The notes beneath the pieces were generated by a model. That model made no database searches. It had not been told where the DNA came from and saw only the letters and a list, made by a program, of their open reading frames with translations. A DNA stretch of 36,222 bases from Rhizobium sp. Q54. Lineage in GTDB: Bacteria; Pseudomonadota; Alphaproteobacteria; Rhizobiales; Xanthobacteraceae. The translations under genes were made by a program, and so were the position numbers. Location of the stretch: positions 1 through 36,222 of the forward strand of contig CAMBQQ010000035.1 of assembly GCA_945870035.1 (NCBI GenBank), in the 5' to 3' direction. Below are positions 1 to 36,222 of the stretch, in pieces (position 1 is the stretch's first letter; each line of letters starts with the position of its first letter).

Positions 1-71
1 CCGTGAGACAGAGGGAAAAATGGCTCAATCCGACGCATCTGCGCCTCGGAGAGTAGAAACAAACCATCCAT
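1..71 (-). CDS. IS5-family transposase, N-terminal fragment (runs off window)
   Basis: Only the first 23 codons lie inside the window. The reverse strand reads an ATG at 71 preceded by AAGGAGG, an excellent ribosome binding site. The peptide opens MDGLFLLSEAQMRRIEP and continues with FFPLSH. This is the characteristic start of IS5-family transposases with a DUF4096 N-terminal domain and a DDE domain further on. The catalytic part is outside the window, so activity cannot be judged. No other transposon gene is next to it on the inner side. The assignment rests on the well-conserved N-terminal motif and the start context. Confidence 0.8.
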   Translation of the reverse strand, partial: MDGLFLLSEAQMRRIEPFFPLSH

Positions 72-144
72 GGCGACGCCTCCTTGCGCCGCCAGTGAAT
101 CAATCGACCACCTGATCCGCAAGATATTTAATGGGTCCTGAGCC
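1..144. mobile_element. Probable right end of the IS5-type insertion sequence
   Basis: The transposase start at 71 points out of the window, so the element's terminal inverted repeat should lie a little way upstream, between about 72 and 160. The stretch GGGTCCTGAGCC at 133-144, next to CTAG at 144-147, is a plausible outer end and target site. The other end is outside the window, so the repeat cannot be confirmed by pairing. The boundary is an inference. Confidence 0.35.
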
Positions 145-253
145 TAGCATGTGTGCCGCCCCCAATTTCCGCCAACATCAAAGTGCGGGCAAGGAGGCGT
201 CACCGCAAATGAATTTTAAGAATGCGGGCCAGCAGCCGGGTTTATCGATTGGC

Positions 254-673
254 TCAGGTTTTCTCGCCAGGCGCGGCTTCCGGCGCCTCGACCGGGCCGC
301 CGGCCGACTTCCAGGCGCCGAAACCGCCCCGGATATGAGCGACCGGCTTGAGCCCCATGCGCTGCGCCGTCTGCGCCGCCAAAGCCGAGCGCATGCCGCC
401 GGCGCAGAAGAACACGAATTTCTTGTCCTGCCCGAACACCGGCTTGAAATAGGAGCCGTTCGGGTCGATCCAGAATTCCAGCATGCCGCGTGGGCAATGG
501 AAGGCGCCGGGCACCTTGCCCTCGCGCTGGAGCTCGCGGATGTCGCGGATGTCGACCAGCACGGTATCGTCGCGGCCGGCGAGCCTGATGGCGTCCTCGA
601 CCGGCAGCGTTTCGATCTCGCGCTCGGCGGCGGCGCACATTTCCTTGTAGCCAAGGGTAATCGTCTGCGGCAT
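254..673 (-). CDS. Rhodanese-like domain protein
   Basis: A 139-residue single-domain rhodanese (sulfurtransferase fold). The active-site loop CAGGMRS starts at Cys90, the residue that would carry a persulfide. It is preceded by KFVFF, and the domain ends in the usual GGFGAWKSAGGP. The N-terminal half contains VLVDIRDIRELQREGKVPGA, the typical first rhodanese motif. The start is set at the ATG at 673 because AGGAAAG stands just upstream; longer readings add residues unlike any rhodanese. It has no signal peptide, so it is probably cytoplasmic. It is divergent from the DUF599 gene, with about 116 bases between the starts. The physiological sulfur acceptor is unknown. Confidence 0.88.
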   Translation of the reverse strand: MPQTITLGYKEMCAAAEREIETLPVEDAIRLAGRDDTVLVDIRDIRELQREGKVPGAFHCPRGMLEFWIDPNGSYFKPVFGQDKKFVFFCAGGMRSALAAQTAQRMGLKPVAHIRGGFGAWKSAGGPVEAPEAAPGEKT

Positions 674-789
674 GGGCTTTCCTGGGCGCTTCCTGAGGGT
701 GTCCTTGGCGCCGAGTTTGGCCCGGTTGTCGGGCGGTGCGCAAGCGGGCATCCTGTGGCCACACTCAAGGGAATCGCCAAGGACCGACA

Positions 790-1491
790 ATGCTTTCGTT
801 CACGCTGCCCGACATGCTGGCGCTCGGCTGGTTTCTCGTCTGCTGGATCGCCTATTCGGTGGTGATCGAGAAAACCGCGCATGGCCGCCAGAGCCTGAAC
901 GCGCTGATGAATGCCTACCGCGACCGCTGGATGATGGAGCTTCTGGCGCGCGACGTGCGCATCGTCGACTCGCAGGTCACCGCCGCGTTGCAGAACGGCA
1001 CGGCGTTCTTCGCCTCGACCAGCCTGATCGCCATCGGCGGCACGCTGACCTTGCTGCGCGCACCGGAGCAGGTGTTGACCGTGGTCGGCGCGCTGCCGTT
1101 CGGCGTGCCGGTGACGGCGGAAATGTGGGAAATGAAGATCCTCGGCCTGGCCGTGATCTGCGTCTATGCGTTCTTCAAGTTCTCGTGGTCGTACCGGCTG
1201 TTCAACTATCTCGCCATCATGATCGGCGCGGCGCCGCCGCCCGCGGAAAAAGACACAGCGAAGGCTTTGGAATTCGCGCATCGCGCCGCGCATGTCTGCG
1301 CCGATGCGGGGCGGCATTTCAACCGCGGCCAGCGCGCGTTCTTTTTCGCGCTCGGCTATCTCGGCTGGTTACTAGGCCCGCTCGAACTGGCGCTGACCAC
1401 GACCGGCGTCATGATCGTGATGTGGCGGCGGCAATTCGCCTCGGAGTCGCGCAAGGCCTTCGACCCAAAGGCCTTCGACTCTGTCTTGTAG
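790..1491 (+). CDS. DUF599 family membrane protein
   Basis: A 233-residue integral membrane protein of the DUF599 family, whose function is not established. Hydrophobic segments lie near residues 5-25, 80-95, 110-150 (two segments) and 185-215. Family-like features are the early ALMNAYRDRWM stretch and, later, the HFNRGQRAFFFALGYLGWL segment. AAGGA precedes the ATG at 790 with a normal gap, so this start is preferred over an upstream in-frame one at 736. It is divergently transcribed from the rhodanese gene and ends two bases before the stop of the small minus-strand gene that follows. Confidence 0.8.
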   Translation: MLSFTLPDMLALGWFLVCWIAYSVVIEKTAHGRQSLNALMNAYRDRWMMELLARDVRIVDSQVTAALQNGTAFFASTSLIAIGGTLTLLRAPEQVLTVVGALPFGVPVTAEMWEMKILGLAVICVYAFFKFSWSYRLFNYLAIMIGAAPPPAEKDTAKALEFAHRAAHVCADAGRHFNRGQRAFFFALGYLGWLLGPLELALTTTGVMIVMWRRQFASESRKAFDPKAFDSVL

Positions 1492-1492
1492 C

Positions 1493-1663
1493 TCAGGCCA
1501 GCCCCATCAGCACCGCGACCGTGGTGACGAACAGAAGCGCCAGCCCCACCGCAACGCCGGTGACGACATTTTCGCCCCAGCTCGCACGCAGGCCGAAATC
1601 TTCATAAGCGGCGGTCTCGTCCGGCGTGGCCGGACGGTCGGAATGAGAGAAGTCGAAGGACAT
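1493..1663 (-). CDS. Small single-span membrane protein, unknown
   Basis: A 56-residue protein with a polar, acidic N-terminal half (MSFDFSHSDRPATPDETAA) and one C-terminal transmembrane helix (about residues 33-54, rich in Val, Leu and Ala). I do not recognise a named family. The architecture resembles the small membrane proteins often found conserved in Hyphomicrobiales. The start at 1663 is the first residue of the polar module; an in-frame ATG at 1687 would add eight residues. It converges tail to tail with the DUF599 gene with almost no gap, and both frames stay open up to that point, which supports both as genes. Confidence 0.55.
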   Translation of the reverse strand: MSFDFSHSDRPATPDETAAYEDFGLRASWGENVVTGVAVGLALLFVTTVAVLMGLA

Positions 1664-1816
1664 GGTGGCGATCCCTGGCTCAGGCATCACAGCGTGATGC
1701 GCATGAAGTGTGCGACGAGAACGCCAACGCGAACCCGGGCGCACGAATCGCCCCTGTGACACCAAGGCTATCGCGGCAAAACGATTCTCACAATTTGCGC
1801 ATGCGTGACGCGCGCG

Positions 1817-2614
1817 CTACGGCGCCGGCCACAACGCCGAACTGCGCCCGGTCAGCCAATAGGCCAGCAGCCCGGTCCATTCGTTCATCGCCGCGTCGAG
1901 CCGCACCAGGTTGGCGCCGATGGCGGGGATCGGCTTGAAGCGGTAGTCGACGTCGGTGCGAAAGCTCACCGGATAGGCCTCGACCGGAAAACCCGCCTGG
2001 CGGAACGCGCCGATAGCGCGCGGCATGTGCACGGCCGAGGTCACCAGCAGCCAGCGCTCGCCGGGCTTCGGCTGTGCGATGGCCTTGCTGAAGGTGGCGT
2101 TCTCCGCGGTATTGCGCGAGCGACGCTCGAGCGTGACGCGGTCGCGGCCGACGCCGAAACTGTCGAGCAGCGATTGCAGGTAATCGGCCTCCGCCCCGTC
2201 GGTGCCGCGCAGGCTGCCGTCGCCGCCGCTATAGATGATGCGGGCGTTCGGATAATCGCGCGCCAGCCTGCCGATGGCGATGACGCGGCCGGCGTCTTCG
2301 CCGACGATGGCCGTGCCGTGACGCTGCGACAGCCGCGGCGCAATCGCGCCGCCGAGCACCACGACGCCGTCCGGCGCGCCGCGCGCGGCGTCCCATTTGG
2401 GAAACCGGTTCTCCAGCGTATGCATCAGGATGTCGGCCAGCGGCGATACGCCGGCGATCAGCAGCAACACGAAGCTCGCGACCACGAGCCGGGTGCCGGC
2501 GCGCCGCCAGCGCGTCGGCATCAGCAGCAGCCCGGCAATCCCGATGAGCGCGATGGCGATCGACGGCTTCGTCAGAAGGCCGACGGTCTTGGAAAGAAAA
2601 AAGAACATGGCCAT
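1817..2614 (-). CDS. YdcF/ElyC-like protein (DUF218)
   Basis: A 265-residue membrane-anchored protein. Two hydrophobic helices (about residues 3-33 and 43-65) are followed by a DUF218 domain: VVVLGG near residue 84, IIYSGGDGS near 127, then the late segments TLERRSRNTAENA and WLLVTSAVHMPRA. This order (VVLGG, SGG, E-S/R-x-S/R-NT-x-EN, VTSxxHMxR) is that of the YdcF/SanA/ElyC group, which acts at the envelope and is linked in Escherichia coli to peptidoglycan precursor or lipid carrier metabolism. The active domain would face the periplasm. Two in-frame ATGs (2614 and 2608) are possible starts, and the ribosome binding site is weak for both. It may be co-transcribed behind the RraA-like gene. 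Confidence 0.85.
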   Translation of the reverse strand: MAMFFFLSKTVGLLTKPSIAIALIGIAGLLLMPTRWRRAGTRLVVASFVLLLIAGVSPLADILMHTLENRFPKWDAARGAPDGVVVLGGAIAPRLSQRHGTAIVGEDAGRVIAIGRLARDYPNARIIYSGGDGSLRGTDGAEADYLQSLLDSFGVGRDRVTLERRSRNTAENATFSKAIAQPKPGERWLLVTSAVHMPRAIGAFRQAGFPVEAYPVSFRTDVDYRFKPIPAIGANLVRLDAAMNEWTGLLAYWLTGRSSALWPAP

Positions 2615-2648
2615 CCCATCGCGTCAGATAACCAACGCCGACTAAAGA

Positions 2649-3386
2649 TCAGCGCGCCTTCTTCCAGTCCTCGTAACGCTTCTTGTTCTCGTCATTGGGC
2701 GGATAAAGGCCGGGCAGCTTGGCGCCCTTCTCCACTTCCTGCACCAGCCAGCTTTCCATCAATTCGTGTTCGGCGCCTTCATGCGTGACGAACTCGACGA
2801 GATCGTGCGGAATCACCACGCAGCCATCGTCATCGGCGACGATGATGTCGCCCGGGAAAATCGCCGAGCCGCCGCAGCCGATCGGCTCGTTCCAGCCGAC
2901 AAAGGTCAACTGGTTGACTGAGGCCGGCGCAGCGACGCCCTGACACCACACCGGCAGGCCGGTGCCGAGCACGCCGTGCTTGTCGCGCATCACGCCATCG
3001 GTGATGAGCGCCTGCACGTTGCGCTTGACCATGCGCATGCAGAGGATATCGCCGAAGATGCCGGCGCCAATGTTGCCCATCGCATCGGCGACACAGATGC
3101 AGCCGTCCGGCATCGCTTCGATGGCCGAACGAGTCGAGATCGGATTAAGCCAACTCGCCGGCGTGGCGAGATCCTCGCGCACCGGCACGAAGCGCAAGGT
3201 GAAGGCGGGGCCGACGATGCGCTTGCCGCTGTGACCGAATGGCATCGCGCCCTTCATCCAGGAATGACGAATGCCCTTTTTCAGCAGGATCGTCGTCACC
3301 GTGCCGGTCGTGACCGTGCGCAAGACGTCGAGCGTCGCGGGGTTGGCCGCAGTCGGTGTAATCGTCATCGTCATCGGCGTGGTCAT
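2649..3386 (-). CDS. RraA-like / HMG-CHA aldolase family protein
   Basis: A 245-residue protein of the RraA-like fold, which includes 4-hydroxy-4-methyl-2-oxoglutarate/4-carboxy-4-hydroxy-2-oxoadipate aldolases and oxaloacetate decarboxylases. The metal and substrate motif of the aldolase branch is present: GAGIFGD, then about twenty residues later ITDGVMRD, with the key Arg-Asp pair. The C-terminal half contains GDIIVADDDGCVVIP, also typical. The intact RD pair argues for a true aldolase or decarboxylase rather than an RNase E inhibitor, but the substrate cannot be told. The first residues (MTTPMTMTI) offer alternative ATG starts. It lies 18 bases downstream of the yhhQ-like gene and may share a transcript with it. 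Confidence 0.83.
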   Translation of the reverse strand: MTTPMTMTITPTAANPATLDVLRTVTTGTVTTILLKKGIRHSWMKGAMPFGHSGKRIVGPAFTLRFVPVREDLATPASWLNPISTRSAIEAMPDGCICVADAMGNIGAGIFGDILCMRMVKRNVQALITDGVMRDKHGVLGTGLPVWCQGVAAPASVNQLTFVGWNEPIGCGGSAIFPGDIIVADDDGCVVIPHDLVEFVTHEGAEHELMESWLVQEVEKGAKLPGLYPPNDENKKRYEDWKKAR

Positions 3387-3404
3387 GGATGCTTCTCGCT
3401 AAGG

Positions 3405-3968
3405 TCAAACGGGATTGAGGCCGAGCTTGGTATCACGGCGGCGAAGATAGGCGACCAGCGGCACCGACAGAAGCACCATCCAGGCCTTGCCGACAATCTG
3501 GCCGGCAAGAAAATCGAGCGAGCCGAAGGCCAGATAGAGGAAGGTCAGCGAGTCGACGACCAGCCCGACCGAACTGGAGGCAATCACCGCCAGCACCAGC
3601 CGGCGGCGCGCCAGCGGCGTATAGACCGCGAAATCGGCGGCTTCCGACAACAGAAAGGCCGCCGCCGATGCGATCACCAGCGAGGGCGGCGCAACGCCGG
3701 CCGACAATGCGGTGCCGGCGACAATAGCGGCGATGCCGAATTCGACGCCGAGGCGGCGCTGCACCAGGTCGCGCAGCACCAAAGCCGCGCCGATCATCAG
3801 GACGCCGGACGGCGCCATCAGGCCGGGCGCCACCGGCAGCAGGCAAGGACCGTTGGGAACGCAGGTGGTGCCGACATGGCCGATCATCCAGTTCGCCGCG
3901 GGGATGGTCAGGCAGAACAGGATCAGGAAAATTACGCCTTCGATATTGTGGCGCGTCTCTTGACTCAT
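3405..3968 (-). CDS. VUT/YhhQ family queuosine-precursor transporter
   Basis: A 187-residue membrane protein with about six helices. It belongs to the vitamin-uptake-transporter (VUT, DUF165, YhhQ) family, whose characterised members import the queuosine precursors preQ0 and preQ1. Supporting features are RDLVQRRLG near residue 67, SEAADFAVYTPLARR near residue 108, SSVGLVVDSLTFLYLAFG near residue 132 and the QIVGKAW segment near residue 157, a chain of conserved polar residues inside helices. It follows queC by 28 bases on the same strand. This places precursor uptake next to precursor synthesis and supports the substrate. Confidence 0.88.
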   Translation of the reverse strand: MSQETRHNIEGVIFLILFCLTIPAANWMIGHVGTTCVPNGPCLLPVAPGLMAPSGVLMIGAALVLRDLVQRRLGVEFGIAAIVAGTALSAGVAPPSLVIASAAAFLLSEAADFAVYTPLARRRLVLAVIASSSVGLVVDSLTFLYLAFGSLDFLAGQIVGKAWMVLLSVPLVAYLRRRDTKLGLNPV

Positions 3969-3996
3969 CGTTCAGGCTCTCGAAATTTGCTGGACG

Positions 3997-4701
3997 TTAC
4001 TGGGCGATAAACCTGGCATAACCCTGCGCGCGGAGCTGGCAGGCCGGGCACGTCCCGCAGCCATATCCCCAGGCGTGGCGGTGCGCGCGGTCGCCCAAGT
4101 AACAGGTATGGGTGTCCTCGACAACGACATCCAGAAAGCCCTGCCCTGCGATTTCGAGCGCCAGGGCGAAGGTCGCCGCCTTGTCGATCCACATCAGCGG
4201 CGTATGGATGGTGACCCGTTTGTCGAGCCCGAGGCTTAAAGCCACCTGCATCGCCTTGATGGTGTCGTCGCGGCAGTCCGGGTAGCCGGAATAGTCGGTC
4301 TCGCACATGCCGGCGACGATGTGGCGGGCGCCGCGCCGGTACGCCAGAGCCCCGGCGAAGGTGAAGAAGATCAGGTTGCGCGCCGGCACGAAGGTGTTGG
4401 GCAGGCCGCTGTCGGCAAACGCAATGGCGGTTTCGGACGTGAGCGCGGAGTCGGAAATGGCGGCGAGCGCGTCGATGGAAATGCGGTGGTCGTCGCCGAG
4501 GCGGGCTTTCCATTCGGATTTAAGCGCCGCCATCTGCTCGCGCAAGCGCGGCCGCACGTCCAGCTCAACAACGTGGCGCTGGCCATAGTCGAAGCCGACG
4601 GTCTCGACGCGCGCAAAGCGCTCCAGCGCCCAGGCGAGCGCGACGGTGGAGTCCTGCCCGCCGGAGAAGAGAACGAGGGCGTTATCTGAATCAGTTGTCA
4701 T
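3997..4701 (-). CDS. queC: 7-cyano-7-deazaguanine synthase QueC
   Basis: A 234-residue cytoplasmic enzyme that turns 7-carboxy-7-deazaguanine, ATP and ammonia into preQ0 on the queuosine tRNA-modification pathway. The ATP pyrophosphatase P-loop SGGQDS is at residues 13-18. [17 protein letters not shown] and the [12 protein letters not shown] segment are standard QueC blocks. The structural zinc site is complete: Cys200, Cys215, Cys218 and Cys221, the last three in CGTCPAC. Length matches the family. It is the first gene of an apparent minus-strand cluster with the yhhQ-like transporter, and a palindromic repeat (4721-4814) lies immediately upstream. Confidence 0.96.
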
Positions 4702-4720
4702 GGCAAGCGTATGTTCTCGT

Positions 4721-4814
4721 CGTCATGCCCGGCCTTGTGCCGGGCATCCACGTCTTTCTTCTTGTCTGCATTCGTTAGTAGACGTGGATGGCCGGGACAA
4801 GCCCGGCCATGACG
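4721..4814. repeat. Intergenic palindromic repeat (REP-like), copy 1
   Basis: Two 34-base arms, 4721-4754 and 4781-4814, are inverted copies of each other with 30 of 34 positions matching. Each arm is itself a small hairpin: GCCCGG...CCGGGC on the left and GGCCGGG...CCCGGCC on the right. The four differences between the arms fall in the arm-internal stems and are compensatory, so each small hairpin is preserved. Elements of this type, opening CGTC-T-CC, are scattered through Hyphomicrobiales genomes. The position between queC and an aldo/keto reductase gene is typical. Confidence 0.85.
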
Positions 4815-4820
4815 GCTATT

Positions 4821-5636
4821 TCAATCCCAATCCGGCGCATGCGCCAGATTGACGATGCGCTTGCCGCGCTGCGACAGCGCGGCAATCTCCGCCATTTCAG
4901 CGGCGGACAATTCGAAATCGAAAATCGCCAGGTTTTCCTCGAGCCGCTGCATCTTGCTGGTGCGCGGGATGACGACGACGTCCTGCTGGATCAGCCAGCG
5001 CAAACTGACCTGCGCCGCGCTCTTGCCATGCGCCATGCCGATCCGCTCCAGCACCGCATCGCCCTTGGCACTGCCGCGCGCGATCGGACTGTAGGCCACC
5101 ACGGCGATGCCGTACTTCTTGCAGGCGGCGACGACCTTGGACTGGTCGAGGAACGGATGATACTCGATCTGATTGCAGACGATCGGCTCGCTGGTCACTT
5201 TGTTCGCCTCATCGAGCAGCGCCACCGTGAAGTTCGAGACGCCGAGCTGCTTGACGTAGCCCTCGCGCTTCATCTTGGCCATGGCGCCCAATGTCTCGGC
5301 CAAAGGCACGCGGTCGTTCGGCCAGTGGATCAGCAAGAGATCGATGATGTCGAGCCGCAATTTATGCAGGCTCTCCTTGACCGAGCGCTCGGCTTCGTAC
5401 GGCGCCAGCGAGCCATGCGCGATTTTCGTGGTGACCATGACCTCGGCGCGCTTGCGGGACGCCAGCACGCCGTGTCCGACGTCGGCTTCGTTGCCGTAGA
5501 GCTGCGCGGTATCGATGTGGCGATAGCCGAGACGGATCGCCCGCTCCACCAGACGCGCGCAGTCGCGCCCGCGCAATTCCCAGGTGCCAAGACCGACGAT
5601 CGGAATCTGGAAGCCGTGGCTCGTGACGGATTTCAT
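4821..5636 (-). CDS. Aldo/keto reductase (first of a tandem pair)
   Basis: A 271-residue NADPH-dependent oxidoreductase of the aldo/keto reductase superfamily (TIM barrel). The catalytic tetrad is complete: Asp42 and Tyr47 in IDTAQLYGNE, Lys71 in VTTKI and His104 in LLIHWP. The signatures GVSNFTVALL and YSPIARG, and the cofactor-binding VVIPRTSKMQRLEENL, follow in order. It resembles 2,5-diketo-gluconate reductase and methylglyoxal reductase types in length. The stop lies only six bases from the palindromic repeat. The neighbouring gene 19 bases upstream on the same strand is a paralogue, so the pair looks like a tandem duplication. The natural carbonyl substrate is not evident. Confidence 0.93.
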   Translation of the reverse strand: MKSVTSHGFQIPIVGLGTWELRGRDCARLVERAIRLGYRHIDTAQLYGNEADVGHGVLASRKRAEVMVTTKIAHGSLAPYEAERSVKESLHKLRLDIIDLLLIHWPNDRVPLAETLGAMAKMKREGYVKQLGVSNFTVALLDEANKVTSEPIVCNQIEYHPFLDQSKVVAACKKYGIAVVAYSPIARGSAKGDAVLERIGMAHGKSAAQVSLRWLIQQDVVVIPRTSKMQRLEENLAIFDFELSAAEMAEIAALSQRGKRIVNLAHAPDWD

Positions 5637-5655
5637 CGTCGCCCTCCTCTTGAAC

Positions 5656-6480
5656 TTACGGAACGTCCCACACCGGCGCGTGCGGCGGATTGACGACGCG
5701 CATGTTGGCGGCGTTGAGCGCTTTCAGCGCGGCCATTTCGGCGTCGCTGAGGGTGAAGTCGAAAACGTCGAGATTGGCTTTCAGATGCGCCGGCGTCGCG
5801 GTGCGCGGGATCGGCACCGTGCCGCGCTGCACCAGATAGCGCAGCGAGACTTGCGCCGGGCTCTTGCCATGCGCCTTGGCGATGGTCTCGATCGCGTCGG
5901 CCGACTGCAACTTGCCGCGCGCGATCGGGCAATAGGCCACCACCGCCATGCCGCGCTTCTCGCTGGCGGTCACCACCTTGTCCTGATTGATGTAGGGATG
6001 CATCTCGATCTGGTTGCAGACCAAAGGCTCGGTCGTCACCGCCCAGGCTTCGTCCAGCATCTTGGTCGTGAAGTTGGCGACGCCGACATGCTTGGCGCGG
6101 CCGTCCTTCCTGGCGGCGCACAGCGCCGGGATGCTGACGGAAAACGGAATGTCCTTGTTGTTCCAGTGGATCAACAGCAGGTCGACAAAGGGCAATTGCA
6201 GATTGGCCAGGCTCTGGTCGAGCGACTTGTTGAAGTCAGCCGGCTGAAGATTGTTCTCGCGCACCTTGGTGGTGATGAAGACTTTGTCGCGCTTGACACT
6301 TGAGGCGCGCAGGCCCTCGCCGACTTCCTTTTCGTTGCCGTAGAAGGCGGCGGTGTCGAGATGGGTGTAGCCCATGTCGAGTGCCGCCTTGACCGCCTGC
6401 ACGCAGACGTCGTCTTTCAGGGTCATGGTGCCGAGCCCGATCTGCGGGATATGGGCACCATGGGCATCGACGTATTGCAT
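5656..6480 (-). CDS. Aldo/keto reductase (second of a tandem pair)
   Basis: A 274-residue aldo/keto reductase with the full tetrad: Asp42 and Tyr47 in LDTAAFYGNE, Lys72 in ITTKV and His105 in LLIHWN. It has the same motif order as its downstream neighbour, including GVANFTTKML, YCPIARG and VPIPRTATPAHLKANL. The two proteins share their C-terminal architecture, ending in AHAPDWD and PHAPVWD, which supports local duplication followed by divergence. Its start at 6480 is the first ATG before the conserved YVDAHGAHIPQIGLGT segment, with AGGAGCC just upstream. It is probably the promoter-proximal gene of the two-gene unit. Substrate unknown. Confidence 0.92.
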   Translation of the reverse strand: MQYVDAHGAHIPQIGLGTMTLKDDVCVQAVKAALDMGYTHLDTAAFYGNEKEVGEGLRASSVKRDKVFITTKVRENNLQPADFNKSLDQSLANLQLPFVDLLLIHWNNKDIPFSVSIPALCAARKDGRAKHVGVANFTTKMLDEAWAVTTEPLVCNQIEMHPYINQDKVVTASEKRGMAVVAYCPIARGKLQSADAIETIAKAHGKSPAQVSLRYLVQRGTVPIPRTATPAHLKANLDVFDFTLSDAEMAALKALNAANMRVVNPPHAPVWDVP

Positions 6481-6751
6481 TGCGGGCTCCTGAAATCGGG
6501 AAAGAGGGCCACCGGCCGGCGGGGGAGAATGCCCGCTGGCGCGTGGCCTGCCAACCCAGGTGGTTCAGGACCGGCACAGGTCGCCAGAAAGACGGCTTTG
6601 GTAGCACATGCACCAAGGTGCGTTGCCGCTCCGGGCAGGAGAGCGCGGGGAAAAACTCATTCGGTCGCGCCAGCCTGTAGCTCTAGCAACCGGGCCTTAG
6701 CCATAGCCATAACGACGATTTTCGGTGGCAGAGTCCAATCGGCGCTGCCTC

Positions 6752-6900
6752 GAAATGGGCCGCATCATGGTGAATGGCGAGCACCACCACGTTGCTCCGC
6801 AGTACCTTCGCCAGTACGCCGCGCACGCCGCTTGGCTTAAAGTTCACGGCCGCGAAGATAAAGGTTCACGGCGCGCTCGGCCTAGCGCTTTCCCCACAAG
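6752..6900 (+). pseudogene. Possible transposase remnant
   Basis: An open stretch reads RIMVNGEHHHVAPQYL followed by RQYAAHAAWLKVHGREDKGS and then loses protein-like character. My recollection is that similar segments occur near the C-terminus of some alphaproteobacterial transposases (IS1595-like). No start, no catalytic core and no terminal repeats are visible, so if it is transposase-derived it is a short relic. It lies at the border where the DNA changes from GC-rich to AT-richer sequence. Tentative. Confidence 0.3.
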
Positions 6901-7014
6901 AATAGCCGAAATTGGGCCGGTTATTGACAGCGTAGCTAGCAACGAAATGGGGTTCGGAGTTGACGGGAGAAACGAGACAGGGTCTATTTCCGGTAGGTAT
7001 GCTCTGGGGGTAAT

Positions 7015-7482
7015 ATGCGCGCGCCGGTCTATATGGCGATACGTCTCACGCTATGGACAGCAGGCGTCGCAATACCATTATTCCCGACACTGGCGGCCGC
7101 CCCCGAGGCTATGTCGCTAAACCTCCCTTCGACATTAGCAAAAATTAACGACGCCGGGCTTTTCCGCGATCTCTTTTTTGTGATTGTGCCTGCGGCAGCA
7201 ATCGCCGTTGCGACAACGATAGATTTCCTATGCATACATGTGCTGGGAACGAGTGCTCAGAAAGCCTCGGCGACACTTGGTGGTGTCTCCTTACTCTTGG
7301 TGTTGGCTAATACCGTTGCACTACTATCTGGTTTTGTTGGGTTTTTACTAATCCCACCTGGTCATTTTCAGTTGTCTGCGGGCCAATTTTTGCTTTATTC
7401 TTGGATCATTGGTCTAGGTATTGCAGTCAGCTTCGTCACGGAATTGGGAATATCTTTCGCCGCAAGCTCGCTTCGAAAATAA
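7015..7482 (+). CDS. Unknown multi-span membrane protein on AT-richer DNA
   Basis: A 155-residue protein with four likely membrane segments (about residues 10-30, 50-75, 85-112 and 122-150). I recognise no family. A GGGGGTAAT stretch just upstream of the ATG at 7015 can act as a ribosome binding site. Its codons use A and T at the third position far more than neighbouring genes, for example many AAA, ATT and TTA or TTT codons, which suggests recent acquisition. A second small membrane ORF follows on the same strand, so the two may belong together. Function unknown. Confidence 0.5.
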   Translation: MRAPVYMAIRLTLWTAGVAIPLFPTLAAAPEAMSLNLPSTLAKINDAGLFRDLFFVIVPAAAIAVATTIDFLCIHVLGTSAQKASATLGGVSLLLVLANTVALLSGFVGFLLIPPGHFQLSAGQFLLYSWIIGLGIAVSFVTELGISFAASSLRK

Positions 7483-7557
7483 GTGCACGGTGTGGGTCTA
7501 TGCAACTTATCCGGTGTGAGTTTATTAAGATTTCATAGACAAAAGGGGGGCACGGAG

Positions 7558-7707
7558 ATGACTATGAATCTCGCCTGGACGATCCTCGTCACGGAAATAG
7601 TGCTGCTGCTTGCGGTGGCGGCGCTTATTTCGATTCACTATCTAGCGCCAATACATATTCGCGACGCACTCGCGCGCGTCTATTATGGATGGGTGCATCA
7701 CCGTTAA
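7558..7707 (+). CDS. Very small single-span membrane protein, unknown
   Basis: A 49-residue ORF consisting mainly of one hydrophobic helix (about residues 6-28) followed by a basic, aromatic tail ending YYGWVHHR. The ATG at 7558 follows AAAAGGGGGG with a suitable gap, a strong ribosome binding site. No homologue is recognised. It lies 75 bases downstream of the four-span membrane ORF in the same AT-richer patch and may be co-transcribed with it. The good start signal is the main support. Confidence 0.45.
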   Translation: MTMNLAWTILVTEIVLLLAVAALISIHYLAPIHIRDALARVYYGWVHHR

Positions 7708-7739
7708 CGCGGCGCCCGTCATTGGTCTCCTTCAATCCG

Positions 7740-7987
7740 ACCACGTGCCCACGCCTTTCCACTTCGGCGTCTTGCTGAAGAATCGGTCATATTTTCCGGA
7801 AGCTGCAGATCAGCGCCGCCTACCTTTTCCCAACGATCAACAAATTGCCCTGATGCGACTGCCGCCTAAGCTCGTGGATGATGTGACGGCAGATAACCTG
7901 CCTTAGAACGACATCCCGCTCATCTAGATCCTTGGCTTTGACGATATGGCGGCAATCTCGCGTTGGCTTGTCAGCGCCGTCCGCCAC
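7740..7987 (-). pseudogene. Possible decayed gene in three frames
   Basis: On the minus strand, protein-like segments follow one another in different frames. First comes LDERDVVLRQVICRHIIHEL from a 55-codon ORF (7987-7820). Then FVDRWEKVGGADLQLPEN appears in a second frame, and KYDRFFSKTPKWKGVGTWSD followed by a stop in a third. The order and spacing suggest one former reading frame broken by two frameshifts. It starts 17 bases inside the end of the XRE regulator gene, as a downstream operon member would. No family is recognised and the reconstruction is my inference. Confidence 0.25.
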
Positions 7988-8258
7988 CCAACGCCGCAAA
8001 GGCCGCTTCCGGGGCGCTGTCGATCAGCTTGAGCAGTGCGCGGGCGGGACCGCGCGGGTTGCGCTTGCCCTGCTCCCAGTTGCGCACGGTCTCGATCGGC
8101 ACTTCGATCTTCTCGGCAAACGCTGCCTGGGTCAGGCCGCAGCGCGAGCGGACATGGCGCACGAAGGCGGCCGGGTCCTTGTGATCGACGGTCTTTTCCT
8201 GGCCATCGGGCATGATTTCGACGATCCGCCCATCGGCCTTCAAGCGCACCCGCATCAT
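7971..8258 (-). CDS. XRE-type helix-turn-helix regulator
   Basis: A 95-residue protein with a basic N-terminal strand-rich region (about residues 1-28) and a Cro/C1-type helix-turn-helix domain (about residues 32-85): FVRHVRSRCGLTQAAFAEKI, then VPIETVRNWEQGKRNP as the recognition half. The layout resembles NadS/HigA-like antitoxin or small transcriptional regulators. No toxin-like partner is seen on either side; the next gene upstream on this strand encodes a secreted unknown protein, and the DNA downstream looks decayed. Its targets are unknown. Confidence 0.82.
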   Translation of the reverse strand: MMRVRLKADGRIVEIMPDGQEKTVDHKDPAAFVRHVRSRCGLTQAAFAEKIEVPIETVRNWEQGKRNPRGPARALLKLIDSAPEAAFAALGGGRR

Positions 8259-8320
8259 GGTCCTGATCCCCTAACCAAAAAGGTAAGCCAATGACCTAGG
8301 CGATTCGGGACACCCAAAAG

Positions 8321-9451
8321 TTAACGCGCGGCGGCTTTCGCCTTCTTGACCGCCAGCAGCAGGTTCGACTCGCCGATGCGGTGGCGGTAGCCGATGCCGA
8401 AGTCGAGCTTGCCAACGCGGTCCTTGCGGAACAGGTCGCGGAACTTCGGCTGATAGCCTTGCGGGAACAGCTCCGTCGCTTCGGGAAAGCGGCCGAAGGC
8501 CTGCAACTCCCAGTCCTTCTCGTCGAAGAAGCGGTACGGAATGCCGCTGTCGTCCTGCACCACGGTCGCGCTGTTGGCGACGAGGAAGTCGCGGATGCGG
8601 GTGAACTGGGTGCCATGCATCAGGAACGACGCGCTCTTGTGGAAGCTGTCGGCGGGGCCGAGCTTTTCCATGAATTTGAGAAAGCCGCCGGACTTGGTGC
8701 CGGCATTGTCGAGATTGGTGACGAAGTAATACAGCGTGCGCTCGCGGCCGTCGGCGGCAGAGAAAACGATTCTGACGCCGCGCGCGCTGGACTTGGCTTT
8801 CTTGTCTTCCGGCTGCACGGCGCCCTCGCCGTCGATGTAGACCAGGCTGACGTCGCGGACCTGCTTGCCGGTGCGCGCGAGGAAGACATAAAGGATCGGG
8901 ATGGTGCCGCGCAGCGCGCTCTCGTTGAGCTTCTCGCGCATGTCGACGGTGATGAAGAAGCTCAGCGACAGCAGCGTGCGCATCGAACTTTCGAGATGGC
9001 CCAAACCGGCAATGCCGGCGATGCCGCCGCCGCGCCGCGCTTTCATCAGATCGGGAATGTCGCCGGTCGGCTCCAGCCCGGCCATCACATAAGTGGACGC
9101 CTGCGGAAAGAACGCATCGGCGAACAGGAAATCCGGGCCGCTGAACATGTAAAACAAGGTCGGCTGATGCGACTTGATATGGGCCGCCGACCAGGCGCGA
9201 ATGGGGCTGAGCGGGCTTTTCTCGACCGTGGCGAAAGCCTTGTCCATGGTTTTGGCGTGCTGCTGCCAGGTCTTGTCCTTGGTCAGCGCAAAGAGCGGCG
9301 AGGTTTCCGACGGCGGCATGCCGGCGAGAAACTTCGCCGTGTCATCGACGCTGGCGGCCTCAGTGGCGTGGCTTTGCGGGACGGCGGCGAGAGCAAGAAA
9401 TCCGAGCGCAACGGCGCCAAGAAGACCACCAAGATAACCGAGCCTTGTCAT
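8321..9451 (-). CDS. Secreted protein of unknown function, coupled to permease
   Basis: A 376-residue protein with a clear Sec signal peptide (MTRLGYLGGLLGAVALG..., cleavage probably after SHA near residue 29). The mature part includes LFYMFSGPDFLFADAFFP near residue 100, YVMAGLEPTGDIPD near 122 and RTLYYFVTNLDNAG near 239. I have seen such segments in uncharacterised periplasmic proteins but cannot name a domain. The start ATG overlaps the stop of the upstream permease gene as TAATG, so the two are translationally coupled. A longer reading frame to 9703 lies inside the permease gene and is not used. The context suggests a periplasmic partner, but this is inference. Confidence 0.75.
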   Translation of the reverse strand: MTRLGYLGGLLGAVALGFLALAAVPQSHATEAASVDDTAKFLAGMPPSETSPLFALTKDKTWQQHAKTMDKAFATVEKSPLSPIRAWSAAHIKSHQPTLFYMFSGPDFLFADAFFPQASTYVMAGLEPTGDIPDLMKARRGGGIAGIAGLGHLESSMRTLLSLSFFITVDMREKLNESALRGTIPILYVFLARTGKQVRDVSLVYIDGEGAVQPEDKKAKSSARGVRIVFSAADGRERTLYYFVTNLDNAGTKSGGFLKFMEKLGPADSFHKSASFLMHGTQFTRIRDFLVANSATVVQDDSGIPYRFFDEKDWELQAFGRFPEATELFPQGYQPKFRDLFRKDRVGKLDFGIGYRHRIGESNLLLAVKKAKAAAR

Positions 9452-10788
9452 TATACGTTCTCTGCCTTCTCGGGCACCGGACTGTATTGGGCGATGGCGT
9501 AGATGATGAGACCGGCCAGCATCAGAGCGACGCCGGCCAAGGCCTGCACCGGACGGCTGACCATGAGGTAGTACATCATGAAGCCCGTCACGACTAAGAA
9601 GACGATCGGCGTCAGCGGGTAGAGAAAGGCGCGGTGCGGACGCGGGTGCGACGGCCGTGTGGTGCGCAACACCATGACGCCGAGCACCGTGAAGAACGAG
9701 CACAAAGTGAGGCTGAACTGGATGAAGTCGAGCACCGCCTCGAAGCTCTGCGTCAGCAGCAGCAGGCTGGCGACGACAAGCTGGAAGATAATGGCGACGG
9801 ACGGCACGCCGCGCGGCGACCTATAGGCAAACAGCCGCAGCAGCGCAAAGTCTTCGCCCATCACCATGGTGACGCGCGGGCCGATCCACATCATGGCGCT
9901 GACGGTCGAGATCAGGCCGAGGCAGATCAGCGCGCCGACCAACTGGCCGCCGAGCGGGCCGAAGATATGCTCGCCGACAATGGTCGCGACCTGGATTTGC
10001 CCGGCGAATTTCTCGACCGGCGTGGTGTAGAGAAACACCGCGTTGAGCGCGATATAGAGCACGGCGACGACGAGCACGCCGGTGAACAGTGCGCGCGGCA
10101 AAGTGCGGGTCGGGTCGTGCAGTTCGCCGATGATGTAGGTCGAGGCGTTCCAGCCCGAATAGGCGTACATCACGAAGGCCAGATTGACGGCGAAGGCCGC
10201 GGTCAGGATCTGGCCGACATCGGCCTGGGTCGGCGCAAACGAGATCGGCTGCGCTTCGCCGACGGCAAAGCCGGCGACAATGAAGACGACGATCAGGACA
10301 AGCTTGATGACGGTCGAGACGTTCTGGAATGCCGAGCCGTACTTAAGTCCCGATAGATGGAACATGGTGACGAGCCAGATGAGGCCGAGGCCGAGCGCCA
10401 AAGGCGAAACGCCGGGTAAAAGCGGTTTGGCGTATTCGCCGAAGGCCATGGCGGCGAGCGCCACGGGTGCGGCAAATCCCACCGTCGCCGACAGCCAGCC
10501 GGCCAGAAAACCGAAGATTGGTTGATAGGTTCGCGCCAGAAAATTATATTCGCCGCTCGACCTCGGAAACATTCCGGAGAGCTCTGCGTAACAGGTCGCG
10601 CCGCAATATGCGACGACACCGCCTACCACCCATAAAAGAATGAGCGAAAAGCCGGAGCTCAGCGTCTGGACCTGAAAGCCGAGACTGGTGAAAACGCCGA
10701 CCCCGACCATGTCGGCAATGACGATCGCCGTGGCCGCGAATGTGCCGACGCCGCGAACCGCCGTGCCGGCCGATATTGAATGTGTCAC
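9451..10788 (-). CDS. APC-superfamily amino acid permease
   Basis: A 445-residue inner-membrane transporter with about twelve hydrophobic helices. The first helix contains IADMVGVGVFTSLGF, the unwound glycine-rich substrate site typical of the amino acid-polyamine-organocation superfamily. Further family segments are GATCYAELSGMFPRSSGEYN near residue 63 and AYSGWNASTYIIGELHDPTR near residue 209, as in L-type exchangers and other basic amino acid permeases. The substrate cannot be set. The coding end overlaps the start of the secreted unknown gene. It is divergent from the hydrolase-like gene across about 156 bases that include an AT-rich patch (10805-10850) where a promoter may sit. Confidence 0.9.
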   Translation of the reverse strand: MTHSISAGTAVRGVGTFAATAIVIADMVGVGVFTSLGFQVQTLSSGFSLILLWVVGGVVAYCGATCYAELSGMFPRSSGEYNFLARTYQPIFGFLAGWLSATVGFAAPVALAAMAFGEYAKPLLPGVSPLALGLGLIWLVTMFHLSGLKYGSAFQNVSTVIKLVLIVVFIVAGFAVGEAQPISFAPTQADVGQILTAAFAVNLAFVMYAYSGWNASTYIIGELHDPTRTLPRALFTGVLVVAVLYIALNAVFLYTTPVEKFAGQIQVATIVGEHIFGPLGGQLVGALICLGLISTVSAMMWIGPRVTMVMGEDFALLRLFAYRSPRGVPSVAIIFQLVVASLLLLTQSFEAVLDFIQFSLTLCSFFTVLGVMVLRTTRPSHPRPHRAFLYPLTPIVFLVVTGFMMYYLMVSRPVQALAGVALMLAGLIIYAIAQYSPVPEKAENV

Positions 10789-10944
10789 CTAGCGCCCCCT
10801 ACCCCTCAGAACAATTAATACAAAATTGAGCTTATTGGTATGAGTTTATGGCCCGGCTGCGCCTGTTAATTCAGGCCCGTTTTGCCGGCCTTTTGCCCCA
10901 ATGCACGCCGATGGTCGGCGCGGAGTAGCAGTACGGTGCCGCCG

Positions 10945-12015
10945 ATGTTTCAACCCAAAGCCAGGCCTGGACGTCTGTTGTGGCTAGGGCTGCTGGGCCT
11001 TGGGCTCGCCGGTGGAGCGGCGCATGCGCAATCGCTGAACGATATCTTCGCGGCGCGCTGGCCGGTGAACAGCCCGTCATCGGCCAATGTCATTGCCGTG
11101 CGCTCGGTGCCGGCCACCGCGCCGCGGACCGCCCGGCAACCGGCTTTGCCAAGTGTGCCGGCCCGCCCGAGGACCGAGTTGGTCAAATTCGCCACCGCGC
11201 CCTTCCCTTATAACGGCCCGGTGCCGGGGTCCGAACGGCCTTTTCTCGACGTCATCAAGGACGAACAAAAAGGCCACCGCACCGCGCGCGGCTCGGTGCT
11301 GTGGCAGCGAGAGACCTTCAACGACAACCGCGTGCTGCTCCACATCCCGAGCGGCTTCGACATCAACAAGCCCGCCGTCATGGTGGTGTTCTTTCACGGC
11401 CACGGCGCTGAACTCACCCGCGACGTGATGCAACGGCAGAACGTGCCGGCGCAGATCACCTTGTCCGGCAAGAATGCCGTGCTGGTCGCGCCGCAGTTTG
11501 CCGTCGACGCCGCCGATTCAAGCGCCGGGCGTTTCTGGCAGCCGGGCGGCTTCGCCCGCTTTGTCGACGAGGCGGCGAAAAAGCTGGCGACGCTGCAGGG
11601 CAACTCACGCAACGCCAGGCAGTTTGCCAAGATGCCGGTAATCATCGTCGCTTATAGCGGCGGCTATCTGCCGGCGGCCTGGAGCATCCGCGAAGGCGGA
11701 CTGGGCCGCCGTTTGCATGGACTCGTTTTGCTCGATGGGCTTTATGGCGAGATCGAGCATTTCGCCGACTGGATCAAGAATTCGAAGAAGGTGTTCTTCG
11801 TCAGCGCCTATACGCAATCGACGCGGCGGCAAAACCTGGCGCTCGCGAATATTTTGAACGAGAAGCGCGTGCCGTACAGCGCCGACATCGGCAACAATCT
11901 GTGGCGTGGCCATGTCGCGCTGCTGCCGGCAAGCGCCGCCGTCAGCCATCAGGATTTCGTCACGCAAGCATGGACCGACAATCCGATCGCCGACATATTG
12001 GCGAGGCTGAATTGA
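10945..12015 (+). CDS. Secreted alpha/beta-hydrolase-like protein
   Basis: A 356-residue protein with a signal peptide (hydrophobic core residues 11-24, AHA cleavage site at about 28). After a low-complexity Pro/Ala stretch (residues 50-80) comes a hydrolase-like core: VMVVFFHGHG (residues 145-154, oxyanion region), IIVAYSGGY (nucleophile elbow, Ser238), VLLDGLYG (possible acid Asp264) and SHQDFV (possible His335). The elbow is AYSGG instead of the standard GxSxG, so the family is unusual. The start at 10945 directly precedes the signal peptide; the ribosome binding site is poor. Substrate unknown; periplasmic esterase or peptidase activity is only a guess. Confidence 0.7.
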   Translation: MFQPKARPGRLLWLGLLGLGLAGGAAHAQSLNDIFAARWPVNSPSSANVIAVRSVPATAPRTARQPALPSVPARPRTELVKFATAPFPYNGPVPGSERPFLDVIKDEQKGHRTARGSVLWQRETFNDNRVLLHIPSGFDINKPAVMVVFFHGHGAELTRDVMQRQNVPAQITLSGKNAVLVAPQFAVDAADSSAGRFWQPGGFARFVDEAAKKLATLQGNSRNARQFAKMPVIIVAYSGGYLPAAWSIREGGLGRRLHGLVLLDGLYGEIEHFADWIKNSKKVFFVSAYTQSTRRQNLALANILNEKRVPYSADIGNNLWRGHVALLPASAAVSHQDFVTQAWTDNPIADILARLN

Positions 12016-12028
12016 GGGCGTCAGCGGC

Positions 12029-13201
12029 CTAGCTCGTCTTCTCGAAAATCTCGCGGCCGATCAGCATGCGGCGGATTTCCGAAGTGCCGGCGCCGATCTC
12101 GTAGAGCTTGGCGTCGCGCAGCAGGCGCCCGCAGGGAAAGTCGTTGATGTAGCCGTTGCCGCCGAGGCACTGGACCGCCTCCAGCGCCATCCAGGTGGCG
12201 CGTTCGGCCGCATAGAGAATGGCGCCGGCCGCATCTTCGCGCGTCACCCTGCCCTCGTCGCAGCCGCGCGCCACGGCGTAGACATAAGCCTTTGACGCAT
12301 TGAGCGTCACATACATGTCGGCGAGCTTGGCCTGGATCAACTGGAAGCGGCCGATCGACTGGCCGAACTGCTTGCGGTCGTGGATATAGGGTACCACGAC
12401 ATCAAGGCAGGCCTGCATGATACCAAGCGGGCCGGCCGCCAGCACGACGCGTTCGAAATCGAGCCCTGACATCAACACGTTAACGCCGTTGCCGACGGCG
12501 CCGAGCACATTCTCCTCCGGCACCTCGCAGTCGGCGAACACCAATTCCGACGTATCGGATCCACGCATTCCCAGTTTGTCTAGTTTCTGGGCCGGCGAAA
12601 AACCCTTCATGCTCTTTTCGATCATGAAGGCGGTGATGCCGCGCGAACCGGCGGTGCGGTCGGTCTTGGCATAGACGACAAGCGTGTCGGCGACCGGGCC
12701 GTTGGTGATCCACATCTTCGAGCCGTTGAGCACGTAGCGGTCGCCGACCTTGTCGGCGCGGGTCGCCATCGAGACGACATCGGAACCGGCGCCCGGCTCC
12801 GACATCGCCAGCGCGCCGACATGTTCGCCGGACAACAGTTTCGGCAGGTATTTGCGCTTCTGCGCCTCGGTGCCGTTGCGATGGATCTGGTTGACGCAGA
12901 GATTGGAGTGCGCGCCATAGGATAGGCCGACCGAAGCGGAGGCGCGCGACACCTCCTCCATCGCCACACAATGGGCGAGATAGCCGAGCCCTGCGCCGCC
13001 ATATTCCTCATCGACGGTGATACCGTGCAGGCCGAGCGCGCCCATTTGCGGCCACAGGTCGCGCGGGAACGTATTGGTGCGATCGATCTCGTCGGCGCGC
13101 GGCGCGATCTTGTCCTGGGCGAAATCGGCGACTGACCTTCGCAGCATGTCGGCGTCCTCGCCGAGGCCGAAATCGAAGCCTGCCCAGCTATTGGGGATCA
13201 T
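12029..13201 (-). CDS. ivd: Isovaleryl-CoA dehydrogenase
   Basis: A 390-residue FAD-dependent acyl-CoA dehydrogenase that converts isovaleryl-CoA to 3-methylcrotonyl-CoA in leucine breakdown. The FAD-binding signature [12 protein letters not shown] is at residues 129-141. [16 protein letters not shown] holds Glu250, aligned with the catalytic Glu254 of human isovaleryl-CoA dehydrogenase. This location is special to that enzyme within the family and decides the assignment. [12 protein letters not shown] near the end is the second family signature. The other leucine-degradation genes are not adjacent here. It is convergent with the hydrolase-like gene, with 13 bases between the stops. Confidence 0.93.
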
Positions 13202-13248
13202 CTCGCCGCCTCCCGGTTACCCTTGAGAAGCACTCTATAGGCTGCGGT

Positions 13249-15171
13249 TCAGGCTGTCAGCGTCGCCGGGGCCGCCAAAGCCTTGGCGCCGCTGCTCTGC
13301 TTCTGCTGCGCCAGCAGCCGGTCGATGGTCGCCGCCGGGGCGGGCTTGGCAAACAGGAAGCCCTGCATCTCGTCGCAACCGGCCAGCCGCAACAGCACGC
13401 GCTGCTGTTCGGTCTCGACGCCCTCGACCAGCACGGACAGGCCGAGCGCCCGGCCGAGCGCGACGATGGCCTGGATGATGACGCCGCCATTGGCCGAGGT
13501 GCCGAGCGCGACGACGAAGCTGCGGTCGATCTTGAGCTTGTCGAGCGGGAAACGCTGCAGGTAACTCAGATTGGAATAGCCGGAACCGAAATCGTCGAGC
13601 GCCACGCGCACACCGAGGTCGTGAAGATCCTCGATACGCTTGACCATTTCTTCCGGATTGTCGATCAGCACGCCTTCGGTGATTTCCAGCATCAACCGCG
13701 ACGGCGGCACGCCGCTTTCCTCCAGCGCCGAACGCACCAGATCGACGATGGTGCGGTCGCGCACCTGCAACGGCGACAGATTGACCGCGACATAAAGATC
13801 CGGCCAGCGCTTGGCTTCCTGCAAGGCGCGGCGCAGCACGAAGGCCCCTAACGTGTCCATCAGGCCCATCTGCTCGGCGACCGGAATGAACACCGCCGGT
13901 CCAATGGCGCCGCGCGTCGGATGGGTCCAGCGCAGCAGCGCCTCGACGCCGACGATACGGCCGCCATGCGCGGCGACGATCGGCTGGTAATGCAGTTCCA
14001 GCTCGTTGGCGCTGAGCGCGCGCGGCAATTCGCGCTGGATGAATTTCTGGTCGGTCGAGACGGTGTCGATCGCCGCCTCGAAGGCGACGATACTGCCGGG
14101 GCCCTTCTTGGCAGCGGCGCGCAAAGCCAGTTCGGCGCGGCGCGTCAGTTCGCCGCGCGTCGTCGCGTGACGCGGCGCCTGCGCGAAGCCGGCATGGGCG
14201 CTAACCCGCACCACGGTGTCGAACCAATGCGGCCGCGCGATGTTTTCCAGAACGGCGCGGATCATCGGCTCGACGTCAACGTCGTCTTCGGCGATCAGCA
14301 TCACCGCGAATTCATCGCTGCCGACGCGGCCGACCACCGCCTCGGCCGGCACCGCTTCGCGGATGCGAGTGGCGACGGCGACGATCAGCTCATCACTGCC
14401 AAGTACGCCGAGATGGGCGGTGACATCCTCCATGCCGTCGAGTTCGACCAGCGCGAAGGTGGTGCTCTCATGCGCCGCATGTTCGGCCAGATACAGATCG
14501 AGCAATTCTAGCGTCTTGGCGTGATTGGGCAGGCCGGTCAGTTTGTCTTCGTCGGCGGCGCGGCGCGCCTGTTCTTCGCTGGCCGTGAGGTCGCGTCCGG
14601 CGCGGCGCAATTGCGCCAGCGAAAAACCGGCAAAACCGACCAGCGCCAGCGCCAAAGCGGCAATGTAAGGCATCAGCCCGTCCATCGCGGCGCTCATCGG
14701 CCGGGTTCGCTCCCAGGTGAAGAAGCCGGCGATGCGCCCCTGCGCGTCCAGCACAGGCTGCATTTCGCGTTCGCCGGCCGACGGCTCGGTTTCGAATTTG
14801 AGGCCTTGCAGGCGCGCGCTCTGCTCGACCATGCGTACAAAGCGCGGATCGATTTCACGGTTGTTGCCGAACAGCGCCCGGAATTCGCCGATGGCGTTAC
14901 GCAAGGCGCCGCGCTGTTCCGACCACATGCGCTCGTCGCTTTGCTGCGCGACGCCGTAGCCAACGCCGGCGCTGACCAAGGTCGCACCCATGGCCAGCAA
15001 TGCGAGCAGCATGATGAGACGCGAGGCGGAGAATTTGCGCCGCGCCCGCGCCCGCGTCACGCCGGCGGCATCCTGCTTATGCCGGCCACCGCGCCAGACA
15101 TAGCCTGCCAGGGCCGACAGACGGCCCCCCGGGGCGAACCGGGCCATTTTCGTTACAGCTTCGCCACGCAC
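13249..15171 (-). CDS. Membrane GGDEF/EAL cyclic-di-GMP signalling protein
   Basis: A 640-residue protein. Two membrane helices (about residues 51-73 and 168-188) flank a periplasmic sensor segment. A degenerate diguanylate cyclase domain follows, with GSDEF at 284-288 in place of GGDEF. The EAL phosphodiesterase domain keeps its key residues: EALLR (410-414), NLSP (Asn464), EITE (Glu496), DD at 526-527, Lys547 and EGVET. This predicts c-di-GMP hydrolysis, perhaps with the first domain binding GTP as a regulator. Translation probably starts at a GTG at 15171 because GGGGGAG stands six bases upstream; an internal ATG at 15147 is less well supported. Its proximity to mgtE appears incidental. 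Confidence 0.93.
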   Translation of the reverse strand: MRGEAVTKMARFAPGGRLSALAGYVWRGGRHKQDAAGVTRARARRKFSASRLIMLLALLAMGATLVSAGVGYGVAQQSDERMWSEQRGALRNAIGEFRALFGNNREIDPRFVRMVEQSARLQGLKFETEPSAGEREMQPVLDAQGRIAGFFTWERTRPMSAAMDGLMPYIAALALALVGFAGFSLAQLRRAGRDLTASEEQARRAADEDKLTGLPNHAKTLELLDLYLAEHAAHESTTFALVELDGMEDVTAHLGVLGSDELIVAVATRIREAVPAEAVVGRVGSDEFAVMLIAEDDVDVEPMIRAVLENIARPHWFDTVVRVSAHAGFAQAPRHATTRGELTRRAELALRAAAKKGPGSIVAFEAAIDTVSTDQKFIQRELPRALSANELELHYQPIVAAHGGRIVGVEALLRWTHPTRGAIGPAVFIPVAEQMGLMDTLGAFVLRRALQEAKRWPDLYVAVNLSPLQVRDRTIVDLVRSALEESGVPPSRLMLEITEGVLIDNPEEMVKRIEDLHDLGVRVALDDFGSGYSNLSYLQRFPLDKLKIDRSFVVALGTSANGGVIIQAIVALGRALGLSVLVEGVETEQQRVLLRLAGCDEMQGFLFAKPAPAATIDRLLAQQKQSSGAKALAAPATLTA

Positions 15172-15321
15172 ACGCTACTCCCCCGCGGATACTCTGCGGT
15201 CCCCAAGCCTCATGGGATAGCCACTCAGCCTTAATGGCCGGTCAGCAAAGACGGTGAATGAAGCGTAACCGGGCGCGCGGCGGCGCCGGTTGAAAGCGAA
15301 GTTAAGCCTGCAAACAAAGGA

Positions 15322-16725
15322 TTAGCGCAAGCCAAACCACAACGTCGCGATGGCCATGAACGAGAAAAATCCGACCACGTCAGTCACCGTGGTGACGAAG
15401 GGGCTGGAGGCTACCGCCGGGTCGATATTGAGCCGGTTAAGGCCAAGCGGGATGAGAATACCGCCGGCCGCCGCTGCGATCAGATTGACGATCATCGCCA
15501 GCCCAATGACGATGCCCAGCCCCGGCACCTGAAACCAGGCATAGGCGGCAACACCGGTAATCACGGCAAAGGCGACACCATTCAGGAGGCCGACCAGCAA
15601 TTCGCGGATGATGACGCGGCGGGCATTGGCGTCGCTCAATTCCTGCGTCGCCAAAGCGCGCACCGCGATGGTCATGGTCTGGGTGGTGGCATTGCCGCCC
15701 TGGCTGGCGACGATCGGCGCCAGCACCGCCAAAGCCACCATTTTCTGCAATTCACCTTCAAAGGCCCCAAGCACCGACGAGGCCAGAAAGGCGGTGCCGA
15801 GATTGAGCAACAGCCAGTTGAAGCGGCCACGGGCAATGGTCCATACCGTGTCAGACAGTTCTTCGTCGGCGGTGACGCCGCCGAGCGCCTTGATGTCCTC
15901 TTCGGCCTCCTCGACGATGACGTCGGCGATATCGTCATGGGTGATGACGCCGACCAGCCTTTCATTGGCATCGACCACGGGCGCGGCGACAAGATCGTAG
16001 CGCTGGAACAGGCGCGCCACACTTTCCTGGTCCTCATCGGCGCGCACGCGGCGGCGCTCTTCCTCCATTAAGTCGGCGATCGGCACCGGACGCTTGCTGC
16101 GCAGCAGCCGGTCGAGCGGCACGGCGCCAAGGAAACGGTTGTCCGCATCGACCACGTAGAGTTCGTAGAACTGCTCGGGCAGTTCGGCGGTCTCGCGCAT
16201 GTAGTCGATGACCTGGCCGACATTCCAGCCCGGCGCGACCGCGATGAATTCGGTCTGCATGCGCCGGCCGGCAGAGTCCGCCGGATAATCGAGGCTGCGG
16301 GTCAGCGCCAAACGTTCGTCGGCCGGCAGATGGCCGAGAATTTCCGTGCGCTCCTCGCGCGGCATATCTTCGAGCAGCGCGACGGCGTCATCGGTTTCCA
16401 TGTCGCGCACGCCGTCGGCGACGGTTTGCGGCCGCAATTCATCAAGGATTTCTTCGCGCACGCTGTCGTCGACTTCGGTCAGCGCGGTAAAATCGAAGTC
16501 GATGCCGAGAAGTTCGACCAGCCGCGGGCGCTGGTCGTGTTCAAGCGCTTCCAGAAGCGCGCCGAGATCGGATTCGTGCAGGTCGCCAACCAGAACGCGC
16601 AGCGCCGGCACGTCGACGGCCTCGATGGCGCGCGCGGCCTCGGCGACGAAATCGGCGCGGATGGCGCCATCTTCGTCGCGCAGCGGCGGCTTTTCGATTG
16701 GCTTTTCGATGACTTGCGCGGTCAT
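15322..16725 (-). CDS. mgtE: Magnesium transporter MgtE
   Basis: A 467-residue Mg2+ channel of the MgtE family. The cytoplasmic N-domain (about residues 20-130, repeating LLE and DD acidic motifs) is followed by two CBS domains (about 130-255, including ITHDDIADVIVEEAEED) and a five-helix membrane domain. The pore region carries SQGGNATTQTMT and near the C-terminus VTDVVGFFSF, whose Asp is the conserved Mg2+-binding residue of the family. The start at ATG 16725 is chosen because AAGG precedes it by six bases and the protein then begins at the normal distance from the N-domain; a longer frame to 16794 has no support. No magnesium riboswitch was recognised upstream. Confidence 0.94.
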   Translation of the reverse strand: MTAQVIEKPIEKPPLRDEDGAIRADFVAEAARAIEAVDVPALRVLVGDLHESDLGALLEALEHDQRPRLVELLGIDFDFTALTEVDDSVREEILDELRPQTVADGVRDMETDDAVALLEDMPREERTEILGHLPADERLALTRSLDYPADSAGRRMQTEFIAVAPGWNVGQVIDYMRETAELPEQFYELYVVDADNRFLGAVPLDRLLRSKRPVPIADLMEEERRRVRADEDQESVARLFQRYDLVAAPVVDANERLVGVITHDDIADVIVEEAEEDIKALGGVTADEELSDTVWTIARGRFNWLLLNLGTAFLASSVLGAFEGELQKMVALAVLAPIVASQGGNATTQTMTIAVRALATQELSDANARRVIIRELLVGLLNGVAFAVITGVAAYAWFQVPGLGIVIGLAMIVNLIAAAAGGILIPLGLNRLNIDPAVASSPFVTTVTDVVGFFSFMAIATLWFGLR

Positions 16726-16887
16726 GCCGAACCTTGGCAAATGGGTGCAATTTAAGAGGGCTTGTACGCTTGCCGCTTGCGCCGAGGCAAACATAAATCG
16801 CTATAATCCCGGGGCTTAACCGCGTTTATAACGCCGTCTTGCGGACAATCACGGCGGCGGTCAAAAGTCACGGCGGGGCGCTCTTTT

Positions 16888-17658
16888 ATGACAAGACTAT
16901 TGGCCATCGCGGCGTTCGCGGCCTTTGCCTGTTCGGTCGCAGCGGCGGAACCGTGCCCCGGCAATGCCGACGCGCTCGGCACCGAGCGGGTGCTGACGGT
17001 CGATGCCCAAACGACGCCACGGGTCGGCCGCAAGCACTTCCCCGACACCTTGCCGCTCAACGATAAAGAGCTTGTGCTGACCTTCGATGACGGCCCTTGG
17101 CCGACCACAACGCCGCGCGTACTCGCCGCCCTGAAAGCCGAGTGCGTCCGCGCCACCTTCTTCCTGCTTGGCCGCAATACCGATGCCCATCCGCAGATCG
17201 TCCGGCGCGCTTTAGCCGAGGGCCACACGATCGGCCACCACACCTACTCGCATCCGCTCTTGAACCAGATGACGCCGGACAGAGCCGAGGCCGAGATCGA
17301 CCGCGGCATTGGCCGCGACGAACTGGCGGCCTACGGCCAGTTTCGCACCACGCCGAGCACGCCGTTCTTCCGCTTTCCCGGCTTTGCCTCGAGCCAGCCG
17401 CTGCTCGACCGCCTCGCCGACCGCGGAATCGTCGTGTTTGGCGCCGATGTCTGGGCCAGCGACTGGCTGCCGATGACGCCGGAGGCCGAGCTTCAGCTTC
17501 TCATGAGCCGCATCGTCAAGGCCGGGCGCGGTATCGTGCTGATGCATGACACGAAGGCGCAAACCGCTGCGATGCTGCCCGGCCTGCTGCGCGAACTGAA
17601 AAAGCGCGGCTTCCGGATCGTCCATGTCGTGGCGTCAAACACCCTCGTTTCACACTGA
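16888..17658 (+). CDS. Secreted polysaccharide deacetylase (NodB-like), paralogue 1
   Basis: A 256-residue protein with a signal peptide (residues 1-20, cleavage near AAA). It has a NodB-type carbohydrate esterase 4 domain: TFDDGP with Asp67 and Asp68, the metal His motif HTYSH at 118-122, FRFPGF near residue 161 and a final IVLMHD. The metal triad Asp-His-His is complete, so it should deacetylate an N-acetylated polysaccharide, for example peptidoglycan or chitin-like chains, outside the inner membrane. The mature N-terminus CPGNADALGT...LTVD is shared with the next gene, showing a duplicated pair. A hairpin with a T-run follows the stop by three bases. Confidence 0.9.
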   Translation: MTRLLAIAAFAAFACSVAAAEPCPGNADALGTERVLTVDAQTTPRVGRKHFPDTLPLNDKELVLTFDDGPWPTTTPRVLAALKAECVRATFFLLGRNTDAHPQIVRRALAEGHTIGHHTYSHPLLNQMTPDRAEAEIDRGIGRDELAAYGQFRTTPSTPFFRFPGFASSQPLLDRLADRGIVVFGADVWASDWLPMTPEAELQLLMSRIVKAGRGIVLMHDTKAQTAAMLPGLLRELKKRGFRIVHVVASNTLVSH

Positions 17659-17661
17659 AAA

Positions 17662-17696
17662 GTTAACCATGTTGCAAACATGGTTAACGCGTTTTT
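17662..17696 (+). terminator. Perfect 12-bp inverted repeat with T-run
   Basis: GTTAACCATGTT at 17662-17673 and its exact complement at 17677-17688 are separated by three bases, and a run of five T starts at 17692. It sits three bases after the stop of the first deacetylase gene, so a Rho-independent terminator is the simplest reading. The stem is unusually AT-rich for this genome. It could alternatively be an operator controlling the second deacetylase gene, whose ATG is about 150 bases further on. Confidence 0.7.
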
Positions 17697-17834
17697 ATAT
17701 AATCCAGTAAAATCAATATCTTAACTCCTTAACCCGGGCTCCACCTTGGTTAACAATGTCTCGCAAGTTCCCTCGAGTTCCGCCATTCTCCGCCTCGGCA
17801 TCGTAGCGTTGCGTTGGGCGGGGGCTCGGAGGTT

Positions 17835-18836
17835 ATGCGTAGAGTTTGTATCGTTGCGTGCTGCCTTATTGGCGGCGCGCTGCCGGCGCTGGCTGCGCCC
17901 TGCCCCGGCAATCCGACTGCACTCGGCACCAGCCGGACGCTGACCGTCGATACCAGGTCGTTCCCGCGCATCGGCACGATGCAGTACCGCAACACCTTGC
18001 CGCTGGGCGACCACGAAGTGGTCATCACCTTCGACGACGGCCCGCTGCCGCCCTACACCGACCGCGTGCTCGACGCGCTGGCCAGGGAATGCGTCAAGGC
18101 GACCTACTTCCTGGTCGGCACCATGGCGCGCGCCAATCCGGACGCGGTGCGGCGGATCTACAATGCCGGCCACACTATCGGCACGCACAGCCTGCGCCAC
18201 CCGTTCGGCCTCGGCGATCTTGGCCTGCCCCGCATTGCCAACGAGGTCGACGGCGGCATCGCATTGGTGCGGAAAGCCGCCGGCGATCCGCGCGCGGTGG
18301 CGCCGTTTTTCCGCATTCCGGGACTAGCCCGGTCCAATCAGGCGGAGAGCTATTTGGCCTCGCAGCGGCTTTCGGTGTGGAGCGCCGATGAAGTGGCCGA
18401 CGACTGGCATCGCGGTATTACGCCGTCGCAGATCGTGCGCAAGGCGATGAGCCGTCTCGAAGCCAAAGGCCATCGCGGCGTGCTGCTGCTGCACGACATC
18501 AAGGCGGCCACCGCCATGGCGGTGCCGATGCTGCTCAAGGAGCTCAAGGCCAAGGGCTACAAGGTCGTGCACGCGGTGCCGCCGGGCGAGCGCCCGGACA
18601 TGGTGCCGGACTTGCCGGCGACCATGGTCGCGGCGAAACAAGGCTGGCCGCGCGTGACGCCGCAGAAGGGTGAGACCACCGGGTCGGTCAGGGCGATGCC
18701 CCGGCCCATTCGCGTGGCGGCGCGCATCGAGACCCGCGCCCGGGACGTCAGGCTGGCCGCCGCGCTCAACAAGAAAAAGACCAAGGCGCAGTCGGTCTCG
18801 GCGTTCAAATTCGGCGGGCCGTTTTCGGCACGGTAG
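17835..18836 (+). CDS. Secreted polysaccharide deacetylase (NodB-like), paralogue 2
   Basis: A 333-residue protein with a signal peptide (about residues 1-21). The deacetylase core carries TFDDGP (Asp67, Asp68), HSLRH (His118, His122), FFRIPGLARS and a final LLLHDIKAAT, so the metal ligands are intact. The first 70 residues closely parallel paralogue 1, with the same spacing of CPGN, ALGT, LTVD and DTLPL/NTLPL motifs. Unlike paralogue 1 it has a basic C-terminal tail of about 100 residues (from about 235), rich in Arg and Lys, which may bind anionic polymers. The ATG at 17835 directly follows GGAGG. Confidence 0.9.
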   Translation: MRRVCIVACCLIGGALPALAAPCPGNPTALGTSRTLTVDTRSFPRIGTMQYRNTLPLGDHEVVITFDDGPLPPYTDRVLDALARECVKATYFLVGTMARANPDAVRRIYNAGHTIGTHSLRHPFGLGDLGLPRIANEVDGGIALVRKAAGDPRAVAPFFRIPGLARSNQAESYLASQRLSVWSADEVADDWHRGITPSQIVRKAMSRLEAKGHRGVLLLHDIKAATAMAVPMLLKELKAKGYKVVHAVPPGERPDMVPDLPATMVAAKQGWPRVTPQKGETTGSVRAMPRPIRVAARIETRARDVRLAAALNKKKTKAQSVSAFKFGGPFSAR

Positions 18837-18934
18837 TCGGATTGTTACGATTGTTTTGAAAGCCGCGGCGGTGCAGCATCGGCGGCGCCGGACGCCGCTA
18901 TTTTCAAATGCCCGACGCAGGGCCAGGAGCCAAG

Positions 18935-19348
18935 ATGGACAAGTTGCGCATTACCGCCGGGTCGTTCGAGTTCGGCGCCAAATTCGAGACTGAACTGGCG
19001 CCGAAGACGGTGGCGATTTTCAAGAAGCTCCTGCCCTATGAGCAGAAGGTCATTCATGTGCGCTGGAGCGGCGAAGGCGTCTGGGTGCCCCTCGGCGAAC
19101 TCGACTTGGGCTTAAGTTACGAGAACCACACCAGCTATCCGCATCCGGGACAGATGATCGTCTATCCGGGCGGCATCAGCGAAACTGAAATTTTGCTGGC
19201 CTATGGCGCGGTGCATTTCTCGAGCAAGCTCGGGCAGCTCGCCGGCAACCACTTCATCACGCTGACGTCGGGACTGGACCGGCTCTACGAATTCGGCCGC
19301 GCGGTGCTGTACGAAGGCGCCAAGCCGATCCGCATTGAGGCGGTGTGA
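18935..19348 (+). CDS. DUF3830 family protein
   Basis: A 137-residue protein of the DUF3830 family, whose members have a cyclophilin-like beta-barrel fold and no established activity. It has no signal peptide. Family-like features are LAPKTVAIFKKLLP near residue 22, the middle stretch HPGQMIVYPGGISETEILLAYG and the late segment GNHFITLTSGLDRLYEFG. AGGAG precedes the ATG at 18935 by a normal distance, which decides this start over an upstream ATG at 18908. It lies downstream of the deacetylase pair on the same strand with about 98 bases between and may have its own promoter. Confidence 0.85.
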   Translation: MDKLRITAGSFEFGAKFETELAPKTVAIFKKLLPYEQKVIHVRWSGEGVWVPLGELDLGLSYENHTSYPHPGQMIVYPGGISETEILLAYGAVHFSSKLGQLAGNHFITLTSGLDRLYEFGRAVLYEGAKPIRIEAV

Positions 19349-19402
19349 GGGGGGCTTAACGGCGCGCTCGCTCAAATTGTCGGGTTTTCAGAAAAATCGT
19401 AC

Positions 19403-19487
19403 TGGTGCGGCCGAGAAGACTCGAACTTCCACGGATTGCTCCGCTGCCACCTCAAGGCAGTGCGTCTACCAATTCCGCCACGGCCGC
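19403..19487 (-). tRNA. tRNA-Leu (anticodon GAG)
   Basis: The minus strand folds as a long-variable-arm tRNA. The acceptor stem GCGGCCG pairs with CGGCCGC. The anticodon arm is CTGCC-TTGAGGT-GGCAG, giving anticodon GAG (reads CUU/CUC, Leu). The variable arm, the T-loop GTTCGAGTC and a genome-encoded CCA (19403-19405) are all present. The length of 85 bases including CCA is normal for class II tRNA-Leu. It converges with the DUF3830 gene and leaves a T-rich stretch after its 3' end that may terminate it. Confidence 0.97.
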
Positions 19488-19706
19488 ACAGTACGAGGAA
19501 AGGTGCGCGTCGGTAGTCGCGCCCCTGTAACGGCGGATCGTGTAACAAATAGGTCTATCAGGGACAAGGGCCGAAGCGCATTCTCCCGTGCTCGACGGCA
19601 GGCAATTTTACCGCCAAATCAAGCCGTTACGCGACGAGGCCGATCCGGCCCCGGCCCTGCCCGAAATAAAGCGGTATGGAAGCCAGAAAACCCCTTTTTG
19701 TTCGAC

Positions 19707-19750
19707 GCGTTTTCTTCACGCGAACCGGTTCCCACTTCGCTTGAAAACGC
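19707..19750. repeat. Intergenic palindrome with GAACCGGTTCCCA core
   Basis: GCGTTTTC at 19707-19714 pairs with GAAAACGC at 19743-19750, and GCGAA/TTCGC pair further in, around a core GAACCGGTTCCCACTTCGC. This motif is a frequent dispersed element in Hyphomicrobiales intergenic DNA. It lies seven bases after the end of the fliN-like gene, where it could also act as a transcript end. The rest of 19488-19706 shows no gene. Confidence 0.6.
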
Positions 19751-19756
19751 TTTGTT

Positions 19757-20005
19757 TTACCGCATGTCCAGCGGGCGCGGCAGCAGTTCGCCGACCTCGA
19801 CCGCGATGCGGTTGCCATTGACGACGACCGTGCCCTTGGCCACCGGCAGGTTGTTGGCGAGGATGTTGACGGCGTCGTCTTCGCCCGCGTCCAACTCGAT
19901 GATGGCGCCGCGGCCGAGCCGCAGCACCTGGTGGATCGGCATGGTGGTGGTGCCCAGCACCACGGTGATGTCGACGGAAACCTTGTCAAATGTGCCCAAG
20001 TTCAC
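19757..20005 (-). CDS. fliN: FliN-like protein (SpoA domain), stand-alone
   Basis: An 82-residue protein that is little more than one SpoA (FliN/FliM C-terminal) domain. Typical segments are VDITVVLGTTTMPIHQVLRLG at the start and GRGAIIELD, LPVAKGTVVVNGNRIAVEVGEL later. It is shorter than most FliN proteins but complete for the domain. A GTG at 20005 is the start, with AGGAAG just upstream. FliN builds the flagellar C-ring; no other flagellar gene lies nearby, so it may serve a flagellar cluster elsewhere or another SpoA-dependent system. It is divergent from lipB with 73 bases between. Confidence 0.82.
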   Translation of the reverse strand: MNLGTFDKVSVDITVVLGTTTMPIHQVLRLGRGAIIELDAGEDDAVNILANNLPVAKGTVVVNGNRIAVEVGELLPRPLDMR

Positions 20006-20078
20006 AACTTCCTGTCATGTAGTGGTCTGCCCGTAAGTCCTTAGGGCCCCGCCATGGTCATCATGCTATGGTTAACGA

Positions 20079-20792
20079 ATGATTAATATGCGCGACGAAT
20101 TGAACCTCGGCATGCCCGCGCCGGCCGGAATGGCGGCGGTCGAATGGCGCATCAGCGATGCGCCCGTGGAGTACGCCGATGCCGTCGCCTTCATGGACGC
20201 GCGCGCGGAAGCGATCGCCAATGGCGAGGCGCCGGAGTTGATCTGGCTGGTCGAGCACCCGCCGCTTTATACCGCCGGCACCAGCGCCAATCCGGCCGAT
20301 GTGCTGGACGCGCGTTTTCCCGTGTACGAAAGCGGGCGCGGCGGCCAGATGACCTATCACGGTCCCGGCCAGCGCGTCGGCTATGTGATGATCGATTTGC
20401 GCCGGCGGGGACCGGACCTGCGCCGCTTCGTGGCGACTCTGGAGGAATGGATCATCCGCACGCTCGCCGCCTTCAACGTGCGCGGCGAAAGGCGCGAGGA
20501 TCGCATCGGCGTCTGGGTGAAGCGGCCGGACAAGGGAGACGGCTTCGAGGACAAGATCGCCGCGCTCGGCATTCGCGTGAAGCGCTGGGTGACGCTGCAC
20601 GGCATTGCCATCAATGTGGAGCCGGACCTCTCCCACTTCGGCGGCATCGTGCCCTGCGGCGTCAGTGTGCAGCGCTACGGCGTCACAAGTCTCGTCGACC
20701 TCGGCATTCCGATGGCGATGACGGATGTCGATGTGGCGCTTCGCGCGAGTTTTGAGGAGTTGTTCGGGGCGAGTGCCGGCCAGCAATCCTAA
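20079..20792 (+). CDS. lipB: Octanoyltransferase LipB
   Basis: A 237-residue cytoplasmic enzyme that transfers octanoyl groups from acyl carrier protein to lipoyl domains. The family signature [12 protein letters not shown] is at 87-98. The catalytic pair Lys159 ([18 protein letters not shown]) and Cys193 (GGIVPCGV) is intact. [13 protein letters not shown] near residue 58 is also typical. Length matches the family. The ATG at 20079 is used; an ATG three codons later is also possible. LipA is not in the window. A hairpin at 20805-20830 follows its stop. Confidence 0.96.
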
Positions 20793-20804
20793 CCGTATGC
20801 GCAC

Positions 20805-20830
20805 GACAGGCGCGGCTCACCGCGCCTGTC
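20805..20830. terminator. Perfect 11-bp hairpin between convergent genes
   Basis: GACAGGCGCGG at 20805-20815 pairs exactly with CCGCGCCTGTC at 20820-20830 across a CTCA loop. It lies between the ends of lipB and the haloperoxidase gene, which converge here. It has no T-tract on either side, so it is a likely but not certain bidirectional terminator. Confidence 0.6.
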
Positions 20831-20867
20831 CCATCATCGAACGTGAGGCCTGCATGGCCCTGACGTA

Positions 20868-22613
20868 TCAGAGCGCGCTGCCGTGTGTGTCGACAAGAAC
20901 CTCGTTGACCCAGATCCGGCCATTCGCGATTTTGACCCGGCGGGGCTCACCGTCCTTGTCTCGCGCAAAGGCCCTGAACTCGAAACTTGGCTTTTCGTTC
21001 GCGTCCGTGGTGATGTCGGCGAGGATTTCAGCGGCAAGCGCCTCGCCGAGGATCAAGCTACGCGTGTTGTCGGTACGCCAGTGAACCCCGCCCATGGAAC
21101 GGCCCATGGCGACGTTCTGCGCAAGCTTGTTCAATTCGCCTTCGATGGTGAGAGATTCAGCAATCTTTGCGTCCAGCGGGATTCTATAGAACGTGCCGTC
21201 TTTCTTGCGGCCGGTTTCGTAAGTGGCAATCATACCACCATCGCCGAACGGGTCTTCTCTTTCCTTCAGGGTGTTAAAAAATACCGGATGAACATTGCCT
21301 TCTTTGTCAGTCGTAAAGGTCTTGAAGTAAGCCTTGAGAACCGTCACGCAAGCGCCTGCGACCGTCGCATGACCGGCTCCGTAGGCCGGATGTGTCGGAC
21401 TGCCCGGTGTATAAGCCATCGGCAGCAGATAGCTGCCATTGTTCTTCAGTATCCGCTTGGCTGCTTCGGTTTCGACAAGGGACGGCGGAATGCCGTAACT
21501 TCGCGTTTTTCCGTCAACGCCGCATTCTTGTACCTGGACCAAACCGCCGTAGGCTTCTGGGCGCAGGCGCAGATTGACCTGCCATTTCTGATTCCACACG
21601 ACCTTCAGCGCGCGCGTCGCGATTTCCGACACCAGAGCCAAAATGTGAGGACCACCCAGCACGCCAAAGCCTGCTTCGCGGTCAGCCAGTCGGACATCGT
21701 ACGGATTCCCTGGGGTCCATTTGGCTTGGCCAGACAAGAGAATGAGAGCGGCATTGAAGTAGGCCTGATGCAATGCGTCCTTATTAACGAAGCGGGCAAG
21801 ATCACGCATGGTGCATATGTAACGAGTGGCCAGATTGCCGTTCTTATCCTTTTCAAAACGTGCGTCGCTATCCTCGTTGGCTCTGTTGTAAGCGTGGCCA
21901 GCAGCATCATTGCCGCTGTTTTGCGCCCCCAGCCAGTCAGCGAATTTGGTCAAATAGTCTTTCCCCGACGCGTAGGGGTTTTGCTTCTGGCTGATGGATT
22001 GCGTACCGTAGGCAATATCGCGCACGAAGAACTGACTCAGCATCGGGCCTTGCATTTCACCAGGCAACCCAAGCCTGAAGACCGTATCAGCCGTAAACGA
22101 CGTGAATGATCGAGTTGAGCCGGGAACATCAATGCCGCGCTTGAGATGCCCAGCGTCATTCCCTTCCTCGTCATCAACCGCAGCGGTGAAATTTTTGTTG
22201 ATGTCCGTAACGGCGTCACTGGCTTCTTTGCCAAGTTCGTTAAAACCGCAGTCCCGCAGTAAGGCCATCCAGTATAATTCCGTCATTTCCGCCGCCGTGG
22301 TGATGGAATCGACTTTCGGCGCCGGTGGCATCGAGTAGCTTGCCGGATGGTGAGTTAATTCGTCTGCCGCAAGGCCTGCTTGCGGATTGATCAATTGGAA
22401 GGTGGGATGTTTTGAATCGCGCTGCGGACCTTTTGGTACGCCTGCAAATCCGCTGCCGTCGCCTTCCGTGGCAGCGACCAGACAATCAAAAGCATCGACA
22501 TCTACCTCACCGTAAGGATTGGGGTGCGGTAGGGTTTTATGAAAACTACCAAGTCCTTTTACGGTGGTGCCGTCGATCGTCCAGACCCTTTTGGTATCCC
22601 CGTTCGAAGCCAT
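20868..22613 (-). CDS. Vanadium-dependent haloperoxidase (bromoperoxidase type)
   Basis: A 581-residue enzyme of the PAP2/haloperoxidase superfamily that oxidises halide with hydrogen peroxide. The vanadate site is readable: Lys343 and Arg351 (KWQVNLRLRPEAYGG), Gly414 and His415 (SPTHPAYGAGHA), Arg505 and His511 (GRSMGGVHWRTDN). The spacings match Ascophyllum bromoperoxidase (Lys341, Arg349, Gly417, His418, Arg480, His486). His408 in THPAYG corresponds to the algal His411, arguing for bromo- rather than chloroperoxidase. The usual Ser of the S-G-H motif is Ala413. No signal peptide is seen. The codons are more AT-rich than those of its neighbours, hinting at transfer. An inverted repeat lies upstream (22631-22676). 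Confidence 0.92.
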   Translation of the reverse strand: MASNGDTKRVWTIDGTTVKGLGSFHKTLPHPNPYGEVDVDAFDCLVAATEGDGSGFAGVPKGPQRDSKHPTFQLINPQAGLAADELTHHPASYSMPPAPKVDSITTAAEMTELYWMALLRDCGFNELGKEASDAVTDINKNFTAAVDDEEGNDAGHLKRGIDVPGSTRSFTSFTADTVFRLGLPGEMQGPMLSQFFVRDIAYGTQSISQKQNPYASGKDYLTKFADWLGAQNSGNDAAGHAYNRANEDSDARFEKDKNGNLATRYICTMRDLARFVNKDALHQAYFNAALILLSGQAKWTPGNPYDVRLADREAGFGVLGGPHILALVSEIATRALKVVWNQKWQVNLRLRPEAYGGLVQVQECGVDGKTRSYGIPPSLVETEAAKRILKNNGSYLLPMAYTPGSPTHPAYGAGHATVAGACVTVLKAYFKTFTTDKEGNVHPVFFNTLKEREDPFGDGGMIATYETGRKKDGTFYRIPLDAKIAESLTIEGELNKLAQNVAMGRSMGGVHWRTDNTRSLILGEALAAEILADITTDANEKPSFEFRAFARDKDGEPRRVKIANGRIWVNEVLVDTHGSAL

Positions 22614-22630
22614 TTCCCCCTCCCAAATGA

Positions 22631-22676
22631 ATAAAGACAGGGCAATTACATCACAACTTTTACTTGTTGTCTTTAT
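22631..22676. promoter_or_regulatory. Inverted repeat upstream of the haloperoxidase gene
   Basis: ATAAAGACA at 22631-22639 and its exact complement TGTCTTTAT at 22668-22676 are separated by 28 AT-rich bases. The pair sits just upstream of the minus-strand haloperoxidase start. It may be an operator or part of the promoter region. No known regulator site is recognised. Confidence 0.35.
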
Positions 22677-22724
22677 ATTTTCGTCTACTGCGGGCGTCTA
22701 AACGATGACCCTCGCCCGGCGACA

Positions 22725-23033
22725 CTAAAACGTCGGCAACACCGAGAATTCCTCACCCGGCACGCGCGCTCGCAAATCGGCGTCCGAGCCGGCGCGCTGA
22801 TCGATTGCGTCAACGCGCGAACCAAAAGGCCCACGCCGGCATGCTGCGATCATGTCGTTTATGACGTCCGGCTCGCCCTTGAACAGCGCCTCGACGGTGC
22901 CGTTGCGGCAATTGCGCACCCAGCCTGCGAGGGCGTGACGGCCGGCCTCACGCGCGACGAAGGCGCGATAGCCGACGCCCTGGACGCGGCCATGCACGAC
23001 GATATGCACGACGATGTGCGCGGGCTCGCTCAT
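22725..23033 (-). CDS. Acylphosphatase
   Basis: A 102-residue acylphosphatase, which hydrolyses the carboxyl-phosphate bond of acyl phosphates in the cytoplasm. The active-site pair is intact and at the classical positions: Arg23 in HGRVQGVGYRAFV and Asn41 in LAGWVRNCRNGTVE. FKGEPDVINDMIAACRRGP is the usual C-terminal helix. The ATG at 23033 overlaps the stop of the upstream gene (ATGA), so translation is coupled to the gamma-glutamylcyclotransferase gene. Earlier in-frame starts lie inside that gene and are not used. Confidence 0.95.
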   Translation of the reverse strand: MSEPAHIVVHIVVHGRVQGVGYRAFVAREAGRHALAGWVRNCRNGTVEALFKGEPDVINDMIAACRRGPFGSRVDAIDQRAGSDADLRARVPGEEFSVLPTF

Positions 23034-23506
23034 GTCGGATCTCCGCCAGGAACATCGCAACCGATGACGCGGCTGCCGGTCCAGCGCGACCGCGACCAGC
23101 GTGCCACGGAGCGCACGTAACGCTCCGGCAATTGCCAGCTGCGCGCCGCGGCCGCGCACATTTCAGCATAACCCGGCTTCGGCCGGCCCGCGCTGCGGCG
23201 GCGCAAAACATAGAGCATGGCCAGCGCGCGGCGCGCGCCGATCCGCACCGGAAGATAACGCACGTCGTAGAGACCTTTATGCAGCAATTCGTAAGCATGC
23301 AGCGCAGCAAGATCACGCGGCGTCAGCCGCCACAACACGCCATGCACACGCTCGCCGGGCGATGGCTTGACCGAGCCCCAACCATCGACGCCGATGAAGA
23401 ATTTGTAGCCGTCGAGTTGCGCCGCGCCCATCGCGCGCGCGGCCGGACAACGCGCCAACATGGCGGCGCGGTGCATGTTCGAGCCATAGGCGAAGTAGAG
23501 AGTCAT
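23030..23506 (-). CDS. Gamma-glutamylcyclotransferase family protein
   Basis: A 158-residue protein of the gamma-glutamylcyclotransferase-like fold. The glycine-rich anion site YFAYGSNM is at residues 4-11. Glu73 in AYELLHKGLYD matches the catalytic acid of the family. VHGVLWRLTPRDLAALH lies between them. Such enzymes release 5-oxoproline from gamma-glutamyl compounds; the exact substrate is uncertain. The C-terminal third (from about residue 120) is rich in Arg and Trp and less family-like. It is first in a two-gene unit with acylphosphatase. Confidence 0.88.
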   Translation of the reverse strand: MTLYFAYGSNMHRAAMLARCPAARAMGAAQLDGYKFFIGVDGWGSVKPSPGERVHGVLWRLTPRDLAALHAYELLHKGLYDVRYLPVRIGARRALAMLYVLRRRSAGRPKPGYAEMCAAAARSWQLPERYVRSVARWSRSRWTGSRVIGCDVPGGDPT

Positions 23507-23515
23507 GGTTTATCC

Positions 23516-23624
23516 GTCGTCCCCGCGAAAGCGGGGACCCATACCCCCTGCCCATCCGCATCATTTGCACAGGGGATATGGGTCCCGGCTCGCGCTTCGC
23601 TATCGCTCGCTTGGCCGGGACGAC
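23516..23624. repeat. Intergenic palindromic repeat, copy 2
   Basis: The outer ends GTCGTCCC and GGGACGAC are complementary. Inside, GGGACCCATACCCCCTG and CAGGGGATATGGGTCCC pair with one mismatch. A small hairpin, TCCCCGCGAAAGCGGGGA, occupies the left arm, and a GC-rich insertion the right arm. It opens like the repeat at 4721-4814 and is probably from the same broad class of Hyphomicrobiales elements. It fills the gap between the pccA stop and the gamma-glutamylcyclotransferase start. Confidence 0.8.
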
Positions 23625-23630
23625 AGGAAA

Positions 23631-25634
23631 CTACGCAAATTCCAAGATTACCGCATCGACCGCCAGGCTGTCGCCGGGCTTGGCATTGACCTTCTTGACC
23701 GTGCCGTCGACTTCGGCGCGCAGCACGTTTTCCATTTTCATGGCTTCGACCACCGCCACCACTTCGCCGGCCTTGACCTCCTGGCCTTCCGCGACCGCGA
23801 CCGACATGACCAGCCCCGGCATCGGGCACAGCACCAGCTTGCCGGTGTCGGCCTTCACCTTGACTGGCATCAGCCGCGCATAAGCGGCCTCAGCCTCGGT
23901 ATAGACATAGGCCTTGGTCTCGACGCCTTGATAGGCCAGCGCAAAACCGTTCGGCAGGTTGCGGACCTGCACCGCGACCGGCTTGCTGTCGATTAAGCCG
24001 CTCCACAGCGGATTGCCCGGCGCCCAGTTCGAGGCCAGATGGCGCGCCTTTGGCTCATCGGGAAAACGCACGGCGATGGTGCCGTTCTCGCGCTTGACCT
24101 CGAGCCGGTATTCCTTGTCGCCGAGCCAGACCGCGCGCTGACTATCGCGCGTCACGCTGCGGCCATTGAGCTGGCCGGAGATGTTGCGCTTGCGCTCGCC
24201 GAGAACATGATCGATCGACGCCGCGACCGAGGCCAGCACTTGCGCACGCTCGCCGTCCGGCGCGATCGGGTGAAAGCCTTCGGGGAATTCCTCGGCGATG
24301 AAGCCGGTCGACAATTTGCCGGACTTCCAGCGCGGATGCGCCATCAGGGCCGACAGGAACGGAATGTTGTGGCGAATGCCGTCGATGACGAAAGCGTCGA
24401 GCGCGTCGCCCTGCGCTTCGATGGCCTCGAGACGGGTCGGCGCATGCGTCACCAGCTTGGCGATCATCGGATCGTAGAACAGCGAAATCTCGCCGCCTTC
24501 ATAGACGCCGGTGTCGTTGCGCACGGTGATGTTGCCGCTGGTACGCTCGGCCGGCGGACGATAGCGCGTCAGCCGCCCGGTCGAGGGCAGGAAATTGCGG
24601 TACGGGTCTTCGGCATAAACGCGGCTTTCCACCGCCCAGCCGTTGAGCTTGACGTCGCTCTGCTTGATGGAAAGCTTTTCGCCGGCGGCGACGCGTATCA
24701 TCTGCTCGACCAGATCGATGCCGGTGATCAGTTCGGTGACCGGATGCTCGACCTGAAGCCGCGTGTTCATTTCAAGAAAGAAGAAGCTCCTGTCCTGCCC
24801 GGCGACGAATTCAACGGTGCCGGCGGAATCGTAACCGACCGCCTGCGCCAGAGCGACAGCCTGCTCGCCCATTTTCCTGCGCGTTGCTTCATCGAGCAGC
24901 GGCGACGGCGCTTCCTCGATGACTTTCTGGTTGCGGCGCTGGATCGAGCATTCGCGCTCGCCGAGATAGATGACGTTGCCGTGCTTGTCGCCGAGCAACT
25001 GGATTTCGATGTGGCGCGGATCGACGATGAATTTCTCAATGAACATACGATCGTCGCCGAACGAAGATTTTGCTTCCGACTTGGAGCGGGCAAAGCCCTC
25101 GGCCACTTCGGATTCCGACCAGGCAATGCGCATGCCCTTGCCGCCGCCGCCGGCGGAGGCCTTGATCATCACCGGATAGCCGATCTCGTTGGCAATCTTT
25201 ACTGCCTCCTTGTCGTCGGCGATGACGCCGAGATGGCCGGGCACGGTCGAAACCTTGGCGGCCGCGGCGGCCTTCTTGGATTCGATCTTGTCGCCCATGG
25301 CGGCGATGGCCTTCGGGTTCGGGCCGATGAAGACAAGGCCGGCGGCCTCCAGCGCTTTCGGAAAGGCCTCGCGTTCGGACAGGAAGCCGTAGCCGGGGTG
25401 GACGGCCTCCGCCCCGCTCTCTTTGCAGGCGGCGACGATCTTCTCGATGATGAGATAGCTTTGCGCGGCAGGCGGCGGACCGATCAGGATGGCGGTGTCG
25501 GCCATTTCGACGTGCAGCGCGTCCTTGTCGGCCTCGGAATAGACGGCGACCGTCTCGATGCCCATCTTGCGCGCGGTCTTGATGATCCGGCAGGCGATTT
25601 CGCCGCGATTGGCAATCAAGATGCGCTTGAACAT
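23631..25634 (-). CDS. pccA: Acetyl/propionyl-CoA carboxylase alpha subunit
   Basis: A 667-residue subunit carrying, in order, a biotin carboxylase domain (about 1-450), a linker/BT region and a biotinyl carrier domain. The start FKRILIANRGEIACRI, the ATP-grasp loop KASAGGGGKGMRIA, FLEMNTRLQVEHPVTE and the biotin site EAMKMEN with Lys633 are intact. It carboxylates biotin for transfer to propionyl-CoA (or acetyl-CoA) by a beta subunit, which is not adjacent. Length and the BT region fit propionyl-CoA carboxylase better than acetyl-CoA carboxylase BC subunits. Methylcrotonyl-CoA carboxylase alpha is the main alternative. Confidence 0.93.
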   Translation of the reverse strand: MFKRILIANRGEIACRIIKTARKMGIETVAVYSEADKDALHVEMADTAILIGPPPAAQSYLIIEKIVAACKESGAEAVHPGYGFLSEREAFPKALEAAGLVFIGPNPKAIAAMGDKIESKKAAAAAKVSTVPGHLGVIADDKEAVKIANEIGYPVMIKASAGGGGKGMRIAWSESEVAEGFARSKSEAKSSFGDDRMFIEKFIVDPRHIEIQLLGDKHGNVIYLGERECSIQRRNQKVIEEAPSPLLDEATRRKMGEQAVALAQAVGYDSAGTVEFVAGQDRSFFFLEMNTRLQVEHPVTELITGIDLVEQMIRVAAGEKLSIKQSDVKLNGWAVESRVYAEDPYRNFLPSTGRLTRYRPPAERTSGNITVRNDTGVYEGGEISLFYDPMIAKLVTHAPTRLEAIEAQGDALDAFVIDGIRHNIPFLSALMAHPRWKSGKLSTGFIAEEFPEGFHPIAPDGERAQVLASVAASIDHVLGERKRNISGQLNGRSVTRDSQRAVWLGDKEYRLEVKRENGTIAVRFPDEPKARHLASNWAPGNPLWSGLIDSKPVAVQVRNLPNGFALAYQGVETKAYVYTEAEAAYARLMPVKVKADTGKLVLCPMPGLVMSVAVAEGQEVKAGEVVAVVEAMKMENVLRAEVDGTVKKVNAKPGDSLAVDAVILEFA

Positions 25635-25703
25635 GCTGCTTAAATCCCCGCCCCGCCCCGTTTTTCGAACTTTGCGGCACTGCAGCGAAAAGTCAATGCG
25701 ATA

Positions 25704-26996
25704 TCAGGGCGGCGCCAAGGCAATGACGCCCCACAGCGCCGCCATCCCGGCGATCCAACAGCCAACCGTCACCACCGACAATTCGACGGCAAAACGGCCC
25801 CGCCCGATAAAGATGGCCATAGCCAGCTTGCTGAGCATGTTGCTGGCGACCGCTGCCAAAATACCCAGACTGGCGGCGAAGCCTTCGAGCGGCACCGGCA
25901 CAAGCCGCGACAGCGCGATCGTTACCGCATCGACGTCGGCGAGCCCGAGCCCAGCAGCGCCGAACAGCGCCCCTTGCGCGCCGAATGCGTCACCGATGAC
26001 GCGGCCCAGGACGATCACCGCGCCAAGGAAGACCGCGAAACCAAACACCGGCCAGAATGCAAAAGGATTTGCGAACTGCGACGGCCGCGGCGTTTCGCTC
26101 GAAACCGCCCCACGCCAATAGACCGCGTGCACCGCATAAAGCGTAGCAAGCAGCGTCGGCGCGGCCAAAACCGGCGCGATCAGGGCCAGCAACTCCGGCT
26201 TTATGACAGCGACAATGGCAATGACCCGCAGAAATGACACCGCCGACGCCATCGCCACGCCAGCCGCCAGCAGCAATGGCTCGCCTTCGTGCGCGGCGGC
26301 GCGATGGGCACTGGTTAGCGCCACCGCGGTCGATGACACCAAAGCGCCGGCCAGCGCCGACAGCAGCACGCCGCTCCTGGCGCCGAAATACTTCACCGCG
26401 CCATAGCCAAGGAACGAGACGGCAGCCAGAACGATAGCGATCAGCCAGACCTCGCGCAGGTTGACGCCGCCGCTCGGCCCGACATTTGAGGCAGGCAAGA
26501 TTGGCAGCACGATGAAGCTCATCGCCAGCAAGACAAGAACCGAGCGCAACTCCGGCCACGTCATCCCCGCGACCCAGCTGTGAATTTGAGCGCGCGAGGC
26601 CAAAATCCCAGCGGCGACCACCGCGGCTGCGGCCGACGCGCGTGCGTCGCCGATAACCGCGTAGGCACCAAGCAAGAAGGTCAGCAAGCCGGCGATGATC
26701 GTTGTTGCGGAATAACCGCCGGCGGCCCGCGCGGCATCACGCTCGAAGACGGCGAACACGGCGGCATAGGCGGCAAATGAAAGGCCGAGCACAAGACCCG
26801 CGGCAACCGCGCTGCCCATCGCTTGCGCCAGCGCCGCCGCCAGACCACCCAGCAGCCCACACTGTGCAAAGGTGCGGAAGCCTGCTGCGCGCGTACCGGG
26901 CGCGGCAGCGCGCGTCTTCCAGCCGCGCTCGAGGCCGATCAAAAGCCCGATGCCGAGCGCGGTCGCCAGCCGGTAAAGAAGTTGGTCGATTTCCAT
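25704..26996 (-). CDS. MgtC/SapB-DUF4010 membrane protein
   Basis: A 430-residue integral membrane protein with about twelve hydrophobic helices. The N-terminal MgtC/SapB module (residues 1-135) includes LATALGIGLLIGLERGW, TRAAGFRTFAQCGLLGGLA and GYSATTIIAGLLTFLLGAY. The rest matches DUF4010, with SALAGALVSSTAVALTSA near residue 215 and GLGLADVDAVTIALSR near 348. Fusions of this type are common and functionally undefined; MgtC itself relates to Mg2+ limitation and pH balance. It is the first gene upstream of pccA with a 69-base gap and probably separate in function. Confidence 0.88.
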   Translation of the reverse strand: MEIDQLLYRLATALGIGLLIGLERGWKTRAAAPGTRAAGFRTFAQCGLLGGLAAALAQAMGSAVAAGLVLGLSFAAYAAVFAVFERDAARAAGGYSATTIIAGLLTFLLGAYAVIGDARASAAAAVVAAGILASRAQIHSWVAGMTWPELRSVLVLLAMSFIVLPILPASNVGPSGGVNLREVWLIAIVLAAVSFLGYGAVKYFGARSGVLLSALAGALVSSTAVALTSAHRAAAHEGEPLLLAAGVAMASAVSFLRVIAIVAVIKPELLALIAPVLAAPTLLATLYAVHAVYWRGAVSSETPRPSQFANPFAFWPVFGFAVFLGAVIVLGRVIGDAFGAQGALFGAAGLGLADVDAVTIALSRLVPVPLEGFAASLGILAAVASNMLSKLAMAIFIGRGRFAVELSVVTVGCWIAGMAALWGVIALAPP

Positions 26997-27243
26997 CGTC
27001 AGGCACTCGCTCCGGCCGGGTTAAGAGACATTATCGTCGACTGCCCCGGATACCCGATCATCGCCGGGCCGGCGCCGGCGAGAATATGAGTTTCGTCGCA
27101 CGGCTCGGCCCGCACGGTTTGATCTCCCGCAAACGCAGCCGACAGCGCTCCTGTTCTCTTTGCGGCTGGGTCTATTCCCCTCCGCCAGCGACGCCTATAT
27201 TGGGCATCGGAACCTTTCTTCCGCGACGTATTGGAGATTTCTC

Positions 27244-27903
27244 ATGACATTGGCGATTGGCGATACCGCACCCGACTTCGAGGCGGAAACCACCGAAGGC
27301 AATATCCGCTTTCACGATTGGCTCGGCAATTCCTGGGGCGTGCTGTTCTCGCACCCGAAGGATTTCACGCCGGTTTGCACCACCGAACTTGGCGCCGTGG
27401 CGCGCCTGAAGCCGGATTTCGACAAGCGCAACGTCAAGGTTATCGGCCTGTCGGTTGACCCCGTCGACAACCACGCCAAGTGGGCGGTCGATATCAAGGA
27501 CGTCGGCGGCATGGCGCCTAACTATCCGATGATCGGCGACACCGATCTGAAGATCTCGAAAGCCTATGGCATGCTGCCCGCCTCGACCGGGGGCACGTCG
27601 GAAGGCCGCACGCCGGCCGATAACCAGACCGTGCGCAACGTCTTCATCGTCGGGCCCGACAAGAAGATTAAGCTGATCCTGGTCTATCCGATGGCGGTCG
27701 GCCGCAACTTCCAGGAAATCCTGCGCGTGATCGACGCGTTGCAGCTCAATGCCAAGCATCGCGTGGCGACGCCGGCGGACTGGAAGCAAGGCGAGGACGT
27801 CATCCTCACCTCGGCGATCACCAATGACGAAGCCAAGACGCTTTACCCGGAAGGCTACAAGACCGTGAAGCCCTATCTGCGCACGGTGCCGCAGCCGAAG
27901 TAA
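27244..27903 (+). CDS. 1-Cys peroxiredoxin (Prx6 type)
   Basis: A 219-residue cytoplasmic peroxidase of the AhpC/TSA superfamily, 1-Cys (Prx6) branch. The active-site loop SHPKDFTPVCTTE holds the peroxidatic Cys45 with His37 and Thr42. No second conserved cysteine is seen elsewhere. VIGLSVDPVDNHAKW, the later DKKIKLILVYPMAVGRNF and VATPADWKQGEDVI are Prx6 hallmarks of the long C-terminal domain. The start at 27244 follows GGAGATTTCTC, a good ribosome binding site. It is divergent from the MgtC/DUF4010 gene with a 247-base gap and ends at a strong terminator. Confidence 0.94.
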   Translation: MTLAIGDTAPDFEAETTEGNIRFHDWLGNSWGVLFSHPKDFTPVCTTELGAVARLKPDFDKRNVKVIGLSVDPVDNHAKWAVDIKDVGGMAPNYPMIGDTDLKISKAYGMLPASTGGTSEGRTPADNQTVRNVFIVGPDKKIKLILVYPMAVGRNFQEILRVIDALQLNAKHRVATPADWKQGEDVILTSAITNDEAKTLYPEGYKTVKPYLRTVPQPK

Positions 27904-27930
27904 ACACGGCGCACATCGTTGCTAAAGTGG

Positions 27931-27966
27931 AAGGGCGCGGATATGAAATCCGCGCCCTTTCCTTTT
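27931..27966 (+). terminator. Rho-independent terminator after peroxiredoxin
   Basis: AAGGGCGCGGAT at 27931-27942 pairs exactly with ATCCGCGCCCTT at 27948-27959 across a five-base loop and is followed by T-rich sequence (TCCTTTT). It lies 28 bases after the peroxiredoxin stop. The thioesterase gene follows and needs its own promoter or read-through. Confidence 0.85.
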
Positions 27967-28000
27967 GCGCCGCGCTGCATCGCCTTCCGGAGACCTTCGA

Positions 28001-28414
28001 GTGACCGACGACACCGTCAACCCAACCGCCTTCACCCAGCCGGCCTTCGCGCAATATATCGGCATCAAGATGACGCATATCTCGCTTGAGCGGGTCACCG
28101 CCGAATTGCCGATGCGCGACCAGCTCCTCAATCGTTTTGGCATCATGCATGGCGGCGCCATTATGGCGCTGGCCGACAATGTCGGCGGCACCGCCACCAC
28201 CGCCAACCTCAAGGAAGGGCAAACCACAACAACAATCGAGAGCAAGACCAATTTCTTCGCCGCCATCCCGATCGGCGACACCGCCTTTGCCGAATGCATC
28301 CCGCTGCATCGCGGCCGCACCACAATGGTCTGGCAGACCCGCATCACCCGCAATGACGGCCGGCTGTGCGCGATGGTAACGCAAACACAGATGGTGCTGG
28401 AAAAGAAAAAGTAG
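28001..28414 (+). CDS. PaaI-type hotdog thioesterase
   Basis: A 137-residue hotdog-fold thioesterase. IMHGGAIMALADNVGGTAT (from residue 49) is the PaaI/YbgC-type active-site motif, with the HGG turn and Asp59. ESKTNFFAAIPIGD and WQTRITRNDGRLCAMVTQTQ follow as the remaining family strands. It should hydrolyse acyl- or aryl-CoA esters in the cytoplasm. A GTG at 28001 is chosen as start because CGGAG stands eight bases upstream; an upstream start would add a non-conserved segment. It converges with the nrsF-like gene, with nine bases between the stops. Confidence 0.9.
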   Translation: MTDDTVNPTAFTQPAFAQYIGIKMTHISLERVTAELPMRDQLLNRFGIMHGGAIMALADNVGGTATTANLKEGQTTTTIESKTNFFAAIPIGDTAFAECIPLHRGRTTMVWQTRITRNDGRLCAMVTQTQMVLEKKK

Positions 28415-28423
28415 TCGGCGCCG

Positions 28424-29062
28424 CTACCAGCGCAGCAAACGACGCCCCAGCACCGCGCCCAGGACCGTCACGCCCCCAATCGCAACCGAATACCAGAAGG
28501 CGACAAACAGCGGCGAATCATCGGTGCAGTGCGTTGCATACAGCGCCGCAGCGAACCCACCGGCAGCCAATCCAGCCACAGCCCCGGCCGCGCTTCGCGA
28601 TGTCGGCGCACCGTGACGCAGCGCCAACAATAACGCGCCGAGAAGCGGCAGCGACAGCAGCGGGATCGCGGTCATGCAGATGCGCGCATTGCTGCCGATC
28701 AACTTGGTTGACCACTGCCCGGCCGGAACGACGAATAGCTCGGCAATAACGGCGACCGCCAGCACGAGCGGCGCGGCCGTCAGCGCGACCTTCTGCAAGC
28801 CTGTGGCTGCGCCCGGCTGCGCCAGCCGCAAGACGAGCGCAAGGGCCGTACCGGCCAGCAACAACGCCTGCACTATTTTGAGATCGAAGCGCACCGTGGC
28901 GGCGACGATTCCGATGTCCTCGCGCGGGCCCAACGCCACCCAGAACAGGACCGCCGACACCGCGAACCCAAGGGCGACCGCCAGTGCGACACGGCGGAAG
29001 AACGGCACGCCGGCATCCGTACCATCCACGACAAGAGCACGAACCAGATCATCGGTGCGCAT
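28424..29062 (-). CDS. nrsF: NrsF-type anti-sigma factor (DUF1109)
   Basis: A 212-residue inner-membrane protein with about six helices, of the DUF1109/NrsF family. NrsF of Caulobacter holds the ECF sigma factor SigF inactive and senses chromium, cadmium and copper stress through two conserved cysteines. Two cysteines are in fitting places here: Cys129 in NARICMT and Cys179 in ATHCTDDSP, each at a membrane edge. The cytoplasmic start MRTDDLVRALVVDGT is typical. The ATG at 29062 comes one base after the stop of the sigma factor gene, a tight operon that supports a sigma/anti-sigma pair. Confidence 0.92.
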   Translation of the reverse strand: MRTDDLVRALVVDGTDAGVPFFRRVALAVALGFAVSAVLFWVALGPREDIGIVAATVRFDLKIVQALLLAGTALALVLRLAQPGAATGLQKVALTAAPLVLAVAVIAELFVVPAGQWSTKLIGSNARICMTAIPLLSLPLLGALLLALRHGAPTSRSAAGAVAGLAAGGFAAALYATHCTDDSPLFVAFWYSVAIGGVTVLGAVLGRRLLRW

Positions 29063-29063
29063 A

Positions 29064-29609
29064 TCAGGACCGCTCCAATTTCTTTGCCAGTGACGCAAGG
29101 CCGCGATGCAGGGCGACCCGCACCGCCCCCGACGTCATGTTCAACCGCAAGGCAGCGTCGCCGATCGACATGCCCTCGACGGCCACCGCCTGAACCACCG
29201 CACGTTGACCGGCCGGCAATTGCGCAAGGTGACGCTCGATCTCGCTGCCCGACGCAGCCGGACTCTCTTCTTCCACGGCCAATATTTCGGAAAAATCATC
29301 GATCGGCAGATCGAAATATCCGGAACGACGACGCAGCGAGTCCACCAGCTTGTAACGGGCGATCGCATGGATCCAAGGCTCGATTGGCCGCGTGCTGTCC
29401 CAAGTGTGCCGCTTCAAATGCACCGCCAACAAAACCTCCTGAACCACATCCTCGAGTTCGGCGTCTGACCGGCCGGCACGCCTAAATCCGCGGCTGACCA
29501 AGGGTCGCAACGCAGCCGCAACCTCGTGCAACACGCGCCGATAGGCGGTTGCGTCGCCGCCATTGGCGGCACGCATGAGGTCAGCCCAACCGGCGCCACG
29601 CTGGCTCAC
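29064..29609 (-). CDS. sigF: ECF sigma factor, SigF-like
   Basis: A 181-residue extracytoplasmic-function sigma factor. Region 2 runs from about residue 38 to 110, with LEDVVQEVLLAVH and the -10-recognition helix WIHAIARYKLVDSLRRR. Region 4 is near 130-178: LPAGQRAVVQAVAVEGMS then IGDAALRLNMTSGAVRVALHR. The GTG at 29609 follows AGGAG by five bases. The downstream gene is its NrsF-type anti-sigma factor, and an upstream divergent operon encodes a bufferin system, the same partnership as the Caulobacter SigF regulon. A GTAACG-N16-CGAA element precedes the gene (29629-29654), so it probably activates itself. Confidence 0.94.
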   Translation of the reverse strand: MSQRGAGWADLMRAANGGDATAYRRVLHEVAAALRPLVSRGFRRAGRSDAELEDVVQEVLLAVHLKRHTWDSTRPIEPWIHAIARYKLVDSLRRRSGYFDLPIDDFSEILAVEEESPAASGSEIERHLAQLPAGQRAVVQAVAVEGMSIGDAALRLNMTSGAVRVALHRGLASLAKKLERS

Positions 29610-29628
29610 ACGCGCTCCTGCATGGTCA

Positions 29629-29654
29629 TTCGTTCAACCCCGGCATTCCGTTAC
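29629..29654 (-). promoter_or_regulatory. SigF-type promoter of the sigF-nrsF operon
   Basis: Reading the minus strand, GTAACG (29654-29649), a 16-base spacer and CGAA (29632-29629) form a match to the SigF-type consensus GTAACC-N16-CGAA known from Caulobacter. Transcription would start roughly seven bases further on and leave a very short leader containing AGGAG before the GTG start. This implies autoregulation. Confidence 0.8.
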
Positions 29655-29710
29655 ATGCGATGCGCAGCATTCACGCGGATTTGATGCCCTAACACATAAG
29701 CGTGACCGGC

Positions 29711-29736
29711 GTAACGCAAGCCGCTTCAGCCACGAA
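29711..29736 (+). promoter_or_regulatory. SigF-type promoter of the buf operon
   Basis: On the plus strand GTAACG (29711-29716), a 16-base spacer and CGAA (29733-29736) repeat the same element found on the other strand for the sigma factor gene. It gives an expected leader of roughly 90 bases before bufA1. The identical hexamer, spacer length and -10 in both directions make it very likely that the sigma factor controls the operon. Confidence 0.82.
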
Positions 29737-29831
29737 GAACCTGATGTGAGCCGGTCCACCGTTTCACTGCGGCCGGGTTTGTCCCGCGCCGACATTCGCA
29801 CCGACTAATATTAATACAGAGGGAAAACGTC

Positions 29832-30125
29832 ATGACCAAGAATTCGATCGCCGCCGCTACGCTCGCTGGCTCGCTCGCAGCCGCTTTCGCCATGATCTCG
29901 ATCGCGTCGGTCGCGCCGGCCCAGGCCCAGGATGCCAGCAAGGAGAAATGCTACGGCGTTTCGCTCGCCGGCAAAAACGACTGCGCTGCCGGCCCCGGCA
30001 CCACCTGCGCCGGCACGTCCAAGGTCGATTACCAAGGCAATGCCTGGAAATACGTGGCCAAGGGCACCTGCGCTTCCATGAAGACCCCGAAGGGCACCGG
30101 CTCGCTTACGGCGATCAAGTCTTAA
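29832..30125 (+). CDS. bufA1: BufA1-type bufferin precursor (DUF2282)
   Basis: A 97-residue precursor. Residues 1-33 form a long Sec signal peptide ending AQAQ. The mature peptide has four cysteines at 40, 51, 59 and 80, in [21 protein letters not shown] and KGTCAS, the DUF2282 pattern. In Caulobacter such peptides are bufferins: cysteine residues are modified by BufB and BufC, and the exported product chelates copper in the periplasm. Its place directly before DUF692 and DUF2063 genes makes the call strong. GAGGGAAAA precedes the ATG. Which cysteines are modified here cannot be read from sequence. Confidence 0.93.
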
Positions 30126-30134
30126 GAGCAAAAC

Positions 30135-30171
30135 GCGGGAGGCGCGCAGCGTTCCTGCGCGTCTCCCCCGC
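30135..30171 (+). terminator. Long GC hairpin between bufA1 and bufB
   Basis: GCGGGAGGCGCGCAG (30135-30149) pairs with CTGCGCGTCTCCCCCGC (30155-30171) over a five-base loop, with a small bulge and one G-T pair. No T-tract follows. It sits nine bases after the bufA1 stop and may act as a partial terminator or mRNA stabiliser that keeps the peptide mRNA more abundant than its enzymes' mRNA. Confidence 0.6.
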
Positions 30172-30192
30172 TTACCCAGCCAGGCAAACCTT

Positions 30193-31050
30193 ATGATAAG
30201 CGCTTCCGGACTTCCCGCTTCCGCCGGCGTCGGCTTCAAGCCCCAACATTTCGCCGACATTATCGGCGGCGACCAGCCGATCGGCTTTGTCGAAGTTCAT
30301 GCCGAAAATTACATGGGCGCGGGCGGCCCGCCGCACGCGCAGCTTGCCGCGCTGCGCGAACGCTATGCGCTGTCGGTGCACGGCGTCGGCCTGTCGATCG
30401 GCGGCGCAGCTGCCCTCGACGCCGAGCATCTGTCGCGGCTCAAGACGCTGTGCGACCGTTATCAACCCGCCAGATTTTCCGAACATCTCGCATGGTCGTC
30501 GCATGGTGACGTATTCTACAACGACCTGCTGCCGCTGCCCTATACCGAGCAAACGCTCGCCCGTATCGTCGAGCACATCGACCGTGTGCAAACGACGCTC
30601 CGGCGCGAAATGCTCTTGGAAAACCCCTCGACCTACCTCGCCTTCGTCGAAAGCACGATTCCGGAAACCGAATTCCTCGCCGAGATCGCCTATCGCAGCG
30701 GTTGCGGCCTGTTGCTCGACGTCAACAACGTCTTCGTCAGTGCGAAAAATCATGGCACCGATCCGTCCTCCTATCTCGCGGCATTCCCAATCGCCCGCGT
30801 GAAGGAAATTCATCTCGGCGGACATGAGGAGCAGGCCGACGACGAAGGCGCGCCCCTGCTGATCGACGCGCATGGCTCGCCGGTCGCCGACCCGGTCTGG
30901 GCGCTCTACGAAAGCGTGATCGCACGTACCGGTCCGCTGGCAACCTTGATCGAATGGGACAACGACGTCCCGGCATGGCCGCAACTCGCCAGCGAGGCGC
31001 GCGCGGCCAATGCCATCCTCGACCGGGCCGCCAATGCGAGGGCCGCGTGA
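30193..31050 (+). CDS. bufB: BufB, DUF692/MNIO multinuclear iron oxidase
   Basis: A 285-residue TIM-barrel enzyme of the MNIO (DUF692) family, multinuclear non-haem iron oxidases that modify cysteines of ribosomal peptides. The likely iron ligands are all present: His36 in EVHAENY, His63 in [10 protein letters not shown], His98 in FSEHLAW, Glu143 and Asn144 in LLENPSTY, Asp176 and Asn178 in LLDVNNV, His207 and His211 in IHLGGHEE, Asp225 and His227 in DAHGSPV and Glu254 in EWDNDVP. It should act in the cytoplasm on the BufA1 precursor. The ATG at 30193 begins just before the conserved GVGFKPQHF segment. The stop overlaps the bufC start. Confidence 0.94.
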
Positions 31051-31844
31051 TGACCGCTGCATCGCCGGCCTTCCAGGATAACTTCGCGAACGCTTTGCTG
31101 GATGCGGATCGGGCGGTGCCCGAAGCTGTCACGTCGCACACCGCGAGAACGCCGCGAAAACGATTCGCGGTCTATCGGAACAACGTGATTGTCGGGCTGG
31201 TGCAGGCCCTGCGCGAGCAATTCCCCGCTATCGAAAAAATCGTCGGCGAAGAATTCTTCGCGGCGATGGCCCGCGTCTATGTGGTCAATGAACCGCCACG
31301 CTCGCCGATCCTCATCGACTATGGCAATGGCTTTCCCGGCTTCATTGCACGGTTCGAGCCGGCGGCGGAATTGCCTTACCTCGCCGATGTCGCACGGCTC
31401 GAGATCGCACGCACGCGGGCCTATCACGCCGCCGATGCCACCTCGCTCAACCCGGCGCATTGGAATGGGCTCGATCCAGCCGCGCTTGCCGATACGCGCG
31501 CTACCCTGCACCCGTCGCTCCAGATCCTGCGTTCGCGCTACCCGGTCGTCACGATTTGGGAAATGAACGCCGGCGGCATCGAGCCGGCCTCGATTGAGGA
31601 CTGCGAAGCCGAGAACGCTTTGATCGTACGCCCACACTTTGATGTTGAGGTGCGCCGGCTTCCTGCCGGCGGCGCCGCGTTTCTGCACGCGCTCGCCATG
31701 GGCGCTTCGCTTGGCGAAGCCGCGACATCGGCCGCCGCCGAGACCCCCGCATTCGACCTCGCCGCCAATCTCGCTGGCCTCATCGGCGCCGGGCTGGCAA
31801 CCGCACTGCATTGCACCACGGCCCACAAGGATATCGCCCCATGA
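31050..31844 (+). CDS. bufC: BufC, DUF2063 partner of BufB
   Basis: A 264-residue protein. The N-terminal part (about residues 8-100) is a DUF2063 domain: [13 protein letters not shown], then [20 protein letters not shown] and [15 protein letters not shown] with the following [13 protein letters not shown]. The C-terminal part is a winged-helix-like domain of the same family. Proteins of this type present the precursor peptide to the MNIO enzyme; the old label DNA-binding is misleading. ATG overlaps the bufB stop (TGATG), so the two are translationally coupled, and its own stop overlaps the doxX start (ATGA). Confidence 0.92.
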
Positions 31845-32308
31845 GCCAAGCGCTCGCCGCACCGTCCAAGCCGAACCAATCGAATCCGATGGACCGGCTC
31901 ATCCATGCAATGGAGGCCATCCCGTACTGGTTCGTGGCGATTGTCACGCGCGTCTCGATTGCCGGTGTGTTTTGGCAATCCGGACAGACCAAGGTCGATG
32001 GATTCCGCGTCACAGACTCGGCGATCGAACTCTTCCGCAGCGAATACCGGCTGCCGATCATCGATCCGGCAATCGGCGCGCATCTGGCTGCGCTGGCCGA
32101 GCATCTGTTTCCCGTATTGTTGCTGATCGGGATCGCGACACGATTTTCCGCGCTCGCGCTTTTGAGCATGACACTGGTGATCCAGATATTCGTCTATCCC
32201 GATGCCTGGCCGACGCACGGCACCTGGGCGGCTTGTTTGCTGCTGTTGATGACACGCGGCGCCGGGCTGCTCTCGCTCGATCACATGATCGCGCGGCGGC
32301 AGGCCTGA
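31841..32308 (+). CDS. DoxX-family membrane protein
   Basis: A 155-residue inner-membrane protein with four helices (about residues 30-50, 78-98, 102-120 and 128-148), DoxX/DUF4870-like in layout. [27 protein letters not shown] opens the family domain, and [18 protein letters not shown] follows. Many bufferin-type operons end with a DoxX protein whose role is uncertain; redox or quinone-linked function is proposed. AAGGA precedes the ATG at 31841 by nine bases, and the start overlaps the bufC stop by four, placing it in the same operon. Confidence 0.9.
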
Positions 32309-32311
32309 GCG

Positions 32312-33232
32312 CTACTTTTCCGGCGTCACCGATGCCGCCGCATTGCCGGCTGCCGGCGCGACGCGCGCGCCGCGATTGACCAGCACGACGCCGGCGGCGC
32401 ACACAACCATGCCGGCAATCGACAAAGCGTCGAGCTTCTCGCCGAACAGCAAATAGGCCATCAGCGCGGTCACCGCCGGCACCAGATAAAACAGGCTGGC
32501 GAATCCGGTCGCCGCCGATCGGCGGATCAGCCAGTACATCAGGCCGACGGCGGCGATCGAAAGCACCAGCACCAGCCAGGCGAGCGCGAACACCAGTTCG
32601 CCGCTCCAGTGAATGACGCGCGTCTCGAAGGCGAAGGCGGCGCCGCCGAACAGGACGGCGGCCCCGGCATATTGCACGAGATTGCCGGCGCGCCAGTCGA
32701 TTCGGCCGCAATAGCGTTTCTGGTACAGCGCGCCCAGCGTGATGCCGAACAGCGAAACGACGCTGGCGATCCAGCCGAGCAGCGAACCCGACATGACCAG
32801 CGAACGGTCATGCAGCACCATCGCCACGCCGACGAGCCCGAGCGCCAGACCGAACCATTGCAGCGGCGCGACTTTTTCGCCCATGAAACGGTTGGCAATG
32901 GTTGACGTCAGAATCGGCTGCAAGCCCGGAATGAGTGCCGAAACGCCGGCCGGCACGCCCTGACTGATCGCCAGGAAGACACCGCCAAGATAAAGCCCGT
33001 GCACCATCAATCCAGCCAGCAGGCTGTGGCCAATCTCCACCCTGCTCAGCATATGCGCGCCGCCGATCACGGCGATACCACCGAGGATGATGACGACGAA
33101 GACCATCCGCACGCCGAGAAAGGTCATCGGCTCGATATAGGGCAAGCCGAAACGTGCGCCGATAAAGCCCGCGCTCCACAACAGCACGAACAAAACAGGC
33201 GCTCCGGCGATCGCCAAACGGCTCAAGGACAT
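32312..33232 (-). CDS. EamA-family (DMT) transporter
   Basis: A 306-residue integral membrane protein with about ten helices forming two EamA repeats (residues 12-145 and 155-290). The first opens LFVLLWSAGFIGARFGLPYI and ends AGVSALIPGLQPILTSTIANR followed by LQWFGLALGLVGVAMVL. The second contains AATGFASLFYLVPAVTALMAY and AGMVVCAAGVVLVNRG. Such transporters export amino acids or other metabolites; the substrate is unknown. It converges with the DoxX gene with three bases between the stops, so it is not part of the bufferin operon. Confidence 0.9.
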   Translation of the reverse strand: MSLSRLAIAGAPVLFVLLWSAGFIGARFGLPYIEPMTFLGVRMVFVVIILGGIAVIGGAHMLSRVEIGHSLLAGLMVHGLYLGGVFLAISQGVPAGVSALIPGLQPILTSTIANRFMGEKVAPLQWFGLALGLVGVAMVLHDRSLVMSGSLLGWIASVVSLFGITLGALYQKRYCGRIDWRAGNLVQYAGAAVLFGGAAFAFETRVIHWSGELVFALAWLVLVLSIAAVGLMYWLIRRSAATGFASLFYLVPAVTALMAYLLFGEKLDALSIAGMVVCAAGVVLVNRGARVAPAAGNAAASVTPEK

Positions 33233-33383
33233 AAAAGTCTCATCAGAAAGAGAGGTGGCGGGGACTCGAAACGTGGCCAGCGCTATAGCATTTCAAGCCT
33301 ATATGTGGTCACTCTGTAAAAAGGTGATGTCGCCCCCTGCCCGCCTGCATTGCGGGATGGCGCGAGCCAAAGGGAGGCCACCG

Positions 33384-33569
33384 ATGCAGATTCTGTCCTT
33401 TTATATCGTTTTCGTTTTGCTGGGCGACATGGGTTCCTACGTCGTCGGCCGCACCGTGGAACAATGGTCCCCGGCAGCGAGCCTGCCGGCGTTCTTGACC
33501 TGCTTTTTTGTTGTTTTTTGGCTGGCCTGGCTGCTGGCCTTGCGCGTAACAAAGCCGAAAGCGGCGTAG
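33384..33569 (+). CDS. Small two-span membrane protein, unknown
   Basis: A 61-residue protein with two hydrophobic helices (about residues 3-22 and 35-55) and a short basic tail ending RVTKPKAA. A very good ribosome binding site, AAAGGGAGG, stands eight bases before the ATG at 33384 and decides this start over a longer frame. I do not recognise a named family. It resembles small membrane proteins conserved in Hyphomicrobiales. It is divergent from the EamA transporter gene and has no evident partner. Confidence 0.6.
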   Translation: MQILSFYIVFVLLGDMGSYVVGRTVEQWSPAASLPAFLTCFFVVFWLAWLLALRVTKPKAA

Positions 33570-33677
33570 CCGTATAGCTGCCCCGTTCTTTTGATGGCAT
33601 CCGGAACCTGACGCTACCCTTGCGGGTTTCCTCCATTCGAGACGAAAAATGTCCCGGATACCAAGGAGGAATTAGCC

Positions 33678-34040
33678 ATGTCAGATCCGCGTTCCACTGA
33701 TCGGCGTTTTAGCGAGCCGCGCAACACCGATCCGAATCTCACCAATCCTACTCTCATTGAGCCGGCGCCTGCACACGAGCGACGCGGCGGCGGCATGTGG
33801 GGCTGGATCGCCGGCATTGCCGTCGTCGCTCTGATCGCTTTCGTCGTCCTCGCCGGCTGGAATGACAGCACGACGGAAAACACGGCGGCGACCGGCAACA
33901 CGCCGCCGGCAACCGCCGGCAACACCGCGCCGGTTCGCAACGTGACGCCGCCGGCGACCACCGGCTCAGGCTCGACTGCGCCGCTGACCAATCCGGCGAC
34001 GCCGTCGACTCCGCCGGCCACGCCTGCGCCGCAGCAGTAA
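33678..34040 (+). CDS. Single-span protein with Pro/Thr/Ala-rich tail, paralogue A
   Basis: A 120-residue protein. Residues 1-38 are polar and Arg-rich with repeated Asn/Thr-Pro phrases (TDPNLTNPTLIEP). One membrane helix runs from about 40 to 63 (WGWIAGIAVVALIAFVVLAGW). A periplasmic tail of low complexity follows, made mainly of Pro, Thr, Ala, Asn and Gly (PPATAGN, PPATTGSG, TPSTPPAT). It has no recognised domain. AAGGAGGAA precedes the ATG strongly. A terminator-like hairpin and then a gene of the same architecture follow. Confidence 0.7.
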   Translation: MSDPRSTDRRFSEPRNTDPNLTNPTLIEPAPAHERRGGGMWGWIAGIAVVALIAFVVLAGWNDSTTENTAATGNTPPATAGNTAPVRNVTPPATTGSGSTAPLTNPATPSTPPATPAPQQ

Positions 34041-34062
34041 GCGGCATCAATCGCAACAAACA

Positions 34063-34093
34063 TCCGGCGCCGCATTGGCGCCGGAACCGTTTT
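34063..34093 (+). terminator. Perfect 9-bp hairpin with T-run
   Basis: TCCGGCGCC at 34063-34071 pairs exactly with GGCGCCGGA at 34077-34085 around GCATT, followed by ACCG and four T residues. It lies 22 bases after the stop of the first tail protein and about 15 bases before the start of the second, so the second gene may be expressed by read-through or partial termination. Confidence 0.7.
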
Positions 34094-34108
34094 CGTCAGG
34101 AGAACGCC

Positions 34109-34411
34109 ATGGACCTCAACATGAACAAACTGCCGGAGGACGACAAGCGCGTCGAGCGCGCCATGCCGACGCCGCCCCGCGATAAGAACATCACTCTCAA
34201 GGTCGCCGGATTTCTCGCCGTCGTCGTCGTGCTGACCGTGCTGGCGATCACCAGCCACCAGGGCACACCCGCTACGATGGCTTCCGATACGCCGCCGCCG
34301 GTCGAAGGTGCGTCGACGCTGCCGGCGACAACGACGCCGGCTGAACGCACGACCACCGGCAGCGCATCGCCGGCGACGCGGGTGCCGAACCCGGCCGCGA
34401 CCAGCCGCTAG
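34109..34411 (+). CDS. Single-span protein with Pro/Thr/Ala-rich tail, paralogue B
   Basis: A 100-residue protein of the same design as the preceding gene: a charged cytoplasmic N-terminus (LPEDDKRVERAMPTPPRDK), one helix at about 30-48 (VAGFLAVVVVLTVLAI), then a periplasmic tail of Pro, Thr, Ala and Ser (PPPVEGASTLPATTTPAE). Overall sequence similarity to paralogue A is low apart from composition, so shared origin is likely but unproved. AGGAG precedes the ATG by six bases. Its stop overlaps the stop of the convergent AhpD-like gene in the palindrome CTAG. Confidence 0.65.
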   Translation: MDLNMNKLPEDDKRVERAMPTPPRDKNITLKVAGFLAVVVVLTVLAITSHQGTPATMASDTPPPVEGASTLPATTTPAERTTTGSASPATRVPNPAATSR

Positions 34412-34797
34412 GTGTTGTACGCCGCGTCGATCGGCACGCGATAGCCGTTGACGAGGCGATTGGTTTCGTTGGCCATGCCGGTGACCGCCATCAACTCGCC
34501 GAACATCGCTTCGGTCATGCCGGCCTTGCGCGCCGCCGCCGAGTGACTGGCGATGCAGTAACCGCAGCCATTGGTCACCGACACTGCGAGATAGACCATC
34601 TCCTTGGTTAAAGGATCGAGCGCGCCCGACGCCATGATCTCCTTGATGCTTTCCCAGGTGCGCTTGAGCGTCGCCGGATCGTGCGCCAGATATTTCCAGA
34701 AATTGTTGACGTCCGGCACGTTGCGCGACGACTTGATGTCGTCATAGACCGCGCGCACGGCGGCAGAGGCATCGGCATATTCGATCGGCCCAGGCAT
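34408..34797 (-). CDS. Carboxymuconolactone decarboxylase / AhpD-like protein
   Basis: A 129-residue protein of the CMD/AhpD-like alkylhydroperoxidase family. The redox motif is complete: GCGYCIASHSAAARKAGM with Cys78, Cys81 and the nearby His85. The preceding helix TKEMVYLAVSVTN and following FGELMAVTGMANETNRLV are also typical. It may reduce peroxides with thiols; the natural partner is unknown. GGAGA before the ATG at 34797 favours this start; a GTG seven codons upstream (34818) is also possible. Confidence 0.9.
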   Translation of the reverse strand: MPGPIEYADASAAVRAVYDDIKSSRNVPDVNNFWKYLAHDPATLKRTWESIKEIMASGALDPLTKEMVYLAVSVTNGCGYCIASHSAAARKAGMTEAMFGELMAVTGMANETNRLVNGYRVPIDAAYNT

Positions 34798-34883
34798 GGC
34801 ATTCGTCTCCGGCTTCACATTGAGTGAAGCCGATTATGATGACATCGCTGGCCGCGGCAAGCGATTGCGCCGGCGGCGATCCG

Positions 34884-35195
34884 CTAGAGCCCGACGAAGC
34901 CGCGCAGCTCTTTCACCGTCTCCTCGGCCTCGCTGGCCTCGCCCGAGGTGAGCACCACGGTTTCGCCGGTGCGCCGATGCAGCACGCTGTGATAGACGGT
35001 CGCGCCGGAGGCGCCGTCCTTGTTCGACTTGACGGCGATGTCGTCGATATCGGCGAGCGGGAATTCCACCGGCTTCTTGGTCCACAGCAACACCTTGCGT
35101 TGCAGCGCCGCCTTGCCGGCATCCTTGTCGAGCGTCAAAGTCGTCGAGCCTTCCTGCAACACCAGCTTGCGCGCCGTGTTCTCGATCTTTGCCAT
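34884..35195 (-). CDS. Conserved protein of unknown function
   Basis: A 103-residue soluble protein without signal peptide or membrane segment. It looks beta-rich: KLVLQEGSTTLTLDK, RKVLLWTKKPVEFPLADIDDI, VYHSVLHRRTGETVVLTSG, ending in a helix ASEAEETVKELRGFVG. The pattern of strands and one C-terminal helix resembles small PH-like folds, but this is only an impression. AAGGGG precedes the ATG at 35195 with a seven-base gap, so I set the start there. No recognised neighbours. Confidence 0.65.
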   Translation of the reverse strand: MAKIENTARKLVLQEGSTTLTLDKDAGKAALQRKVLLWTKKPVEFPLADIDDIAVKSNKDGASGATVYHSVLHRRTGETVVLTSGEASEAEETVKELRGFVGL

Positions 35196-35300
35196 GACAG
35201 GTCCCCTTGGCTGGTTTCCTTCGCAAGGCAATCCTAGCAGAAGCGCGCGGTTCCCTGTTGCGACCCGCTGACGCGGCGATGAGGTTTTCAAACAGCGCAT

Positions 35301-35439
35301 TCTTTCTTATCCCTCCCCGACTTCGGGGAGGGTGGACGCGAGCGTTTTGCGAGCGGCCGGGTGGGGACAATCGCGCGCTAAACCCCACCCCCGCCGCTTC
35401 GCGCCGGACCCTCCCCTTGCAGGGGAGGGATAAGAAAGA
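35301..35439. repeat. Intergenic palindromic repeat, copy 3 (139 bp)
   Basis: TCTTTCTTATCCCTCCCC at 35301-35318 has an exact 18-base complement at 35422-35439. Each end folds into its own hairpin: CCCTCCCCGACTTCGGGGAGGG and CCCTCCCCTTGCAGGGGAGGG (each given only as stem and loop). A further pair, CGGGTGGGG and CCCCACCCC, lies inside. Elements with CCCTCCCC ends are very common dispersed repeats in Hyphomicrobiales and some other groups. Confidence 0.9.
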
Positions 35440-36074
35440 GCCAACGCTCCGCCGCCCGTATTGTTTGTGAGGCGCCGGGTGCGCCTGTCTTTCCTTCCGC
35501 CTTCGCCCTGTGGCTACGGCGGACGAGTGCTCCCTCAAAGACGAGGGAATGGCGCGCCAAGCGGCGCTACCTTTAACAAGTGCGCGCACCGACCGGGTGC
35601 GCGGCGCCTCTCGGCGCGCCATGGCGGCGTCTTCCAGCAGCCGGGCCGCGCTTCTGGCGGCTATCGGCCTTCCCGAAGAACCCAGTGATCCATCGCTTTA
35701 AGGCGGGACCAGTCCGAGCATCGGGCAAAGCCGAAGGCTTCGCACCATCAGCCAGCTCCTGGCGGGAGGTCCTATTGCCTCCGAGCGGAGCCCCGGCACC
35801 GCCCGGGCGCGAAGGCTTGCGTATGCCTCCGCCCGCGGGCGCCGCATCCCACCCCACTGTTACGACGCCTCATGACAGCGCCCCTCGTTGGATGGAACGG
35901 TCCTAGGATTATTGAGAATAGGAAGGAAGTCAAGTGGGGTGCAGGGATTTTTCTGGGCCGCTAGCGGGCCAAGGACATTCTCAAGCCACCGGCATAAACG
36001 CTGCCTAGCCGAATTGGCTTTATGGACGACGGCGCCTCGACTATTATTTTTTCGAAATTCCTGCCCGGTCGGCT
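35440..36074. other. Stretch without a convincing gene
   Basis: About 635 bases between the palindromic repeat and the IS630 remnant. From 35460 to about 35880 it is very GC-rich, with inverted segments such as GCGCGCACC...GGGTGCGCG near 35581-35602, and no reading frame with a credible start or protein-like composition in any direction. This part resembles dispersed non-coding sequence seen in relatives. From 35880 the base composition drops and nothing is recognised; the outer end of the IS630 element probably lies in the last 60 bases. Confidence 0.4.
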
Positions 36075-36222
36075 CTAGTGGATCGAATCTAACACTTGGT
36101 GCCCGCGCCTGACGGCTTGGATAATTTTGTTTGGATCGGCCGTCCATGTGAAGGGTTTTGGTTCTGCGTTGTGCTCGACGACGAAGCGATTGATTGCTGC
36201 CTGCAAGTCGACGACCGATAGG
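36075..36222 (-). CDS. IS630-family transposase, C-terminal fragment (runs off window)
   Basis: The last 48 codons of a minus-strand frame ending in TAG at 36075. The peptide LQAAINRFVVEHNAEPKPF followed by TWTADPNKIIQAV and RRGHQVLDSIH is the characteristic C-terminus of IS630-family (DDE_3) transposases. The catalytic core and start lie beyond the window, so intactness cannot be judged. Together with the IS5-type fragment at the other end it shows mobile DNA on both flanks. Confidence 0.85.
   Translation of the reverse strand, partial: LSVVDLQAAINRFVVEHNAEPKPFTWTADPNKIIQAVRRGHQVLDSIH

Follow-up and report, generated by a model that had tools for sequence, protein, structure and literature searches.

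A Buf1-type bufferin operon beside sigF–nrsF in a Hyphomicrobiales genome, and a conserved dyad close to bufferin promoters as the possible site of a second regulator

Within a contig of Rhizobium sp. Q54 (CAMBQQ010000035.1; the whole stretch of 36,222 nucleotides that was analysed is hereafter called the window), six genes lie between positions 28424 and 32308, with bufA, bufB, bufC and doxX divergent from sigF–nrsF (Table 1). Gene families were assigned by Pfam and NCBIfam profiles using the cut-offs of the models and, on these assignments, the locus is a complete bufferin operon of the Buf1 type beside sigF–nrsF. The host is an alphaproteobacterium of the Hyphomicrobiales, probably Pseudolabrys or a close relative. 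Bufferins are modified peptides which are thought to mop up surplus copper outside the cytoplasm.

Table 1. Genes and predicted regulatory features of the bufferin locus (positions in the window).
Feature	Position	Strand	Basis
nrsF, NrsF-family membrane anti-sigma factor, 212 aa, ATG start	28424..29062	-	PF06532 185.7 bits, cut-off 26.8
sigF, ECF sigma factor (ECF16/SigF type), GTG start	29064..29609	-	NF009165 244 bits, cut-off 198; Sigma70_r2 and r4_2
Putative SigF-type promoter of sigF-nrsF, GTAACG-N16-CGAA	29629..29654	-	Element match; alignment with 7 relatives
Dyad CACATAAGCGTG, candidate operator of a second regulator	29693..29704	.	6 nt upstream of bufA -35
Putative SigF-type promoter of bufABC-doxX, GTAACG-N16-CGAA	29711..29736	+	Element match; alignment with relatives; cross-genome association
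bufA, Buf1 (DUF2282) bufferin precursor, 97 aa	29832..30125	+	PF10048 E 4.2e-25 (Pfam)
bufB, MNIO (formerly DUF692) bufferin maturase, 285 aa	30193..31050	+	NF050167 MNIO_BufB 384.4 bits, cut-off 310
bufC, DUF2063 partner protein of MNIO, 264 aa	31050..31844	+	PF09836 94.8 bits
doxX, DoxX-family membrane protein, 155 aa, ATG start	31841..32308	+	PF07681 58.9 bits

The profiles bear out the gene content given in a preliminary description of this DNA, which had listed a DUF2282 precursor with four cysteines, DUF692/MNIO, DUF2063 and DoxX genes and a divergent ECF sigma factor with an NrsF-type anti-sigma factor, and its reading of the locus as a bufferin locus likewise agrees with the family assignments. 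The stop/start coupling that it had claimed is present at bufB/bufC (TGATG) and bufC/doxX (ATGA), but not between bufA and bufB, which are 67 nt apart; sigF and nrsF are separated by 1 nt. For doxX, the mechanical open reading frame begins at TTG 31811, and it is the ATG at 31841 that overlaps the bufC stop codon.

The bufA product carries its cysteines at residues 40, 51, 59 and 80 and, as judged against 29 other DUF2282 proteins, the four conserved DUF2282 cysteines are all present. Its N-terminus is hydrophobic and, by eye, of the Sec type, with an A-X-A end (APAQA or APAQAQ) before residue 33 or 34. The bufB product aligns to PDB 3BWW (E 2e-41), and a search of solved structures with bufC and bufA returned no relevant match. 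Assignment of bufA to Buf2 was rejected (NF050166, 23 bits, cut-off 60); the bufC and doxX products also scored below the cut-offs of the HvfC (NF050145, 49 bits, cut-off 142) and HvfX (NF050144, 52 bits, cut-off 80) models, as did the locus for the NCBIfam HvfB model.

On the opposite strand, the ECF sigma factor gene is followed by a PF06532 NrsF gene, as in SigF–NrsF (ECF16) systems, although the NrsF protein reaches only 101 bits against the NCBIfam equivalog NF042994 (cut-off 300). Its only cysteines are C129 and C179, 50 residues apart, as seen from their positions and an alignment of 21 NrsF proteins. Judged by spacing and protein length, these two residues correspond to the cysteine pair C131/C181 of Caulobacter NrsF (PMC3511200).

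Two matches to the ECF16/SigF element GTAAC-N17-CGAA, the consensus given for targets in PMC8315932 and PMC3511200, were found in the window, compared to 0.08 expected and to 0/100 shuffles containing two. Over the whole genome, 12 exact GTAAC(C/G)-N16-CGAA sites were counted versus 21 for the reversed control, so that the element is not enriched and alone predicts little. Ten of the 12 lie outside the bufferin locus, and since eight of these ten overlap a mechanical open reading frame on the same strand, a wider SigF regulon in this genome was set aside, none of the outside elements being convincing, though none is excluded. The msrP-type genes were likewise set aside as SigF targets: no exact site is located on the contigs of the five genes of the genome encoding Oxidored_molyb proteins (the broader family of msrP), nor in their fetched flanks.

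Across genomes, the presence of the element before bufA follows that of NrsF. In a first sample of 60 related genomes, 27 carried bufA (30 of their 31 loci were examined), and the element preceded bufA in 14/14 genomes with NrsF versus 0/13 without. A second sample of 67 further bufA genomes, 24 with NrsF and 43 without, gave 17/24 versus 0/43 (Fisher p 1e-10, p values here being too small because the genomes are kin), while the reversed control pattern was encountered in 1/24 and 0/43, respectively. Among the seven NrsF genomes of this sample without the exact element before bufA, five show looser, possibly chance matches and two show none. Taken together, element and NrsF agree in 87 of the 94 bufA genomes (31 both present, 56 both absent), the remaining seven having NrsF but not the exact element. 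As bufA does not adjoin nrsF in 5/14 genomes of the first sample (on another contig in three, 4–12 kb off in two), linkage alone is not enough to explain this association. SigF control of bufA, as proposed in the preliminary description, is supported by the two divergent elements and by the strong association between element and NrsF.

We consider it very probable that this Buf1 operon is switched on when metal stress, likeliest copper, frees NrsF-held SigF, and that its thiooxazole peptide binds periplasmic copper. In this model, NrsF would keep SigF at the membrane until metal stress frees it, the likeliest trigger being copper acting on C129 and C179 of NrsF, and the freed SigF would transcribe bufABC–doxX as well as its own operon from the two divergent GTAAC-N17-CGAA promoters. 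The two central cysteines of the precursor, Cys 51 and Cys 59, would be oxidised to thiooxazoles by BufB with BufC, the peptide would be exported via Sec with Cys 40 and Cys 80 joining as a disulfide, and the mature peptide would bind copper in the periplasm. For the reduced peptide a monoisotopic mass of 6560.15 was computed for cleavage after AQA and 6432.10 for cleavage after AQAQ; two four-electron oxidations, assumed here for the thiooxazoles, together with one disulfide would lower it by about 10.08, to 6550.08 or 6422.02, and thiooxazoles would be expected to absorb near 305 nm (PMC12668002). We infer these steps, namely sigma release, modification, export and copper binding, as well as the inducing signal, by analogy: in C. 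crescentus, the holding of SigF by NrsF and its release under metal stress have been shown in part (PMC3511200), copper induces the SigF regulon, and mutation of sigF confers sensitivity to copper (PMC8224329).

The operon itself is an ordinary and already studied arrangement, and its novelty had been overstated in the preliminary description: descriptions of it date from 2012 for C. crescentus (PMC3511200) and from 2018 for S. meliloti (PMC6180224), and sigma/NrsF genes in Buf1 clusters were reported in 2025 (PMC12452194). Caulobacter crescentus/vibrioides CC3252–CC3257 shares with the present locus the genes and their order, the SigF element, the two NrsF cysteines and the DUF2282 precursor (PMC3511200, PMC12452194). 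In C. crescentus, however, the SigF regulon also takes in another buf operon and a YedY/msrP gene (PMC3511200), whereas the genome studied here, 91% complete, yielded a single gene each for DUF2282, MNIO and NrsF. The Sinorhizobium meliloti rpoE7-ecfR7/SMb20530–SMb20527 region (SMb20527–SMb20532) has the same order (PMC6180224). SigF elements again flank it on either side, and the dyad described below is also present upstream; however, its proteins are 42–60% identical to those here over the aligned parts, and it lies on pSymB and is missing from some strains. Buf2, oxazolin/Hvf and fontiphorin clusters share a signal-bearing precursor, an MNIO, a DUF2063 partner and often a DoxX. Unlike the four-cysteine precursor here, Buf2 precursors contain six or twelve cysteines and the others EGKCG repeats; Buf2 clusters are without sigma/NrsF genes (PMC12452194), and, as indicated above, the Buf2, HvfB, HvfC and HvfX models all score below cut-off at this locus.

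The inducing signal may differ here, as H2O2, Cd and chromate all failed to induce the orthologue of S. meliloti (PMC6180224) and other ECF16 systems answer oxidants. It nevertheless seems unlikely that the signal and role of this operon lie in stress by oxidants or chlorine, or by a metal other than copper (Au, Ag, Cd or Cr). C. crescentus SigF responds to Cr and Cd (PMC3511200), yet its sigF mutant is described as sensitive to Cu and not to Cr or Cd (PMC3511200, PMC8224329); the mutant is also reported to be impaired under stationary-phase oxidative stress (PMC8224329), but agents generating reactive oxygen failed to induce the SigF genes in the assays reported there (PMC3511200, PMC8224329). 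Some ECF16 sigma factors, responsive to HOCl or reactive oxygen, have methionine sulfoxide reductase operons as targets (PMC8315932), whereas in this genome the search of contigs and fetched flanks, limited to exact sites, gave no SigF site by the five Oxidored_molyb genes. A link to gold comes from the gig operons of other bacteria, which are gold-induced Buf operons (PMC12452194). Decay or silencing of the operon is, on the other hand, highly improbable: bufA has a patchy distribution in the genus (12/36 same-genus genomes, the present one included), but the six reading frames are uninterrupted, Pfam scores are high, neither promoter element is missing and the locus equals its surroundings in composition (G+C 63.5% versus 62.8%). 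By the same composition measure, recent transfer was rejected.

The single new item is a conserved dyad near bufferin promoters, with the consensus TCAC(G/A)-N4-CGTGA upstream of bufA, which hints at a second regulator. We give even chances to a model in which such a regulator binds the dyad and SigF alone is insufficient for bufA control. CAC-N6-GTG occurs at 50/109 bufA loci, in 23/39 families, far above dinucleotide shuffles (mean 7.7, largest 18 in 100 shuffles), and the same triplets with spacers of 0–5 and 7–15 occur at just 2–10 of the 109 loci. It is present both with NrsF (25/46 loci) and without (25/63), is enriched outside Hyphomicrobiales (18/61 loci; shuffles mean 4.2, largest 9 in 100; other spacers 2–5), and precedes the -35 of two further bufA promoters, by 12 nt in S. 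meliloti, where the promoter is RpoE7-dependent, and by 13 nt in Ensifer adhaerens. However, the dyad was noticed after the fact: at loci with a SigF element it was found in 16/19 inspected beforehand but in 4/12 not inspected beforehand (within 80 nt; 0.27 expected). Outside Hyphomicrobiales, 2/15 loci with a SigF element have the dyad. Among 832 combinations of triplet inverted repeats and spacers, CAC-N6-GTG ranks first with its 50 loci, closely followed by GC-only triplets (GCG-N8-CGC 48, GCC-N6-GGC 44), whose counts we tentatively attribute to base composition; within the window by itself the pattern is unremarkable (2 found, 3.2 expected).

Inspection by eye of 22 loci from genomes without NrsF gave no recognisable regulator gene beside bufA, and no two of 59 other strict dyad sites that were fetched have a neighbouring gene in common. 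Single sites precede genes for a heavy-metal P-type ATPase, a DsbD-type protein, a cytochrome cd1 protein and a fasciclin protein, and other single sites precede genes without a metal link. A literature text search with literal spellings of the dyad sequence gave no match, nor did one for DUF692 with a palindromic promoter. In Hyphomicrobiales the dyad is often located beside the SigF promoter; outside that order the two rarely occur together, and in genomes lacking NrsF the dyad has no SigF element next to it.

Overall, the simple rule linking element and NrsF widens the connection between SigF and bufferins, so far studied in two bacteria, to dozens of related genomes. The probabilities are evenly balanced that many alphaproteobacterial bufferin promoters share TCAC(G/A)-N4-CGTGA as an operator for an undescribed regulator, which may govern bufferins more generally than SigF does and could be the copper sensor where bufferins occur in the absence of SigF–NrsF. 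As a short DNA probe, the dyad offers a handle on bufferin switching in species without SigF–NrsF (56/94 bufA genomes).

All six genes were found where the preliminary description had placed them, and Pfam/NCBIfam models assigned bufA to DUF2282, bufC to DUF2063 and two further products to DoxX and NrsF. BufB passed the cut-off of the NCBIfam MNIO_BufB model and the ECF sigma factor that of NF009165; the NrsF NCBIfam equivalog stayed under its cut-off (101 of 300 bits), as did the HvfB, HvfC, HvfX and BufA2 equivalogs. The stop/start coupling previously proposed holds for bufB/bufC and bufC/doxX; bufA and bufB are separated by a 67 nt gap. As described, the precursor contains exactly four cysteines (positions 40, 51, 59 and 80), a pattern shared with 28 of 29 other DUF2282 proteins compared, the exception being that of locus L065. 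One MNIO, one NrsF and one DUF2282 gene were found in the genome searched (4.12 Mb in 189 contigs, of which C35 is the window in full; completeness 91%). The same locus, with an NrsF 73% identical, is present on a contig labelled Pseudolabrys MAG (Hyphomicrobiales, Xanthobacteraceae), which makes Pseudolabrys or a close relative the probable host. Upstream neighbours (25704-28414) encode an MgtC/DUF4010 membrane protein, a 1-Cys peroxiredoxin and a thioesterase.

SigF of C. crescentus recognizes GTAACC-N16-CGAA (PMC3511200), and the ECF16 consensus is given as (T/C)GTAAC-N17-CGAA (PMC8315932). Exact elements occur twice in the window, both within this locus (0.08 expected; two in 0/100 shuffles).

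Sequence features of the bufA-sigF intergenic region
Feature	Position	Strand	Remark
SigF element before bufA	29711-29736	+	exact motif match
SigF element before sigF	29629-29654	-	exact motif match
Dyad CACATAAGCGTG	29693-29704		6 nt before -35 of bufA; form CAC(G/A)-N4-CGTG

An intergenic alignment of eight loci, of which L015 and L019 are near-identical, shows GTAAC unvarying on both sides and CGAA unvarying in the bufA element. In the sigF element, four relatives (L020, L022, L023, L024) have a spacing reduced by one base, and CGAA is absent from L021.

We analyzed the distribution of the element in 60 related genomes including this one, of which 18 encode NrsF and 27 bufA. Searching GTAAC-N16..18-CGAA within 300 bp before bufA at 30 of 31 DUF2282 loci (one lacked fetched DNA), the element was detected in 14/14 genomes with bufA and NrsF and in 0/13 with bufA but without NrsF (Fisher p 5e-8, made too small by kinship), even though bufA lies apart from nrsF in five of the 14 (G028, G029, G035, G036, G040). 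The association was predicted in advance for a second sample of 150 genomes of the order, excluding those of the first, 67 of which carry bufA; here NrsF was scored only above the Pfam cut-off and 450 bp before the DUF2282 match were searched (at one of 80 loci just 3 bp were available). Genomes with NrsF had the element in 17/24 cases and those without in 0/43 (p 1e-10, likewise too small through kinship), compared to 1/24 and 0/43 for the reversed control pattern. Five of the seven NrsF genomes that lack an exact element show looser matches, for which no chance rate was computed and which in four cases read CGTA instead of CGAA; in G103 and G181 not even a looser match was found before bufA. 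The p values are too small through relatedness of the genomes, yet the direction of the association is clear. Taken together, the two elements in the window and the association with NrsF in both samples support the SigF control of the bufA operon put forward earlier.

Cys 129 and Cys 179 are the sole cysteines of this NrsF, with the same spacing as C131/C181 of C. crescentus, whose replacement loosens SigF (PMC3511200). In an alignment of 21 NrsF proteins the first cysteine is invariant, and the second position is occupied by Cys in 12 proteins and by His in nine, the latter carrying an additional Cys 20 columns ahead of the first. These His-type proteins form a second NrsF class (L027-L033, L035, L036), of which L028 and L031 adjoin a bufA operon. 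In five of these loci (L029, L030, L032, L035, L036), sigF itself contains a SigF-type element GTAACCTTT...CGAA directed towards nrsF, some 290 nt into the stretch of the gene that was aligned; it is either an internal promoter supplying additional anti-sigma factor or a by-product of conserved coding sequence. Relatives of this NrsF occur in 75 plasmid records, chiefly of Sinorhizobium, Rhizobium, Shinella and Ensifer, and relatives of BufB in 355, including Escherichia, Klebsiella and Salmonella.

The dyad was spotted post hoc, while viewing sequence upstream of -35 boxes, and was therefore tested in several ways. After one of 110 bufA loci had been dropped for short DNA, CAC-N6-GTG was present at 50 of the remaining 109 and in 23/39 families, compared to 2-10 loci for each control spacer (0-5 and 7-15) and a mean of 7.7 loci (sd 2.7, largest 18) in 100 dinucleotide shuffles. 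It ranks first of 832 triplet inverted repeats with spacers 0-12 (mean 10.3 loci); GC-only triplets come near its count (48 and 44 loci), probably an effect of base composition. S. meliloti 1021 has CACGAAAGCGTG 12 nt before the -35 of bufA, the promoter sequence being that of a published table of ECF-dependent promoters (PMC6180224), and Ensifer adhaerens has the dyad 13 nt before it. At loci not previously inspected, the dyad lies within 80 nt before a SigF element in 4/12 cases (0.27 expected), versus 16/19 of those inspected; the excess near the element is real, though the first impression was flattering. Outside the order, 62 new loci were drawn from the rest of the class and 61 of them, some sharing a genus, were scored for the dyad and the SigF element. 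The dyad occurs at 18 (4.2 expected, largest 9 of 100; other spacers 2-5), but in just 2/15 with a SigF element, so that the pairing looks like a Hyphomicrobiales feature.

Since the dyad is found both with NrsF (25/46 loci) and without it (25/63), it is no part of the SigF element. A second regulator may thus bind there, in which case SigF alone would not explain bufA control; we give this about an even chance. The strict form TCACGN4CGTGA occurs at 65 sites in 16 hand-chosen genomes, versus 23 for the reversed control, which equals or exceeds it in four of the 16. Six sites precede bufA; no two of the other 59, all fetched, have neighbouring genes that are homologous under the ORF rule applied. 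Long open frames contain 23 of the 59, including all three of this genome, and the literal motif had no match in the literature searched. Individual dyads precede a heavy-metal P-type ATPase (L251, G178) and a cytochrome cd1 protein (L209, G161) and, together with a SigF element, a DsbD-type membrane protein (L261, G167) and, by ~650 nt, the nrsF gene of G167 (L260). Many genomes that lack NrsF often have a divergently oriented gene upstream of bufA (L136-L138, L145, L152, L127, L130, L037, L039, L055 and others) that, from its N-terminal sequence, resembles the glutamate synthase large subunit, gltB.

The second of the four cysteines is missing in DUF2282 proteins of L065 (G046), L202 (G092), L203 (G153) and L204 (G124), and L201 (G080) is similar; for L201-L204 this is judged from the 22 N-terminal residues of the match. 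L065, seen as a whole protein, also lacks the third and keeps the outer two, and a search of its fetched flanks turned up no bufB. The missing residues are those that MNIO should modify, and judged by sequence these proteins may be unmodified bufferin paralogues.

As to function, SigF control as in C. crescentus would make this locus part of a copper-induced regulon and its product a copper-chelating bufferin with thiooxazoles and a disulfide. In C. crescentus, copper induces the whole SigF regulon, and mutation of sigF causes copper sensitivity (PMC8224329); bufferin 1 chelates copper and carries thiooxazoles on the central cysteines and a first-last disulfide (PMC12452194, PMC12668002). By this analogy, the locus most likely works in the C. 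crescentus manner, nothing in it being at odds with that. Copper may not be the sole signal, because the C. crescentus sigF mutant is also reported to be weak under stationary-phase oxidative stress (PMC8224329). The S. meliloti orthologue does not respond to H2O2, Cd or chromate, and the passages of that study consulted name inducers other than copper (PMC6180224).

This very arrangement was already described for C. crescentus by Kohler et al. 2012 (PMC3511200), and a counterpart for S. meliloti in 2018 (PMC6180224); Antoine et al. 2025 report that Buf1 clusters include genes for sigma factors and NrsF (PMC12452194). What the present analysis adds is the association rule, element and NrsF gene being together present or together absent in 87/94 bufA genomes, and the dyad, the sole part that might surprise a specialist.
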